A stretch of DNA of 64,000 bases from assembly GCA_000827325.1 (NCBI GenBank), contig KN832875.1, positions 496,001 through 560,000 of the forward strand. Direction: 5' to 3'. The stretch is from Oidiodendron maius Zn (Eukaryota; Ascomycota; Leotiomycetes; Myxotrichaceae). This document shows, in pieces, positions 1 through 64,000 of this stretch. Within the stretch, counting starts at the first letter, position 1; each line of letters begins with the position of its first letter. Made by a program: the position numbers and the translations under genes. The notes beneath the pieces are model-generated. The model was not told the DNA's origin. It saw only the letters and a program-made list of their open reading frames with translations, and ran no database searches.

Positions 1-894
1 GACGTTAAAAGCGGATGCATTTCTATTGATGGACAAGACATTCGTGCTGTTACCCTTAAAAGGTAAACGATTCCGAGTCAACTCAATTCAAGCTATACAA
101 TGTTGCTGACAAGCGAGTTGTAGCCTTCGCGACAATATCGGCGTTGTACCCCAAGAGCCTATGCTGTTCAATGATTCGATAATGAACAATATTCGCTATG
201 CAAGGTTAACGGCGAGTACTGAAGAGATTCACAATGCTTGCAGAGCGGCGGCTCTGCATGATAAAATAATGACCTTTCCGGATCGTGAGTCGACTCTATA
301 CCTTCAAGATCCTTCGCGTCCTTACAATATCCTGCAGGCTACTATACAAAGATTGGTGATCGTGGCGTGTACGTTGTATTTAGTTGTGGAGATTAGTATG
401 CTGTTGACAAATATCCAGGAAGTTATCTGGAGGCGAAAAGCAGCGTATAGCAATTGCCCGAGCTATCCTGAAACGTCCTGAAATTATTCTCTTGGACGAA
501 GCGACTAGTGCAGTGGATACTGAGACAGAACACACAATCCGAGAAGGATTCAAGAAGTTGTGCGAAGATCGAACAACGATTATTGTTGCGTATGGAATTG
601 ATGTAATATGTTTATCTACCTTGACTAATGACAGCTAGGCATCGATTATCGACAATTATGCAATCTGACAGAATCTTGGTCGTTATTGATGGCGAAATAA
701 TTGAAGAGGGTTCCCATCACGAACTCATACGGGCGAGAGGTAAATACCATGATCTCTGGTCGAAGCAAGTATTTGTTGAGCCTGAAGTTGAGCAACCCAA
801 CCCGGTAATCTCGCAAACTGCAGATTGCATCCTAATCAATGACCTCGGTGCAGATGATGATGGAAGCAGGTCCAGAAGAATGCGTCAGTGTTAA
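1..894 (+). CDS. ABC transporter, half-size HMT1/ATM1-like, C-terminal part (5' cut by window)
   Basis: This is the ATP-binding domain of an ABC half-transporter; the membrane part and Walker A lie left of the window. Splicing exons 1-62, 124-284, 338-368, 419-589 and 639-894 restores the canonical order. The Q-loop region reads [14 protein letters not shown], the signature LSGGEKQR, Walker [14 protein letters not shown] and the H-loop AHRLST. The four introns are 49-61 nt and all are GT-AG. The join at 368/419 gives DRGVKLSGGEK, which supports the model. Family knowledge: the wording around the Q-loop and signature is closest to the vacuolar heavy-metal tolerance (HMT1) and mitochondrial ATM1 (ABCB) groups, which export glutathione- or phytochelatin-linked substrates. 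The exact substrate cannot be read here. About 70 residues after the H-loop form a variable acidic tail ending at 894. The gene looks intact, and its apparent stops are intronic. Confidence 0.85.
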
Positions 895-2274
895 AGGCGG
901 CGAGATGGCCAAGAGAGTTGGAAGCATTGCTGTGACTGTAGGCTAGGAATTAGAAAGTCATTGTAACAACTACGGTGGGGTAGGCGATGCGCCAGAACAA
1001 TCCATTCCTTAATGTATTTTGGAAACTTTTGAGCGGGTATATATTCGACATCTCCTATCTTGATACTCTCTTGTTGATCTAGATAGGGCATTGCAGTCTC
1101 CACCACAGAGATTCGTAGTTACTCTCTTTAAGTTCCTGAGCTTTCGACGATGGATACAATGTGCTAACGCCAAGTTATTACATCCGTGATTGAAATACTG
1201 CTACACAGCCTGCTCAGAGCTGCATCTAATTTGATAGATATCTAGGCTCAAACCGGATGCCTCTGAATTTGTTTCTTTTGCCATTTCCATGAATCTTATT
1301 TTTAGACCTTGCACATCTGCTTCCAGATTTGGACAGGGCGAGAGAGAAGGAAGAAAATACGGCAGAAATGCCTTGTGAGAAGAAAATGCAACCATGACGC
1401 AGGTATACCGAGAGGGAAGGAGGTAAGTCTGTATAAAGATTTTGAGAGTTATTGACAATACACTTACAATAGGCAGATAATAAAGAGATTAATAGAGAAT
1501 AGATAGAGAACTCCTGCATACTTAATACAGCCGGCAACTTGTGTTTATACTATACTAAGCAAGTAGAGAGATCACGGATTAAAAGCACACGACATGTGAG
1601 AATACAAGTAGCAAAAACTGAGCCAACAATCTATGCCAAAGGGCCGACAAATCTGGATACTACTAGCTCTAGAGGTGGCCAACGCGATTCTCCAGCGCCT
1701 TTAGTGAGTTGTAGCCATTATTGATGTGCTTTATTTACCATGAACGGCAACGACGCCGAGACTCAGCTCCAATTGACCATGTCAAATGCTGTCACCTGGC
1801 CGTTCTCGAGCTCAGCGATCTCGCTACTGGCGAGCAGCAATCCGTTGTGCTGGGTGGAGATCTGCCCTTGGTTTAAGAGCAACAGCTTTAATGAATCCTT
1901 GAAACTACAGCTCATTTTCTCGACATTGAAGGGAGACAATGAGGAAAGTGCGGTATCGTATGCCATCAGGGCTTGTAAAAGAATGCTTCGTTATGAGCGT
2001 AATGGTGTTGAGAGATCCGTGAAGCATAGATAGGAGCGTGGTAGAATAGTGAGCACCAATATATTATAGGCCATGGAATCACTTAACCACTTATATCAGA
2101 CAAAAATAGAGCAGGGGTCAGAGACTTCACACTGGATATATATATCAAGCTTGTAGAGATGAGAAAGATGTAGTATAAATTTCTTCGTTATCATTAACTC
2201 CTTGGTCTATTCTGCGCTGTGATGAGGGTGTACGCGAATTTTGGTATCCGCAGAGAAGTCATGGAAAAATCATC
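895..2274. other. Intergenic stretch with weak coding-like fragments
   Basis: No complete gene was recognised in this 1.4 kb. On the minus strand, frames at 1763-1990, 1201-1330 and 891-1106 have helix-like, low-complexity-free translations, for example AELENGQVTAFD. They are not joined by convincing start or splice signals. They may be remnants of a decayed gene or chance frames. Confidence 0.3.
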
Positions 2275-3358
2275 TTACTGACCAGAGCCAGGCCCAGAGC
2301 CTCGTCCTGCACCTCCAAGCATGTTTCTTGCCCTGCAATGAAGTCAATAAATGGCCTAAGAGAACGGACAGATTTACCTACATCTCGGCGATGCTTGGAT
2401 CCTGCATGAGGCTTGACAGGTCTGGCATTCCACCACCATTGCCGCCACCACCGAACTGATTAGCCATCTCTCTCAGCCTTGGGTTGTTCATGATGTTTGC
2501 CATAGCTTCCGGGTTGCTCATGAGATTCTGTGCCATGTTCGCAAACATGGGGTTGTTCATGATGGAGCTAAAGTCTGGCATTCCGCCACCACCACCTCCT
2601 CCGAACATTGAGGACAAATCGGGCATGCCACTGGCACTAGCACCAGCACCCCTATCGGCTACTTCTTCGTCGTCAGAACCATCACCTTCCTCCAACTCAG
2701 CAACTCTCCTTTTTGCCGTCTCAAAGCCCTTCTTCATAGCCTCACTTCCTCCGTTGCCCTCATACTCGATACCTTTCTGGTAAGCCTCCATGCTACCTTT
2801 CGCGTCACCCAGCGCGAATCTAGCCAAGCCCAGTCGAGACCAGGCCTTCGTGTATTTTGGGTCCGCAGCAACAGCCGCCTCCGCGTCCGCTTTTGCACTC
2901 TCGTGATCCTTGGATGCAGAGTATGCTGCTGCGCGATTCGACAGGAAGATCGGGTCCCCCGGGATAATTGCAAGAGCTTTAGAGTAGAGATCGATGGCGG
3001 TGGAGTAGTCCCTTTTTGCCATAGCGGCATTTCCTTGACTCTTCAGACCCTCAGCTTCCTTTCGCTGGTCTTCAGTCGGCTCTGTCTTTGCCTCACCCGT
3101 ACTTTTTTCCCCGGCAGCGGTTGTGCTTTGCGCGGCCGCCGTCTTGCCCTTCAGCTTCTCATAGACACCGTAGATCTGAAGAAGGGTCTGGGAGTCTTTT
3201 GGTGTCGCGTCGGTGGGGTCGACCTTGAAAGACTCCGAGATGCATGATTGGGCAACCTCAATGCTTTCCCTGTCGTCCTCCGTGAGAGTCCCATCGGTGA
3301 GAGAGGTATTGAGGAAGTCGATGATGGAGAGAGCGAGCCTTTGCTTTGTAGTAGCCAT
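2275..3358 (-). CDS. SGT2: SGT2/SGTA-type TPR co-chaperone
   Basis: This is a small glutamine-rich TPR protein of the GET pathway. It binds tail-anchored membrane proteins and passes them to Get4/Get5 in the cytosol. Exons are 2382-3358 and 2275-2332 (minus), joined over a 49-nt intron; the splice makes the ending SIAEMARNMLGGAGRG and gives 344 aa, the usual family length. In order there is an N-terminal dimerisation region (about 1-80, beginning MATTKQRLALSIIDFLN), a charged linker, three TPR repeats (about 105-220, with SQGNAAMAKRDYSTAIDLYS and SNRAAAYSA), an acidic segment and a Gly/Met/Asn-Pro-rich substrate-binding tail with repeated NNPMF, SNPEAM and NNPRLR motifs. The frame is open further upstream, but the ATG at 3358 begins the conserved sequence. 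A TCACGTGATATAAA element lies about 150 nt upstream. Confidence 0.95.
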
Positions 3359-3980
3359 CGCGATAGCTGGATGATTGAGAAGAATTCGCGCGTCGAAGTT
3401 GGGAAACGGAAGACGACGTGGGATGATATGGAAATCTAGAGAAATGCCAAATAGCGGCGAGGGGTTCTCCAGTCGCTGTTCTGGCCCCTTCGAGGCGTGG
3501 GGCATCACGTGATATAAATTTGCACCTGCCCGACGCGCCTCCAATAGTATCGTCTCTACATTAAGCAGGCCAGATAATTATGTTATCCCTTTGTGCACTG
3601 AATATAAACTGGCTTCTAAGTTTGCCATCTCTAGCTTTATAATACAATGACAAAATAAGATAGTTCGTCATTTGTCTGAATAGTTCCTCAGGAACATGCT
3701 TGATTGGCTCTAATATACATGCGTTGTTACAGATGGCCCTTTAGATGCAGAACACCTCGTATCTCACCAGAGTGGAGTCGGGACCTTCTTTTCACTCCTT
3801 CATTTACATGTTTTCCCTTCTGGAAGATTTAATCATGTCCAGCGATATCCGGGCCATCGGTTGCCACGAGATGTCCATAAAAACTCCTAACACCGCCCGA
3901 TGTACAAGAGAGGTCCTGGGATGGGAAATTCTATGATGAAACTCGAATGATTGAGAGGTATGGAGGGAGGGTTGGCCCCT
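3359..3980. other. Intergenic, SGT2 promoter side and TIM44 3' side
   Basis: Apart from the E-box/TATA element near SGT2, nothing coding or structured was recognised. Confidence 0.5.
3505..3519 (-). promoter_or_regulatory. E-box TCACGTGA with overlapping TATA-like sequence upstream of SGT2
   Basis: The palindrome TCACGTGA (3505-3512) is followed by TATAAA-like bases, about 150 nt upstream of the SGT2 ATG. It matches the Cbf1/bHLH E-box core. A promoter role is inferred from position and from recurrence of the motif elsewhere in the window. Confidence 0.4.
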
Positions 3981-5672
3981 CTAGATGTAATCTCTTCCAC
4001 TCTTCTGGAGCTCGATAAGTCTCCATCCTCTAGTTTCGGGGTTATTAACATCTTCGGCAACCCTGGTCACACCGATGGCATAGGTAACAAGTTGTACTTT
4101 GTCCTCCATGCCTGCAGCGAGCTGGTTCGTTTTTGCGTTTCGGTATACATGCACCTCTTGCGTTCTGCACGATACGATAAAGACTGGAATGTCTCCAGGT
4201 TCGAGGATCCTCGCCGACATGATCTCAACATTCCGAATATCTAGGATCCGGCCATCAGATTTCAAACCTGCTGCGGTGTATTGCTTAGATAGTGCATCGT
4301 AGACTTGGAATTGCGCTGCTGAAAGCCACAGCTTCAAAGTTTCGGTGTCTCCCCTGACATAAGCGTCAAGGACTTCGGGCAGGATATATTCTCGCATTTC
4401 CCGAACAAACGGCTCCATTTGAAAGCCAGGATCCATTTCCCGGAACTTCTTAATCACCATCGCTGTTTCGTTCTCTGCGAAAAACCCGGCAACACGGTCG
4501 GAGATGCTGCGCGCGGTTGAGACCAAGGGGTTCTCGGATTCGTTGTAGGCAGATTTTAGAGAGAAGAGAGACTGCATCATCTTGTTTGAATCTCGGAATT
4601 CTCTCCAGGATTCTTTCCATGCCGCATCCTTGTGGACTGTTACATTTGTTCCGGCACTATCTCCGTTAGTAACCACTTAAGGGGTGCAGTAGAGGATGCA
4701 TTACTTAGGATCTTCTTTTGGGACTTCAGTACGCTTGCCCGATCCACCGTTTGCCAGAGCCTCCTGCTTTTCTCTCAGCTCCCTGGCTTTCCGCCGCTCT
4801 TCTTTTTCCACCCACCCACCGTACCGCGAACTGCTTCCATCATCAATAACGTTCTTGACGTTCTTATATGCCTCTGTTTCTCGAAGTGGTCTTGTGCCCT
4901 TCTCTATGACATTGGCAGTGGCATTCACAGTGCTCCGGACGCCCTTCACAACTGGTGTTTCCCAAGTCCAGGCAGCTCCTTTTCCCACAGCGCCCGCAGT
5001 AGTCTTTAATACATTGGCAGTGGTAGATGTCACTTTCCCGGTGGTCGACTCATATGCCTGCCGGGCACGTCTCACAGACTCATTCTCTGTGAACTGCTGA
5101 GCACCAGCAGCCAAAGCCTTAGTCGACTCATTCCACTCCTTGGACGCTTTAAACTCGCTCTGCAAGGTTTCAGTAAATACTTGCCATGGCGACTTGTCTC
5201 CGTGAGGTGGTGGCGGCGGTGGAACTTCTTTCTCCTCTTCTTTCTTCCCTTCGCCATCGCCATCGCCTTCATCCTTACCTTCCTTTTTGCTTTGCTCCCT
5301 TGACTCGTCCTTACTGCTCTCTTCTTCGGGTTTCTTTGCAGATTCTGCCTCTGCAGTTCCTTCCTCTGCTTCTCCGGTCTTAGGCTTGGAGTACTGTTCA
5401 GATCCCAGTGGCGCCGAGTGATGGAAATTTCGCGACGACAAAGCAGGTCTCAGGGATTGAAATTCGTCTGGTAGGAACTGGGATCGTAAAGCTGTCGTGT
5501 ATGGAGGGATTTGCGATCGATAATTGCCAGACACAAACGAATGCAGCTTCGAAGCCTGGTTCTGTTGTTGTAGTCGTGCGTAGAGCACTGTTTTCCTAGA
5601 AACAGGCCTCACGACCGGCCCGAGTTGGACAGAGCAAGGCGCTCTTGTCCCAACATGTCGAAGACCATTCAT
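3981..5672 (-). CDS. TIM44: Mitochondrial import motor anchor TIM44
   Basis: TIM44 tethers mtHsp70 to the TIM23 channel on the matrix side of the inner membrane. Exons are 4705-5672 and 3981-4656 (minus). The 48-nt intron has a TACTAAC branch site and joins KEDPN to AGTNVTVHKD in frame, giving 547 aa. The N-terminus (MNGLRHVGTRAPC, Arg-rich, acid-poor) resembles a matrix presequence. A Lys/Glu-rich segment (about 95-165) and an amphipathic region follow. The C-terminal Tim44 domain (about 340-545) contains ENPLVSTARSISDRV, FREMDPGFQMEPFVREMREYI, LDAYVRGDTETLKLW and the terminal GWRLIELQKSGRDYI. An in-frame ATG at 5735 would add 21 residues. I prefer 5672 because the presequence starts there. 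It is divergent from the mitoribosomal gene 213 bp away. Confidence 0.96.
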
Positions 5673-5885
5673 GGCGACTGCACAAAGACCGACACTGATC
5701 TGAGGCAGGTCGGTGATTATGTGAGAAGGGGACAAAAGAGAGACTGCGTAGGAAATTTACAGCGGCGATTTGAAAATTAATTCCGAGGGCGGACTTTTCC
5801 GACCACGCTAGCTTCTCGACATTTGCGTACCAGCTTCATGGTTTCTGGAACTTCGACCAGACAACTGGACAACACCAAATAGATC

Positions 5886-6726
5886 ATGGCCAGGGCGGCC
5901 ACGAGACGTGCTTTAGCGCAATCTCCTTTAGCAGTCATTTATGGCTCTACATCCTTCCATAGACTGCCAATAAGATGCCTTCGATCCTTTTCTAGCTCCT
6001 CGAGAAAGCTTGCTAAAGAGGATAGGTATGTTGTTCATCTTCAATTTCTCTGAGCTCTTAAGACCCAGGCTTTGTTTATTCACATCAATTTACTGATAGT
6101 TGGTGAGCAGCAGCCCTTCTCCACCGAATCCCGCGTCTTCTCGATCAACGACAGCCGCAGGTCGCGCTTCTCCATCCCTGCACCCAAAAGCGTTCACATC
6201 AACACCCACACCTTCAACAATGGATGCGCTCTCCAAACTGATGCAGACCAATAGAATTGCCCGTCAAGCTAGGGACGATGGCAAGGCGAGCGCTGCTATG
6301 GTGCGGGTTGCTTCAGAAGGCTACTTAGTTGACTATAGAGCAGAAAGACGCCAGGAGCCTCACCACATCCATGTCTATGCAACACGACACAATACGCATA
6401 TTACCATAACCAGACCGAATCACAGTCCAATTATCTCAAAGTCGGCTGGGGATCTTGGATTTAAGCACAGCCAAAGGAAACACTACGATTCTGCTTTCCA
6501 ATTGGCTGGATACGTATTTGGGAAGCTCCATGAAAGTGGGAAGAGTAGGGACATCACGAAGATTGCCGTTATAATGAGGGGATTTGGAGCGGGTAGAGAG
6601 GCTGTTACAAAGGCTTTATTGGGAACTGAAGGGCGGTACTTGCGAGGGAAGATCGTTAGTGTGGCAGACTCTACGAGACTGAAGTTCGGTGGGACGAGGA
6701 GTAAGAGGGCTAGACGCCTAGGTTAG
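5886..6726 (+). CDS. MRPS18: Mitochondrial small-subunit ribosomal protein uS11m (yeast Mrps18)
   Basis: This is the mitochondrial member of the bacterial S11 family, part of the mitoribosomal small-subunit platform. Exons are 5886-6025 and 6111-6726, joined over an 85-nt intron, giving 251 aa. Exon 1 encodes an Arg/Ser-rich presequence (MARAATRRALAQSP...). The S11 core covers about 100-250, with HHIHVYATRHNTHITITRP, SAGDLGFKHSQRKHYDSAFQ and the C-terminal basic motif GTRSKRARR. The acceptor region reads GAGCAGCAG, so a neighbouring AG three bases downstream would remove one codon. It shares a short divergent promoter with TIM44, another mitochondrial gene, which suggests but does not show co-expression. 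It converges on the PPPDE gene with about 150 bp between stops. Confidence 0.93.
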
Positions 6727-6877
6727 AGGCTTGGATTTGTGACTTTTGTGATGCTTTGGCGCATTTCGAATTGTACAATAAGCTAGAATCTGTATGGTAT
6801 CTTTCCTGAACCCCAAGCGCCTGCGACACACCCACCAACGCCGGCAGCGACAGCAGTTAAAATAACATCTAAAGCCC

Positions 6878-7697
6878 TCAACTCCTTCTGCCAATCGGAG
6901 CTCTCTCTGCTGGGGGAACCATCCTTCCAGATGTATCTCTAACTGGAGCCTTCCCCTTTCCACTACTTCCCTGCCCAAGTTCCTCCTCGGTTTCCTGGAC
7001 GGCTGCCAGCCGGGGTCCTGCTCTGTGATCTGAACTCTGTCTCCGGTGGCTTGAATCCATATCGCTCAACATTCCAGCTCGTTCATTTGCTTCATGGTGC
7101 TCATCGTCATCCATCAGCTCCCCATCTGCCGTCTCAAAATCTGGGGGGGCAATCCAATCCCTTGGAACAACGCATGGCAATGCAACTCCGATACTCGCGG
7201 CACGATTCAACCAGCCTGGCCCCGATCTACCAGTAAGCTTCTCACACAAATATTGAGTGAAGTGGTTGCAGTTCTTATTAAGAAGATTGTATGATGTCCC
7301 AAGGAAGGCCTCAGAGGCCTCCTTAAGTATCGTGTCTATGTCGTCTTGTGGCCGCACCGTGAAGCCATGAAGAATCTCGCACTTGAATGTACCTCCCGGT
7401 GGTTCCGTCCTAGGTTTCGTCCAGTAAACGCCAGTCACGTCTCTTTGATCGTGACCGCCGTATGCATATTCTCTACCATTTATGACTACCCCTGAGTGGA
7501 GGAGGGAGACGCCGACCGTCCAGAGTATGGATGCTATTTTCCCAGGCTGTCATATCAGTCAGTCAAGTGTAATAGTTGCAATGACTATAACAACGTACCG
7601 GGAGCAAATCGTAGACATTGATGATAATCTCAGTCTTTTGAAGAGACAATGTCGATCGATGATTCCGTGTGCTCTGAGAGCTTTTCCTCGGTCCCAT
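6878..7697 (-). CDS. PPPDE/DeSI-like cysteine peptidase (DUF862)
   Basis: This predicted thiol isopeptidase belongs to the PPPDE superfamily (desumoylating DeSI group). Exons are 7599-7697 and 6878-7546 (minus), joined over a 52-nt intron, giving 255 aa. The junction restores the family hallmark VYDLLPPGKIASILW. The catalytic dyad is visible: His in LLHSGVVING near residue 48 and Cys in NKNCNHFTQYLCEKLTG near residue 123. The domain occupies about 23-155. It is followed by an acidic, Ser/Arg-rich tail (EEEL..., GKGKAPVRD) without further domains. The ATG at 7697 was chosen; open frame continues upstream without another ATG. Family knowledge suggests removal of SUMO or ubiquitin-like modifiers. 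The substrate here is unknown. Confidence 0.87.
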
Positions 7698-8142
7698 AGT
7701 GAAAATCTGCACGGGTTGAAAGACTGAAGACTCAATCAGAGAGGTTGTGCTGCTATTTCCAGAATTTCTGCATAAACCCAGTTCGCTGAATTGCACCGAA
7801 GGATCTTAGTGATATCTAAACTTAGATGATATCACAGCCTCGAAAGGCGCGACCGGAGCCAGCCTTAGCAGCACGTGATTTCAACTCCCGCAGAAAATTT
7901 AACTAGGACCTTTGATTCGGCGCACACAAAATATCCGCGACCATTGGGAGAGAGTTTGACCACTCTCTCACAAGGCTGCTGCCCCCCCCACTACCACGGC
8001 TGCCTCTGGTGCTCGGCGCATCTTCTCTTCTTTCGCACTCACTTTTCAAAGGTCAGCGGCAAGAACTGCGACCCAAGACCAGAACCTGCTTAGCTGCACG
8101 GTTTCCATAACCACAACTCGTCATTACGCAAAGAAAAAGAGA
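7698..8142. other. Divergent promoter region between the PPPDE gene and OLA1
   Basis: It holds a GCACGTGA motif at 7871-7878 and a C8 tract at 7982-7989. No coding sequence was seen. Confidence 0.4.
7871..7878. promoter_or_regulatory. E-box-like GCACGTGA motif in a divergent promoter
   Basis: The CACGTGA core sits between two divergently transcribed genes, 174 nt from one ATG and 265 nt from the other. The role is inferred from position only. Confidence 0.35.
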
Positions 8143-9627
8143 ATGCCTCCAAAGAAGGCCGTAAAGGAGGAAAAGATCCTGCTGGGCAGGCCTGGGAACA
8201 ACTTGAAGAGCGGAATCGTATGTCAATTCATTGCTTCGACCTCAATTGTTGGCTAATCCCTCTCAGGTCGGCCTAGCAAACGTTGGCAAATCGACACTTT
8301 TCCAGGCCATCACAAAGTGCTCCCTCGGAAATCCAGCTGTACGTCTAGTTAACTATCTGAACATTGGCAAAATTGACCAGAAATAGAACTTCCCCTACGC
8401 TACCATCGATCCAGAAGAATCGCGTGTCATAGTGCCAGATGAGAGATACGACTGGCTTTGCGAAAAGTATCAGCCTAAATCGCGAGTCCCTGCACATCTT
8501 ACTATCTATGACATTGCTGGCTTGACGCGAGGCGCTTCAACTGGCGCAGGTCTCGGAAATGCTTTCTTGTCTCACATCCGTGCCGTCGATGCCATCTTCC
8601 AGGTTGTGCGCTGCTTCGATGACGCCGAGATTATTCATGTAGAGGGAGATGTTGACCCAGTTCGCGATCTGACCATCATCAGCGAGGAGCTGCGAATCAA
8701 AGATATTGAATTCACAGAGAAAGCGCTCGAGAACCTTAAGAAGCAGACTCGTAGGGGAGGCCAGAGTCTTGAGATGAAGAAACTCAAGGAGGAGGAAGCG
8801 ACCGTTGAGAAGATTCTAGCTCTGCTCCAGGGCGGTGGTGATGTCCGAAAAGGTGACTGGACTGCTAAAGAGGTATGTTTCAAAGCTTTACTTTAATACC
8901 GCCCGCATTTCGTGATGACAAAGGGCCATGTGGCCCGAATAATCCCAGCTCGTCGAATGCCTCAATATAAACGCAGAGAGCATGCTGAGATACAAACCCC
9001 GTTCTGATCCTTTCATGTTCTTCTTCTACCTGGCATTACTCACACTGATATGTTGCTAATACTATAATGTATTAGGTAGAGGTTATCAACCCTCTATTCC
9101 TTCTCACTGCGAAGCCGGTTGTCTATCTTGTCAATTTAAGTGAGAAAGATTACATACGAAAGAAGAACAAGCATCTAGGGAAAATCATGGAATGGATCAA
9201 GGAGAACGCTGCCGGCGACCCAATCCTTCCAATCTCTATCTGTCTTGAGGAACGTCTCACGCGCTTTGAGACCGAGGAGGAGGCCCAAAAGGAGCTGAAA
9301 GAGCTCGGAGTTGACTCTGCCTTACCCAAGATCATTACGTCCATGCGAAAGGTTTTGAACCTTGGGAGCTTCTTTACAACTGGCCCAGACGAAGTCCGTC
9401 AATGGACAATCCGGAATGGGACCAAAGCACCACAGGCTGCTGGAGTTATTCATGGTGATTTTGAGAAGACTTTCATTCAGGCTATTGTGTACAACTTCTC
9501 CACACTGAAAGAGCTTGGCGATGAAGCTGAGGTTAAAGCAAAGGGAAAGATTATGACAAAAGGTAAAGATTATGTAATGGAAGATGGGGATATCCTACTC
9601 GTAAAAGCTGGAGCTGCAAAGGGATAA
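8143..9627 (+). CDS. OLA1: Obg-like ATPase 1 (YchF/OLA1)
   Basis: This is a cytosolic P-loop ATPase of the Obg/YchF family, linked to translation and stress responses. Exons 8143-8217, 8267-8338, 8387-8872 and 9076-9627 give 394 aa, the normal family size. G1 is GLANVGKSTLFQAI, G2/G3 include NFPYATIDPEE and YDIAGLTRGAS, and the G4 position reads NLSEKD. The last has the NxxE pattern that gives OLA1 its ATP preference. A coiled-coil arm (about 155-205) precedes the C-terminal TGS domain (about 305-390), with GTKAPQAAGVIHGDFEKTFIQA and EDGDILLVKAGA. Two introns are about 48 nt; the third is 203 nt, far longer than others in the window. The start is fixed by the MPPKK amino terminus. Confidence 0.97.
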
Positions 9628-10299
9628 TAGAATAAAATCACGGCCTTTGAGCCACTTTAATCTGGGCGCATGTTCCATATCCCAGGTTACTTGTCTCGAT
9701 GAACCACGTGATGAGTAGTACCGGGCTGGTAATTTCTGAAGTTTTTGAGTGCACGACAACAAACATTCATCTCTAGTCACACATTTATATAAGGTCTTAG
9801 TAATGCCGCTTGCACAGTTCATATCCTATTAGTTCAAGTAATAGTAGTGCTTTGGTTATATAGATCAGACGTGTTTGATAGCCGAATCGTCCAAGTCGCA
9901 GATCAGACTACGCACAGCGATAAGGCTTAGTCACCATGCTGAGGCTGAATACCGTCTTTCATTGGCTCACATCCACTTTGCCTGCCTGATCTCCAGCCAG
10001 CCGAGCTAAAGAGCATCCAGGAGCTACAGATAGTTGGGGCCGACGATGTGCTTTGTCTGTACGTGGTTTGCAGGGTCCACACCAGCATCCTAAGGTTGTC
10101 ACAAACTCAACATATCAATAACTGCGGGAGAAAAGGTGGTCGCGACCAATTCGCCGACCTTCTAGCGTTCTTTACGAGCAGCCGTTTATTGCATCGTATG
10201 GGCGACGCATCATCGTACCTCCTTGTGAATTTGGCATCCGTGTTGCAGGACTGACGCCTGCGGAGGGTTGTCCATGCAGCGCCCGCGAATGTTGAATGA
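9628..10299. other. Intergenic, between OLA1 and the VPS9-ankyrin gene
   Basis: A CACGTGAT motif lies at 9705-9712. No ORF or RNA was recognised otherwise. Confidence 0.4.
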
Positions 10300-13200
10300 A
10301 TGCAACCTCTAAACCCTTTCCTGTCTGCCTTCTTCAAGAGCGCTCTACCGGCCCAGTGCTCTCCAGTTCATCATCATGTACGGTCCAGCCATCTACATGT
10401 CCTTCATAGAATCGATACTGATCATTATCTTAGATTCTACTAGTTCCCACTACCGAAGTTCTCCTTACCTCCCGCGATCGTGAGTCCGGCGCTCTCTACT
10501 CAGACCTTGCTGGGTCTGAAGAATTCCTGGGAAGTCATGTCTTGCGAGTACCACCAAACCAAGGTGCGGCGGGAGGGAAGGACGCGCCAAATATCCGTGA
10601 GAACCGGGGGAAGGCAAAGCAATACACGACTGTCAATGGCAGGACGGTAGTCGTTAAGGATGCACTTGTGTACAGCAATAAGGGTGGGCGAACTAGTTCC
10701 AAGATATATGACACTACTAATGATAGCGCAGGGTTCAAGACACTCAATCAGGCGCAGATATTAACTGACACACTATGGTATCCCGACTCCCTCGAGCCAA
10801 AGCAATGGCTTGTGTACTACATCTCCAAGCCCTTAGTAGGGACCTACGATGAAATCAAGATAGAGCCTGCTACCCTTCTATCTGGACTCCCTGATAATCA
10901 ACCTCTTCTCTCACTTCAACCATTGCAAGAACCATCCCAAGGGTCTACTAGTCCGCTACCCCGCAAGAAAGACATTAAAACCTTCAATGACCTTCTCAAT
11001 AACTTCCCTATGATTGCGAGGCAGATGCAGCCGGGGCTCGAGCGATTATTTAAAGAGTTCAACACCGTTTTTGAGAAACCTTTACCGCCACCTCCATCTG
11101 CGACGGTTATACCTGACCCGGAGCCCGAAGGCCCAATTGCCCAAGCTATTAAACAAGCTAGATCCAACAGTGCGAATTCAGCATCAAGCTTCCGATCCAA
11201 TGGCAGCGCGGATCGGACCACGCTTGATGAAGCCTATGCTGAGGATGACGAAGATGTGATGCGAGGTGCGTTGGAGACCGCAGTCACCGCGGCGATTGAT
11301 CTCTTCCAAATGGTGGATAAGCAGCAGTTGTCACTCCTGGGTGCAACCACAGATCTTACTGGGCCGGTTGTGGAGCGTTTAATTGAGCGATACGTGACCG
11401 AGCAAGTGCATGATACCGTACTCTATCCTAGGGTACGTGCCCTGCGACGCCTTGAAGATCTTGAACTGGAGTCTAAAATAAGGCAAATGGAATTCGTTGA
11501 TATCGCGCAGGTTGGAATAAATATCAATGGCGGAAGAAATGAGAAGCATGAGTTGAATCTCCGTCTGGGCCGTGCCATCGAAGAATTCCGAAAACTTGGA
11601 GTAGCAGGCAGTCCTCAGGAGATGATGGACATTTTACTCTCGACACTAAAGACAGTCACACAACTTACCGAAATCTCCCAGCGAGTTACCAACGGAACTC
11701 CCTCATCTGAGAAAGTGAGCTATGTTCTCACAATTAATGCCGATGCGCTGGTGTCACTCCTCTTAATAGTCCTTATCAGAGCACAAGTCCGTCATCTCCA
11801 TTCCCGTTTACTTTACATGCGTCACTTCATCTTTATAGATGATGTTGAAAGCGGAGAGATGGGATATGCGCTTAGCACTTTCGAAGCTGTTTTGTCATAC
11901 CTTGCAAGGGATTCAGGCGGTCTACGAAAAGCTAGTCGACGAAACAATAGGCTCTGGCAAGCAACAAGTAAAGGCGATGTTAAGGAGATGATGATGATAA
12001 TGGAGCCGGAAAAGGACTCTGATGAAGAAGACGAAAACAATGAAGTTATTACCGAGGAAGCTGCTGTCATCTTGCCTTGGACAGCATCAAATGGCCGTTC
12101 ACGTCGATCGTCTTTGCGGACGAGTTTTAGCAGAGGTTCGACCCTCAATCATGTATTCCCGTTCCAGATCCGCCATGCAGATGATGACGATGGGCGATTT
12201 CCGCCTCTACGGAGACCGAAGTCGGTGAAGATGGACGTGCGGAGCATGTCAAGCGGGTCAGAGAGGTCATTCGGGTCCAGAGCGACGACAATCGATTCGA
12301 TAGGTAGTGGCATTGAGGGTGACACTTCAATAGAACGACTTTCGCAGACTGAAGATTCAGCTGGAGAATCTATCCCGATGATGGCAATTCAGAATCGGCA
12401 ACCGGAAGCATTGAAATACTTGTTATCACTATACAGCTACTACCCCTTGCATGTCATTCTCGAGGACACAAATAACGAAGGCACAACCCTCTTGAGCGCA
12501 GCTGTTCAACTAGGACACACAGAACTCATCAACATTATCTTGGACTTCATATATCAAGCACAGTCCGAGTCAATTGTGATTGATTACCTTGCTAAGCAAG
12601 ACAGTAGAGGCAGGAGCGTTGCCCATTATCTGTTTAACGCGCCACAGTTGATTCAACGCGTCGGACACCTATTGCCCTGGCGACAAAAGGACAAGAATGG
12701 TCAGACGCCTCTCTTTGCATTATGCAGATCTTATGATAATGGTAATTATCGAACAATGGTGGAGGCTGGGCTTGTCGCAGCCACTATCTTTCAAGGCGAT
12801 GGCCAGTCTTTGCATCTAGATGACCACATCGATTCGAAAGGTAATACACTGCTTCATATTATCAACGACGCGCAGATTACAGTTAACCTCCTCCGCTGTG
12901 ATTCGGATGTTAATGCGACAAACGACAAGAAATTTACTCCCCTAATGGTAGCTAGCAAATATGGTAGGCTTGAGATGGTTAGGGCTTTGTTCGGAGATCC
13001 AAGGGTAGACCTCTTTGCCAAGGAACTCCGTGGTCTCACAGCTGTAGAACTTGCGAAAGATGACGATGTTCGGAATCGAATCGACGATCTGATACTCTTC
13101 TCCGCGCATCCTGCCCCAGATGGACGAATGACAGCTGTCGTTCGTTCCTTTTTCGTTGAAGATGCAACTATCCGTCTGGTCGTGAAATCAGGCGCGCCAT

Positions 13201-14343
13201 CAGCAGCTCATAGCTTCACGGTCACAACGTGCCGACGGTCGCTTGGAGATTTCGAGCATTTGGCTAAGCTACTCGCACTCGAAAATCCAGCTTCATGGTT
13301 GCCGTCCATATCGGGGATGCGATCACCCTTCCAAATATTTTCAAAACCTTCAAGGGCGGTGCTTCGGGACATCCAAGTCCGCCTGGATTGGTTTTTGAAA
13401 ATATTACTGGCCCATTCGACATTTTCCACCCATGAAATGTTGTGGGAGTTCTTCCTTGTGCCCGATATCCAAGCGGAAATGATGGAACAGCGAAGCCAGC
13501 TGAAAGCCGAGGCGAGGATGGAGACTGTACGAGAGGAGTATGAGCCCGTTGAGAACGTTCACGACGTGGAACAGTTCGTGGATCATGCGAGAGAAACAAT
13601 CAGGGGTCTCAACTACTCTACTAAAAGCGTTGCGAGGAGGTCGAATATGCTCCATGGGGCAGTAACGGGTATGCATGGCTACTCTTCCCAATCCGATACT
13701 GCTAACGATGGTAGATCTCTATGATGCCGCAAGTCTCTCCTCGCGTGCAGTGGCCACTTTACCATTTCTCCCGGAAACGCATATCTCAGCATTCGATGCC
13801 TACGTCCAGACTCTAGCGCCATCTTCCTCCTCACCGTACGCAGCATACCACTCGACCGTGCTGTCGACGCATGGGACCATAGTTGCAATGCTCTTGGCAC
13901 TTTCGCGGCCCACGTCGCTCATATCCACGATCAACACGTCCCGGAAAGCGATTGAGCGATCGTATAATTCGCTCAGTCGCTCTACTCGCTGGCCTCTAGG
14001 ATTGCTCGATGAGACTCGGCAGCGAATTAACGAAGAGAAAGAAGAAAAAGCCAGGCGGGCAAAGGAAGAGGAAGAAGGGCTAGGACGCGAGCTTCGTTAC
14101 ACGCAGCAAGTCGTTGCAGCAGAGCTGGCGGGGTGGCAAGACCTTCACGGAAAGATGGGGCGCAGAGCTATCCGTGATCTAGCCAAAGCCGTGCTTACCA
14201 AGGAGCGTGCAGCTCTAGAGGGGATGAGGAGGGCGATGAGGAAGCTGACGCTCCCCTCGGTCGCCCGAGTTGTGACGACGAATGATGAAGAGACTGAAGG
14301 AGAAGTCGAAGGCGAGGGGGAAGGGCGAAGGCAAGCGTCATAA
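10300..14343 (+). CDS. VPS9-ankyrin-PX protein, predicted RAB5/VPS21-type GEF
   Basis: Exons 10300-10377, 10434-13668 and 13715-14343 give about 1313 aa. The first join makes SPVHHHILLVPTTEVLLTSRD. The last crosses a 46-nt intron with a GCTAAC branch site and joins MLHGAVT to DLYDAASLSSRAV. Domains in order: an N-terminal conserved region; a VPS9 domain (about 330-520) with the conserved Asp in TINADALVSLL and Tyr in GEMGYALSTFEA; a Ser-rich linker; ankyrin repeats (about 670-910, e.g. GTTLLSAAVQLGHTELINII and TPLMVASKYGRLEMVRAL); a PX phosphoinositide-binding domain (about 925-1040); and a charged coiled coil (about 1200-1260). VPS9 domains activate endosomal RAB5/Vps21 GTPases. The layout recalls human VARP/ANKRD27, with a PX added. 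If the last intron is kept, translation stops after 18 intron-derived residues at 13724. Confidence 0.9.
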
Positions 14344-14791
14344 TGGGTAGATGGGACCTACCGTGTGTAGAGTAGTAGTGTATAGGGATGTCAGATTTGG
14401 GAGAGAAAATAGGCGCGGCACATAGAAACCTAGGCGAAATGTTTATTGCAGCTGAATGGGTAGGATAGAGAGATTTAGCGGGGAAGGCACACACATGGGC
14501 GAGCATTGCACGGAGTCCTCATATCGGAGCGTCACGAACCGGAGCCTGAAAATTGGACGATTAATAATTACCCTAGTAACCTCCTCTGTACAGTACATCC
14601 TCAAATGCGTAAGTTGCTTTTTTATGTGATACCTGTCCAGCCAAACGGACTGGAGCTATGGCTGGCGGTTGGGTTCCGGGTTAAATAGTTGCTGTATGTA
14701 GTCAGATAAGCGATTTTCAAGATTAGGAATATCCGATGGCCTGGGTAAGTTCGCCCCCAAGTTACGCCTTGTCATTTTCATTCTAACATCA
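14344..14791. other. Intergenic before the tRNA gene
   Basis: Nothing was recognised apart from the 3' flank of the VPS9 gene and the 5' flank of the tRNA. Confidence 0.4.
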
Positions 14792-14872
14792 GCGACAGTG
14801 GCCTAATGGTAAGGCGTTGCTTTCCGGCTCTTCGTATGGCAAAGATTGCGGGTTCGAGTCCCGTCTGGGTCG
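14792..14872 (+). tRNA. tRNA-Arg (anticodon CCG) with 9-nt intron and mismatched acceptor stem
   Basis: The D-arm (GCC TAATGGTAA GGC), anticodon arm and T-arm (GCGGG TTCGAGT CCCGT) fold normally. Anticodon CCG is in the loop TTCCGG, and a 9-nt intron (CTCTTCGTA) follows position 37. Removing it leaves a 72-nt tRNA. The B box GGTTCGAGTCC is perfect and the A box is good. A T8 run at 14879-14886 is a suitable Pol III terminator. The acceptor stem is odd: 3' strand CTGGGTC faces GCGACAG, with three consecutive mismatches at pairs 2-71, 3-70 and 4-69. A pairing 5' strand would be GACCCAG. The present GACAG looks like that sequence with two C bases lost. It may be a tRNA pseudogene. Confidence 0.8.
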
Positions 14873-14878
14873 ATATTC

Positions 14879-14886
14879 TTTTTTTT
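14879..14886 (+). terminator. Pol III T-run terminator
   Basis: Eight T residues begin 6 nt after the tRNA discriminator base. Confidence 0.75.
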
Positions 14887-15362
14887 GCCCCCTATAGTTG
14901 TCTTCATTTGTAGGTACTGTAGTACGTAGCCAGGTCAGGTTGAATTGTTAACTCTCATCTCTTATTTTTGTCTGGTGCGAATATATCAGGAACCCCCTTC
15001 TCTAAAAAGGCTCGCCGACAGTTGCCGACCGTACGGGGTTCCCACGTACCAGGAAGCTTAATTAGACGATTCAATCAGGATCTACTGTACCTAAGATAGG
15101 AACCTGATAGTGCGAATGACAAGAGCCTATAGCGGAATCTGCAATGGTCATCTCTCCTCCGCTGTAGGCTTCGGCATCCCTATCCTGGGAAGACTTTCCA
15201 GCCAGATCCTCGCAACGTTACACTACCCCATGGTAGCCTCTCGTTTGCAGCCGCAAGGCTGAACCATTATTTTGGTTCACGAGCGCCTTATTTGTCCCAT
15301 CCAAGAAACCTCACAACATCAAGATCTGTTCAACATCTCTCGGTGTCATCTACATCAGCATC
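14887..15362. other. Intergenic, promoter side of the oxidoreductase
   Basis: No further feature was recognised in this stretch. Confidence 0.4.
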
Positions 15363-17062
15363 ATGGCTCCGCACGCAGAACCCCTTTCGGCCTACCAGGA
15401 AGACCAGGTCGACCGCATGCCCGCTCCCCCGCGCCCCGCTATGTCTGCCAACCCTCCGCGCGTTCTGATAGTGGGGGCTGGCTCGAGAGGCAATGCCTAT
15501 GCCCGCGAGACCGGACACGCAGCTAACGGCGTCGTTGTGGCAGTGGCCGAGCCCATCTCCTACAAGAGACGGCGCCTGGGAGAGAAGTACATCTGGGGCA
15601 AGGGAAGCCCGTCCGAGGGACAGGAGTTCGAGGGCTGGAAGCAGTATCTAACATATGAGACCGAGAGACGGGCCAGAGCGGCCAGGGGCGAGAGTGTCCA
15701 GGAGGGCATCGATGCGGTGTTCATCTGCGTGCTGGATGAGATGCACAAGGAGGTCATTATTGGGCTTGCACCTCTGGGCTTGCATATTATGTGCGAGAAG
15801 CCATTGACTACGAATATAAATGATTGCGTTGCCATATACAAGTCTTTACTCCCGAATCTTCCCCATACAACTACTCCCAGCAGAATCTTCTCCATCGGCC
15901 ACGTGCTGAGGTATAGCCAGCACAACATTGTCTTGAGGAAGCTATTGCTGGAAGACAATGCAATTGGAGATATCCTGTCTGTTGAGCATACGGAACCCGT
16001 TGGCTGGTGGCACTTTGCACACAGCTTCGTTAGGTATATTCCAATAGGAGTATCATGATGATCAGCTACCTAACACATTTTAGGGGAAACTGGCGCAAGG
16101 AGTCCACCTCTGCTCCTTCTCTACTCACCAAATCTTGTCATGATATTGACCTCCTTCTCTGGCTGCTCTGCTCGCCCGCACCTGGCTCAAAGGATCCGCC
16201 CCATATCCCTGCAACAGTAACCTCGTCTGGATCTTTGTTGTATTTTAACAAGACTCGCAAACCAACTGCCGCAGGAGACGCCACCAACTGTCTCTCTTGC
16301 CCGATCGAGGAGTCATGCAAGTTTTCTGCAAAGAGAATCTACGTCGGGGGCCAGCTGGATGGCCTCGGGTCCGGAAACACCAACTGGCCCGTAGATATCG
16401 TCCTCCCAGAAATTGAGGAATGCATCTCCAAAGGCGGTCAGGCTGCCGGTGAGGCCGCCCTCATCTCCAAACTGTCGGAGAACTACACCAAGGACACACC
16501 AGTCTCGGAAGTCGATGCCAGGAACTGGTACGGCCGCTGTGTGTGGGAGGCCAACAACGACGTCAACGACAACCAGATGGTGACCATGACCTGGGAGAAT
16601 GACCCCCTTCCCGGCAAGGGCGACCCAGAAACGGCCCTGTCCGGGCGTGGGGCCAAGATGGCCATCTTCCACATGGTGGCGCACACGAAGAAGATCTGCG
16701 ACAGGTATACGCACGTCTATGGCACGCACGGCGAGATCTACGCCGACAGCGAGACAGTCACGGTCGAGGACTTCCGGACGGGCCGCCGCAAGCTGCACCG
16801 CCCACACGTTGAGGCCACGGGCCATGGTGGCGGCGATGGCGGGCTGACCAGGCAGTTCATCCTCGCAGTCGACCAGGTCAAGAACTACGGCGCGAAGGTC
16901 GAGGAGGCGCAGAATGAGTATGTCGGGTGCACGCTCGAAGAGGTTATTCGCGGCCATGCCATGGTGTTCGCGGCGGAGGAGGCCAGACTGGGGAAGAAGA
17001 TTGTGGATTTCCCCGTGTGGTGGAGGGAGAAGGTCCTGGATAGCCTAGGGTTGCATGAATAA
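15363..17062 (+). CDS. Gfo/Idh/MocA-family NAD(P)-dependent oxidoreductase
   Basis: Exons 15363-16033 and 16084-17062 join over a 50-nt intron (branch CTAAC) to give 549 aa. The Rossmann nucleotide-binding motif is RVLIVGAGSRGNAY near residue 34. The family EKP motif, in LHIMCEKPLTT, carries the lysine that usually contacts cofactor and substrate. The C-terminal alpha/beta domain has VGWWHFAHSFVRGNW and a C-x2-C pair in NCLSCPIEESCKF. Family members oxidise or reduce sugars, inositols or related polyols. The long fungal version with an inserted Cys pair is not one whose substrate I can name. Third-position GC is higher in exon 2 than in neighbours, which produces long open antisense frames. 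Confidence 0.85.
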
Positions 17063-17529
17063 ATTGGCTATTTAACGCGCAGGGTGTGGTGAAAAGCATA
17101 AATAAATATACTTTCAGTAGTCGATTCTTTGTGCTGGTTTCATATTAGGAACTTCCATTAAAGGGACTTTGAGCATTGATGTCGTATGAGGGATATTTCT
17201 GGTAATTGGGTAATTGACGGAATGGTATTGAAAGGAAATTACCGCTAATAGCTAACAATCGTGGCATCATCTAATCTTTCACTCGTACATCCATCCCACC
17301 TTGCCCGCGTCCACCAAAGGTATCTCTTCTCTGTCTCTGCTGCCATGAATAGGATTTACCAAAATGCCTTCTTGAAACGAAACTCCGAACGCAAATTCTC
17401 CCCTAGCATCTTGCAAACCTTTCCGCTGTTTGCGCTTCATAATGAGAAAGCCTCGCAACTCCGTGTATGCGCTAGACAACGAACTGACAATTAGGTATTG
17501 GTAATTATCGCAGTGCAGTAATCATCACC
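17063..17529. other. Intergenic between convergent genes
   Basis: The 3' flanks of the oxidoreductase and the coiled-coil gene meet here. No feature was recognised. Confidence 0.4.
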
Positions 17530-19934
17530 TCATCCCGTAACCCTCTTAACCCACAGCCCTGTTGACTCGTATGCAGCGTCATTATCCTTCCTCTTCCATG
17601 CCCGATGTAGCTTGAGACCAAGATCGTGTTCCTGTCTCCTGATATCCGCTTCCTCCTCCTTGAGGTCCTCGATCAGGTGCTTCTCCTCCTCACGCTTACG
17701 ACGAACCTCGGCTGTCTCCACTACGTGGTCCGTCGGCATCAGCTCTGTCATGAGCTTGATCCGCTTCATGATATTATTTCGGCGATTTGAGAGGTCGTCG
17801 AGCTGTGCCTGGAGCGAGGAGATGAGATCCTGCGACCCGGCTTCGGGGGGGGGCTTCGGGAGCGACTTATTCGTCGGGCGCTTGGTGGCGATGCTGCTCG
17901 TCATACTGATTAGCACAGGAGAGGACGGGGCGGACTTTCGTGACAAGGACTTGGGGTCGCCAATCTTTGGGCGCTTGCGGTTGAGAATTGGCGTCGCGGG
18001 CGTCGGAGTGGGAGGCTCTTGGGAGTTGGAGTAGTTGTGGGGCGGAGTTGGCATAGGCGGCCGATTACTGTCGGTTGATGGACGGGGGGAGCCGGTGTCA
18101 CCCGCAGAAGTAGCATATGTCGTCACACTGAATCGAGACGGAGGCTGAACATAAGGCTCTGCTGGGTCTGGATTAAAGGTTCGCTGCAAGGCCTCGCGGA
18201 AGTTTCGTTCGATCGTGTCAACGGAATCTTTCTTTTGGTGCGCAGGTGCAGCTGGCGAAGATGTGTCAAGAGTCAGCTTAATGGCGCTGCTATCTGCAGC
18301 TGCGGTTGGAGCAGGTTCTGGGCTAGGAGAGAGCAAGGCACCACCTTTGGGGCTATTATCGCCGCTGCGGGTGGGCACGGCCCTGATAGTGGGGTCGACA
18401 GGTTGAGATGATACAGGGCCAGTTTCATCGATACTAGTTGTTCTGATGGCCGATATTGGCGTGTTCGTTGCGGAAACAATGGGCGACGCAACGCGCTTGC
18501 TACTCTTCCGAGGAATGCTGAGAGGTTCCATCTCAGGTTGATCCGTAACTGGTGAGACTATTGCCGCACGGCCAGTCGCCCCCTTCCACTCTGGCCTTTC
18601 TACCGGCGTATTAAGGGGTTTCAATTTGCGGACACGCTCTCCAAAGGACATGCCGGGCTTCATAGGACCGGAGATGCTCGTCTGATTGCCTAGGACAGAG
18701 GATCCTTGACTGGAGCGAGCTCCTGGCGGGGTGAATTCTCCTGGTTTCACTGATTGTGGCTTGCCTCTATTGCTTGTGGTGATCTCCCCAGAATAAGGAT
18801 CCCAGCGGACATCACTTGTCTGTCGTCCTTGTGGGGTATCTCCCACTTGCTTGCGCTGGACTAGGTTTGCCGCCGCCGCTGCCACCTGGTTACGTCTCTT
18901 TTCCTTGCGAAGCTGTGGAATACTACTTGGCGCTGGTTTTCGACTCGTAGCTCCTCCAGAGGTAGTTCTCGTATGAGAGTCCTGTGTATTACTTGCTTTA
19001 GCAAAGCGAATACTCGACGCATCGGGGGTCGCATCGATAGGGGAGACATCATCGTCACCAGGTTGGATTTGACTGAATTTCCTGGTCAGCAATTCTCGTC
19101 CACCGCTGGAATAGCATCCAGAGTCGTTTCGACCTACCTTCTGCCAAACTCTGGTGAGGACGGAGGGGATACCTCTACATCTGGGTATGCATATTGATGT
19201 GTGCCTTGCGAAAATTGGGCGGGGTTGGCATTAGGTGAGGAGGGTTGAGAATAAATAGAGGAAACTGGTCTGAATTTCGATTCCAGCGCGGGAGGAGGTT
19301 GCGAGGCGGAGGTTCTGGATCGCACATTAGCTGCTATTCATGTCTTACTCATGGCAGTCCACCATCACTCTAGGAACAACAGTCGCATAGCTCTTTCCAG
19401 CGCCCATATAAGGGTTGTAAGACTCACGCTGATTGACTCGGTAGGCCTTTGCGCTTGACGTCTGCTGGTGGAGGTCTCGGCGGAGGGTTGCTTCTCTCTG
19501 GGGGGGCTCGCGGTTGATAGGAATCCGACCCACCACCGCCTGCGAACACCGTTGCGCCATATGGTGTCCCCTGAAGCAGAGTAGATGATTGAGGAGCCCC
19601 TCGCTGGTTATTGCTGATCTTCTTCCTCCACATTTGGGCGACTCTTTTGTCTCTATAGACGCCGCGATCTTCGCTTTCGATATCGAGGGTAAGGGGAGAT
19701 GGGGGTTGGCGTCGTAGAGTCGTTCAGTTGCCCAATGCCTGTGGTTACAGGAGCAGGGCGCTTGAGGTAGTTGTCGGTGAATAGGAGGGAACGGTTTCGT
19801 GATAAAGGAGTGACTGGACGGACACCACAAGTGCTCGTCGAGAGTGCTGGCCCGTAGAATGGGGAAATCAGTTGCGGACACCTCTACCAAAGATGGGGCT
19901 GTCTAGGGGATGTGCGGTTGGTTTGAATGTACAT
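17530..19934 (-). CDS. Conserved Ser/Pro-rich coiled-coil protein, unnamed; apparent frame break near 19,690
   Basis: I do not recognise a named family. The main exon (17530 to about 19085, minus) encodes a disordered Ser/Pro/Thr-rich protein with a basic segment (IPQLRKEKRRNQVAAAAA), a conserved-looking WDPYSGEITTSNRGKP block, and a C-terminal coiled coil (about 100 residues, LQAQLDDLSNRRNNIMKRIK to EEEADIRRQEHDLGLKLH). Upstream exons are inferred: about 19141-19312, joined by a 56-nt intron, and 19427 to about 19690, joined by a 114-nt intron with GTGAGT donor and GCTAAT branch. Further 5', the likely coding frame changes: SLLFTDNYLKRPAPV...TPTPISP in one frame and LTLDIESEDRGVYRDKRV in another, overlapping in a C-rich stretch. 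The start is unresolved; an ATG at 19934 is only a candidate. It could be a scaffold or cytoskeletal protein, but that is a guess. Confidence 0.6.
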
Positions 19935-20883
19935 CTAGAGGTATATTGGTGGTGGCTTGCGACCAGCGGCGGGTGATGGCACCGAGTACAAGCTCCACGA
20001 GTATCAAAGTGAATGGCTGAAACGAGTGAAGGAATGAATGAGAGAATGGAAGCCGGTCGATGCTGGACTGGGATCGGACACCGTCGAGGCTCTTTTTTTT
20101 CAGACAAAGTGATGGTCGCCAGCGATTTAGAGTTTCCTTCGAATATCCGTGAACTTCCAGGGGTGAATTGCAGGAGTGGACCGGCGCCTGTTTCACGATT
20201 ACAGTATTGAGATGCTCCCTACTCTGTACAGCCACGATGGAGGCCAGGCCGGAGCAGTAAGCTGACGAGGATTGCGGGATAGGGGGAGGAGGAAGAGATA
20301 TTTAGCAGCGGAACAATTGTCGATTTCTCCCCTTTATCCTCTCCGTTTGCCCGTTCCTCAGGTAGGGAATGGTGTGTAGGGTGGATTGGATGTTGAATGC
20401 CTTCTTGAGTTCCCAGGTCGCTTCAGGGTCCAAGCGTCACGTGAAATTAATTAGCAAATACTGTAACAGGTGAACTCCATTAAGGAATTATGTCACCAAG
20501 CGAGGGGCGCTCCCGACATCCCGAGGGAATCTTAAAAGTACGCATCACCGGAATAATCACTCTTTAACATAACCAGCAATTCTATTCTTGTTCCATAGGT
20601 AGAGAGCACAGACTCTATCTCACGTCACGTTTGCCGCCGTCCTTCTAACCGAGAAAGGTCAGTTCTCCAAAATAGGCCCCCCAAGCCCACCCACTTCCCT
20701 GTCCCCGAGCCCGCCATTGACAGCTAGACGCCCGGCAGTGAGCCTCCACCTCGAGAGACAGCTGCAGAAACCCCACCGCGAGTTATGGATTATGTTGAGA
20801 ATAGGATGAACCAAGGTCAGCCTCGATGTCTTACTCTGGCATTCGCAGAACCTCAAATATAACCCTCTGCAGAAGCCTCTAAA
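19935..20883. other. Divergent intergenic region with E-box and CACGTCACGT
   Basis: TCACGTGA lies at 20437-20444 and CACGTCACGT at 20621-20630. No convincing ORF was found. Confidence 0.4.
20437..20444. promoter_or_regulatory. E-box TCACGTGA
   Basis: A perfect palindromic E-box between the divergent coiled-coil and DAP1-like genes. The function is inferred. Confidence 0.35.
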
Positions 20884-21416
20884 ATGCCCTCCCCAGAAGT
20901 GTAAGCCTCTCCGGTCTCATCCCATCCAATCTCACGCTCACACCCTCCAGTCAAACAATCGCAACTCCCATCAACCTCATCCTCATCTCCCTCGCTCTTG
21001 TCATCGCTTACTATAACCTGCGGCCGAAGCGAACGGCCTCGCTCCCTCCCCCTCCACCGCCAACCGTCTTCAAGACCTTCACTCCGCCTACCCTCCTCCC
21101 CTACAATGGCGCTAACAACATGCCCGTGTATCTCGCCGTCCGCGGTCGTGTGTTTGACGTCACCTCCGGGCGGAACTTCTATGGCCCAGGAGGCCCGTAT
21201 GAGAATTTTGCTGGCAGGGATGCAAGTCGTGGACTGGCACTCGGTAGCTTTGATGAGGCAATGCTGACGGAGGACCTGCAAGGCCCGCTAGACAAGCTTG
21301 AAGATCTGGGCCCGGACGAGATGGGGGCCTTCAGAGACTGGGAAGAGCGTTTTGAGGAGAAGTATTTGGTCGTTGGGAAGCTAGTTGCTGTTGGAGATGA
21401 AGGTGGTAAAGAATAG
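20884..21416 (+). CDS. DAP1: DAP1/MAPR-type cytochrome b5-like heme-binding membrane protein
   Basis: Membrane-associated progesterone receptor family. Yeast Dap1 binds heme and stabilises the sterol P450 Erg11 at the ER. Exons 20884-20900 (a 17-nt first exon encoding MPSPEV) and 20951-21416 join over a 50-nt intron to give 160 aa. A single transmembrane helix (about 8-25, TPINLILISLALVIAYYN) is followed by a Pro-rich linker. The cytochrome b5-like domain then reads MPVYLAVRGRVFDVT, GRNFYGPGGPYENFAGRDASRGLA and FEEKYLVVGKL. Tyr residues in FYGPGGPY match the heme-coordinating tyrosine region of MAPR proteins, which lack the His ligands of true cytochrome b5. The short first exon means simple ORF calling would miss the real start. 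Confidence 0.92.
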
Positions 21417-22497
21417 AAATGATACGGGTCATGGGGATAGTACAAGCGGGGATTATATAGATAGGGCATAGGCAATACGGGAAAAGCTATATATGCATAG
21501 CTTAAGAGATTCATAATCTCAGCTGCGTTTGAGAGAAGCGAAGTCCTTTGAGACAGCCATGAACGGTATGAACAGATACTTGAATACGCGCTCACACCAT
21601 TCAGTGCTGGTGAAATACCCCTTGAAAAATCATTCTGTACTTGCATATATATGCAACGGGGCACGGCTATGGCATTCTCTTGGGGTAAAGTAAAGATGGG
21701 TAGACTTAAGCCCATAATTTTTTACGTCATTGGATTTTATAAGCCTATGAATCGACAGGCCCACAGCTATAGGGTTCAAGGCTGAAATAGCTTGGGCTTT
21801 CAGATCCTTATAGCTAATACGAAAAGTTATTCTGCTTTCGTTTTCAAAAGTAAGTCATTGGTGTGTGCGTGAGATCCCTCTCTGAGACGACTGCACCTGG
21901 CCCATTGAGCTGTCTCAAGAATAGAGTCTGGTTTTGAAGAGATTTCAGTAAATGGCTGGAATGTGAGCTCCAGATGCCAGACAGTTGTTTCTGGGCACTT
22001 AGAATCCAAAATGATTTGTTGATGTTCGGTGGACTTCGGTGAAAACGCGAGGCTGAATGGTAAATCCGCTTATGTAATATATCAGCTGCCGGTGATCGAT
22101 CTATAAGTTACTGTACCTTTCGATAATAACATCAACAGCACAGTTTGTCGCCAACCTTATAATCGTACGAAGATGCAAATACATCGTCGCGTATAACACT
22201 ATATGTCAGGATAATCTCGAAATGCGATTATCTCCCAAAGGCCCCTACTATGTGTTTTTGCGACTAGAGAAGAGACGCGGTCGCGTCCCAGCCTTCCACA
22301 TTTTCGACCCAAGACACCAGCCATTTCGAGTCTCCCAACCTCGCACCATGAGATTTGATGCCAGAGGGTGGCGTAAGTAGTATATTATGCCGGACTACAC
22401 TCACTATTGTAGGTTTCTTTCATCATCCCGTTCTAACTTCAGTTGCCGCTATCATCAACTTGATTCCCCAAGTTGCCTTTTTCAACTCCAGTTCATT
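21417..22497. other. Intergenic, about 1.1 kb
   Basis: Moderately AT-rich, with no coding or RNA signal that I can support. Confidence 0.4.
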
Positions 22498-23238
22498 ATG
22501 CGGCCTCAGTCATCAAGCACAGCGCTCTATGCTTTTTCATCGCTCTTCTTGTTGGCAGCATCATTGCCCTTTTCTCCTGACCGTGTGACAATATCGGCAT
22601 CACTGATCAAGAGGGCAACATATTCTGTGGTGCCTGTCGATGGAGGTTCAACTGCCACTGGCAACGGTGGCTTGCCCGTGGTGACAGTACTCGAAACCAT
22701 CACACAAGTTCCAGTACCTGCAACCACCACGGTATTCGAGACTGACACTCTTCCTCCTGTGACCAAGTCATCGGAGACCACCAAGACGGTAGTGGTGTCT
22801 GTATCATCTCCTCCAACGACTGTCACGGAAACATCATACTCCACCATAAGTTTCAAGGCCTCCTCAGTCACGATCGAAACACCAGGGCCGACGGCTTCGA
22901 CATACACCGGGTCAGCAACTCATTCGATCTCCCCAAATACTACAATAATTCCAGCTTCCACATATTCGACGACTCTGTTGAACACATCTTCCCGGCAATC
23001 AGGATATACTTCTACTACAATTACATTGTTAGGCTCCAATGCAACAATCACGGCCACATTCCAAACATCGACGTCAAACGGGGCGGTGACAATCACCACT
23101 CCGACCTCCCCCACAGGACCTTCGGATGTCAGCATCCCGGGTGTCACTACGATGCTCACGTCTACCTCCGCAACCAAAACATATGACAATGGTCAATGGC
23201 ACACCACCTACCCTCCATGGAACTCTACTCAGGTCTGA
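22498..23238 (+). CDS. Secreted Ser/Thr-rich protein with predicted Kex2 site
   Basis: This 246-aa intronless ORF was not recognised as a named family. Residues 1-22 form a signal peptide (hydrophobic core ALYAFSSLFLLAASLPF). A dibasic LIKR at 36-39 is followed by ATYSVV, a typical Kex2 processing context. The rest is strongly Thr/Ser/Pro-rich with loose repeats (TVLETITQVPVPATTTVFET, VTETSYSTISFK, TYSTTLL) and four N-glycosylation sequons (NTT, NTS, NAT, NST), as in O-mannosylated wall or surface proteins. There is no C-terminal hydrophobic GPI signal. The ATG at 22498 was chosen because an upstream in-frame extension would bury the signal peptide. Location is probably extracellular or the cell wall; the function is unknown. 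Confidence 0.7.
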   Translation: MRPQSSSTALYAFSSLFLLAASLPFSPDRVTISASLIKRATYSVVPVDGGSTATGNGGLPVVTVLETITQVPVPATTTVFETDTLPPVTKSSETTKTVVVSVSSPPTTVTETSYSTISFKASSVTIETPGPTASTYTGSATHSISPNTTIIPASTYSTTLLNTSSRQSGYTSTTITLLGSNATITATFQTSTSNGAVTITTPTSPTGPSDVSIPGVTTMLTSTSATKTYDNGQWHTTYPPWNSTQV

Positions 23239-23992
23239 GCCAGTTCTTCAGTAATGCAGATCACAACGATGCTACATATCACGCCTGCTCTATGGACGGT
23301 GCGTGCGGAATACACACCCGGAATCGTAGGGATGCCGAGTCATCAATCATACACGGATCTACCCGGGGCCTGAAGAGTAGATCGTGGACAGGAAGACAAG
23401 AAGCCTGACGCTTATGACAAAGATTATGTCAGCCTACAGTGGTGGAATATTTGTGGGTTTTTATTAGTGTGCAAATTACGATTTTTCTTTTGAACTGGAG
23501 TTTGGGACAAACGCACCAAGAGCTGGAAGCGTATCTCGCATGGAGCGGCGTTCCTAGAGATAGGAGTTTCGTAGGATAATATTAAGACCTCTGTATATAG
23601 AGAATGCACAACCAACGTTTAGACTATCCCGTGCCTTCGGGCCATGTCAAGCCGTGAGATAGGCTTGCTTGATGCATGTTTTTGTTATTCCTCCTGAAAA
23701 TCGTCTCGCGGCCTTTGTATTTCTCTCTGTTGACAAGCTATGCACACGAAGCATGCAAGTCGATTAAGAAAGGCGCTGAAAAGGTTTATTGGCTCTGATA
23801 GGTGCTCGCTCCTTAGTATATGGCTCTCGCAAAGATTCCCGGCTACCGTAGGCGACAGGCCGACCTGCCATACGAATACAACCTCGTCAACAGGTTGCGC
23901 CTCCTGCTGCTTCCACCTCTCTACCGTCCACAACGTCGATGATAGTTCCCTGGGCTTGAAGGCCATAGTGCATCCGTCCACAATTCATCACC
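23239..23992. other. Intergenic, VPS35 promoter side
   Basis: No feature was recognised. Confidence 0.4.
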
Positions 23993-26847
23993 ATGGCCAC
24001 CCCTCCAGCTGTGGAAGACCAGGCCCGGTTACTTGAAGATGCTTTGACAGTGGTAAGGCAACAGACACATCTGATGCGCAAGTGCTTGGAAACCCCAGGA
24101 AAGCTTATGGATGCTCTGAAATGCAGGTTAGTTAGCCTCTATATTGCCATTGGCTTTATTCCATTGCATGCGCATGGCGCAGATCCTCTTAAGTTCGAGC
24201 TCGTACTGATTCGTCATTTCTCTCATCTAAAGCTCAACCCTTGTATCAGAGCTTCGAACAAGCAGCCTAGGACCGAAGCAATACTACGAACTTTACATGG
24301 CTGTATTTGATGCTTTGAGACATCTGTCATCCTATCTAAAGGATTCCCATCCAGTCAATCATCTCGCCGATTTATACGAACTGGTTCAGTATGCAGGCAA
24401 CATAATACCTCGACTCTACCTGATGATCACAGTGGGCACTGTATACATGTCAATTGAGGATGCGCCGGTCAAGGAGATTATGAAAGACATGATGGAGATG
24501 AGCAGAGGCGTCCAACATCCCATCAGAGGGCTTTTCTTGCGGTATTATTTGTCAGGACAGGCTCGAGATAATCTACCTGCAGGGACAGGCGATGGGCCGG
24601 AAGGGAACTTGCAAGACTCGATCAGTTTCATCCTGACCAATTTTGTGGAGATGAATAAGCTTTGGGTTCGGTTACAACACCAAGGCCATTCGAGAGAAAG
24701 AGATCTGAGGACGCAGGAGCGGAAAGAGCTGCAGTTACTAGTGGGCAACAATCTGGTTCGATTGAGTCAACTTGTGGATCTGGACACATACAAGAACGTC
24801 ATATTGCAGCCCCTTCTGGAGCAGGTCGTACAGTGCCGAGATGTGCTGGCTCAGGAATATCTGCTAGAAGTCATAACCCAGGTCTTTCCCGACGAATTTC
24901 ACCTTCATACTCTGGACCAATTCCTTGCTGCAGTCTCTCGCCTCAATCCTCATGTTAATATCAAAGTCATCGTTATTGGCCTCATGGATAGGTTATCTGC
25001 ATATGCTGCACGGGAATCGGAGGTCCTTCCTTCGGAGGATCGCCAGAATATGGAGGAGGAGTCAATCGCCAAGCTTCTGGAGAAGATACGGCTTGATCAA
25101 GAGAGAAAGCCTGAAGAACCGGCAAAGGCAGAGAATAAAGAGGTAGAATCGACAGAATCTGCAGAAGCTGATGAAACGGCGCCGGAAACCTTGCCCAAAT
25201 CTTCTGCAGAATCCGAGGTCAGCAAATCCGAAGAGAAAGTCTCACCTGAACATGTTAACGGGACAGAATATGTGCCGGAAAAGAAGAGCAGAGGGATCCC
25301 AGAGAGCATCAAGCTTTACGAAATATTCTTCGAGCAGGTCATGAATCTAGTTAATGCCCAGCACCTCCCGATTCAAGACACGACTGCTCTCCTCGTCTCG
25401 CTGGCCAATCTCGCACTCAACATATATCCCGAGCGTCTTGATTATGTTGACCAAGTCCTTGAATATGCAAACCAAAAGGTCAAGCAACACGCGAACAGCG
25501 CTGATCTCCATTCCCAAGAGTCACAAACGTATCTTCTCAACCTCCTTTTAGCCCCTATGAAATCTTACTTCTCCATGTTTACAGCGCTCTCTCTGCCAAC
25601 TTATATTCCTTTACTCCATTCGCAAACGTACCCTACCCGTCGCGCTGTTGCAGGTGAGGTTGCGCGAAGTTTACACAGAAACCAGACAAAGATTTCATCT
25701 CCAGCGGCCCTCGAGGGCGTTCTAGAGATTTTGAAAGTCCTCATTAAAGAAGGCACGCAACAACCTGCTGGTTATCCAGGAGTGCAACAAAGGAAGGCAA
25801 TCGAGACGGATGAGACGATAGAAGAACAAGGCTGGCTGGCACGGATTGTTCATCTGATCCACAGTGACGACAATGCTACCCAGTACAAGCTCCTACAGAT
25901 GACAAAACAGGCATATGCAGAAGGCAATGAGAGGGTTAAGTTCACAACGCCCCCATTGATCACCGCAGCTATGAAACTCGCAAGGAGATACAAAGCCAGA
26001 GAGCACTATGACAACAACTGGGAATCACAGTCGGCTGCACTCTACAAGTTCATGCACTCTGCCCTTTCCCAGCTCTACACCCGAGTTCCCAGCTCTGCCG
26101 AGCTCTGTCTTCGTCTTTTTGTTGCATGTGGGCAGGTTGCCGATCAAACCAGTGCCGAGGAAGTCAGCTACGAGTTTTTTGCTCAAGCCTTCACTATTTA
26201 TGAGGAGGCTATAAGCGACTCTCGAGCACAGTTCCAAGCCGTCTGCGTAATTGCTGGAGCGCTGCACGAGACGAGAAATTTTGGCAAGGAGAATTATGAT
26301 ACTTTGATCACTAAATGTGCGCTCCACGGCAGCAAACTCCTAAAGAAGCCAGACCAATGCCGGGCAGTGTACTTGGCAAGCCATCTTTGGTGGGCGGTTC
26401 CCAATATTGCCAAGGGTGAGACTGAAGAGACAACTGGAGTGCGTATTCCTAACCCTATGCATCTAGATGCCGGCTAACCTTTTGAAGTTGTACCGAGACG
26501 GCAAGCGAGTTCTCGAATGTTTACAACGCGCTCTCCGTGTTGCAGATGCCTGCATGGACACGGCCGTGTCAGTTGAGCTCTTCGTTGAAATCTTGAATCG
26601 TTATGTCTATTACTTTGATCAACAAAATGAGGCTGTGAGTGGTTCTTCATTACTGACTGGATTCTTATTAATCTTGAATCAGGTAACTACAAAATACCTC
26701 AACGGACTCATTGAACTCATCCACTCGAACTTGCAAACAAACCAGGAATCTGCGACGATTGAGATGCCAAAACGTCACTTCCAGCGAACACTTGAGTACA
26801 TTGCGTCGCGAGAATATGACGGTGTGATCACGGCGGCTGCAAAATAG
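23993..26847 (+). CDS. VPS35: Retromer cargo-selection subunit VPS35
   Basis: VPS35 is the alpha-solenoid backbone of retromer. It binds VPS26 at its N-terminus and VPS29 at its C-terminus for endosome-to-Golgi recycling. Exons 23993-24126, 24233-26438, 26488-26634 and 26683-26847 give 883 aa. Splice joins recreate conserved blocks: [39 protein letters not shown] and [18 protein letters not shown]. The VPS26-contact motif [10 protein letters not shown] is near residue 100. An acidic, Glu/Ser-rich insertion (about 330-390) is typical of fungal versions. The C-terminal HEAT region contains YLASHLWW and [14 protein letters not shown]26, its binding partner, lies about 19 kb downstream on the same strand. 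Confidence 0.97.
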
Positions 26848-27541
26848 TAATGGACTGAGATGAGATCTTGGTGGAAGGAGGCGCTTCGAATCCCGTTTGT
26901 ACGATGACTTTTGAGGGAGGCTTGGTGATTTCCTACGAGGCATGCTGGATATGAGTGACAGCATAACCTAGAGCGAGACAGCATAGGTAAACAAGCATCA
27001 CCATCCTTTGCTCCTTATACGAGTGCAGTCCATAGGGGCATCTAGCATCTATGTAATATTCAGTAAGATATAGAAGCTTGAAAGGCAAATGCGTTCTTAT
27101 CACGTGACCACCAGTAGAGCCGCGCGTCTTTCGACGATGGGGCTAAGTGCCTGAATCTTATGGCAAACATGCCGTTGGATTTATTTTAAAACTGTTCACT
27201 TTTCTACACACATATGCCAGCATCACATGTGACAGTAGTATCTTGGCAGAATACCTCTATCAGAATGTTGGCTTAAAGAGCCCACTCCAATTGCTTACCA
27301 TTAGGTGGGCATTTATGCGCGTCAGGGTCCAGCCGTGCCTCAGCCGAGCATCCTATCATGTCACACTTCGGTGTGTTGCGAAGACTCCTGAACAGACAAA
27401 CAAAATCAACACTCACTATGGTTCTGCAACAGTGGCAGGACTGACGACCTACTAGTATATTCCGTCAATTCCGGTGTCTGCGGTCTTCACCTTGGATCCG
27501 GTGCGGTCAACAATCTGCATCGGCCTGTTGGCCCTCCTACC
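26848..27541. other. Intergenic with E-box
   Basis: TCACGTGA lies at 27100-27107. No coding sequence was recognised. Confidence 0.4.
27100..27107. promoter_or_regulatory. E-box TCACGTGA
   Basis: About 440 nt upstream of the M28-like gene and 250 nt downstream of VPS35. A regulatory role is inferred. Confidence 0.35.
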
Positions 27542-30209
27542 ATGGCGGACGAGAAGCCTAACAAATACGAGCCACTACCAATACCTACCTACGAAGAAGC
27601 CATCGGATCCTCCTCTCGTTCCTCTACTCCGTACAATAATGAAGCTTCCGAGCCGGCCGAACGAGAAGGTCTGCTGGCCAGCGACCCGGGAGGTCGCCTC
27701 CCAGCGCCAACAAGACGAGCTGGATATCGTCCACCACCGACGGACGGGACTCCATCGGTGAGCGATGTTGGCGAGCAGGAGCATGATACATTTCTGAACC
27801 AGCAGGATGATCGGCGGGATAGCAATGCAATGGAAGATGAGGAGGTACGACGAGAAATGGAGGAGCTGGAGATTGTGGATCCGCCGACACAATCCACTTG
27901 GGGGAAGAGGTTAACACGATCGTTGTCCTCAATAAACCTTCCGTTCAAATTGCCGAAGTTTAATATCCAGTGGAAGTGGCCCCGAATACGCTTCGATGCG
28001 AATACATGCGTTATTCTGACTAGGTGCTTTGCTGTTCTTCTGGTTATGGCCGTGGTGTATCTGTTATTCATGAGTGACATCTTCACGGGCGCGGCGCAGA
28101 GGATGAGCGCGCAGATGTTCGATCCCGAGAGTGTACGGCGTCATGTACAGTCCGTCGTTAATGTTGGGAGGATAGAAGAACACCTGAGAAAGATTACTCA
28201 GAACGACCACTTGGCTGGCACAGAAGGCGATTATATGTTGGCGAAGTATGTACAGGATTACTTCCGCGCGTCAGGGCTCGAAGATGTACATATGGAGGAG
28301 TTTAGGGTATATTTGAATTATCCTAAACAAGGAGGCCGGAAAGTCGAAATTCTGACGAAGGATGGTAGTGTACAGTGGTCGGCCAAGATTAACGAGGACC
28401 CAATGTACAAAGACCCCCCAAGACAAGAGACCCCAGTTTTCCATGGACACTCGCGGAGTGGCGACGTTACTGGACCGTTGATTTATGCAAATTACGGATC
28501 GAAAGAGGATTTCAAGAGATTGCATGATAGTGGGATTGATACCAAGGGAGCGATTGCTTTGGTTAGGACTTCAGGTCCGAGAGATGGAGCGTTGAAGGTA
28601 AAGGCAGCGGAATTGACTGGGTTTGTGGGTTGTATAATATACAGTGATCCAGCGGACAGTGGCTTCGTAAAGGGCAAGGTGGCCCCAGATGGGAGATACA
28701 TGCCGGAGGGAGGAGTGCAACGGGACTCTGTGAGTTTACCAAACTGGGTGGCAGGAGATCCTCTCACACCGGGTTGGGCGAGTACAGAAGGAGCTAAGGC
28801 GAACTCAAAAGACAACAATCCTGCACTTGTCAGCATCCCAAGTATTCCCCTGTCTTGGGGCGATGCTCAGCACCTACTGCAAGCTATCAAGGGAGTTGGG
28901 GTAGCGTGCCCCGACGAATGGAAAGGTGGTATCCCCAAAACGGAGTACTGGTCAGGAGATCAATCTTCCCCGAAAGTTCATCTACTCAATGACCAAGACG
29001 AAGTCGAGAAGCAACGCATTTGGAATGTCATGGCAAAGATTCAAGGCATTGAACAAAGAGAAAAGTCCATTATTATCGGCAACCACCGAGATGCCTGGGT
29101 CTACGGCGCGGCTGGACCAGGCTCTGGCACTGCTGTCATGCTTGAAGTTGCTGCTATTTTTGGAGATCTCATGCAGCGTGGTTGGAGACCTCTGCGAACC
29201 ATTGAGTTTGCTTCTTGGGATGCTGGAGAATTCAATCTCATGGGTTCGACTGAATATGTGGAGGCTAATATTGATCATCTGCGTGAGCATGCGTTTGTGT
29301 ACATGAATGTCGACACTGGTGTTGGTGGACATGAATTCAAAGCAAGAGGAAATCCAATATTCCGGAAGGCTTTGTTGCAAGTACTTGAGCGAATATCAGA
29401 TCCTCTGGAAAATGCCACACTCCGTGAGCTTTGGGATCGGCGTGGTGGACAGCTGGACAGTCTTGGCGTTGACAGTGATTATGTTGCCTTCCAAGATATG
29501 GCAGGCACCTCAAGTCTTGACTTTGGATTCGATGGTCCAAATACGTACCAATCAGCATACGACACTTTTGAACAAGCGGCGTTGGGCGATCCTGGATTTC
29601 AGTATCATGGCTTGCTCACACAGATATGGTCATTACTTGTTCTTGAATTTAGCGACCATCTTATACTTCCGTTTGATATCTCAGCATATGCAGCTGCAGC
29701 TGCGCAATGGGCTATTGATCTTGAAAATTGGGTGGGGAGCCAAGGTGCAAACCAAAACGGCAATACCCCTTGGAATATAGAGCCCCTGCGTGAGGCAGTA
29801 TTGCAATTCATAAACGATGCGAAACGGTTTGAGGATTTCGAGGATGAATGGGATCATGCCGTGCTAGGAAATGGAGGATTTGAGAATGCGATTGCTTCTG
29901 CGCATAGGCAAAGCCATAACACTCGGATGGCCAATCTTGAGACACACTTACTGGACTTAGAGCAGGGCGGCGGAGTACGTCAAACTTACCACCTTTAAAC
30001 GTCAATATGCTAATACGAAGCAGTTACCCAACCGAACACAATTCAAACATACTCTGTTCGGACCACAAATTTGGTCCAACGGTCAGGCATGTTTTCCCTA
30101 TGTTGTCGACGCGGTATCAGGCGGCAACTGGACGTTAGCGAAGATACAGGTTGAGAAAACAGCTGCAATTCTCAAAAGGGCAAGTAGGAAAATGGTTGGC
30201 AATAATTGA
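27542..30209 (+). CDS. Transferrin-receptor/glutamate-carboxypeptidase-like (M28B) type II membrane protein, probably catalytically inactive (Tre1/Tre2-like)
   Basis: Exons 27542-29974 and 30024-30209 (49-nt intron, branch GCTAATAC) give 872 aa. The cytosolic N-terminus (about 1-155) is acidic and has a PY-like sequence, LPIPTYEEAI. One transmembrane helix follows (about 157-180, ILTRCFAVLLVMAVVYLLF), then PA, M28 and TfR-dimerisation domains. The fold is clear, but active-site positions differ from human GCPII. The first zinc-binding His is kept (GNHRDAWVYG). The bridging-Asp site reads AAGPGSG. The catalytic Glu site reads WDAGEFNLMGSTEY, with Gly for Glu and the adjacent zinc-ligand Glu kept. 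Asp is kept in YMNVDTG. The last His site reads TYQSAYDT. This pattern resembles transferrin receptors and yeast Tre1/Tre2, which recruit Bsd2-Rsp5 to metal transporters. The adaptor role is inferred. Confidence 0.85.
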
Positions 30210-32395
30210 TGATAGCAATATGGATCTGTACATTTACCTACGTTCAAGCGATTGGGACGGCATGCATCGGTGGCGTTAGGAATATCATGAGATGGCTTGG
30301 ACCGCTATCATTGGCCTAGGGTGCCGATACCTGTTTGCGGATATAGAATCCAATTTTATTCATGTGTGTTCTTTGCTATTTTGATCTTGATCGCGTCTCG
30401 CATTCCTTCGGAGTTATCAAAGAGAGCATTACAACAAACAAGTTGATCCATTAACAAGTGCCTTTCTGTGCCCTCCTATTCCGAGTTAAATCCACTTTCT
30501 CAAAATTCTTTCACCCAAAGGCAACGATGAATCCTCTCTAGACATTTGTCGTATCAACATGACTTTATAGCAATGGCAATGGGATAATCGAACGTAGAGG
30601 ACTGCAGAATAAAAGATTCCAAAATGGGAGGACGACAATTCATTCTACATATTAATTCTATAGGTTTATTACGCTTAATGACGGTTATGGGTTGGGGATC
30701 AAATACCTGATAATTGTTTAATTAAGAGTTCTACCACAGTAAAATTAAACTACTCCCCCTTTTCTAAGCGAGCGAGGAATGGCACGTGACATTAATGCTC
30801 CTTTCACATATCCGGTATATTGCTGATATGGAAAGGAACAGCCGCTTCTGCATCTTATGGCTCTTTATTTGGAATACCGCATTCTGAATAAACACTCTCC
30901 GAACTTGTAATTAGGCAATCAGTCCATCCACTCCCGTCAAGTCTACAGATCCATCAAGTCTATCACATCAAAACGTAACTCATAGAAGCTCATCACCGCA
31001 AACACGAATATATTCGAGATATAAGTCTGCCATCATAACAGAGTCATGGCTTTCTTGCGGGATATGGAGGATGTAGTTCACACGGAGGCGGAAAAAGTGA
31101 TCAGTGTCTTCGTCAGGCAGAACGCCGAGACTCACATTGATGAAGAGGAGCCCAGCGTGAATAATATGGCCAAGGCAAAGGATATTATTAAAAACGGAAG
31201 GAAATTTAACCATGTCTAATACCAATCCCATCAATGATAAAATGCAATTGATGACTTAGAGAATTTGAGGGTTCTTGTTACAGCTATCGACACGGATATT
31301 TGCTTCCTATCGCCGAAGAGTTACAGTCTATAATTTTGTTTCTCCCCACTTTCAGCGTCCGACCTTTTGTATGATCTTTGCCTCAACTGTCATCCAAAGG
31401 GAAATTGGAATACCGTTCCCGTAGAAACATATCTTGGTGGACAAGGAGGTCCATTCAATATGTGTTTCGAGAAGACCATCGCGGTGAGTGACGAAACCCA
31501 AGGTCTGAATATATAGGAGAGAAATGTAGTAGGCCCAAATAGACTTTGCTTCTCTACGTCACAAACCTTAGAGAGATTGTCTCTAATGATGTTTGATCGC
31601 ATGATAGTCAATGGTGATCGTAGGCCTGTGACGGGTGTAAATGGAACCAGAAGGCTGGCCAGACAATAATACCTGGACATATTTGATATTTATGTGTTCT
31701 ATGATAGCAATTAGGATCTCTTTAGATTACTCTTACTGTCTCCCAATTTTCATGAGTTTATACTTTACCGTTATCATAACGAATATGGTGAGGAAACTGT
31801 ACGCGACCTGCAGCGCTCCAAAGGCCGCCATCATCTTCGTCCAGAGAGAACTGATGACAAAACTTTGCGCAAGATGTGAACATGTGTTTTAGTCTTCTGA
31901 ATACTGAAATTTCATTGAGGGGCAGTAAAAATAGAGATTATCCTATGGAGAGAGATATTTTGACAGAAAAATGTCAGGTGGGAGGGGCGTCAGTGTTGCT
32001 GACAAGCATAAAACGCAGAATCCGCAGAAGAGCCATGTCGTCGTACAAGCTTTCAAAGCGCCAGGCGTGTGTAGATAGAAGGATGAATTAGCGGAGGTAA
32101 ATATAAACAATATTATCCGAAACCATAATCCTACAGAATGATTACTTGGCATACCCTAACTTCTTGCCTATAGCTTAACTCCACCAAGCTAAAAGTATCT
32201 ACTACACTTCAGAATAGTTCCACAACAGATATCGTAACCAGACTTATGAACACACGTATTTAAGCCGCAGATTTTTTTATAGACGACGGTGGTATGGCAG
32301 ATAATCTCTTCATTTTTTGTGTTCCCACGGCTTTTCTTTGTAACCTATATATCAATTAGTGGACGTCTTGCTTTATTATCGAGAGTGCGGAAAGG
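30210..32395. other. AT-rich gene-poor region with doubtful coding fragments
   Basis: About 2.2 kb, visibly richer in A/T than its surroundings. A GCACGTGA motif lies at 30782-30789. Short plus-strand frames at 31046-31219 (57 aa, beginning MAFLRDMEDVV) and 31365-31480 (with NTVPVETYLGGQGGPF) look gene-like but lack a coherent model. They may be remnants of a decayed gene. Confidence 0.3.
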
Positions 32396-32845
32396 TTAGC
32401 GATACTTGCCTTTCCAAAACTTTTCATCAACTTTCATCTCAGTAGCATGGTCTGCTGCCCTATCATATCCCTCCGCAAAATCTTTGTTATGCTGTTCAAC
32501 CTCTGCTTGATACGCTCTCTCATTCTCGTCGATTTTGGTCTCTTCTGCAGATTTCTGTGTCTCCGACCCACTACGCCTTATGTTCTTGTCCATGTTTCCG
32601 GTCGTCGACTTAGATCCCATTTCTGCCTCTCCCGTGAATCTCGATCCAACGGACTGCGAAGATGGATCTTTTCGTAGCTTACTACTTGACTCGCTCTTAT
32701 TGCTTCTCCGAGCGGTAACGTAGCCTCCTACGTATTGCCGACGCGTTGATGAGAGGGCTCGAATAGCAGCAGGTTTATGGATGCTCAGTTGATTAGCTGG
32801 ATGGACAAGCTTCGAGCAAACGAGAGCGCGCTGGGAGACAGGCAT
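32396..32845 (-). CDS. Small predicted mitochondrial protein, 149 aa, unnamed
   Basis: The intronless ORF has an Arg/Ser/Ala-rich, acid-poor N-terminus (MPVSQRALVCSKLVHPANQ...IRALSSTRRQYVGG) that resembles a mitochondrial presequence, with a likely cleavage site near the SSTRRQY segment. The mature part is hydrophilic and charged, with Glu/Lys-rich helices (IDENERAYQAEVEQHNKDFAEGY) and the terminal EKFWKGKYR. I do not recognise a named family. It resembles small intrinsically disordered fungal mitochondrial proteins. It sits alone between two AT-rich gene-poor stretches. Confidence 0.6.
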   Translation of the reverse strand: MPVSQRALVCSKLVHPANQLSIHKPAAIRALSSTRRQYVGGYVTARRSNKSESSSKLRKDPSSQSVGSRFTGEAEMGSKSTTGNMDKNIRRSGSETQKSAEETKIDENERAYQAEVEQHNKDFAEGYDRAADHATEMKVDEKFWKGKYR

Positions 32846-34128
32846 TATGGATATTGAGAGTCCTCCTGATGATCACCGTACACTCATTTAAGATGCTGAT
32901 TTGTAGATGCTCCTGTCCAAAGGGAAGCTTGTGCGATTCTGGAAACGAACTTTCAAATAATTTTGAAAGGCAATATCGAGGCAACATCCCCCTTCCACCG
33001 ATTACATCATGACCACTACCTCCCGTCGCCTCAACCACGAGGTATAAATCAGGTGATCCTAATTGACTAATCAGTTCTCTGCAAAGCCTTCTTAGGGTGA
33101 TTGCAGGGAAATAATATTATTCATTGCTAAGGACATAGAAAGTCAGATGGAATTTGTCTTCCTCATATTTTTTTGGAAGCAATCGAGTTTGAAGTCCCTA
33201 ATCGTGTATAGCCTCCTAGCTTCTTTTCTTCTTGGGTATAGGCTCTACTAAATTAGCCGCCTCCAAACTATTATCTAGTTTTCGATGCGGGAAGAGAGTT
33301 TTGATCTCAGCATGTCGCGCTTAAGAGCTTAGAGTTCCGGTATAGACAGCCCTATTCTGTAAGGACTGTGTACGAATTGTATATGAATAATCCCTATGCA
33401 ATTTCTCAAGTTAAAGAAAGGGTACCGAAACTTCAAAAGTTCCCACCTCTGAGGATTTGCAGGCGCCTTAAATGGAGTTGAATGAATTGATAAATGGCCT
33501 CTTCACGTCTGACGGTTGCTAGGCCTTTGATAAGTCATTGTTTTAAAGATGATCTTAAAATACAAATCTTAAGACAACAATAATAATTTGGCACAGAGGC
33601 CACAGACAAAATATTAATTGCGTACATTGCTCAGGGCCGATAAATCCTACCCTCTCTTGCCTTCTTTCGACGAAGCTAGCTCACTCACCTACAACGCTGT
33701 ATTCCATACCCTCATTACATTTAATATACTTGCGAATCTAGTTGCTGACCATGCGATTCAATTGACTAACTTTTAACCGTGGATCCCAGATCTTGGCACG
33801 TGATATCCCGCATTGTATTCCACCGTGTTCGATCTACATGCTTAGTAGTATATTGCTTCAACCAATCAGAAGACCCCCTGCACCAACACGCCGGCTCGAT
33901 ATTGATTTCCAATCAGATGCATCTTACTTGGATGAACTCAATTCGGTCTTCAAACTGGCCTCACTTGGATATACCCCTGTAGCTTGATTTTTAAGATCTA
34001 TCTGTATACGGTTAATATTTGTCTCTGTTACAGGCCTCTATTCAAGAATATCGCCTAGTTTACAGCCTGTACTCTTTTCCCTACCACTACGAATACATAT
34101 ATGTTCTCTCTCTTGATCAACTTTCCAA
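32846..34128. other. AT-rich intergenic region with E-box-like motif
   Basis: A GCACGTGA motif lies at 33796-33803, about 330 nt upstream of the hydrolase ATG. No supported gene was found. Confidence 0.4.
33796..33803. promoter_or_regulatory. E-box-like GCACGTGA motif upstream of the dehalogenase-like gene
   Basis: The CACGTGA core in otherwise AT-rich DNA. The role is inferred. Confidence 0.3.
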
Positions 34129-35028
34129 ATGTTCGAAGGCTTCTCTGAATTCAATCTCTCCGTTTCATCTGAGCCCGAGGTGACCATACATGGAATCAAG
34201 AGCGGGACTGGCCCACCTCTCCTCCTTCTCCATGGCTTTCCACAGACCCACCACATATGGCATCTCGTAGCGCCAGAGCTCACCTCCAACTTCAGCGTAG
34301 TTTGCATCGACCTGCGAGGCTACGGGCAGTCTTCCAGGCCCCCATCATCAGCATCCTCCAATCACGCCCCTTTTGCCAAATCAAGCATGGCAAAGGACTG
34401 CGTTGCAGTAATGTCGCAGCTCGGTTTTGAAGAATTCTCCATCCTAGCCCACGACCGAGGAGCTCGAGTTGCTCACAAGCTCTGCGTGGATTTCCCGGAG
34501 TTGGTACGCAAGGTCATGCTGCTGGACATCTGTCCCACACTGGAAATGTATGAGAAGACGACGCAGCTATTCGCAACGTTCTATTGGCACTGGTTCTTTC
34601 TTATCCAGCCGGAGCCCTTCCCTGAGTCCCTCATCCTAAACAATCTCGAGCAGTTCCGGGTGCGGTTCTTCGGAGGCTCGGGATATACTGGGAAGCTGGA
34701 TTATCACCCTGAGGCAATGAAAGCGTATATAGAGCAGCTAATGGATGAAGATGTTGTTCATAGCATGTGTGAAGATTATCGTGCTGCAGCGACGGTGGAT
34801 CTGAAGGAGGCGAGGGAGGATAGGAAGCAGGATAGGAGGGTCAAGTGTCCGATGAGAGTTCTTTGGGGTAAGAATGGAGCGGTGGGCAAGTGTTTTCATG
34901 CGCTGGCTGAGTGGGAGGCTGTTAGTGATGGAAGTGTAGAAGGAGAGGAAGTGGATAGTGGGCATTATATTGCTGAGGAGATCCCAGAGGTGGTATTGAG
35001 ACATGCTAAGGAGTTTTTTAGTTCGTAA
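34129..35028 (+). CDS. Alpha/beta-hydrolase of the fluoroacetate (haloacetate) dehalogenase type
   Basis: This intronless ORF of 299 aa is colinear with bacterial fluoroacetate dehalogenases such as Rhodopseudomonas RPA1163. The oxyanion region is LLHGFPQT (34-41). The nucleophile is Asp109 in HDRGAR, with Arg110 and Arg113 placed to bind the substrate carboxylate. Acid Asp133 is in LLDICP, and His279 is in DSGHY. The halide-pocket residues His154 and Trp155 (FYWHWFF) and Tyr217 (DYRAAATVD) are all present. In RPA1163 these are D110, R111, R114, D134, H280, H155, W156 and Y219 (from memory of that enzyme). The expected reaction is hydrolytic dehalogenation of haloacetates to glycolate. An epoxide-hydrolase-like role is less likely because His/Trp replace its usual lid tyrosine. 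There is no signal peptide, so it is probably cytosolic. Confidence 0.85.
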   Translation: MFEGFSEFNLSVSSEPEVTIHGIKSGTGPPLLLLHGFPQTHHIWHLVAPELTSNFSVVCIDLRGYGQSSRPPSSASSNHAPFAKSSMAKDCVAVMSQLGFEEFSILAHDRGARVAHKLCVDFPELVRKVMLLDICPTLEMYEKTTQLFATFYWHWFFLIQPEPFPESLILNNLEQFRVRFFGGSGYTGKLDYHPEAMKAYIEQLMDEDVVHSMCEDYRAAATVDLKEAREDRKQDRRVKCPMRVLWGKNGAVGKCFHALAEWEAVSDGSVEGEEVDSGHYIAEEIPEVVLRHAKEFFSS

Positions 35029-35183
35029 TGGTGAAATGTATCAGGTCGAAGCTTTCCGTAGAAATATACATCACGATGCACGAGATGTTTTCCAGTTTAT
35101 ATACCTTGGTCTAAATCTACAATTGGTCCATGTTCCGCAGTGATATAGAGCACAGTTGTTATACAGGTCATGTTTCGCATATC

Positions 35184-36875
35184 CTACAGCCTCCTTTCCT
35201 TAATCTTGTCAATGATCCCCATATTCTTCCGCCTCTCTATTTCCGCCTTCTTCCTCTGCTCCCGCCTATAGTTTAAGCCTTCCGCGGCCACCATACCTGT
35301 TCCATACCCCCCTAGGTGTGCCCAGTGGTCCATAGTCACTGGTGCTTTACCCTTCTTCGCAAGCGAGTAAACATCGACACCTATGAAGAGGAATAGAGGC
35401 ACCCATGATGGGATGGAAAAGTTCGAATCGTTAGGTAGAAAGTACCCGAAGAGGCCAACAGGTCTATCTTTATTCAGCCAGAGATAGGCTGCAATGATGC
35501 CGGCGAGAGCGCCCGATGCACCAAGGGAAGAAGTGACGAAGTGACTCCGAAGGACGTAGGATGTGAGAGAGGTAAAGCTTCCCATGACACCGGAAGCTAG
35601 ATATATTGAGAGAAAGTTCGCGCGGCCGACTTCGTCATGGAGTCTAGTTCCTACGAAGTAGAGCACAAGCATGTTGACGCCAAGATGAGAAAATGACTGG
35701 TGGGAGAAGATATTACCCACCAAGCTTAAGGCCCGTGGGTATCCCGGGACGGTCATGAAGTATTTATTCAACATCCGGAAGGCAGGCGGAAATCTCCATA
35801 GCATGAAGACCGTGAAATTCGCTAGCAGGAGACCAAAAACAGTTGCGGCCGAGGGAGGAATCTCTGGGAACATCCGCTGAGAATTCATCGGTGGGATGTA
35901 AACAGATGGGAAAATATAACAAAGGCCTAGGATGCCTAAGACCACGAGAGTCGACGGCCAGAGTCGTTCGTACCACTTCATTTCCGGCGGAGTGTTAGGT
36001 AATACCTTAGCACGCTCTATATAGTACTTGAGTCTCTCGTTCATAGGAGGCTTCGCCAGTTCAACTCTCTTACTAGCGCTCATAGGCTCTAGAGTGCCAG
36101 TATTTTGTGTAATATCGTCTGCCTGGCTCTTAAGTTTCGCCTTTTTTGCTGCCAGCATCGCGGCCTCTCTTTCCTGGTTCCGTTTTCGCAGCGCATCGAA
36201 GGCACTTTCGCCATATATGCTCTGTCCCGGCTTAATATTTTGCGAATTGGGCTTGTAGAGCCCCATTCTCTCGCCATCATCAATTAGCGTGTCTCCCATC
36301 TCTTGCAGCTCCTTTTCCGCTTTGAGGCCATAATTTTGGACTTCATCGACGGGCACATGTTCCCGTAGCCAAGAGAGAGCAGCCTCATTTGCACGTGCTC
36401 CGTATAAACTGAGATTCGTAGGTGCACCTGGATCCTCCAACGTTCCTGCAACTCGACGGCCATGCAGTACCCTCAGAAGTCGATTCGCTGAATCGGCGTC
36501 TAATCCTTTCCCAAAGACACCAAGTGCCTCTTTCTCCGTAAAAGGCGCCGCTCTGAATTTAAGACCTTGTCCATCCTTGTAGTTCTTGGGTAATTGTTCG
36601 AACTCGGTGACTATAGTTACTCGATCGGATGTGTACGTTCTGATCCCGATGTCGAGTCTTGAGGTGGGATTCAGCGCATTGTATTTAATGCCCAATTGCC
36701 GCCCCGTCTGGGAATCTGCCTCCCTCCAATTATATGATACCGGGTATAGAGAATAAGGACGTGCCGCTCGATATGCGAGCCTTGCGGCAAGGCTATCGAA
36801 TTTTCCAGATGTCTGGAGCCAAGTCCTAGGATGTATACCGGAGATTCGTGATGCTGCTGGCCAGAGACTATTCAT
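35184..36875 (-). CDS. PCP1: Mitochondrial rhomboid protease (PCP1/PARL type)
   Basis: The 563-aa intronless protein carries an Arg/Ser-rich presequence (about 1-45) and a long N-terminal region (about 90-300) typical of fungal mitochondrial rhomboids. Rhomboid membrane helices occupy about 300-535. The catalytic dyad is Ser near 454 in SLGASGALAG and His near 520 in MDHWAHLGGYGTG. The HxxxN-type pair in SHLGVNMLVLYFVG and the L1-like segment HDEVGRANF are also present. Yeast Pcp1 cleaves Mgm1 and Ccp1 in the inner membrane, controlling fusion and cytochrome c peroxidase maturation. The same role is inferred here. It is divergent from TMA17. Confidence 0.92.
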   Translation of the reverse strand: MNSLWPAASRISGIHPRTWLQTSGKFDSLAARLAYRAARPYSLYPVSYNWREADSQTGRQLGIKYNALNPTSRLDIGIRTYTSDRVTIVTEFEQLPKNYKDGQGLKFRAAPFTEKEALGVFGKGLDADSANRLLRVLHGRRVAGTLEDPGAPTNLSLYGARANEAALSWLREHVPVDEVQNYGLKAEKELQEMGDTLIDDGERMGLYKPNSQNIKPGQSIYGESAFDALRKRNQEREAAMLAAKKAKLKSQADDITQNTGTLEPMSASKRVELAKPPMNERLKYYIERAKVLPNTPPEMKWYERLWPSTLVVLGILGLCYIFPSVYIPPMNSQRMFPEIPPSAATVFGLLLANFTVFMLWRFPPAFRMLNKYFMTVPGYPRALSLVGNIFSHQSFSHLGVNMLVLYFVGTRLHDEVGRANFLSIYLASGVMGSFTSLTSYVLRSHFVTSSLGASGALAGIIAAYLWLNKDRPVGLFGYFLPNDSNFSIPSWVPLFLFIGVDVYSLAKKGKAPVTMDHWAHLGGYGTGMVAAEGLNYRREQRKKAEIERRKNMGIIDKIKERRL

Positions 36876-37279
36876 CTTGCTCCCTTTTATTGTAACATAT
36901 TAAATGATTTAAACCCTCTGCGCCGGTATCAGTCGTAAAAGAATAGAAAGAAAGAACCTGTCGTGTCAATTACAGAGACAATCTTCCCAAACGTCGAAAT
37001 CGGGAGCTTTTTCCGGACGTCCCTGATTACGGGCCGACGATAATCCGAGATCGTGGGGATTCCGTCAGCCTTCTGCCTCTCAAATCTGCACTCCTATATT
37101 AAACAGCTCCAGCTCTGGAAGCTCTAAAGAGCCTTTAACGATCCTGAAAAGCAAAATACCCAAAATTGTTTCACCCTGTCCCTTCACTTTTAGAAATCTT
37201 TAATCCTCTCAAGCCTTTTCCTATCTCAAACGCCCAGATTCTCAACTCCCCATCACCCCACCAAGGAACACTCACAAAG
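36876..37279. other. Divergent promoter region, rhomboid/TMA17
   Basis: About 400 nt; no specific motif was recognised. Confidence 0.4.
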
Positions 37280-37906
37280 ATGTCTGCCCAAGCACGCCCC
37301 ATATCCCCCACCCGCTTTGCTATTGCCATCAAAGACCTTGAAATTTCCAACCTATACAACAAGGTCTCCGAACTACGCAATCAGCTCGCGCACCTGGACT
37401 ACTCAAATCAAGAAATGCAGGCGTTTGCCGAAGGTACGGCACCGGGCCTCACAGAGCCAGACAAGGACTGCATTGCAGCGATTGAGGAGAACGAGGTAGT
37501 GATCAAGCGAATTATGGAGCGGCTAGCGCTTCTAAAAGCGGAAATCGAGGGGAGAGGGAATGCGTGGTTGGATGGGAGACTGGAGGAGGAGAGGTTGGCG
37601 AATGGGCATTTGACGGAGGAGGAGAGAAGGGCGGTACGGGATGAGCCAATTTTAGTTGAGGAGGAAGGGGATAGGGATGGAATGGAGGATAGGAGCGAAG
37701 CTTGGAGGGATGGGACGTTTACCACTGGAAGAATTGTGAATGGGGAGGTTGTGACGGATGAGAACGTGCAGAGAGGTGACGTCGAAGAGGGAATGTCGAG
37801 GTCAAATGGGCCTGCTGTGGATGCAGGCGGACATGGGCGTCGAAGACAAGTCGAGGAAAGAATTGAGGGAGGTGAGGATGATGATGATGAGGGTATCCAC
37901 TTATAA
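37280..37906 (+). CDS. TMA17: TMA17/ADC17-like proteasome-assembly chaperone
   Basis: The intronless 208-aa protein has the Tma17 helical hairpin at about 8-95, with RFAIAIKDLEISNLYNKVSE and LRNQLAHLDYSNQEMQAFAE. It then has ENEVVIKRIMERLALLKAEI and the conserved EIEGRG. Yeast Tma17/Adc17 binds Rpt6 to assist assembly of the 19S proteasome base under stress. The C-terminal half (about 100-208) is very acidic with a terminal EDDDDEG stretch; it is longer than in yeast and seems disordered. The ATG at 37280 begins the conserved domain (MSAQARPISPTRF). Confidence 0.82.
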   Translation: MSAQARPISPTRFAIAIKDLEISNLYNKVSELRNQLAHLDYSNQEMQAFAEGTAPGLTEPDKDCIAAIEENEVVIKRIMERLALLKAEIEGRGNAWLDGRLEEERLANGHLTEEERRAVRDEPILVEEEGDRDGMEDRSEAWRDGTFTTGRIVNGEVVTDENVQRGDVEEGMSRSNGPAVDAGGHGRRRQVEERIEGGEDDDDEGIHL

Positions 37907-38295
37907 AGTTTTTCTTGGATGCATCATTGGCGTTTGATACCATGGCAAAGGTATGGGAAGCAGGATGAGGAGTCTCAAAGACGCTATCCATTTGAATACC
38001 ATAAGATCTCACAGATTTTGAGTATGTAATTGCTCTGGAGCTTCTCGCATAGACGGCTTTTGACTCGAGTGTAAGTCTTATCCAATCTGGTGTGAAAGGA
38101 ATGCCAGCGTAGCACAATGTCTCTATTCTCCAAGCCATGATCCATAAACACCAGACAATTCCGAGCTCCTTGCTATGCATGCTGAAACGTGTCCCATATA
38201 CCATACAAGCCAAAAAGGAAACGAGAGTGAAAACCAATCGGAGAATGAAACTAAAATACAATAAAAAATGATTGTGGTTCTACCGCTTCTGACAC
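37907..38295. other. Intergenic between convergent genes
   Basis: No feature was recognised. Confidence 0.4.
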
Positions 38296-39609
38296 CTAAG
38301 TTCCTTTTGCAGCCTCTAGGTCTATACCCAAGCCAGCCCGCATATTATCTTGCACGGCCATCGGTTTGGGGAACACAGATGTTGGCGTACCGGGAAATTT
38401 GGACTCGACACTTGGAATCGTCACAGGCATTGAATTGGCATTGGGACTCAATCTGTTAGACGTGGCGCGCGAATTCATAGCACTATTCGATGAGAAGGGT
38501 GAGATCTCTCGCAAGGCCGCGGGTTCTTCGTTCTCTTTTGCTTTAAGCCGCCCGTGCCTTTCTGGCATAGACGCCGTAGAAGACCTGACAGGTTTGGACT
38601 TATTGGGAACAATGGATCCGGTAGTCATAGAGCTCGATATTCCATTTTGGCCTTGGTTTACTGTCGCCCGCGAATCATCTGGTCCAGACGCGTGGTGAGT
38701 TGAGTTCGTACTCCTTTCATGTGGTTGCTCTTCCATATAGACTGAAGTCGCCGCTTTGGATTCGGACTCTTGTAACGATGAAGACTTCTCTGGGCTCTGC
38801 AGCACAATGGTCTCAATGCGCTGTTCTTTAACATCATCCAGCTTTTCAGTGACGGGTCGACTGAGAGGAGATCCGTCAGGCCCCTTGCGGCTGCTACCAG
38901 CGCTAACCGCCCGAGTACTGATCACCCGTTCCTTCCCTTCCATGACCTTCGCCGGCGGAGGAGGCTGGAGCATCCATCTCGTCTCATCTCTGCTTGCCGG
39001 CTGCGTGCTCACCACGGGCGGGTGCAAGTCGTTCACCGGAGGGTTGCGAGCAAGGTAGTATGATCGTGGATTCTCATCATCGCTGCCGGCTGCTTTGCTG
39101 TTGTTCAATCGGCCTTCTAGTAAGCGGCCGGCCGTCGATCCTGCTCTGGCAATAGCATCGAATATCCGTTGCCCTGGTCCGGGTGTATCGTGGCCCCAGA
39201 GTGCCTCGTCTTCTCTCTGGTAGCGCTTTCGGTTCCAACCCTCGCCAGAAGTTTGCGATCCCTCGATGGCTGTAGGACTACTCGCTGTTCCGGTGCCCGT
39301 GCTCATCGTATAACTATTCGCGTAGCCGCTCTCTTGCCCGACTGGATTCAAGGCTGCTTGGCTGGAGTTCTTCTCGGTCTTCTTTTTCGGGGGACCGGGC
39401 CCCATGGTGATTTCCTCATCCCAATATGGGTTCGTAGAAAAGGGAGATGGGTGTCGGTACAGGCCCGGCTGCTCTGTCTCTAATGCATGCTTCTCTGCCC
39501 GCTCTCTTTTGGCCTGGATCTTTGCCTTGCGTCGGTGGTTGATCTTGGCACAAGTGCTGCAGGACAGGATGTAGAAGGCGACCGACTGGAGCGCAACTTC
39601 GATAGACAT
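38296..39609 (-). CDS. Conserved fungal protein with N-terminal hydrophobic segment, unnamed
   Basis: The intronless 437-aa protein was not recognised as a named family. The first about 95 residues look conserved: a hydrophobic stretch with a Cys pair (SVAFYILSCSTCAKI), a strongly basic helix (NHRRKAKIQAKRERAEKHAL) and a EQPGLYRHPSPFSTNPYW motif followed by GPGPPKKK. The remainder is Ser/Pro/Thr-rich and presumably disordered, with possible phosphorylation sites (SPEKS, SPLSRP). The N-terminus could act as a signal anchor or membrane-insertion helix. No catalytic motif is visible. Confidence 0.75.
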   Translation of the reverse strand: MSIEVALQSVAFYILSCSTCAKINHRRKAKIQAKRERAEKHALETEQPGLYRHPSPFSTNPYWDEEITMGPGPPKKKTEKNSSQAALNPVGQESGYANSYTMSTGTGTASSPTAIEGSQTSGEGWNRKRYQREDEALWGHDTPGPGQRIFDAIARAGSTAGRLLEGRLNNSKAAGSDDENPRSYYLARNPPVNDLHPPVVSTQPASRDETRWMLQPPPPAKVMEGKERVISTRAVSAGSSRKGPDGSPLSRPVTEKLDDVKEQRIETIVLQSPEKSSSLQESESKAATSVYMEEQPHERSTNSTHHASGPDDSRATVNQGQNGISSSMTTGSIVPNKSKPVRSSTASMPERHGRLKAKENEEPAALREISPFSSNSAMNSRATSNRLSPNANSMPVTIPSVESKFPGTPTSVFPKPMAVQDNMRAGLGIDLEAAKGT

Positions 39610-41052
39610 CGTGTATAAAAGAGATCGTTATAAGGATAGGAAACGCGTCGGCTGCTCAAAAAATGCCTGGGTTATGACGACATGAAGCAATTGCAGATAG
39701 CGGACCATCCGTGGCGACTGTTGGGTTGCTCGTCCAGGGAGTGTCGTCCAGAGGCATTGGCCAATTTTTCTGCAAGAACAGCCACTTCCTCAAGATCCAG
39801 CCCGAATGAGCCCCTGGCCACACGCGTCGCAAGAAAATAAAGTGGTGTGGAAGGAAAAGGCGTTGAAGTTGGAGTTCTGTTGTCACGGCGGCGGCGGCGG
39901 CGGCGGCGGCAAAGGGGCTACAGTAGATAACCGCCTACTCGTCGTTGGGGATGCGGAGACAGGACAGGGAGAGAGACCCTAAAGCAAGAGCGGCCCGTGT
40001 CCTTTGTGGCCTGAGGTTGTCATTTATCTGACGGGTCGTGAAACCTGAAGCGGGAATGGCAGAGTGTCCTCTGTTCATACCAAGGTATCAAGATAGTTGA
40101 GGTTGCGAAGAAGCCAGAGAAACCTGCAACTTCTACAATAATTATGATTTTGTTGGCGGTGTCGTTGTGGTTTCAGGTTGCCGTGGGTGAGGGTGGCAGT
40201 TCATATTCTGAAGACTGGGCCGCAGTGATGGCAGCTTACAGGCCAATCACTCAGCCACCCGGAGATCGTGGTGGCAGTCAGAAGTGCCAAAGGACACGCT
40301 TCTTCTCTCTCCTATCCACCGCCACCTTGCAGTGGCAGAGTTAAAGATCCAACGAGTCAGCACTCTGGCAGCAGACAGCGGCATGAGACCCGAGGTTTGA
40401 CAGTCACGATCCCGAGGGGGCCAATAGGGGGCGCCTTCGCTGCTGGACCTTCTGACCCCTAGGCCATTCACTACCGAGGCTTCAAACGTACACATGGGCC
40501 ATATAGAGGTGGTGGCTGGCCGTATCTGGCCGTGTCTGGCGACTTATTCCAATGATGATGCTATATGAAGTGTGGACTGGTGCTCGGCTACTGGAGGAAA
40601 ATGGAGAAACTATGGTACAACAACGGAAGAAGATCTGTGCAAGGAGATCCCCAATGACCCGAGCAGCTTTATTGTCTTTTTTGGTTGGCCAGAATGTCGT
40701 GCCCCTTCGTGCACAAAATCAATCCCCTCAGAAGAAAATCTCCTCCACGCGCAATGTCCTCCCCCCCCCAACGCCGGACCGGAATGACAATGAAACAAGT
40801 GTGAATACACGAATGCACCTGGCTTATGCAATATGACCCCTCGAACCTTATGCCAGCAGTTAATAAAGTAGCGGAGAGCGGCAGGTGGCGACGCTACGAC
40901 GATCGTGACAGGATTCAATGTACAGAGGATGAATGAGAAAGGTGACGCAGATGCAGAAGATCGAGAAAGAGACGCTTGTCAATACGGCACGTGGGTGGCA
41001 CTGCTGTGTCGCGAGCACCAGACTGCAGAGATAACACCAATTACATGGTGAA
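39610..41052. other. Intergenic, about 1.4 kb, with a CGG microsatellite
   Basis: It holds the CGG repeat at 39886-39910 and a CACGTG at 40988-40993. No gene was supported. Confidence 0.45.
39886..39910. repeat. (CGG)8 trinucleotide microsatellite
   Basis: Eight uninterrupted CGG units lie about 280 nt upstream of the start codon of the minus-strand gene ending at 38296. In that orientation this could be its promoter or 5' UTR. Confidence 0.85.
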
Positions 41053-42351
41053 TCAAGCAACCTCCCACTCCGAGTCTTGCAAGACTTTAACGTACTGACG
41101 TACATTGCCATCCTCATCTGATGATTCCAGGTGCATTTCCCACTTCTTCCCGGGAGCGGTGGGAATATACTCTTGTTGTTCAACAATGGGACGTGAATTT
41201 TCCTTCTCGGAATTGGTGCCTTTCTTCTCTCCTGACTGAGATTGAGCGGACTGGGCCGCCTTCTTGCCTTTCCGCTTTTCTTTCGTTTGGACAGTCTCCC
41301 AGTTGTCGGAGTCCTCTATTGCAAGGCGGAGCTGCTCTTCCTCAGATGGCAGAGTGGAAGCAAATTTCTGCCAGTCGCTGCCAGCATGCTCGCTCTCAGA
41401 GTTGTGGATCTCTGGTGCCACAGTCTTGCTGGCGGAGGGGGTGAAGGTATCAAGAAGTTCAACAGTGTTACCCTTTGCGGATGTAACATTGCTGTTTGTG
41501 GATTCTGGCGGAGCAGTCCATGCATTGCTCGCTGGTGTCTTTGCAGTCATAAATGCACTTCCATCTTTTGCAGCCCTGCCCTCTGCCTCTCTTGCAGTCC
41601 GTCTTTGTTTCTCTAATAAGACCTTCCGCTCCTTCTCATCTTCCTCCCGAGCAGCTTTCTTTAGCTCAGCCTTTTTCCGATTCTGCCTCTGCTTCTTTGT
41701 TTCCACAGGATCCGGGGTGGTCTGCGGCTTTGTCTTCTTGGCCAGAACCGGGTTGGTCGGCGCGGTCACTCTCAAGACAGATGGGCCTGGAACAGGCGCC
41801 TCAAGCATATCAGAAATCCCGCCATTGGTGACTGGCACCTCAACGCTCGTCGCAACCAACTCTGGGGAGTTGAAGGATGATCGATCGTCATCGGCATCAC
41901 CGCCAGCCGTCGCATCAGAGCTCGTCTCTGCGGTCACTGGCTTCTCTTGCGCTCTGACTTGCTTGACTGAACGTTGTTTCGTCCCAACCTTCGTCTTCGC
42001 TGGCAGAAGGGTGCCAGCCTTTGCACTGGTCAACTGACGCGCAAACTCGCGATTGTCGATGTCCTCATCGCGATCAGAGGATTGCGGGGCCGAGGCGATG
42101 ACAGACCACGTCTCCTCAGGAGGAGGCTTGATCATTTTTTTCTTGTCGGTTGATTGATCTCCGCTGCTCTGGTCTCCATCTTTTTTGGACCTCTTCGCCT
42201 TGGGAGCTCTCGCGGCCTCGAATTGTCTGGTAACCACCTTGGAGCCCGCACGGCCGCGCCTGCCAGACGGCTTGGCTGGCCAAGTGTAGTAGAAGAAGGC
42301 GCCCACGGCAATCAGGGCAAGCCAACCCACCACAGTGGTGTAAGTGGGCAT
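41053..42351 (-). CDS. Single-pass membrane protein with long charged coiled-coil/disordered tail, unnamed
   Basis: The intronless 432-aa protein has an N-terminal transmembrane helix (about 7-24, VVGWLALIAVGAFFYYTW) with few residues before it and basic residues after it. This predicts an N-terminal anchor with a cytosolic tail, probably in the ER or outer membrane. The tail is Ala/Glu/Lys/Ser-rich, with a helical segment (about 225-275, KKQRQNRKKAELKKAAREED). The conserved-looking end has SEEEQLRLAIEDSDNWETV, QEYIPTAPGKKWEMHLES and YVKVLQDSEWE. I cannot name the family or function. Confidence 0.75.
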   Translation of the reverse strand: MPTYTTVVGWLALIAVGAFFYYTWPAKPSGRRGRAGSKVVTRQFEAARAPKAKRSKKDGDQSSGDQSTDKKKMIKPPPEETWSVIASAPQSSDRDEDIDNREFARQLTSAKAGTLLPAKTKVGTKQRSVKQVRAQEKPVTAETSSDATAGGDADDDRSSFNSPELVATSVEVPVTNGGISDMLEAPVPGPSVLRVTAPTNPVLAKKTKPQTTPDPVETKKQRQNRKKAELKKAAREEDEKERKVLLEKQRRTAREAEGRAAKDGSAFMTAKTPASNAWTAPPESTNSNVTSAKGNTVELLDTFTPSASKTVAPEIHNSESEHAGSDWQKFASTLPSEEEQLRLAIEDSDNWETVQTKEKRKGKKAAQSAQSQSGEKKGTNSEKENSRPIVEQQEYIPTAPGKKWEMHLESSDEDGNVRQYVKVLQDSEWEVA

Positions 42352-43133
42352 GGCGCCGGTGGCAGGCAGTAGGTTGCGAGGTGAGACGAATGAATGCTAG
42401 ATAAGGACGATCGTTGTGTCAGGGTTGGGTGCTGTATGTACAGTCGATCGAGGCTAAGGTCGTGCGTAATTGGCTGCCGGGGCTTAGACGTGCCAGGAGC
42501 TGACAGTTGAAGGAGCAGCAGAGGAGAAGCGTGAGAAGATCCAAGGTCGATCAGAGCCGTGCGGAGAAGGAGGATGCAGGTAAATATAAGGGCCGACGGG
42601 TTCGTATCGAGTAGAATTGTCGGCGGTTTATAGCTGTCGCAAGCCTCAAGGTGTCCTGATGGGGAATGGAGATGATTGGACGGGGAGAAACCAAGAGGTT
42701 CAGCACCATAACCTTTTGGCGGGCGGGGGACTACGGTAGACAGGAAAGACGCATCACGTACATGTCTACGGTGACCGTACTGGCCAACACGCGCATGGCC
42801 AAAGGGTGCGGGGGAGCTATTCCTGGCCAGGCCTAGCGCCGACCAGTACACTCTTGTCTGTATTGGGAATGAGGGGCTATTGCGATATTCACAATTCCCA
42901 AAGCAGACAGGGCAAGGACCGCGACAAGACGAGAATTAAAGATTTCCAAACGGCAAAGCTTCTGTGGCGTGAGGAGACGATTGCCGTACACATTCGCCGT
43001 CGCATATCCCTGCATACAAAGGGTTGCTGGTTCCTTGTCGATTCTCCTTCGAGCATAGCTCTCTTCTATATACATTCCGAGCCTCTTCTTCGCTTCTTCT
43101 CTTTTCATTGCGTGGTGCTGTACCCAGCTTAAG
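42352..43133. other. Divergent intergenic region upstream of the nucleoside hydrolase
   Basis: About 780 nt; no feature was recognised. Confidence 0.4.
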
Positions 43134-44701
43134 ATGCCTGCTCCTCTCAACCGCATCATCATCGACACCGATCCAGGTATGTGCTCGCCTTTAGCCAATT
43201 CTCTGTCTGACAGCTTCAGGCGTGGATGATGTCCTCGCTATGCTGCTGGCTTTGGCAGCCTCGCCGGAAGAGGTTGAGATCATGATGATCTCTGTCACCT
43301 ACGGAAATGTTGAAGTTCAAAGGTACGGTATCTATCTGTCCGGCCGCACTCCCCGAGCTTACCGCCTGGATTGAAGCTGTCTACGAAATGTTGTCGCCCT
43401 CTTCCATGTTATTGAGAAGGAGTTGGAGTGGCGAAGAGCGAATGGTAGGCTAGAGGGGTTTGGAACGATGCATGCTTCAAGACCCATCATTGCTGTTGGT
43501 GCCGATCATCCTTTAGAGGATGAGATCCTTATGGCTGACCACTTCCGTATGTGTCCGCGAGAGCCCTACTGTATTGATGCTTATACTTCTACAGATGGCA
43601 TTGACGGCTTGGCTGGTGTCCATGAATCTGTATGAAGCTCCTGCTACTTCCTCCCTCCGCTGCTAACCAATACAGCACCCGCACCTGTCACCTTCTGATG
43701 CGTGGAAGACATTGTTTCAAACTCCACCGGAAAATGCGAGTGAGACAGAGGTGGCTGCGGCCCGCGAGCTTGCTTCGCCGTCTAAGGCCTTTAGAGCCTC
43801 CAATACCCCTGCACACAAAGAGATTCTTCGTCTTCTTCGCGAGAATCCACCGGACACAATTACTATTATTGCAGTCGGGCCGCTGACCAATCTTGCACTA
43901 GCTGCGGCAGAAGACGCTGAGACGTTTGTGAGAGTCAAGGAGGTGGTGGTAATGGGCGGAGCAATTGATGTACAAGGCAATATCACCCCTGTTGCGGAGT
44001 TCAATACTTATGCAGATGCTGTTGCAACTGCTCGAGTCTTTGCCTTAACCTCTTTGCACCCTGCATCCACGATGCCTGCTCTGCCCGGCAAAGTTTCGAC
44101 CTTGGGTGCTTATCCAAAGAAGACATATAGACCTCTCAACCTTACACTATTCCCTCTGGACGTTACCACTCCCCATCAGATTCACAGATCACAGGTAAAA
44201 GCTAAGCTCGGTCCGCTAGTTAAAGCTGGGAGCCCGTTGGCAGAATGGACTTCCGCATTTTTGTACAAGACATTCGAGAAGATCGAATCTCTCACCCGGC
44301 AGCAGGCAGACCCAGGATTGGAGCTGCACGATCCTCTCTGCGTCTGGTATATGTTAACTCGTTCGGCTCCTTCATGGATGCTAGCGCCCAAAGGCCCTGA
44401 AGACATCCGTGTCGAAACATCAGGGCAGTGGACTCGAGGCATGCACATCATCGATCGACGGATGCGAAAGAAAAAAGGCGCCGATCCAGCTTTGGAGCAA
44501 GTAAGAAGTCCCGGAGTTGTTGAGATCGGCAATCCGGTGGAGGCATTCATGGTTGACGAAAGCGATGAGCTACTAAAGGATTCCCCGGGGGACAATGGTG
44601 GATGGCTGGACGTTAGAAAGGGGAACAGAATCAACAGAATCATCGCAAGTCCAGGCGAGGATGCGTTTGCACCATACTTGTTGGAACGCGTATTTGGATA
44701 G
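43134..44701 (+). CDS. Inosine/uridine-preferring nucleoside hydrolase family protein
   Basis: It hydrolyses the N-glycosidic bond of ribonucleosides for purine/pyrimidine salvage. Five exons (43134-43176, 43220-43322, 43377-43546, 43595-43629, 43676-44701) with introns of 43-54 nt give 458 aa. The Ca-binding motif IIIDTDPGVDDVLAMLLAL is split by intron 1. Other joins restore VQSCLRNVVALFHVIE and ADHFHGIDGLAGVHES. The core also has TIIAVGPLTNLALA, VVVMGGAIDVQGNITPVAEFN and LHDPLCVWYML (Asp ligand). It is longer than bacterial IU-NH (about 310 aa), with inserted segments between catalytic blocks, as in other fungal members. The substrate preference is not readable from sequence. It is probably cytosolic, with no signal peptide. 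Confidence 0.9.
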
Positions 44702-45066
44702 CCCTTGGTTTTTGCGCAAGCATTGCCGAAGTTCATTGGTGGGACAAAGCCAATGTGAACACCTGCGCTGTGCATGTGAGAGATTGATATACTTGGCATA
44801 GGAATTAGCATGCTGAACAGGTTCGGACCGGTAGGGCAAATACAACTTTTTGCCAAGTGCTTCAATAGAATAGATGTAGAAAATATGGAAACCTTCCCGC
44901 CTGAAGTCTACTTTGCCTTGATTGTGAGTTTACATACAAAACGCAAGAAATTTTGCTATTCGGTATTGAGCAGCATATTATTTCTCGATCCATCCCAACG
45001 CCTGGTATGCAACACTACCTTCCACCTCCAATGATTCATCCAATCTTCACTTATAACCCTGCCTCA
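44702..45066. other. Intergenic between convergent genes
   Basis: No feature was recognised. Confidence 0.4.
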
Positions 45067-45523
45067 TCACGAATGCTTAACTCCACCTATAACGGACCCT
45101 TTGACCTCTGACCAATTAATATCTTCGTCTAGTTGCTCATCAACTAGGCCCACAACCGCAACGTTGTCTCCTCGGATCAGGTACAGGCCATGCGCAACCT
45201 CACTCGATGGTTCCGCATCATCTGGCTCTCGGATGATTCTCTCTATGGTCTGTGATAGCACCTGTATCTTAATTAGATATCTTCTCAATACAAGGCACAT
45301 ATATAAATAGCCATAAACATAATGCCGTTAGGAAATACTCTAGAGCGCGTACCAGATTTGTCATTTGATCGCAGCTTAATAACATCCCAACAAGCGTTCT
45401 CGAATCACTGGTCAATACCAGCACCTTCTCTACCAAGCTGTCAGAATTGATTGTAAGCATTGCCAGCACGATACGTGCAGAAAGAAGGAGGCGCTCACTG
45501 TTAACATAGGCTTGGAGAGACAT
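45067..45523 (-). CDS. LSM8: U6 snRNA-associated Sm-like protein LSM8
   Basis: LSM8 defines the nuclear Lsm2-8 ring that binds the U6 snRNA 3' end. Exons (minus) are 45499-45523 (25 nt), 45353-45429 and 45067-45261, with introns of 69 and 91 nt, giving 98 aa. The joins yield MSLQAYVNKKVLVLTSDSR and MTNLVLSQTIERII. Sm1 reads RTLVGMLLSCDQMTNLVL and Sm2 reads GLYLIRGDNVAVVGLVDE. The C-terminus is WSEVKGSVIGGVKHS. Unspliced frames mislead: the first exon runs into intron sequence that stays open. It is divergent from VPS26, with 329 bp between starts. Confidence 0.95.
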
Positions 45524-45852
45524 GGTGAGCTTTTTGACAGGCGCTGCCGCCTACGCGGCGCGGAGATCGCGGAGGAGTAGAACAATTCAAATTTCTAGCC
45601 GTTCCTCTAGCCTTTCGCAAAGATAATTTATTGCGTACAGGATGTGTTGATAAGGTATGCGCCCTGGAGCCCGCGAATTGAGAGATCAGAAAAAGATGTG
45701 GTGCAGGAGGCTGAAGCCTTGTAGAGCTTCGCTTGGGTGAAGCGACGGACCCGCGTCAGTGCCTGCATCAACAACCTCATTGCGCATTTACATGTACACT
45801 TGTCAAATTCCCTCCACGATCTCTTGACGGGCCGTGAAAATCCCTCCTCAAG
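45524..45852. other. Divergent promoter region, LSM8/VPS26
   Basis: About 330 nt; no clear motif was recognised. Confidence 0.4.
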
Positions 45853-46987
45853 ATGTCGTACTTCTTCTCAACACCAGTCGACATCGATATCGTACTCGAC
45901 GATGGGGACGACCGGCAGATGGTGGACATGAAAGCCGATAAGGGACGGCGAGAGAAGGCGCCACTCTACAAGGACGGCGAATCAGTGAAAGGCGCAGTGA
46001 CGGTTCGTCCGAAAGATGGCAAGCGATTAGAGCACACAGGCATCAAGGTGCAGTTCATTGGAACAATTGGTATATACCCACCTCTCTCTGGAGTAGAATA
46101 CCCTAGTGGTAGGCTGACGAGGACGATAGAGATGTTCTTCGACCGAGGCAACCACTACGAATTCCTCTCCCTGGGTCAAGAATTGGCGGCCCCAGGTGAC
46201 CTCCAGCATCCTCAAGCGTTCGACTTCAACTTCAAGAACGTGGAGAAGCAGTACGAGTCCTACAGCGGCATCAACGTACGCCTGCGGTATTTTGTCCGCG
46301 TCACCGTCTCGAGGAGGATGGCGGACGTGATTAGAGAGAAGGACATCTGGGTCTATTCCTACAAGGTGCCGCCTGAGATGAACAGCTCGATCAAGATGGA
46401 TGTGGGAATTGAGGACTGTCTACACATCGAATTCGAGTACTCAAAGTCGAAATACCATCTCAAGGATGTGATTGTGGGCCGTATCTACTTCTTGCTAGTG
46501 AGGCTGAAGATCAAGCATATGGAACTGTCGATTATACGGAGGGAGACGACTGGCGTAGCGCCAAATCAATACAACGAGAGCGAGACGTTGGTGCGGTTCG
46601 AGGTAGGTTACTTGCACAGCATCACTTAGCCCCCGCTCACAATTCACAGATTATGGATGGTTCACCGTCGAGGGGAGAGACCATACCTATCCGCCTGTTC
46701 CTAGGTGGCTTCGATCTTACCCCTACTTTCAGAGAAGTAAATAAGAAATACTCAACCAGATATTACCTAAGTCTCGTCCTCATTGACGAGGGTAAGTCAA
46801 CGTCTTACCGCGGTCTAAAGAGCAGATATCTGATATAATCGTAGATGCACGAAGATACTTCAAGCAGTCCGAGATCGTTCTCTACCGCCAACAACCTGAA
46901 ATTGCTGCCGCAGCGGGTCAGCAGACGCAGATCACAGGCGCGCCACCTCCAGAACGCAAGCAGGCAGTCCCGGAGGTAGCTGCGTGA
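45853..46987 (+). CDS. VPS26: Retromer subunit VPS26
   Basis: This arrestin-fold subunit of the retromer trimer binds the VPS35 N-terminus and contributes to cargo selection. Exons 45853-46602, 46650-46791 and 46845-46987 give 344 aa. Conserved blocks include STPVDIDIVLDD, YKDGESVKGAVTVRPKDGK, HTGIKVQFIG, FDFNFKNVEKQYESYSGINV, LRYFVRVTV and DVGIEDCLHIEFEY. DVIVGRIYFLLVRLKIKHME and, across the last splices, GETIPIRLFLGG and DEDARRYFKQSEIVLYR follow. The tail is Pro/Gln/Ala-rich, as in other fungi. Together with VPS35 in this window, two of the three cargo-recognition subunits are encoded within 23 kb; VPS29 was not found here. Confidence 0.97.
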
Positions 46988-47231
46988 TCCCTTTGACAAC
47001 CTAATACCTAGTAGAGGAAGTATTATCGACAAGGCCGACTTGTATCATAGAAACTCAGCATAGTGCCTTGGCAAATTAGTAGCCCTGAGATCGAGGAATA
47101 AAATACTAAATTTCATGACCATCAATATGAATTCCTCGAATAATTCATTCCGGGATATATTGTTTTCTACTTTTACAGGTGCCTAATCGATTGTCTCCGT
47201 ATGACGCCTCCCTCCAGATAGAAGGTCTGCC

Positions 47232-50200
47232 TTATAATACATCCATCTCATCCCCTTCCGCAAAAGAGAATTGATCGTTCTGAATCGCAGCTATTTTATC
47301 CAACTCTGTTTGGTACGCCTTTCTGATTTCATCCAACGTGACGACCTTCCTCTTCGGCTGTCTTATCTTCACCCCAGGTGCTTGTTTCTTTGTGGGCTCT
47401 TCCGCCAAGATCCATGCTTGTTTTGGATCCACGCAGCTTAGAGCATTGATGAGAGCAATATATTGCTTCGTGACAGCTGTCTCGAATGTATCCTCCCCAA
47501 GCGCTCTGTCGGCTTCACCGGACAGCTGCAATCGCTGCAATCGTTCAAATGAGACGGAGGCAGCACCCCTGAAATCGCTGTGCTTGATCCGCCACGCGTA
47601 GAGGATCTTGTGATAGGGTACACCGACGTTGACCTCAATGATCGCTTGGCATTTCTTAGCCAGAATCTCGTCAACGGCATCTTGAAGACCGATGAATGGT
47701 AATTCGGTAAGTTGAGATGCGTAGGATGACTCGCACATCCTGATTACAAGAGCGCGAAGGGATGAATATTGGAGTGCCGGGTCAGTGAAGAGTGTAAGAA
47801 CTGAGTGCGCTAGATCATAGCGACTAGTTTGCATTGCTGCGTTGAAGAGGCGGCTGTGCATTTCGGTACGAAGCTCATTGATCTGTGGGTCGTGAATGCC
47901 GGCTTTGATAAATTGCAATGATAGTCGTGCAAAGTCAATAACGAAAGAGTAGATTTTCTCTTTATCAAACAATGCCACGACATGCGAGTAATACTGCGGC
48001 ATCCCAGCGTTGAGAAGATTCTTCTCAGTTGCATCCAAGTACCCGCTGCTCCGGTAGTCGAGACGTTTTCCTGGGTCAGGATTCGCTAGAGACAGTCAAT
48101 ATTTGCATTTATTTATGGTGTAATTCAACGTACCAATACCAAAAGCGGCCCTCTTGAAGAGCAATGCTGCTGTTATCACATCATTTGAGGCGAGACATAC
48201 TCTTCCTTGAATATACGTGGAGAAAGCATCTTGATCAGTGAACCTGGAGAACTCTCGGGCAAGATCTGCTCTGGAATGCTTTAGCAAGAAACATTGGATC
48301 ATGGCTGACGAAGCTTCATATTGACTCTCAGGAGCGCATATTTGAATGAGGACTTCTGTTAATGTTGATGACATCGATTCGCCACTTCGTACGTCAAGTC
48401 CAAAGAGATGTCGGAGAACTCCTTCCAGGACAGTGATCATCTCTGTATTTGTTGCTGGTTTCCTCCATATAGTGGACTTTTCCGTAATGGAGTTTGCCCG
48501 TTCTCTCGATAATGGTAGTGAAATCTGCGTTTTAGAGAGCCAACCGACAAGCTCAAGCCTCTGAAGCATGACAATTAATTGCCTGAAAATATCAGCCGTC
48601 TCAAACTGGATCCCATCTTCTCCATGATTAACTTCAGCTTCGATGAGAATTAAGAGGACAAGCTGATCGAGGCAGACATTCCGGTGGAGCTCAACCATTT
48701 CCTGGACACCTTTAACAAACAGCTTATTTCCAAATTCTGCAAGTGGAAGTAGGTTTTGGCTTCTATGAACATCATTTGAAGCGCTCATAAGCTCCAGTAA
48801 AGCTTCGTAAACCTCGGGGGTGATATCTTTGAAGCTGCCCCCGAGATTAGCTTGGAGCTGATTGAACTCTTCATCTCCAATCTGATTTGCGAAGTCGCAC
48901 TTATCATAGAGACTTCTCATCCGTACCGGATCAATAAGGGATGGTTCCTCAAAAAGCTCTCCGAGAAATGCAGCGCTACAAATGTAGTGAAATTGATCTG
49001 ATAATGAGTCTCGAAGGGCGGCAGCGGCAGTGACTAGAGCTGCCACGTGTTGAGTCTCCGATTGAGACACTTCCGGGTTGTGCCAGATTTGCTCCAGATA
49101 ACTGCAGTCCCGTACAGCAGTTATCCCATCTGCTAATATCACCCATGGCATCGCACCTTGTGGGTCCATCACAAGTGACAGCGCCTCTCCTCGTTGTTTG
49201 TCCAATTCAATAAGGAGGCGGTAGAATCGACGCCATTGCATGTCGGTTGCAACGCGGAACTGCTCAAAATCCATAGTTTTGTCCGAAGTGCGGCCCAAAG
49301 CAGCTGTAGACGCAATTGAAGAGCACATGCGCTCTGCCAAAGAACCAGATCTACGAGACAAGTCTTTTGCACCTAGACCCCCATCATAGATAGCAAGGCC
49401 CGTCTCTATGGTGGCTCTAGCGAATCGTCCAGGAGCCAAGATATATTCCAGCCATTTGTCTGTGCCATCTGTGGGGTCTCCGTGAAGAATTGTTGGCAGT
49501 GGAGTCTCATGAAGAGTCTCTGCCGCCATGGCGACCCAACCACTGCCCCATGCATCGCGAACACGCGAGTGAGAAGCACTTTGAAAGTCTAGCTTCTGGA
49601 CCCGATAGGTTGTGTTGTTTTTCCAGAGTGTCCAGATAGTAAAGCTGTCAATATTGGTTCGGCTCAGAACAACGGAGAAGTCTGCGAGAGTCCAAAGGTC
49701 AGTAGTAGGTGCCTGCGGTTCCAGAATGTTATCCGGAAATAAATCTGTAACTTCCAAGTCCGCATCTTCCACTGGCTGAACATTCCAAAATTTGAATTCA
49801 CCGTTTCCAAGGGGTGAGTATGTTACACATAGCGCGCTACCATTGTCATCATAGACTCTTATAAGTTGCGAATAGGAAGGATCGATGATTGGCTTCGTCT
49901 CGCTAGCTCCTTGCTCATGATTGAGAATATCCCCCATGTATGCAATCTTTCGGGTTTGGAGGTTCCACACTCGAAGATGGTGGTCTATAGAGACCGTGAA
50001 GGCATATGGCATGTCATTGATGACCATTGATGGCGAAGCTATTGATGTTGCGGTGGACAGGTCGATGGTGCCTTTTTCATAGCGGATCGAATTGCCGCCC
50101 TGCAATGGTATCCAGCTTCTGATATTTTGACGAAAACTCCGATCATTATAATGCGTAACGTCCCAAATCGAGCCTAAATACTATGAGTTTCAGGTCATAT

Positions 50201-50873
50201 CTTCTAATAAATACTCAAACTTACCATCAGCTGGTCTCCTCGCCAACTTCTGGAGTTCTCCATTCGGCGAGGATACTAGCAACTCATCCGCACTCAGAGC
50301 GACAAGCCTATGGGGGTGTCCGATAGTGAACGATGATGGAATAGATACCTTGCACCAGTCTCTCACGTCATCATCCGTACTCGAAGTTTTTCGAAAATAG
50401 TCTGGTCGCAGGCCGAGGGTGTACAGCTGGCGGGACTCGGTTACCGCGAAGATGTTCAGGAGATCATGCTCCTTTGAATCCGCAAATGCAACACACCCTG
50501 GGGTAATTGGACTTGGAAAGCTCAACCGCAGAGTCAGAGTCGCATCTGCTACGTTGGTTTGACGGCAGACATCCACCGCCCGTATTGCGAGAACCTTCCC
50601 ATCATCCAGAATCCTCCAAAGAAAGCTCCTTGGTGTTGTATGGTATTGGCGATGATAAATCGAAGCTGCTGTAGCTAAGTACCTCTTCCTAAAGGCATTC
50701 TCATCTTCGGCGATGGGGATTTCGGAGTCGTGGGGTCGTTTCTGAGGTTTTCTAGATGGCCATGTTGAAGCGCCGTTTGTAGGTAAGCTGATCGTAACTG
50801 TAGAGCCTTGCGTGGCCGGATCGAGGTTCAACCGTGTCTCCTTGTACGCATAAAATGGCCCCATGGCTGGCAT
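47232..50873 (-). CDS. NUP120: Nuclear pore Y-complex nucleoporin Nup120/Nup160
   Basis: This scaffold subunit of the Nup84/Nup107-160 Y-complex occupies the short arm, on both faces of the pore. Exons (minus) are 50225-50873, 48134-50173 and 47232-48085, with introns of 51 and 48 nt, giving 1180 aa. The N-terminal beta-propeller (about 1-480) begins YKETRLNLDP and includes GCVAFADSKEHDLL, DELLVSSPNGELQ, SIWDVTHYNDRSF and DHHLRVWNLQTRKIAYMGD. The rest is alpha-helical, ending SFAEGDEMDVL. The exon-3 join AFGI/ANPDPGKRLDYRSSGYL is in frame. The length matches fungal Nup120/Nup160 (about 1.1-1.3 thousand residues). Sequence alone does not separate the yeast and metazoan naming. Confidence 0.9.
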
Positions 50874-51607
50874 CTTATCTCCATCAATCCAAGGTTGCGT
50901 GAGTGGTGGGAGCAGTCACCAGCCGTTGTCGCATTTTCGTTTGGTGTTGCGAAGACGCGTTTCTTCCTAGATGCGTGAAGCGGTACCTTATAATGACACT
51001 AGCGAGCTTGCCCTGGCCCCTTGAAAAGAAGCCAACAGGAGTCACTGGTCAAAAAGCACAGCCGCAGTATCTGCGAGATATCGACTTACAACTCGGTGAT
51101 GCATGCTACAGAACAAAATAGACCTATTTTGCTGATCATAGCCTCTCGCTGGCGTGAGATCATCCGCGATGGTCCCGAAGGACATTCTGAATTCAATGAG
51201 CCACTACAGCGCCTGATAAGTCTACACAGCTCAGGAGCAGCAGGTAATTCTTCTGGACCATGGATACACCGTCCTAATGCATCGATCGATCATTGTAGAG
51301 CAATAATCACGATTGGCGCGGGAAAAACGACCTCATTCCCCACTTTGAACTGGAGAATATCGCGGGTCAATGGTCAGCGAGGAGCATCTTGAGCATCACA
51401 ATAACCCCTGTTTAGGTGGTGGATAATCTACCATTGACAGCTAGATCTCGCATCTGACAAGGGCCTTTTGCAACAATGCATATACGCGACAGAGGTAAGG
51501 AAGTTAGTATAAAGTTCTCTTAGTTCCTCCACTTTCAAGCTCCTTGCTTCTTGTCTTGGATCTAGACGGCGCAATCCGAAAACGAGATTCAAAAGTTCAT
51601 TCTAGAT
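50874..51607. other. Divergent intergenic region upstream of the galactanase gene
   Basis: A TATAAA box at 51508-51513 lies about 95 nt before the galactanase ATG. No other feature was supported. Confidence 0.45.
51508..51513 (+). promoter_or_regulatory. TATA box of the GH53 gene
   Basis: TATAAA lies 95 nt upstream of the ATG, in a spacing common for inducible fungal secreted-enzyme genes. Confidence 0.5.
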
Positions 51608-52981
51608 ATGCTTTTCTTGAGCGTCCTATCTTCATGCCTGGCTGGCGTAGCTGCGTTGCCGCCATATGGGTGAGTAGAAATCCCGGGCGTATGCAGTGTC
51701 ATAGTAACTTTGGGTCACTGCAGTGGATCGCAGGAATTCTTCTTCAAAGGTCATGATTTAAGTTCATTAAAGATGCTAGAAGATGGTGGCTGTATTTACA
51801 AAGATACAACACGTCACAATCAGACTATGCCGGCCGATGATATTCTTGCCGGTGGAGGAATGAACAGCGTCCGGCTGCGAGTGTGGGTCAATCCCGTTGA
51901 TGGCACTTACGGCTTGCAATACAACCTTGACCTAGCCAAACGATTTCAACAGAAGGGTTTTAAGATTTACCTTGACTTTCATTTCGCGTAAGTACAGAAA
52001 TCCGAAACTATGTAACATTACATGTGTCGCTCACCACTGGAAGGGATTCTTGGGCTGGTCCGTCCTATTTCCATTACATGCTTCCTACGTGCTGCCGCAA
52101 ATATCTGCAAATCAGACGCTTAATTTTGGTCCTTATTCTGGCAACTGGCTCTCCACTAACTTCGTAGGGAAGACCCTCAAAAACAACCACCGCCGGCGGC
52201 CTGGCCGACAACACTAGGTCCTCTTGCATTAACTCTGCGAGGTTATGTCAAAGATACGCTTGTATCGTTTCACGAAGCCGGGATAAATCTCGATCTGGTC
52301 GCCCTCGGAAACGAGATCAGGCACGGGATGCTCTGGCCGCTGGGTCAAGCGGACGTAGATGTTGAGCCATGGCCTGCGACTGTTGCCAATTTTTCAAACC
52401 TTGCCATACTCTACAAAGCAGCCCGAGCAGGGGTTGACGATGCTATCTATGCAGGAGTTCGCAAGCCTGAAGTGATGATCCATATAGACAATGGTTGGAA
52501 TCTAACCCTTCAACAACGCTGGTTTGGTGCGCTAACCGCCAATGGAGTTCCGACGACGGCATGGGATGTATTTGGCTTCAGTTTCTATCCTTTCTATGGC
52601 ACAGCGGCCACTTTTGACAATCTCAGAACCTCCTTGAATACCCTCGCTGAAGAGTACAGGAAACCGATACAGGTTGTTGAGACAGACTACCCTGCAATCT
52701 GCAACGGAGAATATCACCCAATTCCTCCATCATCCGAGCCGGAAATCCCTTATAGCATTGCTGGCCAAACCATTTGGACAGATGATGTTATCAAGATCGT
52801 CCAAGACGTCCCATATGGCCTTGGGCGCGGCGTGCACTACTGGGAGCCGGCTTGGCTGAATAGTACTAGCCTGGGGAGCAATTGCTCAGACGCCATCTTG
52901 TTCACTGCGGACTACAGCAACCCGGCGCAAACAGTTGGGTACTCGCGAACATCCGTGCATATGTTCCAAGTACGAGCATGA
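51608..52981 (+). CDS. Secreted arabinogalactan endo-beta-1,4-galactanase, GH53
   Basis: It cleaves beta-1,4-galactan side chains of plant pectin. Exons 51608-51669, 51724-51987, 52044-52057 (14-nt micro-exon) and 52173-52981 give 382 aa. The signal peptide MLFLSVLSSCLAGVAALP ends before PYGGSQEFFFKGHDLSSL. The micro-exon restores the family motif: DFHFADSWADPQKQ. The acid/base Glu is in LVALGNEIRHG and the nucleophile Glu in IQVVETDYPA, both at GH53 positions. Other blocks are NSVRLRVWVNP, FGFSFYPFYG and GVHYWEPAWL. The length is about 30 residues above most fungal GH53 enzymes. The nearby TATA box suggests regulated transcription. It implies a plant-associated or saprotrophic life style. 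Confidence 0.9.
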
Positions 52982-53687
52982 CGAGTGAGACTGCACAGCT
53001 CTGGGAGTACGAGCATAGTATAATCATGCGACTGCAAAGCCCGTAGCCATATATAGGACTACTCGAACCATATCGAACACTCTGGGCTCTCCTATGATGA
53101 ATCAATTCCTCTCATCCTCGAGTGAAAGTGAATGAGAATCTCGCGGTGTCCCATATCTGTCATTCGTGCACTGTTGTCCCGCCTCGTACTGCGCCACAAG
53201 GATCCGTAAGGGTCTTCGCAGGCAGCTGAGGAGCCGGACGCCAGCCGTTACACATTTAGCACCTCCCGCATTCCACCATCCCCAAAACTCCTCCATACCA
53301 AATGCCCATTCTCATGAACCATAAACTGTCCATCCCGCGGTTCACGACCCATCTAGCTTGGCAACGGCTCGCGGCTCTGATCGCCCTGTCTCCTTCCCTT
53401 TGACCCTGCCTGGTTTGCAGGTCCTGTTTCCCCTGTTCTAAGTGTCGTCATCTATCTCATAAACTCCGGCCCGGCCAATCTTCCCTTTTGCCTCCGTAAA
53501 CGTCAAGACGCCATGGCTTTCGACGTTCAAAGACGGCGATTCTTTCGCATCCTCAACAGTAAATATATTTACGGCAGAGTGGTCAGTATCCTCTTCGCTG
53601 CGGAGACGTGAAGTTACCAGATCCCGGGACGCATACTGACTCGCACAACACCAGCCTCTGGTACACACAATTATCTTCCTTATCGAG
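52982..53687. other. Intergenic upstream of the Mpv17-family gene
   Basis: About 700 nt; no feature was recognised. Confidence 0.4.
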
Positions 53688-54558
53688 ATGGCGATCGTTA
53701 CAAGGCTAGTTACGAAATTCAACACCTACTATACCGAGAGACCAGGTAAGCAGAAATAGCACCGCGCGGGGAGATCAGGCTCTAATAACCTGAAAGTGCT
53801 CACAATGATGATCACCAACGCCGTTCTGGGCGGCATCGCAGACACGGTGGCACAATCCATCACGGCCATTCGGCTTGCGGCACTACGGAAACCAGGAGGG
53901 CTTACAAAGGACGATACGATCGCGATCGAGATACACGAGTTGGATAGGAGGAACCCGTTGAACTCCCAGGAGCTCATCCCGGATAGCAAGTTTCTGCCTC
54001 CACCGATCGACTTCGAGAGGTTGACTCGATTCATGGGATATGGATTCCTGATGGCACCGGTCCAGTTCAAGTGGTTTCAGTTTTTGTCGAGATCATTCCC
54101 TATGGACGCGAAGTCAAGTGGTTTTGGAGCGGCAATAAAGAGGGTGGCGTTCGATCAACTGATCTTTGCACCTGTTGGTATGTATCTCGCCGGATTCGCC
54201 CAGGCCCATTACTGACAACCAGTAGGTATTGCTGCCTTTTTCACAGCTATGACCGTTGCGGAGGGAGGTGGCAGACGTGCTATCTCCCACAAGCTCCGGG
54301 ACATGTACCTCCCAACTCTGAAGGCAAACTATATGGTCTGGCCTCTTGTTCAAATCATCAACTTTCGGCTCATGCCAATCCAGTTCCAGCTTGTAAGTTT
54401 TTCCGCCTCTTCACTCCTAAACATCTCACTGATGGGTACAGCCGTTCGTCTCGACAGTCGGTATTGCGTGGACCGCATACTTGTCCCTGTCAAACGCTGC
54501 GGAGGATGCGATGGTTGCTCAGAGTGATCCACCATCGCCCAATATTCGCCTGGCATGA
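53688..54558 (+). CDS. Mpv17/PMP22/Sym1-family membrane protein
   Basis: Exons 53688-53745, 53797-54177, 54226-54392 and 54442-54558 (introns 48-51 nt) give 240 aa. It opens with the family pattern FNTYYTERPVLTMMITNAVLGGIADTVAQ. It also has RFMGYGFLMAPVQFKWFQFL, FDQLIFAPVGIAAFF and the hallmark LKANYMVWPLVQIINFRLMP-(I)QFQLPFVSTVGIAWTAYLSL. Four hydrophobic segments are expected. The family includes mitochondrial inner-membrane Mpv17/Sym1 (stress-related channels) and peroxisomal PMP22/Woronin-body sorting proteins. A 45-residue hydrophilic insertion after the first helix (LRKPGGLTKDDT...) is typical of fungal paralogs. The organelle is undecided. Confidence 0.88.
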
Positions 54559-55060
54559 ACCTTGATTTGGTTCTGTATAACACATATACAACGGAGGGTT
54601 ACGATGCATTGGGCCGGCGTTACAAAAATACTAGCAGAGGATAACTCATGAAAGTAGGGGCCAAAGTAGGCCAGTTCTGAATCTATCATCGCCGTTGAGA
54701 TCTTGCAGTCACCTGCATTTGTCTGTTGGGAGAGGTGGCGTCTCGGATCTTGGGCTATGGTCAATTGGATAACCATAGTGGAGTTGCATTCGACTCTGTA
54801 GCTTGTATATGTATTTCAGTACACATTCAATAACATTCAATAACGTGCGATCAGCTCCTCGGGTTCCTCCTGTGACATATGACTGTTCGGAAGCAATGGA
54901 AGTTATCGGGAGACGCAATAATAAAAAAGCACCCCACCAAATTTGAGCGAGGGGCACAACACCCACGTTGTTTCTATTCTCCCGACAATCGCGTCTTCAC
55001 ACCTTCTACATTACGAAAGAATATCACAGGAAATCAATTCTCAAGTCATCGATTGGCAAG
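54559..55060. other. PGK1 upstream region
   Basis: A CT-rich stretch lies just before the ATG, as common for strongly expressed fungal genes. No TATA box was recognised. Confidence 0.4.
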
Positions 55061-56426
55061 ATGTCTCTCTCAAACAAACTGTCCATCACGGACTGCGACC
55101 TCAAGGGCAAGCGTGTCTTGATTCGAGTGAGCTCCCGCGACCCGCTGCACATCCTCCAAATAATACTCACCATCGCATCATTGTAACAGGTCGATTTCAA
55201 CGTACCTCTCGACTCTGACAAGAACGTTACCAACAATCAGCGTATTGCCGGAGCTATCCCAACCATCAAATATGCCATCGATAACGGAGCCAAGGCCGTC
55301 ATCCTTATGTCCCATCTGGGACGCCCTGACGGCAAAGTCAATGCCAAATACTCTCTTCAACCTGTTGTACCAGAATTGGAGAAGCTTTTGGGAGGAAAGA
55401 AGGTTGAGTTTGCTCCCGACTGTGTTGGCAAAGAGGTCGAGGAGATAGTCAACAAAGCTAGCGGCGGACAGGTCGTACTACTGGAGAACTTGCGATTCCA
55501 CGCCGAGGAGGAGGGAAGCTCCAAGGACGCAGATGGCAAAAAAGTTAAGGCAGACAAGGCAAAGGTGGAAGAATTCAGAAAAGGCCTGACTGCCCTTGGG
55601 GATATCTATATCAGTAAGGCTGATAGAATTACTTGTGGCAAACCGCTAATTATGTTAAGATGACGCATTTGGAACTGCTCACAGAGCTCATAGCTCCATG
55701 GTTGGTGTTAACCTCCCTCAAAAGGCTTCCGGATTCCTCATGAAGAAGGAGCTCGACTACTTTGCTCAAGCCCTTGAGAACCCCCAGCGACCTTTCTTGG
55801 CCATCCTAGGCGGAGCCAAGGTATCAGACAAGATTCAACTCATTGACAACCTGCTCACCAAGGTCAACAGCCTTATCATCTGCGGTGGGATGGCATTCAC
55901 GTTCAAGAAGACACTGGAGGGTGTCAAGATTGGCAACAGTTTGTTCGACGAGGCTGGAAGCAAGACCGTTGGCGACCTTGTTGAGAAGGCTAAGAAGAAC
56001 AATGTCAAACTAGTTCTCCCAGTGGACTATGTCACTGCAGACAAGTTTGACAAGGATGCCAATGTTGGCGCTGCTACAGATGAAGAAGGCATTCCAGATG
56101 GTTGGATGGGCCTTGACTGCGGACCAAAGAGTATTGAGCTTTTTAAGAGCACTATTAGTGAGGCAAAGACAATCCTCTGGAACGGGCCTCCAGGAGTTTT
56201 CGAGATGGAACCTTTCGCCAATGCCACGAAGAAGATGCTCGACGCCACGGTTGACGCCGCACAGAGCGGGAAGATTGTCATTATTGGTGGTGGAGACACC
56301 GCAACCGTTGCTGCTAAGTACAAGGTCGAGGACAAGCTCAGCCACGTATCCACAGGCGGTGGAGCGTCTCTTGAACTGCTCGAAGGCAAGGACTTGCCTG
56401 GTGTTACAGCACTATCGAGTAAGTAA
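55061..56426 (+). CDS. PGK1: Phosphoglycerate kinase
   Basis: A cytosolic glycolytic enzyme that transfers phosphate from 1,3-bisphosphoglycerate to ADP. Exons 55061-55126, 55190-55613 and 55660-56426 give 418 aa. The signature [15 protein letters not shown] is split by intron 1. Other motifs are [11 protein letters not shown] (substrate Arg), [33 protein letters not shown] (intron 2 within Asn), [27 protein letters not shown] and [14 protein letters not shown] with [14 protein letters not shown]. The length and all active-site segments are normal. The intron positions are common in Pezizomycotina PGK genes. It converges on SEM1. Confidence 0.98.
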
Positions 56427-56667
56427 AAGATGGTCGACGCATGTGGTTGCAGACTCTGATATAGTCAAGCCCGCACACGCCGCTCCAACCTGTGAGATAT
56501 TAAAATCAAGCCCATTGTTATGAAAAGTATAGAGCAGGTCACAATTATAGGACGATCATCTATTGCTCGTCATCGAATACCAGTGAATTGCATGCTACCC
56601 GTTTTATAATGATCTCTTGAACCCCCGTGAACTCCAGTGTGACATTGCAGGTAGTCTGCCTGTATCA

Positions 56668-57097
56668 TTAACGCCTTTTGCTAGCCTCAACCTTCTTGAG
56701 CTCCTCCCTAAGGGCAATCAAATTAGAATATCATCGCAGCACACAGGTATTTTAAGAGTACATACTTCAACTGCGCGGAGAAGTCCTCGCTCGTATCATC
56801 GTCATCCCAACTCTCCTCCCACAGGTGCGTATTGTTACCCGGAACCTCTGTTTCTTCTTGGGTCCAGTCTGCCATCACACGATAATTAGTAACTTGCCGC
56901 TCTGCGCCTCTTGCTTCCAAGAGCACCTTCAAAACAATATTAGGAAAGATAGGCATGCCTTCTACAGGGAAGTCCTCGAACTCATCATCCTCCTCCAGCG
57001 CGGCGGCAGGTTTGCCGTCTTTCGATGGCCGAGGGCTTTTGTCAGAGGAAGCTGCTGGTTTGGGAGCTTGCGCAGCTCCAGATGGAGCTGCAGACAT
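56668..57097 (-). CDS. SEM1: 26S proteasome lid subunit SEM1/DSS1, with a GC-AG intron
   Basis: This very small acidic disordered protein acts in the proteasome lid, in TREX-2 mRNA export and with BRCA2-type partners. Exons (minus) are 56959-57097, 56766-56868 and 56668-56707, giving 93 aa. The first acidic motif DDEFEDFPVEDW is made by joining exons 1 and 2 across a 90-nt intron that starts GC (AAG/GCATGC) and ends GCAG, with a TTACTAAT branch site. The second motif is HLWEESWDDDDTSEDF. The last join gives QLKEELKKVEASKRR. The GC-AG intron is a multiple of three without stops, so an unspliced transcript stays in frame. It converges on PGK1 (241 bp). Confidence 0.93.
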
Positions 57098-59061
57098 GTT
57101 GGGGAGAGCTAAACAGAAGATGAATAAGGGATGGTGGGACAGCTCGGCCGCAGATTATTTGTGTTGGGGTGTGAGGCGAGATTGTTTGATCTGAGCGGTT
57201 CTCGTTGATTCTCTCGAGCTTGGAAGAGATGGCGTGTCGGGAGCGAAAATGATACCAGCACCCACCCGCATTAGCGAGGAGATAGATGCAAAATCCGTCT
57301 CGTCCAACTGCCTACGTATATTACAACTCAGAACATTATGGTCCAGAAATTCAATGCGTCTGAGGTTCACTAAACTTATTTTCTGTTCAAATCTTCGTAC
57401 TCCAACGTCCGTTTCTTCTTCGATATGTTAAGGAAGTCCATTCCATCTTACAGTAGGAATCTGGAGTAACTATTCTTTACTCACATTTATTCAAGTAGGG
57501 AAGCTATTGTTAGCCGTATATATTCCCCAAGATTCGTTGTTGACAGCAGTGTGCTATTGACTGCACTATCTCATAAGTTGCATGGCTTGTATATGGTGCC
57601 TCCGGGACAGACACTCAGCTATGGGAGGTCCTTATCCGCGGAGGGAATCTTGATCATACAAACACCTACAATGCCATCTACATGCTTTGTATTGTAAATT
57701 GAAGAACTAGCTGGCTTACCTCCTAGCGTGTAATGTACCTAATCCAAAACAGACTTGTATACTTCTGGTCCCTCCCAGCCCTTCGTAGTCTGCACATGAG
57801 ACAGCAAATCTTTTTAGTAGCAGGTGTTGTTAGTCATTCCTCGACGACCCAGCCTGTCCTGGTTGAATAATTGAGATCGATTCATATTGGCAGTTCCTCA
57901 CCTCAACCGAGGTGGCACAATGGCTTTAAAAGTGCAAATTGGTCTTGTCGGCAACTTCTGGACGATATCATCCTTCAGTATACCTTGACACTGTCCTCAA
58001 CTATTATTTGTGCATTCATCACTGTCCGTCCGGATAGTTATATTCTGCAGTCAGACCTTCGGAATATCTGTATCGTCGCGGTTTTCACAACCGTGTCTTG
58101 TTCCATGTTCAATACCCACCTTGTCCAAGCTGAGGTCCTTTCAACAAACAAGATGTCACGGAAGCTTATATGCCTCTGACGCACTTTAGACTGTTGTCCT
58201 GTACTTTGACTAAGAACGGGGCAATGGTCCTTGACCAAAGGGTCCCTTTGCTGACAAGCTATAGCAGTAGCTGTTTTTGAGCATTTCAACACCAAGGAAT
58301 CACGTCGTAATGGTTCACCATCTCCGTGAATGCCCGACGCTGGGTTGTGGGCGATTTAACCCCTATTTGAAGAGCTGGAAGGTTTTCAGACGGCAACCAA
58401 GAGCTGGAAACCCACGATGGAGAGCTTACGGAAATAGACAAACGCTTACTTTTCTTAGACGTGTTGAGCCTCGAGACAAAGGATACGAGGTCTCGTGGTC
58501 AGTATGGGGTTGGACGGCCTCGTTACCAGATGCTGACTGTTGCCTACAGGGAGATATAAGAAACTTAGTGAGACTCGCGTGGCCTCAGTGCCTCTCGGTA
58601 ACCAACATCCGGGCGCGGCTGAGAACCTTGACTGCGTACTCTCGTCCCTGTGAATCTAGTCCCCCCGCCATTTAACTAGACTTTACTCTGCCATTCCAAT
58701 CTTCCCTTTACCAATCTCTCCTGTTCATCCTTACTCCACGGTGTAAGGTACGCCGCTATCTTCTGCATCATCTGAGGCTCTTCTTCACGTCTTGACACGC
58801 TTATCGGAAACAGGCGTCTCTCGCATCCTCCTCGTTCTCTGTTGCTTCATTTCACCGATAACTTCCAATTTGCCTTGGTTAACTGCCACTTTGCAACGAG
58901 GTAGAGAGTAGGAAGTGCACTCTATATAAATAGTCTGCCATATCTGTCATCCCCTTCGACAAATCGCGATCAACGTCTCCATGCAATAATATCCGCACAT
59001 ATCCGGGGCCGAACGGCCTTTTTAAATCAACAGGTTTCCTTTGGGATATAGCCTTGCCGGG
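57098..59061. other. Large intergenic region upstream of IML2
   Basis: About 2 kb without a supported gene. A TATATAAAT box lies at 58923-58931, about 130 nt before the IML2 ATG. The 133-aa frame at 58277-58675 has no recognisable features. Confidence 0.4.
58923..58931 (+). promoter_or_regulatory. TATA box of IML2
   Basis: TATATAAAT lies about 130 nt upstream of the chosen ATG. Confidence 0.45.
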
Positions 59062-61193
59062 ATGAGTCGGTGGTTTAGGGGAGCCGCCAAGGCTTCCCCA
59101 ACTATGGTTGGAGAGGTTGAGGAGCAGCGCCTACGATCTGCCGAAGGTGCAATGCTCAGGCTCTTGGATGACGATATCGATGGAGCAACTAAGACCCTGA
59201 AAGAGCATGATTCGTCATATCATTATCTTGGTCGTGGTATTGCCAGCTTCATTGCTTCAATGCTAGGAGCCGAGAAAGAACTGCTGAGAGATGCTGCAGC
59301 TATACTGCAAAAGGCAGAAGATAAGAGCTGGGAGGACATAAAGCGTGCTCAGAAGGAGTCAACAGCCTTCCGGTCAACGATATATCCACCCGGGACAGAG
59401 TATTTACTGTGTTATGCCATTGCACAGTTTACAGGCGCACTGGCTGCTGTTCTCAGTGGCTCGGTGACTGAGGCAGTCAAGGGCTTCTACAAGCTGCGGA
59501 AGGCGTACATCACACTAGACGGAATAATGGAAATTGAGGCTAGATACTTTAAACAGAAGGGCCGCCCTCGACGTGGCTCTCGTTTGTCATGGGCAAGTCT
59601 AGGTAGCAGGCCAACTACTCAAGAGGCGGCAAATACTCCTGCTGGAAGTGGGGGAGTTTCAGCTAGCAGCTCTCTGGAATTCAGCAGCGAGAAGCTGGCT
59701 TCCATCGAACCTTCTAATGTACCAAGCGAAAAAGTTGGTAACAGCCCAGAGCACCTTGGAGCATTCACTCCAATCAGTCCTCTGCCGCCGACACCTGTCA
59801 GTGTTCGCTCTCATCCCCTTGAAGAGGACCCGGAAAACTTAGGGTTCACAGAGCACACCGATATTTTTGTTCATTCAGGTACCAGGCTGTGCTACGGCAT
59901 CCTCCTCGTTGTATTTTCTATGATTGAGAGTCCCCTGTTCTCAAGAATCTTATACATTGTAGGCTTTAAAGGAGATCGAGAGCGTGGTACACGGTGCCTA
60001 TGGCAAGCGTCTCGTTTCAACAATTTCAACAGTGCCATTGCCGGAATTGCTCTCCTTGGATATTACAACAGCCTCGTTGGCTTCTGCGACATCCTCCCAA
60101 CAGATTCCGGAGCGGAAGATGACCTTGCCGGATATCCGAGACTGAGACTGCAAGGCCTCCTCAAGGATATGCGAAGGCGGTACCCAGATTCCAAGCTCTG
60201 GAAGCTCGAGGATGCAAGGATGGAAGGCCATAATAAGAATTTAACAGCTGCACTGCGGACACTGGTCGAGAATGTAGGCAGTCACATGAAGCAGATAGCT
60301 GTAATCAACACGTTCGAGACGGGCCTCACTTCGATGTTCATTCATGAATATCAGCTATGTGCAGAGACTTGGGCCACGTGTGCAGAGCTTAGTCAATGGT
60401 CACCGACCATCTATGCGTATCTGTCTGGTGCCTCTTATTTGGAGCTTTATCGAGATCACCGGGAAAGCGATCCAGCCGCTGCTGAGGTTTACAAGCAAAA
60501 AGCCACAGAGTACATTCAGAAAGGGCCACCCCTCGCGGGCAGACAGAAGGTCATGTCAAAGGAGCTTCCTTTTGACATCTATATTGTAAGGAAAGTCAAG
60601 AAATGGGAAGAGAGAGCAGCCTCCTGGGGAGTCGACCTTGTCGACGCTGTAGGCGTAAGCCCTCTTGCCGAGATGATTTACTTCTGGAATGGGTTGAAGA
60701 AATGTACGGAAGAGCAACTTCAGAAGACATTGTCTATTTTGGAATGGACTCGGACAGGTGTGCCGGAGAAGTACGAGGCCGATCTGGATGAAAGGGCAAC
60801 CCAAGCCCTACTCCGTAGCGCAGTGTTAAGAAACTTGAAGCAGTACAGCTTAGCGCGAGAGGTTCTGAAAACGGAAATACTTAAGCATGAGAGGTAAGTC
60901 TTTTTAATACCCCTTTGCAACGACAAAGCATAACAAGTCCCAGGCAAGAATTCAAGGGTCATTTGAAAGACGACTGGGCCCTGCCATGCGCACACTATGA
61001 GATAGCTGCCGTGGCATGGCACGAGAAAGACCTCGAAGGCGCGGACCACAAAGCCAAGACGCTGGAAAGCGAGCAGTGGATCGACAAGCTCCAGAAATGG
61101 GGAGAGTCGTATGTGCTAGACACGCGCATGAGCTTCAAGATCAGCACCAGTTGTTCTACATTGAAGAGGCATAAGAAGATCATGGGTTTCTAG
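59062..61193 (+). CDS. IML2: Inclusion body clearance protein IML2 (TTC39 family)
   Basis: A mitochondria/lipid-droplet-linked TPR-like protein of the Iml2/TTC39 family; yeast Iml2 is needed to clear protein inclusions. Exons 59062-60893 and 60944-61193 (50-nt intron) give 693 aa. The start MSRWFRGAAKASPTM was chosen because no upstream ATG is in frame; open sequence before it begins at a non-ATG codon. Family blocks are DDDIDGATKTLKEHDSSYHYLG, GRGIASFIASMLGAEKE, FYKLRKAYITLDGI and ALLGYYNSLVGF. RYPDSKLWKLEDARMEG and FETGLTSMFIHEYQLCAETW follow. A Ser/Pro-rich insertion (about 180-255) interrupts the first half. The C-terminal exon, DDWALPCAHYEIAAVAW, is a TPR-like pair. Confidence 0.9.
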
Positions 61194-62236
61194 ATATCTA
61201 GCACTTTTCGGATACGGGTCTGTTTAAATATACGTATAAACGAGCCGCGCCATATAAGCTGCAAGGACGGATTGGATAGGAGTGAAGAAATAGGCACTAG
61301 ATGTCGATAGACAGACAAGGTTAGAGCTTCTCTGGATAAAATATAGAGAGTCTTGTGTGTCCTGACCCCTTATCTGTATTTTATATAGAGTGGGTTGACA
61401 CAAGGTAACATTTACATGATCGGAGATCTCACGCATGCAATATGGAAGGTATCACGCCTATCCCTCCCCGACGAGGATCAAGGGTTAAAAGAGCCAACAG
61501 AGTATTATTCCTTGCCATGCCAATCAAAAGCAGATTGAGAGAGGATAAAGTACTCCAGACAAAAGCCTCGCAACTCCGACCAGCAATATTTCCAATTTCG
61601 ATCCGGCCTCCCGCACAAGAGAAATGCTATGCTATCGTGTGCGTCCTAAAAGGCCGAGATGAGGTGTCCCAGCGAGCCAAACAAAATGCCCCAAAGCGAC
61701 CGCAAGCCGCACATGCCCTTATATTGTCCGAGAAACCCACGAAAGATAAAACCCCCCGCATTCCAGCAACACAATATGTAAAGTAGAAGGAGAGAAAAAG
61801 GACCGCGCGGGAATGATGCGTGGTAGTTGTGAATGTGCCTGCCGAGTTGGCAAGGGGAAGATTAAGGAGGGGCATGCATGACAGGTTGTGCCAGAAGATA
61901 AAAACAAATGTGACGCACAGGGCGTGGGAAAGGAAGAATGCTGTGCATACTGTACAAGAAGCAGCATAGCGGACTGAGAAAGGAGACTGCCCAAATCCAA
62001 ATCCGGCGCGGAAATCAAGACGCCAACTCCTCTACCTGGCCGGATGCAACCAGATAACTGCCGAAATGACAAATTATATCCTTGTGGTATCATAGCTCCC
62101 TCCCCTCGTTGTGTGTGCGATCCCGATATCCTTAGATGTGCAAGACACAGAGTCGTGTGTATGGGTTATGTACTCGTCATGATTCCGTCCGTCAACTTTC
62201 ATAAGACATTTCCATCACTATCTTCGTTAAATATCG
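61194..62236. other. Intergenic between convergent IML2 and RSC7-like genes
   Basis: About 1 kb; no feature was recognised. Part is probably the long 3' UTRs of the convergent genes. Confidence 0.4.
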
Positions 62237-64000
62237 TCACTGGGGTTGTCCTGTCCAGCCCCACGCGCTTCCAGATCCGGGTTGTGGTTGCGGCGCCCAG
62301 CCCTGAGCGCCTGGCTGAGGGCCGGTGGTGGTCGCTTGCATGAACTGTTGGGGGCTCTGGTCCGGATAAAGCCCTCGGCCTTGTGTTGGATAGCCCTGTG
62401 CCATTCCCTGCATGCCCGGATACTGTAGGGCAGGTTGCATCTGCGGATTGCTTCCAGAGTGCCGCAGTTGGACGGCCTGGTGCGGTGACTGTTGAATATG
62501 TGGGGATTGCTGAGAGGTATGAGCGTACGTGGGGAAACCGTGCTGCTGGGGAGACTGCCCAGCTTGAGGAGGCCACATCTGGGTTTGCGATGCGTATCCG
62601 TATGCGCCTGCTTGGGCCATATTGCCAGTCCCAATCGATAGGCCCCCCATCTGGTCTGGTCGCATCGCACCTTGCGGGATTCCTCTCATCGGGGACTGGG
62701 CGATCTGGTTTGGCTGGCGAGAGGCCTGCGAGTAAGACTGTGCAGCCATGATATGCTGTGGCGCCTGCTGAGACATAGCGGATTGTTGTACGCCACCTTG
62801 AGACACGCGAGGAGATTGAAGCGCCTGGATGGATGCGTTCCCATCAGTCGTGCCTATGGGTTGTTGGGCAATGCTTGGCTCTGGTATCTCGTGCGGCTGC
62901 CTCCACTGGCGTTGTAGAAACTCATTGCTGCGATCCCGCTGGGAGTTAACCTGCTTGTTATATTCCGCTGCATGGTGGGCCTGCGTGAGGAGCTCGGTTG
63001 GTGGGCTCGCCTGAGTCCTGTCTTGGTAGGCCGGCCCGGTGATTTCCTGCCGTGGCCGCTGAATGTTGCTATAATCTCGCAATCGCATATCCGCCTGCTC
63101 TGGCGCAAGAGTGATCATGGGAAGCTGCGCGACTCCGGGGGCGCCGAGCATGCCTGGCTGAACCGTCTGTGGTTGAGGGTGAAGACCATAATGCAGGGGG
63201 CTGTTGCTATACACAATATCGCCATGGTGGCCGAGCGCAAGGGACGCAGAGGCGTTAGCTTCTGCCACTGCCGCGGCGTCCCTGGCTTTAGCTGCGCCGG
63301 GTCTCTTCTCGCCCGCCAGGTCCTCCTCGGTGAATCCTTGCTTGCGGGCCTTGCTCTCCCAGTAATCATCCCTTACTCGCCGTCCGTTGACAATAACCCG
63401 GCTACCAAACTGCCTGAACATGGACTTTGCCGTAACGATGGCTATCTGACGTGACCTGTATGAAAATGGCAATATCTCTTGATGGATGAGATCCTCTTTC
63501 TCTGCTTGCGTGGCAATGATTTTGTATAACGACCTGTTCTTGTTGAAGAGTAGATAAGAGTCTCGATAACCTAAGACTCGGGCACATTCGGTGGCAAGCA
63601 TGAACAGCTTGTCTCCTCTATTCGGGACAAAGAAGGTGCGGCATCTGTAATCACGGTTGCCTAGGAGATGTCCTGTGGCGGTGACCTTCTTCTCGCCTTC
63701 CGCGTCATACTCCCGCGGCAGGTATTCATCCCCCTCATCATTTAACTGGTCTGTAGTGTGATCCCGGACCGTCGGCAGGGCCTTGACGACGGACTTGGGC
63801 GTGGTCTTGGGGGGCGAGGACTGCGTTGGTGTCACGTTATTAAGCGCAGATGGTAGAGATGCCGTTTGCGACTGAGGTGTCTGAGGAATCGGCTGCGCTG
63901 AGAGAGGCATGCCATGCTGGTTAGGGCTCTCCGGTACCATGACAGGCGGCCTAGTTGACCTCATTGGGCGACCGCGTTTCCGTGGCTTCGAGTCTCCTGT
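62237..64000 (-). CDS. RSC7: RSC7/SWP82-type chromatin-remodelling subunit (5' end beyond window)
   Basis: A subunit of RSC/SWI-SNF chromatin remodelers. The frame is open from the right window edge (64000) to a stop at 62237, 588 codons, and upstream residues are missing. The edge encodes an AT-hook-like KPRKRGRPMRS. The conserved RSC7/SWP82 domain (about 85-230 of the visible part) has EYDAEGEKKVTATGHLLGN, YRCRTFFVPNRGDKLFMLAT and ECARVLGYRDSYLLFNKNRS. QEILPFSYRSRQIAIVTA and FGSRVIVNGRRVRDDYWE follow. The C-terminal half is Gln/Pro/Met-rich and low in complexity, as in activator-binding regions. A distinct yeast paralog assignment (Rsc7 versus Swp82) is not possible from this part. Confidence 0.88.
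   Translation of the reverse strand, partial: TGDSKPRKRGRPMRSTRPPVMVPESPNQHGMPLSAQPIPQTPQSQTASLPSALNNVTPTQSSPPKTTPKSVVKALPTVRDHTTDQLNDEGDEYLPREYDAEGEKKVTATGHLLGNRDYRCRTFFVPNRGDKLFMLATECARVLGYRDSYLLFNKNRSLYKIIATQAEKEDLIHQEILPFSYRSRQIAIVTAKSMFRQFGSRVIVNGRRVRDDYWESKARKQGFTEEDLAGEKRPGAAKARDAAAVAEANASASLALGHHGDIVYSNSPLHYGLHPQPQTVQPGMLGAPGVAQLPMITLAPEQADMRLRDYSNIQRPRQEITGPAYQDRTQASPPTELLTQAHHAAEYNKQVNSQRDRSNEFLQRQWRQPHEIPEPSIAQQPIGTTDGNASIQALQSPRVSQGGVQQSAMSQQAPQHIMAAQSYSQASRQPNQIAQSPMRGIPQGAMRPDQMGGLSIGTGNMAQAGAYGYASQTQMWPPQAGQSPQQHGFPTYAHTSQQSPHIQQSPHQAVQLRHSGSNPQMQPALQYPGMQGMAQGYPTQGRGLYPDQSPQQFMQATTTGPQPGAQGWAPQPQPGSGSAWGWTGQPQ

What the first reader, a model, noticed from the sequence alone, without database searches (positions are those of the whole stretch)
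27542..30209. M28/transferrin-receptor-like protein with three of the catalytic or metal positions replaced
Compared with glutamate carboxypeptidase II, the bridging Asp, the catalytic Glu and the last His ligand are replaced by Gly, Gly and Gln, while the first His, one Glu and one Asp remain. The surrounding motifs align without gaps. With its PY-like N-terminal LPIPTYEEAI and single anchor it resembles yeast Tre1/Tre2, adaptors for Rsp5-dependent turnover of metal transporters. It may be a non-enzymatic receptor/adaptor in filamentous fungi. An HMT1-like metal transporter lies in the same window.
Basis: partly seen in the sequence, partly recalled or inferred. Interest (0 to 1): 0.7.

Follow-up and report, generated by a model that had tools for sequence, protein, structure and literature searches.

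The report
Fungal transferrin-receptor-like inactive peptidase
This fungal gene encodes a membrane protein built like a zinc peptidase whose catalytic centre has decayed, so it probably works as a sorting receptor or adaptor like yeast Tre1/Tre2 rather than as an enzyme.

Summary
Window 27542-30209 (+) is an intact gene (872-873 aa, one short intron): N-terminal tail, one anchor, then PA, M28 and TFR_dimer domains. Against GCPII, bridging Asp387, catalytic Glu424 and ligand His553 are Gly525, Gly562 and Gln670; His377, Glu425 and Asp453 remain. Every scorable bacterial homolog (62-64 of 65 loci per position) and the only other TFR_dimer protein found in the same 46-Mb genome keep all six. The damage goes further than reported: both residues that hold the substrate's C-terminal carboxylate (Arg210, Tyr700) are also gone. 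Nine active-site positions lost 5, against 3 of 43 other near-invariant positions (Fisher p = 0.002; weaker with the six zinc-centre positions alone). An enzyme is unlikely. Bsd2, Rsp5 and Nramp homologs are encoded too, so a Tre1/Tre2-like adaptor is the best reading; but the tail motif is IPTY, not PPxY/LPxY, and no yeast or other fungal ortholog could be compared. The HMT1-like neighbour gives no support. In passing: the genome's only Vps35 and Vps26 matches both lie in this window. New member of a known kind.

The parts
27542..29974 (+). Exon 1: residues 1-811 of the transferrin-receptor/GCPII-like protein
   Evidence: Open frame; Pfam PA 309-396, Peptidase_M28 495-679, first part of TFR_dimer; PDB GCPII E 2e-82
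29975..30023 (+). Intron (GTACGT donor; acceptor 30020 or 30023, 46 or 49 nt)
   Evidence: Both acceptors keep the frame to the TGA at 30207-30209; inferred, no transcript data
30024..30209 (+). Exon 2: C-terminal end of the TFR_dimer domain and stop
   Evidence: Pfam TFR_dimer 1.4e-19, profile 49-119 of 121
27581..27601 (+). PY-like motif IPTYEEA (residues 14-20) in the cytosolic tail
   Evidence: Sequence and motif scan; non-canonical (Ile in place of Pro/Leu)
27659..27676 (+). Acidic dileucine EREGLL (residues 40-45) in the cytosolic tail
   Evidence: the paralog has ERTPLI in its own tail
28010..28066 (+). Single transmembrane anchor, residues 157-175, basic residues on the N-terminal side (type II)
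   Evidence: Best Kyte-Doolittle 19-residue window, 2.57
28583..28585 (+). Asp348 at the GCPII Arg210 position (substrate carboxylate)
   Evidence: Arg in 64 of 64 scorable bacterial homologs and in the paralog; a one-residue insertion beside it makes the register uncertain by one (Arg347 is next to it)
29084..29086 (+). His515 = His377 (kept zinc ligand)
29114..29116 (+). Gly525 at the bridging Asp387 position
   Evidence: Asp in 64 of 64 and in the paralog
29225..29230 (+). Gly562-Glu563 at Glu424-Glu425 (general base lost, ligand kept)
   Evidence: Glu-Glu in 62 of 62 and in the paralog
29312..29314 (+). Asp591 = Asp453 (kept zinc ligand)
29549..29551 (+). Gln670 at the His553 position
   Evidence: His in 62 of 62 and in the paralog
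30081..30083 (+). Gly831 (numbering with acceptor 30023) at the Tyr700 position (substrate carboxylate)
   Evidence: Tyr in 61 of 62 and in the paralog

Best explanation
A catalytically dead member of the GCPII/transferrin-receptor group: a type II, probably dimeric endomembrane protein of a fungus. Its lumenal ectodomain keeps the domains and most conserved positions but lacks residues needed for the two-zinc centre and the reaction (shown at sequence level). Most likely it works as yeast Tre1/Tre2 do: the ectodomain recognises a cargo membrane protein such as the Nramp metal transporter, while the 156-residue cytosolic tail, together with Bsd2, brings Rsp5 so that the cargo is ubiquitinated and sent to the vacuole (all of this last part inferred).
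For: Loss of D387, E424, H553 against 64, 62 and 62 of as many scorable bacterial homologs and the paralog. Loss of R210 and Y700, kept by the paralog and by 64 of 64 and 61 of 62 bacteria. Loss is concentrated: 5 of 9 active-site positions against 3 of 43 other positions at least 98% conserved, Fisher p 0.002. Frame, domains and anchor intact. The searches find two TFR_dimer proteins in the genome, this one and an intact one. The genome has one Bsd2-family match, whose tail after splicing (read by eye) gives PPTYEQAAADAAPPYW, an Rsp5-like frame with three WW domains and HECT and Nramp matches at one place. Tre1/2 are described as TM + TFR dimer + PA Rsp5 adaptors acting with Bsd2 on Smf1 (passages of PMC6232821, PMC8050425, PMC9105457).
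Against: The tail motif IPTY is not the PPXY/LPXY form given for Rsp5 (PMC2810449 passage). A DNA pattern for P-x-Y-E-E-A is about as common in the genome as its reversed control (4 against 3). No yeast or other fungal ortholog could be compared, no structure model could be made, and there are no expression or localisation data. With the six zinc-centre positions alone the concentration test is weak (p 0.17, 0.075, 0.04, 0.025 at 90, 95, 98, 100% conservation).
Confidence: 0.6

Rival explanations
1. Inactive peptidase fold used as a receptor or chaperone for another partner (for example a retromer- or AP-sorted cargo receptor), not as an Rsp5 adaptor.
For: Catalytic loss as above; acidic dileucine in the tail; next gene after the only Vps35 match of the genome and about 16 kb from the only Vps26 match.
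Against: Gene neighbourhood is weak evidence in fungi; dileucine-type motifs are common; the intact paralog has one too.
Confidence: 0.25
2. Still an enzyme, with a rearranged or single-metal site using His515 and Asp591.
For: His and Asp of one zinc pair and Glu563 of the other remain, as does Tyr552 (Y669). Acidic residues lie near the lost positions, among them E555, where the paralog has Val.
Against: Bridge, general base and both substrate anchors are gone; no His lies within 15 residues of the lost His553 or Glu424 positions. The E424A mutant of GCPII is reported to have lost all activity (PMC8538779 passage). No structure model was available to exclude a rearranged site.
Confidence: 0.06
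3. A decaying pseudogene.
For: Five conserved active-site residues lost; terminal branch 1.46 against 1.11 for the paralog; mean identity to the bacterial homologs 28% against 31% for the paralog.
Against: Reading frame without an internal stop through both exons, all three domains present; 40 of 43 other near-invariant positions kept.
Confidence: 0.03

Closest known systems
Yeast Tre1/Tre2 (transferrin-receptor-like Rsp5 adaptors)
   Same: TM + PA + TFR_dimer build; cytosolic tail with a PY-like motif; Bsd2, Rsp5 and Nramp homologs in the same genome
   Different: IPTY instead of PPxY; orthology not tested because no yeast sequence was available
Human transferrin receptor 1 (TfR1)
   Same: Related fold with a lost zinc site; position 424 is Gly in both; D453 kept in both (read ungapped by eye)
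   Different: TfR1 also has Gln at H377, Lys at D387 and Asp at E425; no transferrin is known to me from fungi (recalled)
Human GCPII/PSMA
   Same: Best structure-database match, E 2e-82, aligned over residues 207-766 of the window protein
   Different: Window protein lacks D387, E424, H553, R210 and Y700
Same-genome paralog, G000:C12 about 529-531.6 kb (L015)
   Same: Type II anchor, PA, M28, TFR_dimer; acidic dileucine in the tail
   Different: All nine active-site positions kept; short tail without lysine or PxY

Membership tests
Transferrin receptor / GCPII (M28B) superfamily | PA, M28 and TFR_dimer domains behind a single N-terminal anchor | tested here: met
Active M28B peptidase | Five zinc ligands H377, D387, E425, D453, H553 | tested here: not met
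   Three of five kept; D387 and H553 lost
Active M28B peptidase | General base Glu424 | tested here: not met
   Gly562
Active M28B peptidase | Substrate carboxylate anchors Arg210 and Tyr700 | tested here: not met
   Asp348 and Gly831; register of the first uncertain by one
Tre1/Tre2 Rsp5 adaptors | TM + PA + TFR_dimer | tested here: met
   defining build from the PMC6232821 table passage
Tre1/Tre2 Rsp5 adaptors | PPxY/LPxY motif in the cytosolic tail | tested here: inconclusive
   Only IPTYEEA found in the tail; pattern not enriched in the genome
Tre1/Tre2 Rsp5 adaptors | Partner set present in the genome (Bsd2, Rsp5, Nramp) | tested here: met
Tre1/Tre2 Rsp5 adaptors | Closer by descent to Tre1/2 than to yeast Vps70 | not testable with these tools
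   No yeast or other fungal genome was found in the collections that could be searched
Tre1/Tre2 Rsp5 adaptors | Binding to Bsd2/Rsp5 and effect on Nramp turnover | not testable with these tools
   Needs bench work

The most novel reading that the evidence does not exclude
The surviving half of one zinc pair (His515, Asp591, with Glu563 of the other pair) is kept as a weak single-metal site that lets the ectodomain sense lumenal metal and so time the turnover of a metal transporter: a peptidase centre turned into a metal sensor.
Probability: 0.05. Interest if true: 0.75.

Novelty: new member of a known kind. Interest (0 to 1): 0.36.

Why it matters
Domain hits alone would name this gene a peptidase: Pfam puts it over the M28 cut-off, and one fungal transcriptome paper names a protein of this build a metallopeptidase in its section on virulence factors (passage of PMC3425160). 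This gene has lost catalytic residues while its paralog has not, which gives a simple residue rule for telling the two apart. It also points to an Rsp5/Bsd2-type metal-transporter control branch in a filamentous fungus; one paper calls manganese homeostasis largely unexplored in fungi other than S. cerevisiae (passage of PMC10964418).

Tried and rejected
Fungal orthologs: two scans of viral contigs gave none; the one genome-contig scan gave 65 loci, all with bacterial record titles, used as the outgroup. NCBIfam gave no match. The HMT1-like claim: an ABC-type signature LSGGEKQR lies at 423 on the + strand at the window edge; whether it is HMT1 was not tested, and it is too far to bear on function. 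PY motif enrichment: 4 matches against 3 for the reversed control, rejected as evidence; one of the four is the window gene, one (L104) reads PPPSYEEA, the other two read PTYEEA and PCYEEA in short frames. Literature: searches. The primary Tre1/2 paper (Stimpson 2006) is not held, so whether it already notes lost catalytic residues in Tre1/2 is unknown to me. For PMC2810449, PMC8050425, PMC8003315, PMC10964418, PMC2171029, PMC9105457, PMC6232821, PMC10794815, PMC12045970, PMC10865363, PMC8538779, PMC2409186, PMC3425160, PMC2643938 and PMC4832277 only passages were seen.

Bias to note: one of the two patterns that fetched the bacterial loci contains His377 itself ([IV]IGNHRDA), so its 64 of 64 is partly built in; the other eight positions are in neither pattern. 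Columns with fewer than 50 bacterial letters were left out of the concentration tests. Asn257 and Lys699, also named as substrate residues in PMC10794815, were left out of the nine because bacteria do not keep them (Ser in 60 of 64 at 257; the column before Tyr700 is Gly in 58 of 62). The nine were fixed only after the first test with six had been seen.

Full report
What is there. The gene runs from an ATG at 27542 to a TGA at 30207-30209 on the + strand. Exon 1 codes 811 residues; a 46- or 49-nt intron follows (GTACGT donor; both acceptors keep the frame), and exon 2 completes the TFR_dimer domain. The protein has a 156-residue tail, one anchor at 157-175 with basic residues before it, three N-glycosylation sequons after it, then PA, M28 and TFR_dimer domains. 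The best solved relatives are human GCPII (E 2e-82), GCPIII, NAALADL1 and TfR1. The window lies at 496001-560000 of contig C6 in a 45.9-Mb assembly of 58 contigs. Small introns and gene content suggest a filamentous ascomycete (inference; no name was given).

Catalytic positions. In GCPII, His377 and Asp453 hold one zinc, Glu425 and His553 the other, Asp387 bridges, Glu424 is taken as the base, and Arg210 and Tyr700 bind the substrate's C-terminal carboxylate (passages of PMC8538779; residues also in PMC10865363 and PMC10794815). The GCPII chains printed have Ala at 424; Glu is seen there in GCPIII. From 65 bacterial loci I took one open frame each, aligned them with the window protein and the paralog, and read the columns. 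Counts leave out gapped rows: H377, D387 and R210 64 of 64; E424, E425, D453, H553 and Y552 62 of 62 each; Y700 61 of 62. At H377, D387, E424, E425, D453, H553, Y552, R210 and Y700 the window has H, G, G, E, D, Q, Y, D and G. It keeps four of nine.

Is the loss concentrated? Of 52 columns at least 98% conserved in bacteria, the nine active-site columns lost 5 and the other 43 lost 3 (Fisher p 0.002; at 95%: 5 of 9 and 9 of 66, p 0.009; at 100%: 4 of 8 and 2 of 36, p 0.007). At 98% the paralog lost none of the nine and 2 of 43. With only the six zinc-centre positions the test is weak (p 0.17, 0.075, 0.04, 0.025 at 90, 95, 98, 100%). Columns are not independent, bacteria are a distant outgroup, and the set of nine was drawn up after the first test, so these values are a guide. 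Possible stand-ins within 15 residues: of position 670, no His, but D660, D664, D674, E677, D683; of 562, no His, but E555, D560, E563, E571, E574; of 525, H515, D517, E535. E555 is Val in the paralog. Without a model a rearranged site is not strictly excluded.

Internal control. The searches find two TFR_dimer proteins in the genome (such searches score only the best candidates). The other, on C12 (L015, 796 aa, one intron), has all nine positions; its second exon matches GCPIII best; it has a short tail with no lysine and no PxY. The two group together in a midpoint-rooted FastTree of 64 of the 67 sequences (support 0.985), with terminal branches of 1.46 (window) and 1.11 (paralog) against a median of 0.15; with no other fungal sequence the age of the split is open.

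Comparison with TfR1. Read by eye without gaps, TfR1 has Gln, Lys, Gly, Asp, Asp at H377, D387, E424, E425, D453. The window protein shares Gly at 424 but keeps H377 and E425. The calcium-site positions of GCPII (T269, Y272, E433, E436; recalled, no call) are T409, W412, E571 and E574 here and T, Y, E, E in the paralog, so the structural metal site may be kept while the zinc site is lost, as I recall for TfR1.

Function. Tre1/2 are described as TM, TFR dimer, PA proteins that act with Bsd2 to bring Rsp5 to Smf1 in the Golgi-endosome system (passages). The pathway's other members are encoded here: one Bsd2-family match at C7 whose exon junction, read by eye, gives PPTY followed by PPYW; Nramp matches at one place on C3; and on C2 a frame with three WW domains and HECT matching solved Rsp5 at E 6e-226. 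The tail motif of the window protein, LPIPTYEEAI, resembles the Bsd2 motif (PTYE[EQ]A) but has Ile where PPxY or LPxY has Pro or Leu. The adaptor role is therefore the leading inference, not a demonstrated fact.

Neighbourhood. More striking, the only Vps35 match of the genome ends 0.7-0.8 kb upstream and the only Vps26 match lies about 15.6 kb downstream; a VPS9 + ankyrin protein, one of three VPS9 matches in the genome, is at 10434-13721. Vps5-family matches lie on other contigs. Two single-copy retromer genes about 19 kb apart would be rare by chance (roughly 40 kb in 45.9 Mb, about 0.1%, judged after the fact).

Verdict. The protein is an inactive peptidase relative by sequence, most likely a receptor or adaptor of the Tre1/Tre2 kind. 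That kind is known; this is a new member, with a clean internal control.

Noticed in passing
24231-26847 and 45838-46629 (+): The genome's only Vps35 and only Vps26 matches (retromer core) both lie in this window about 19 kb apart, with the transferrin-receptor-like gene next after Vps35.
   Followed up: partly
10434-13724 (+): A 1096-residue open frame with a VPS9 domain and ankyrin repeats, the build I recall for VARP, a retromer partner; one of three VPS9 matches in the genome. A PDB search matched it through its ankyrin repeats only among the 60 of 198 hits shown.
   Followed up: partly
   Followed up: no
window protein residues 40-45 (27659-27676) and L015 paralog residues 5-10: Both TfR-like proteins have an acidic dileucine in the tail, EREGLL and ERTPLI, the form I recall for AP-3 sorting to the vacuole.
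   Followed up: no
L016-L080: GCPII-like proteins occur in 65 bacterial loci (Acidobacteria, Bacteroidetes, Planctomycetota, Myxococcales and others by record title), with the catalytic residues kept wherever they could be scored; the two fungal proteins group in a clade with Pyrinomonadaceae and Bacteroidetes MAG sequences, support 0.76.
   Followed up: no
L104 (C9 about 70.2 kb): A frame with the canonical PY motif PPPSYEEA in this genome, possibly another Rsp5 client or adaptor.
   Followed up: no
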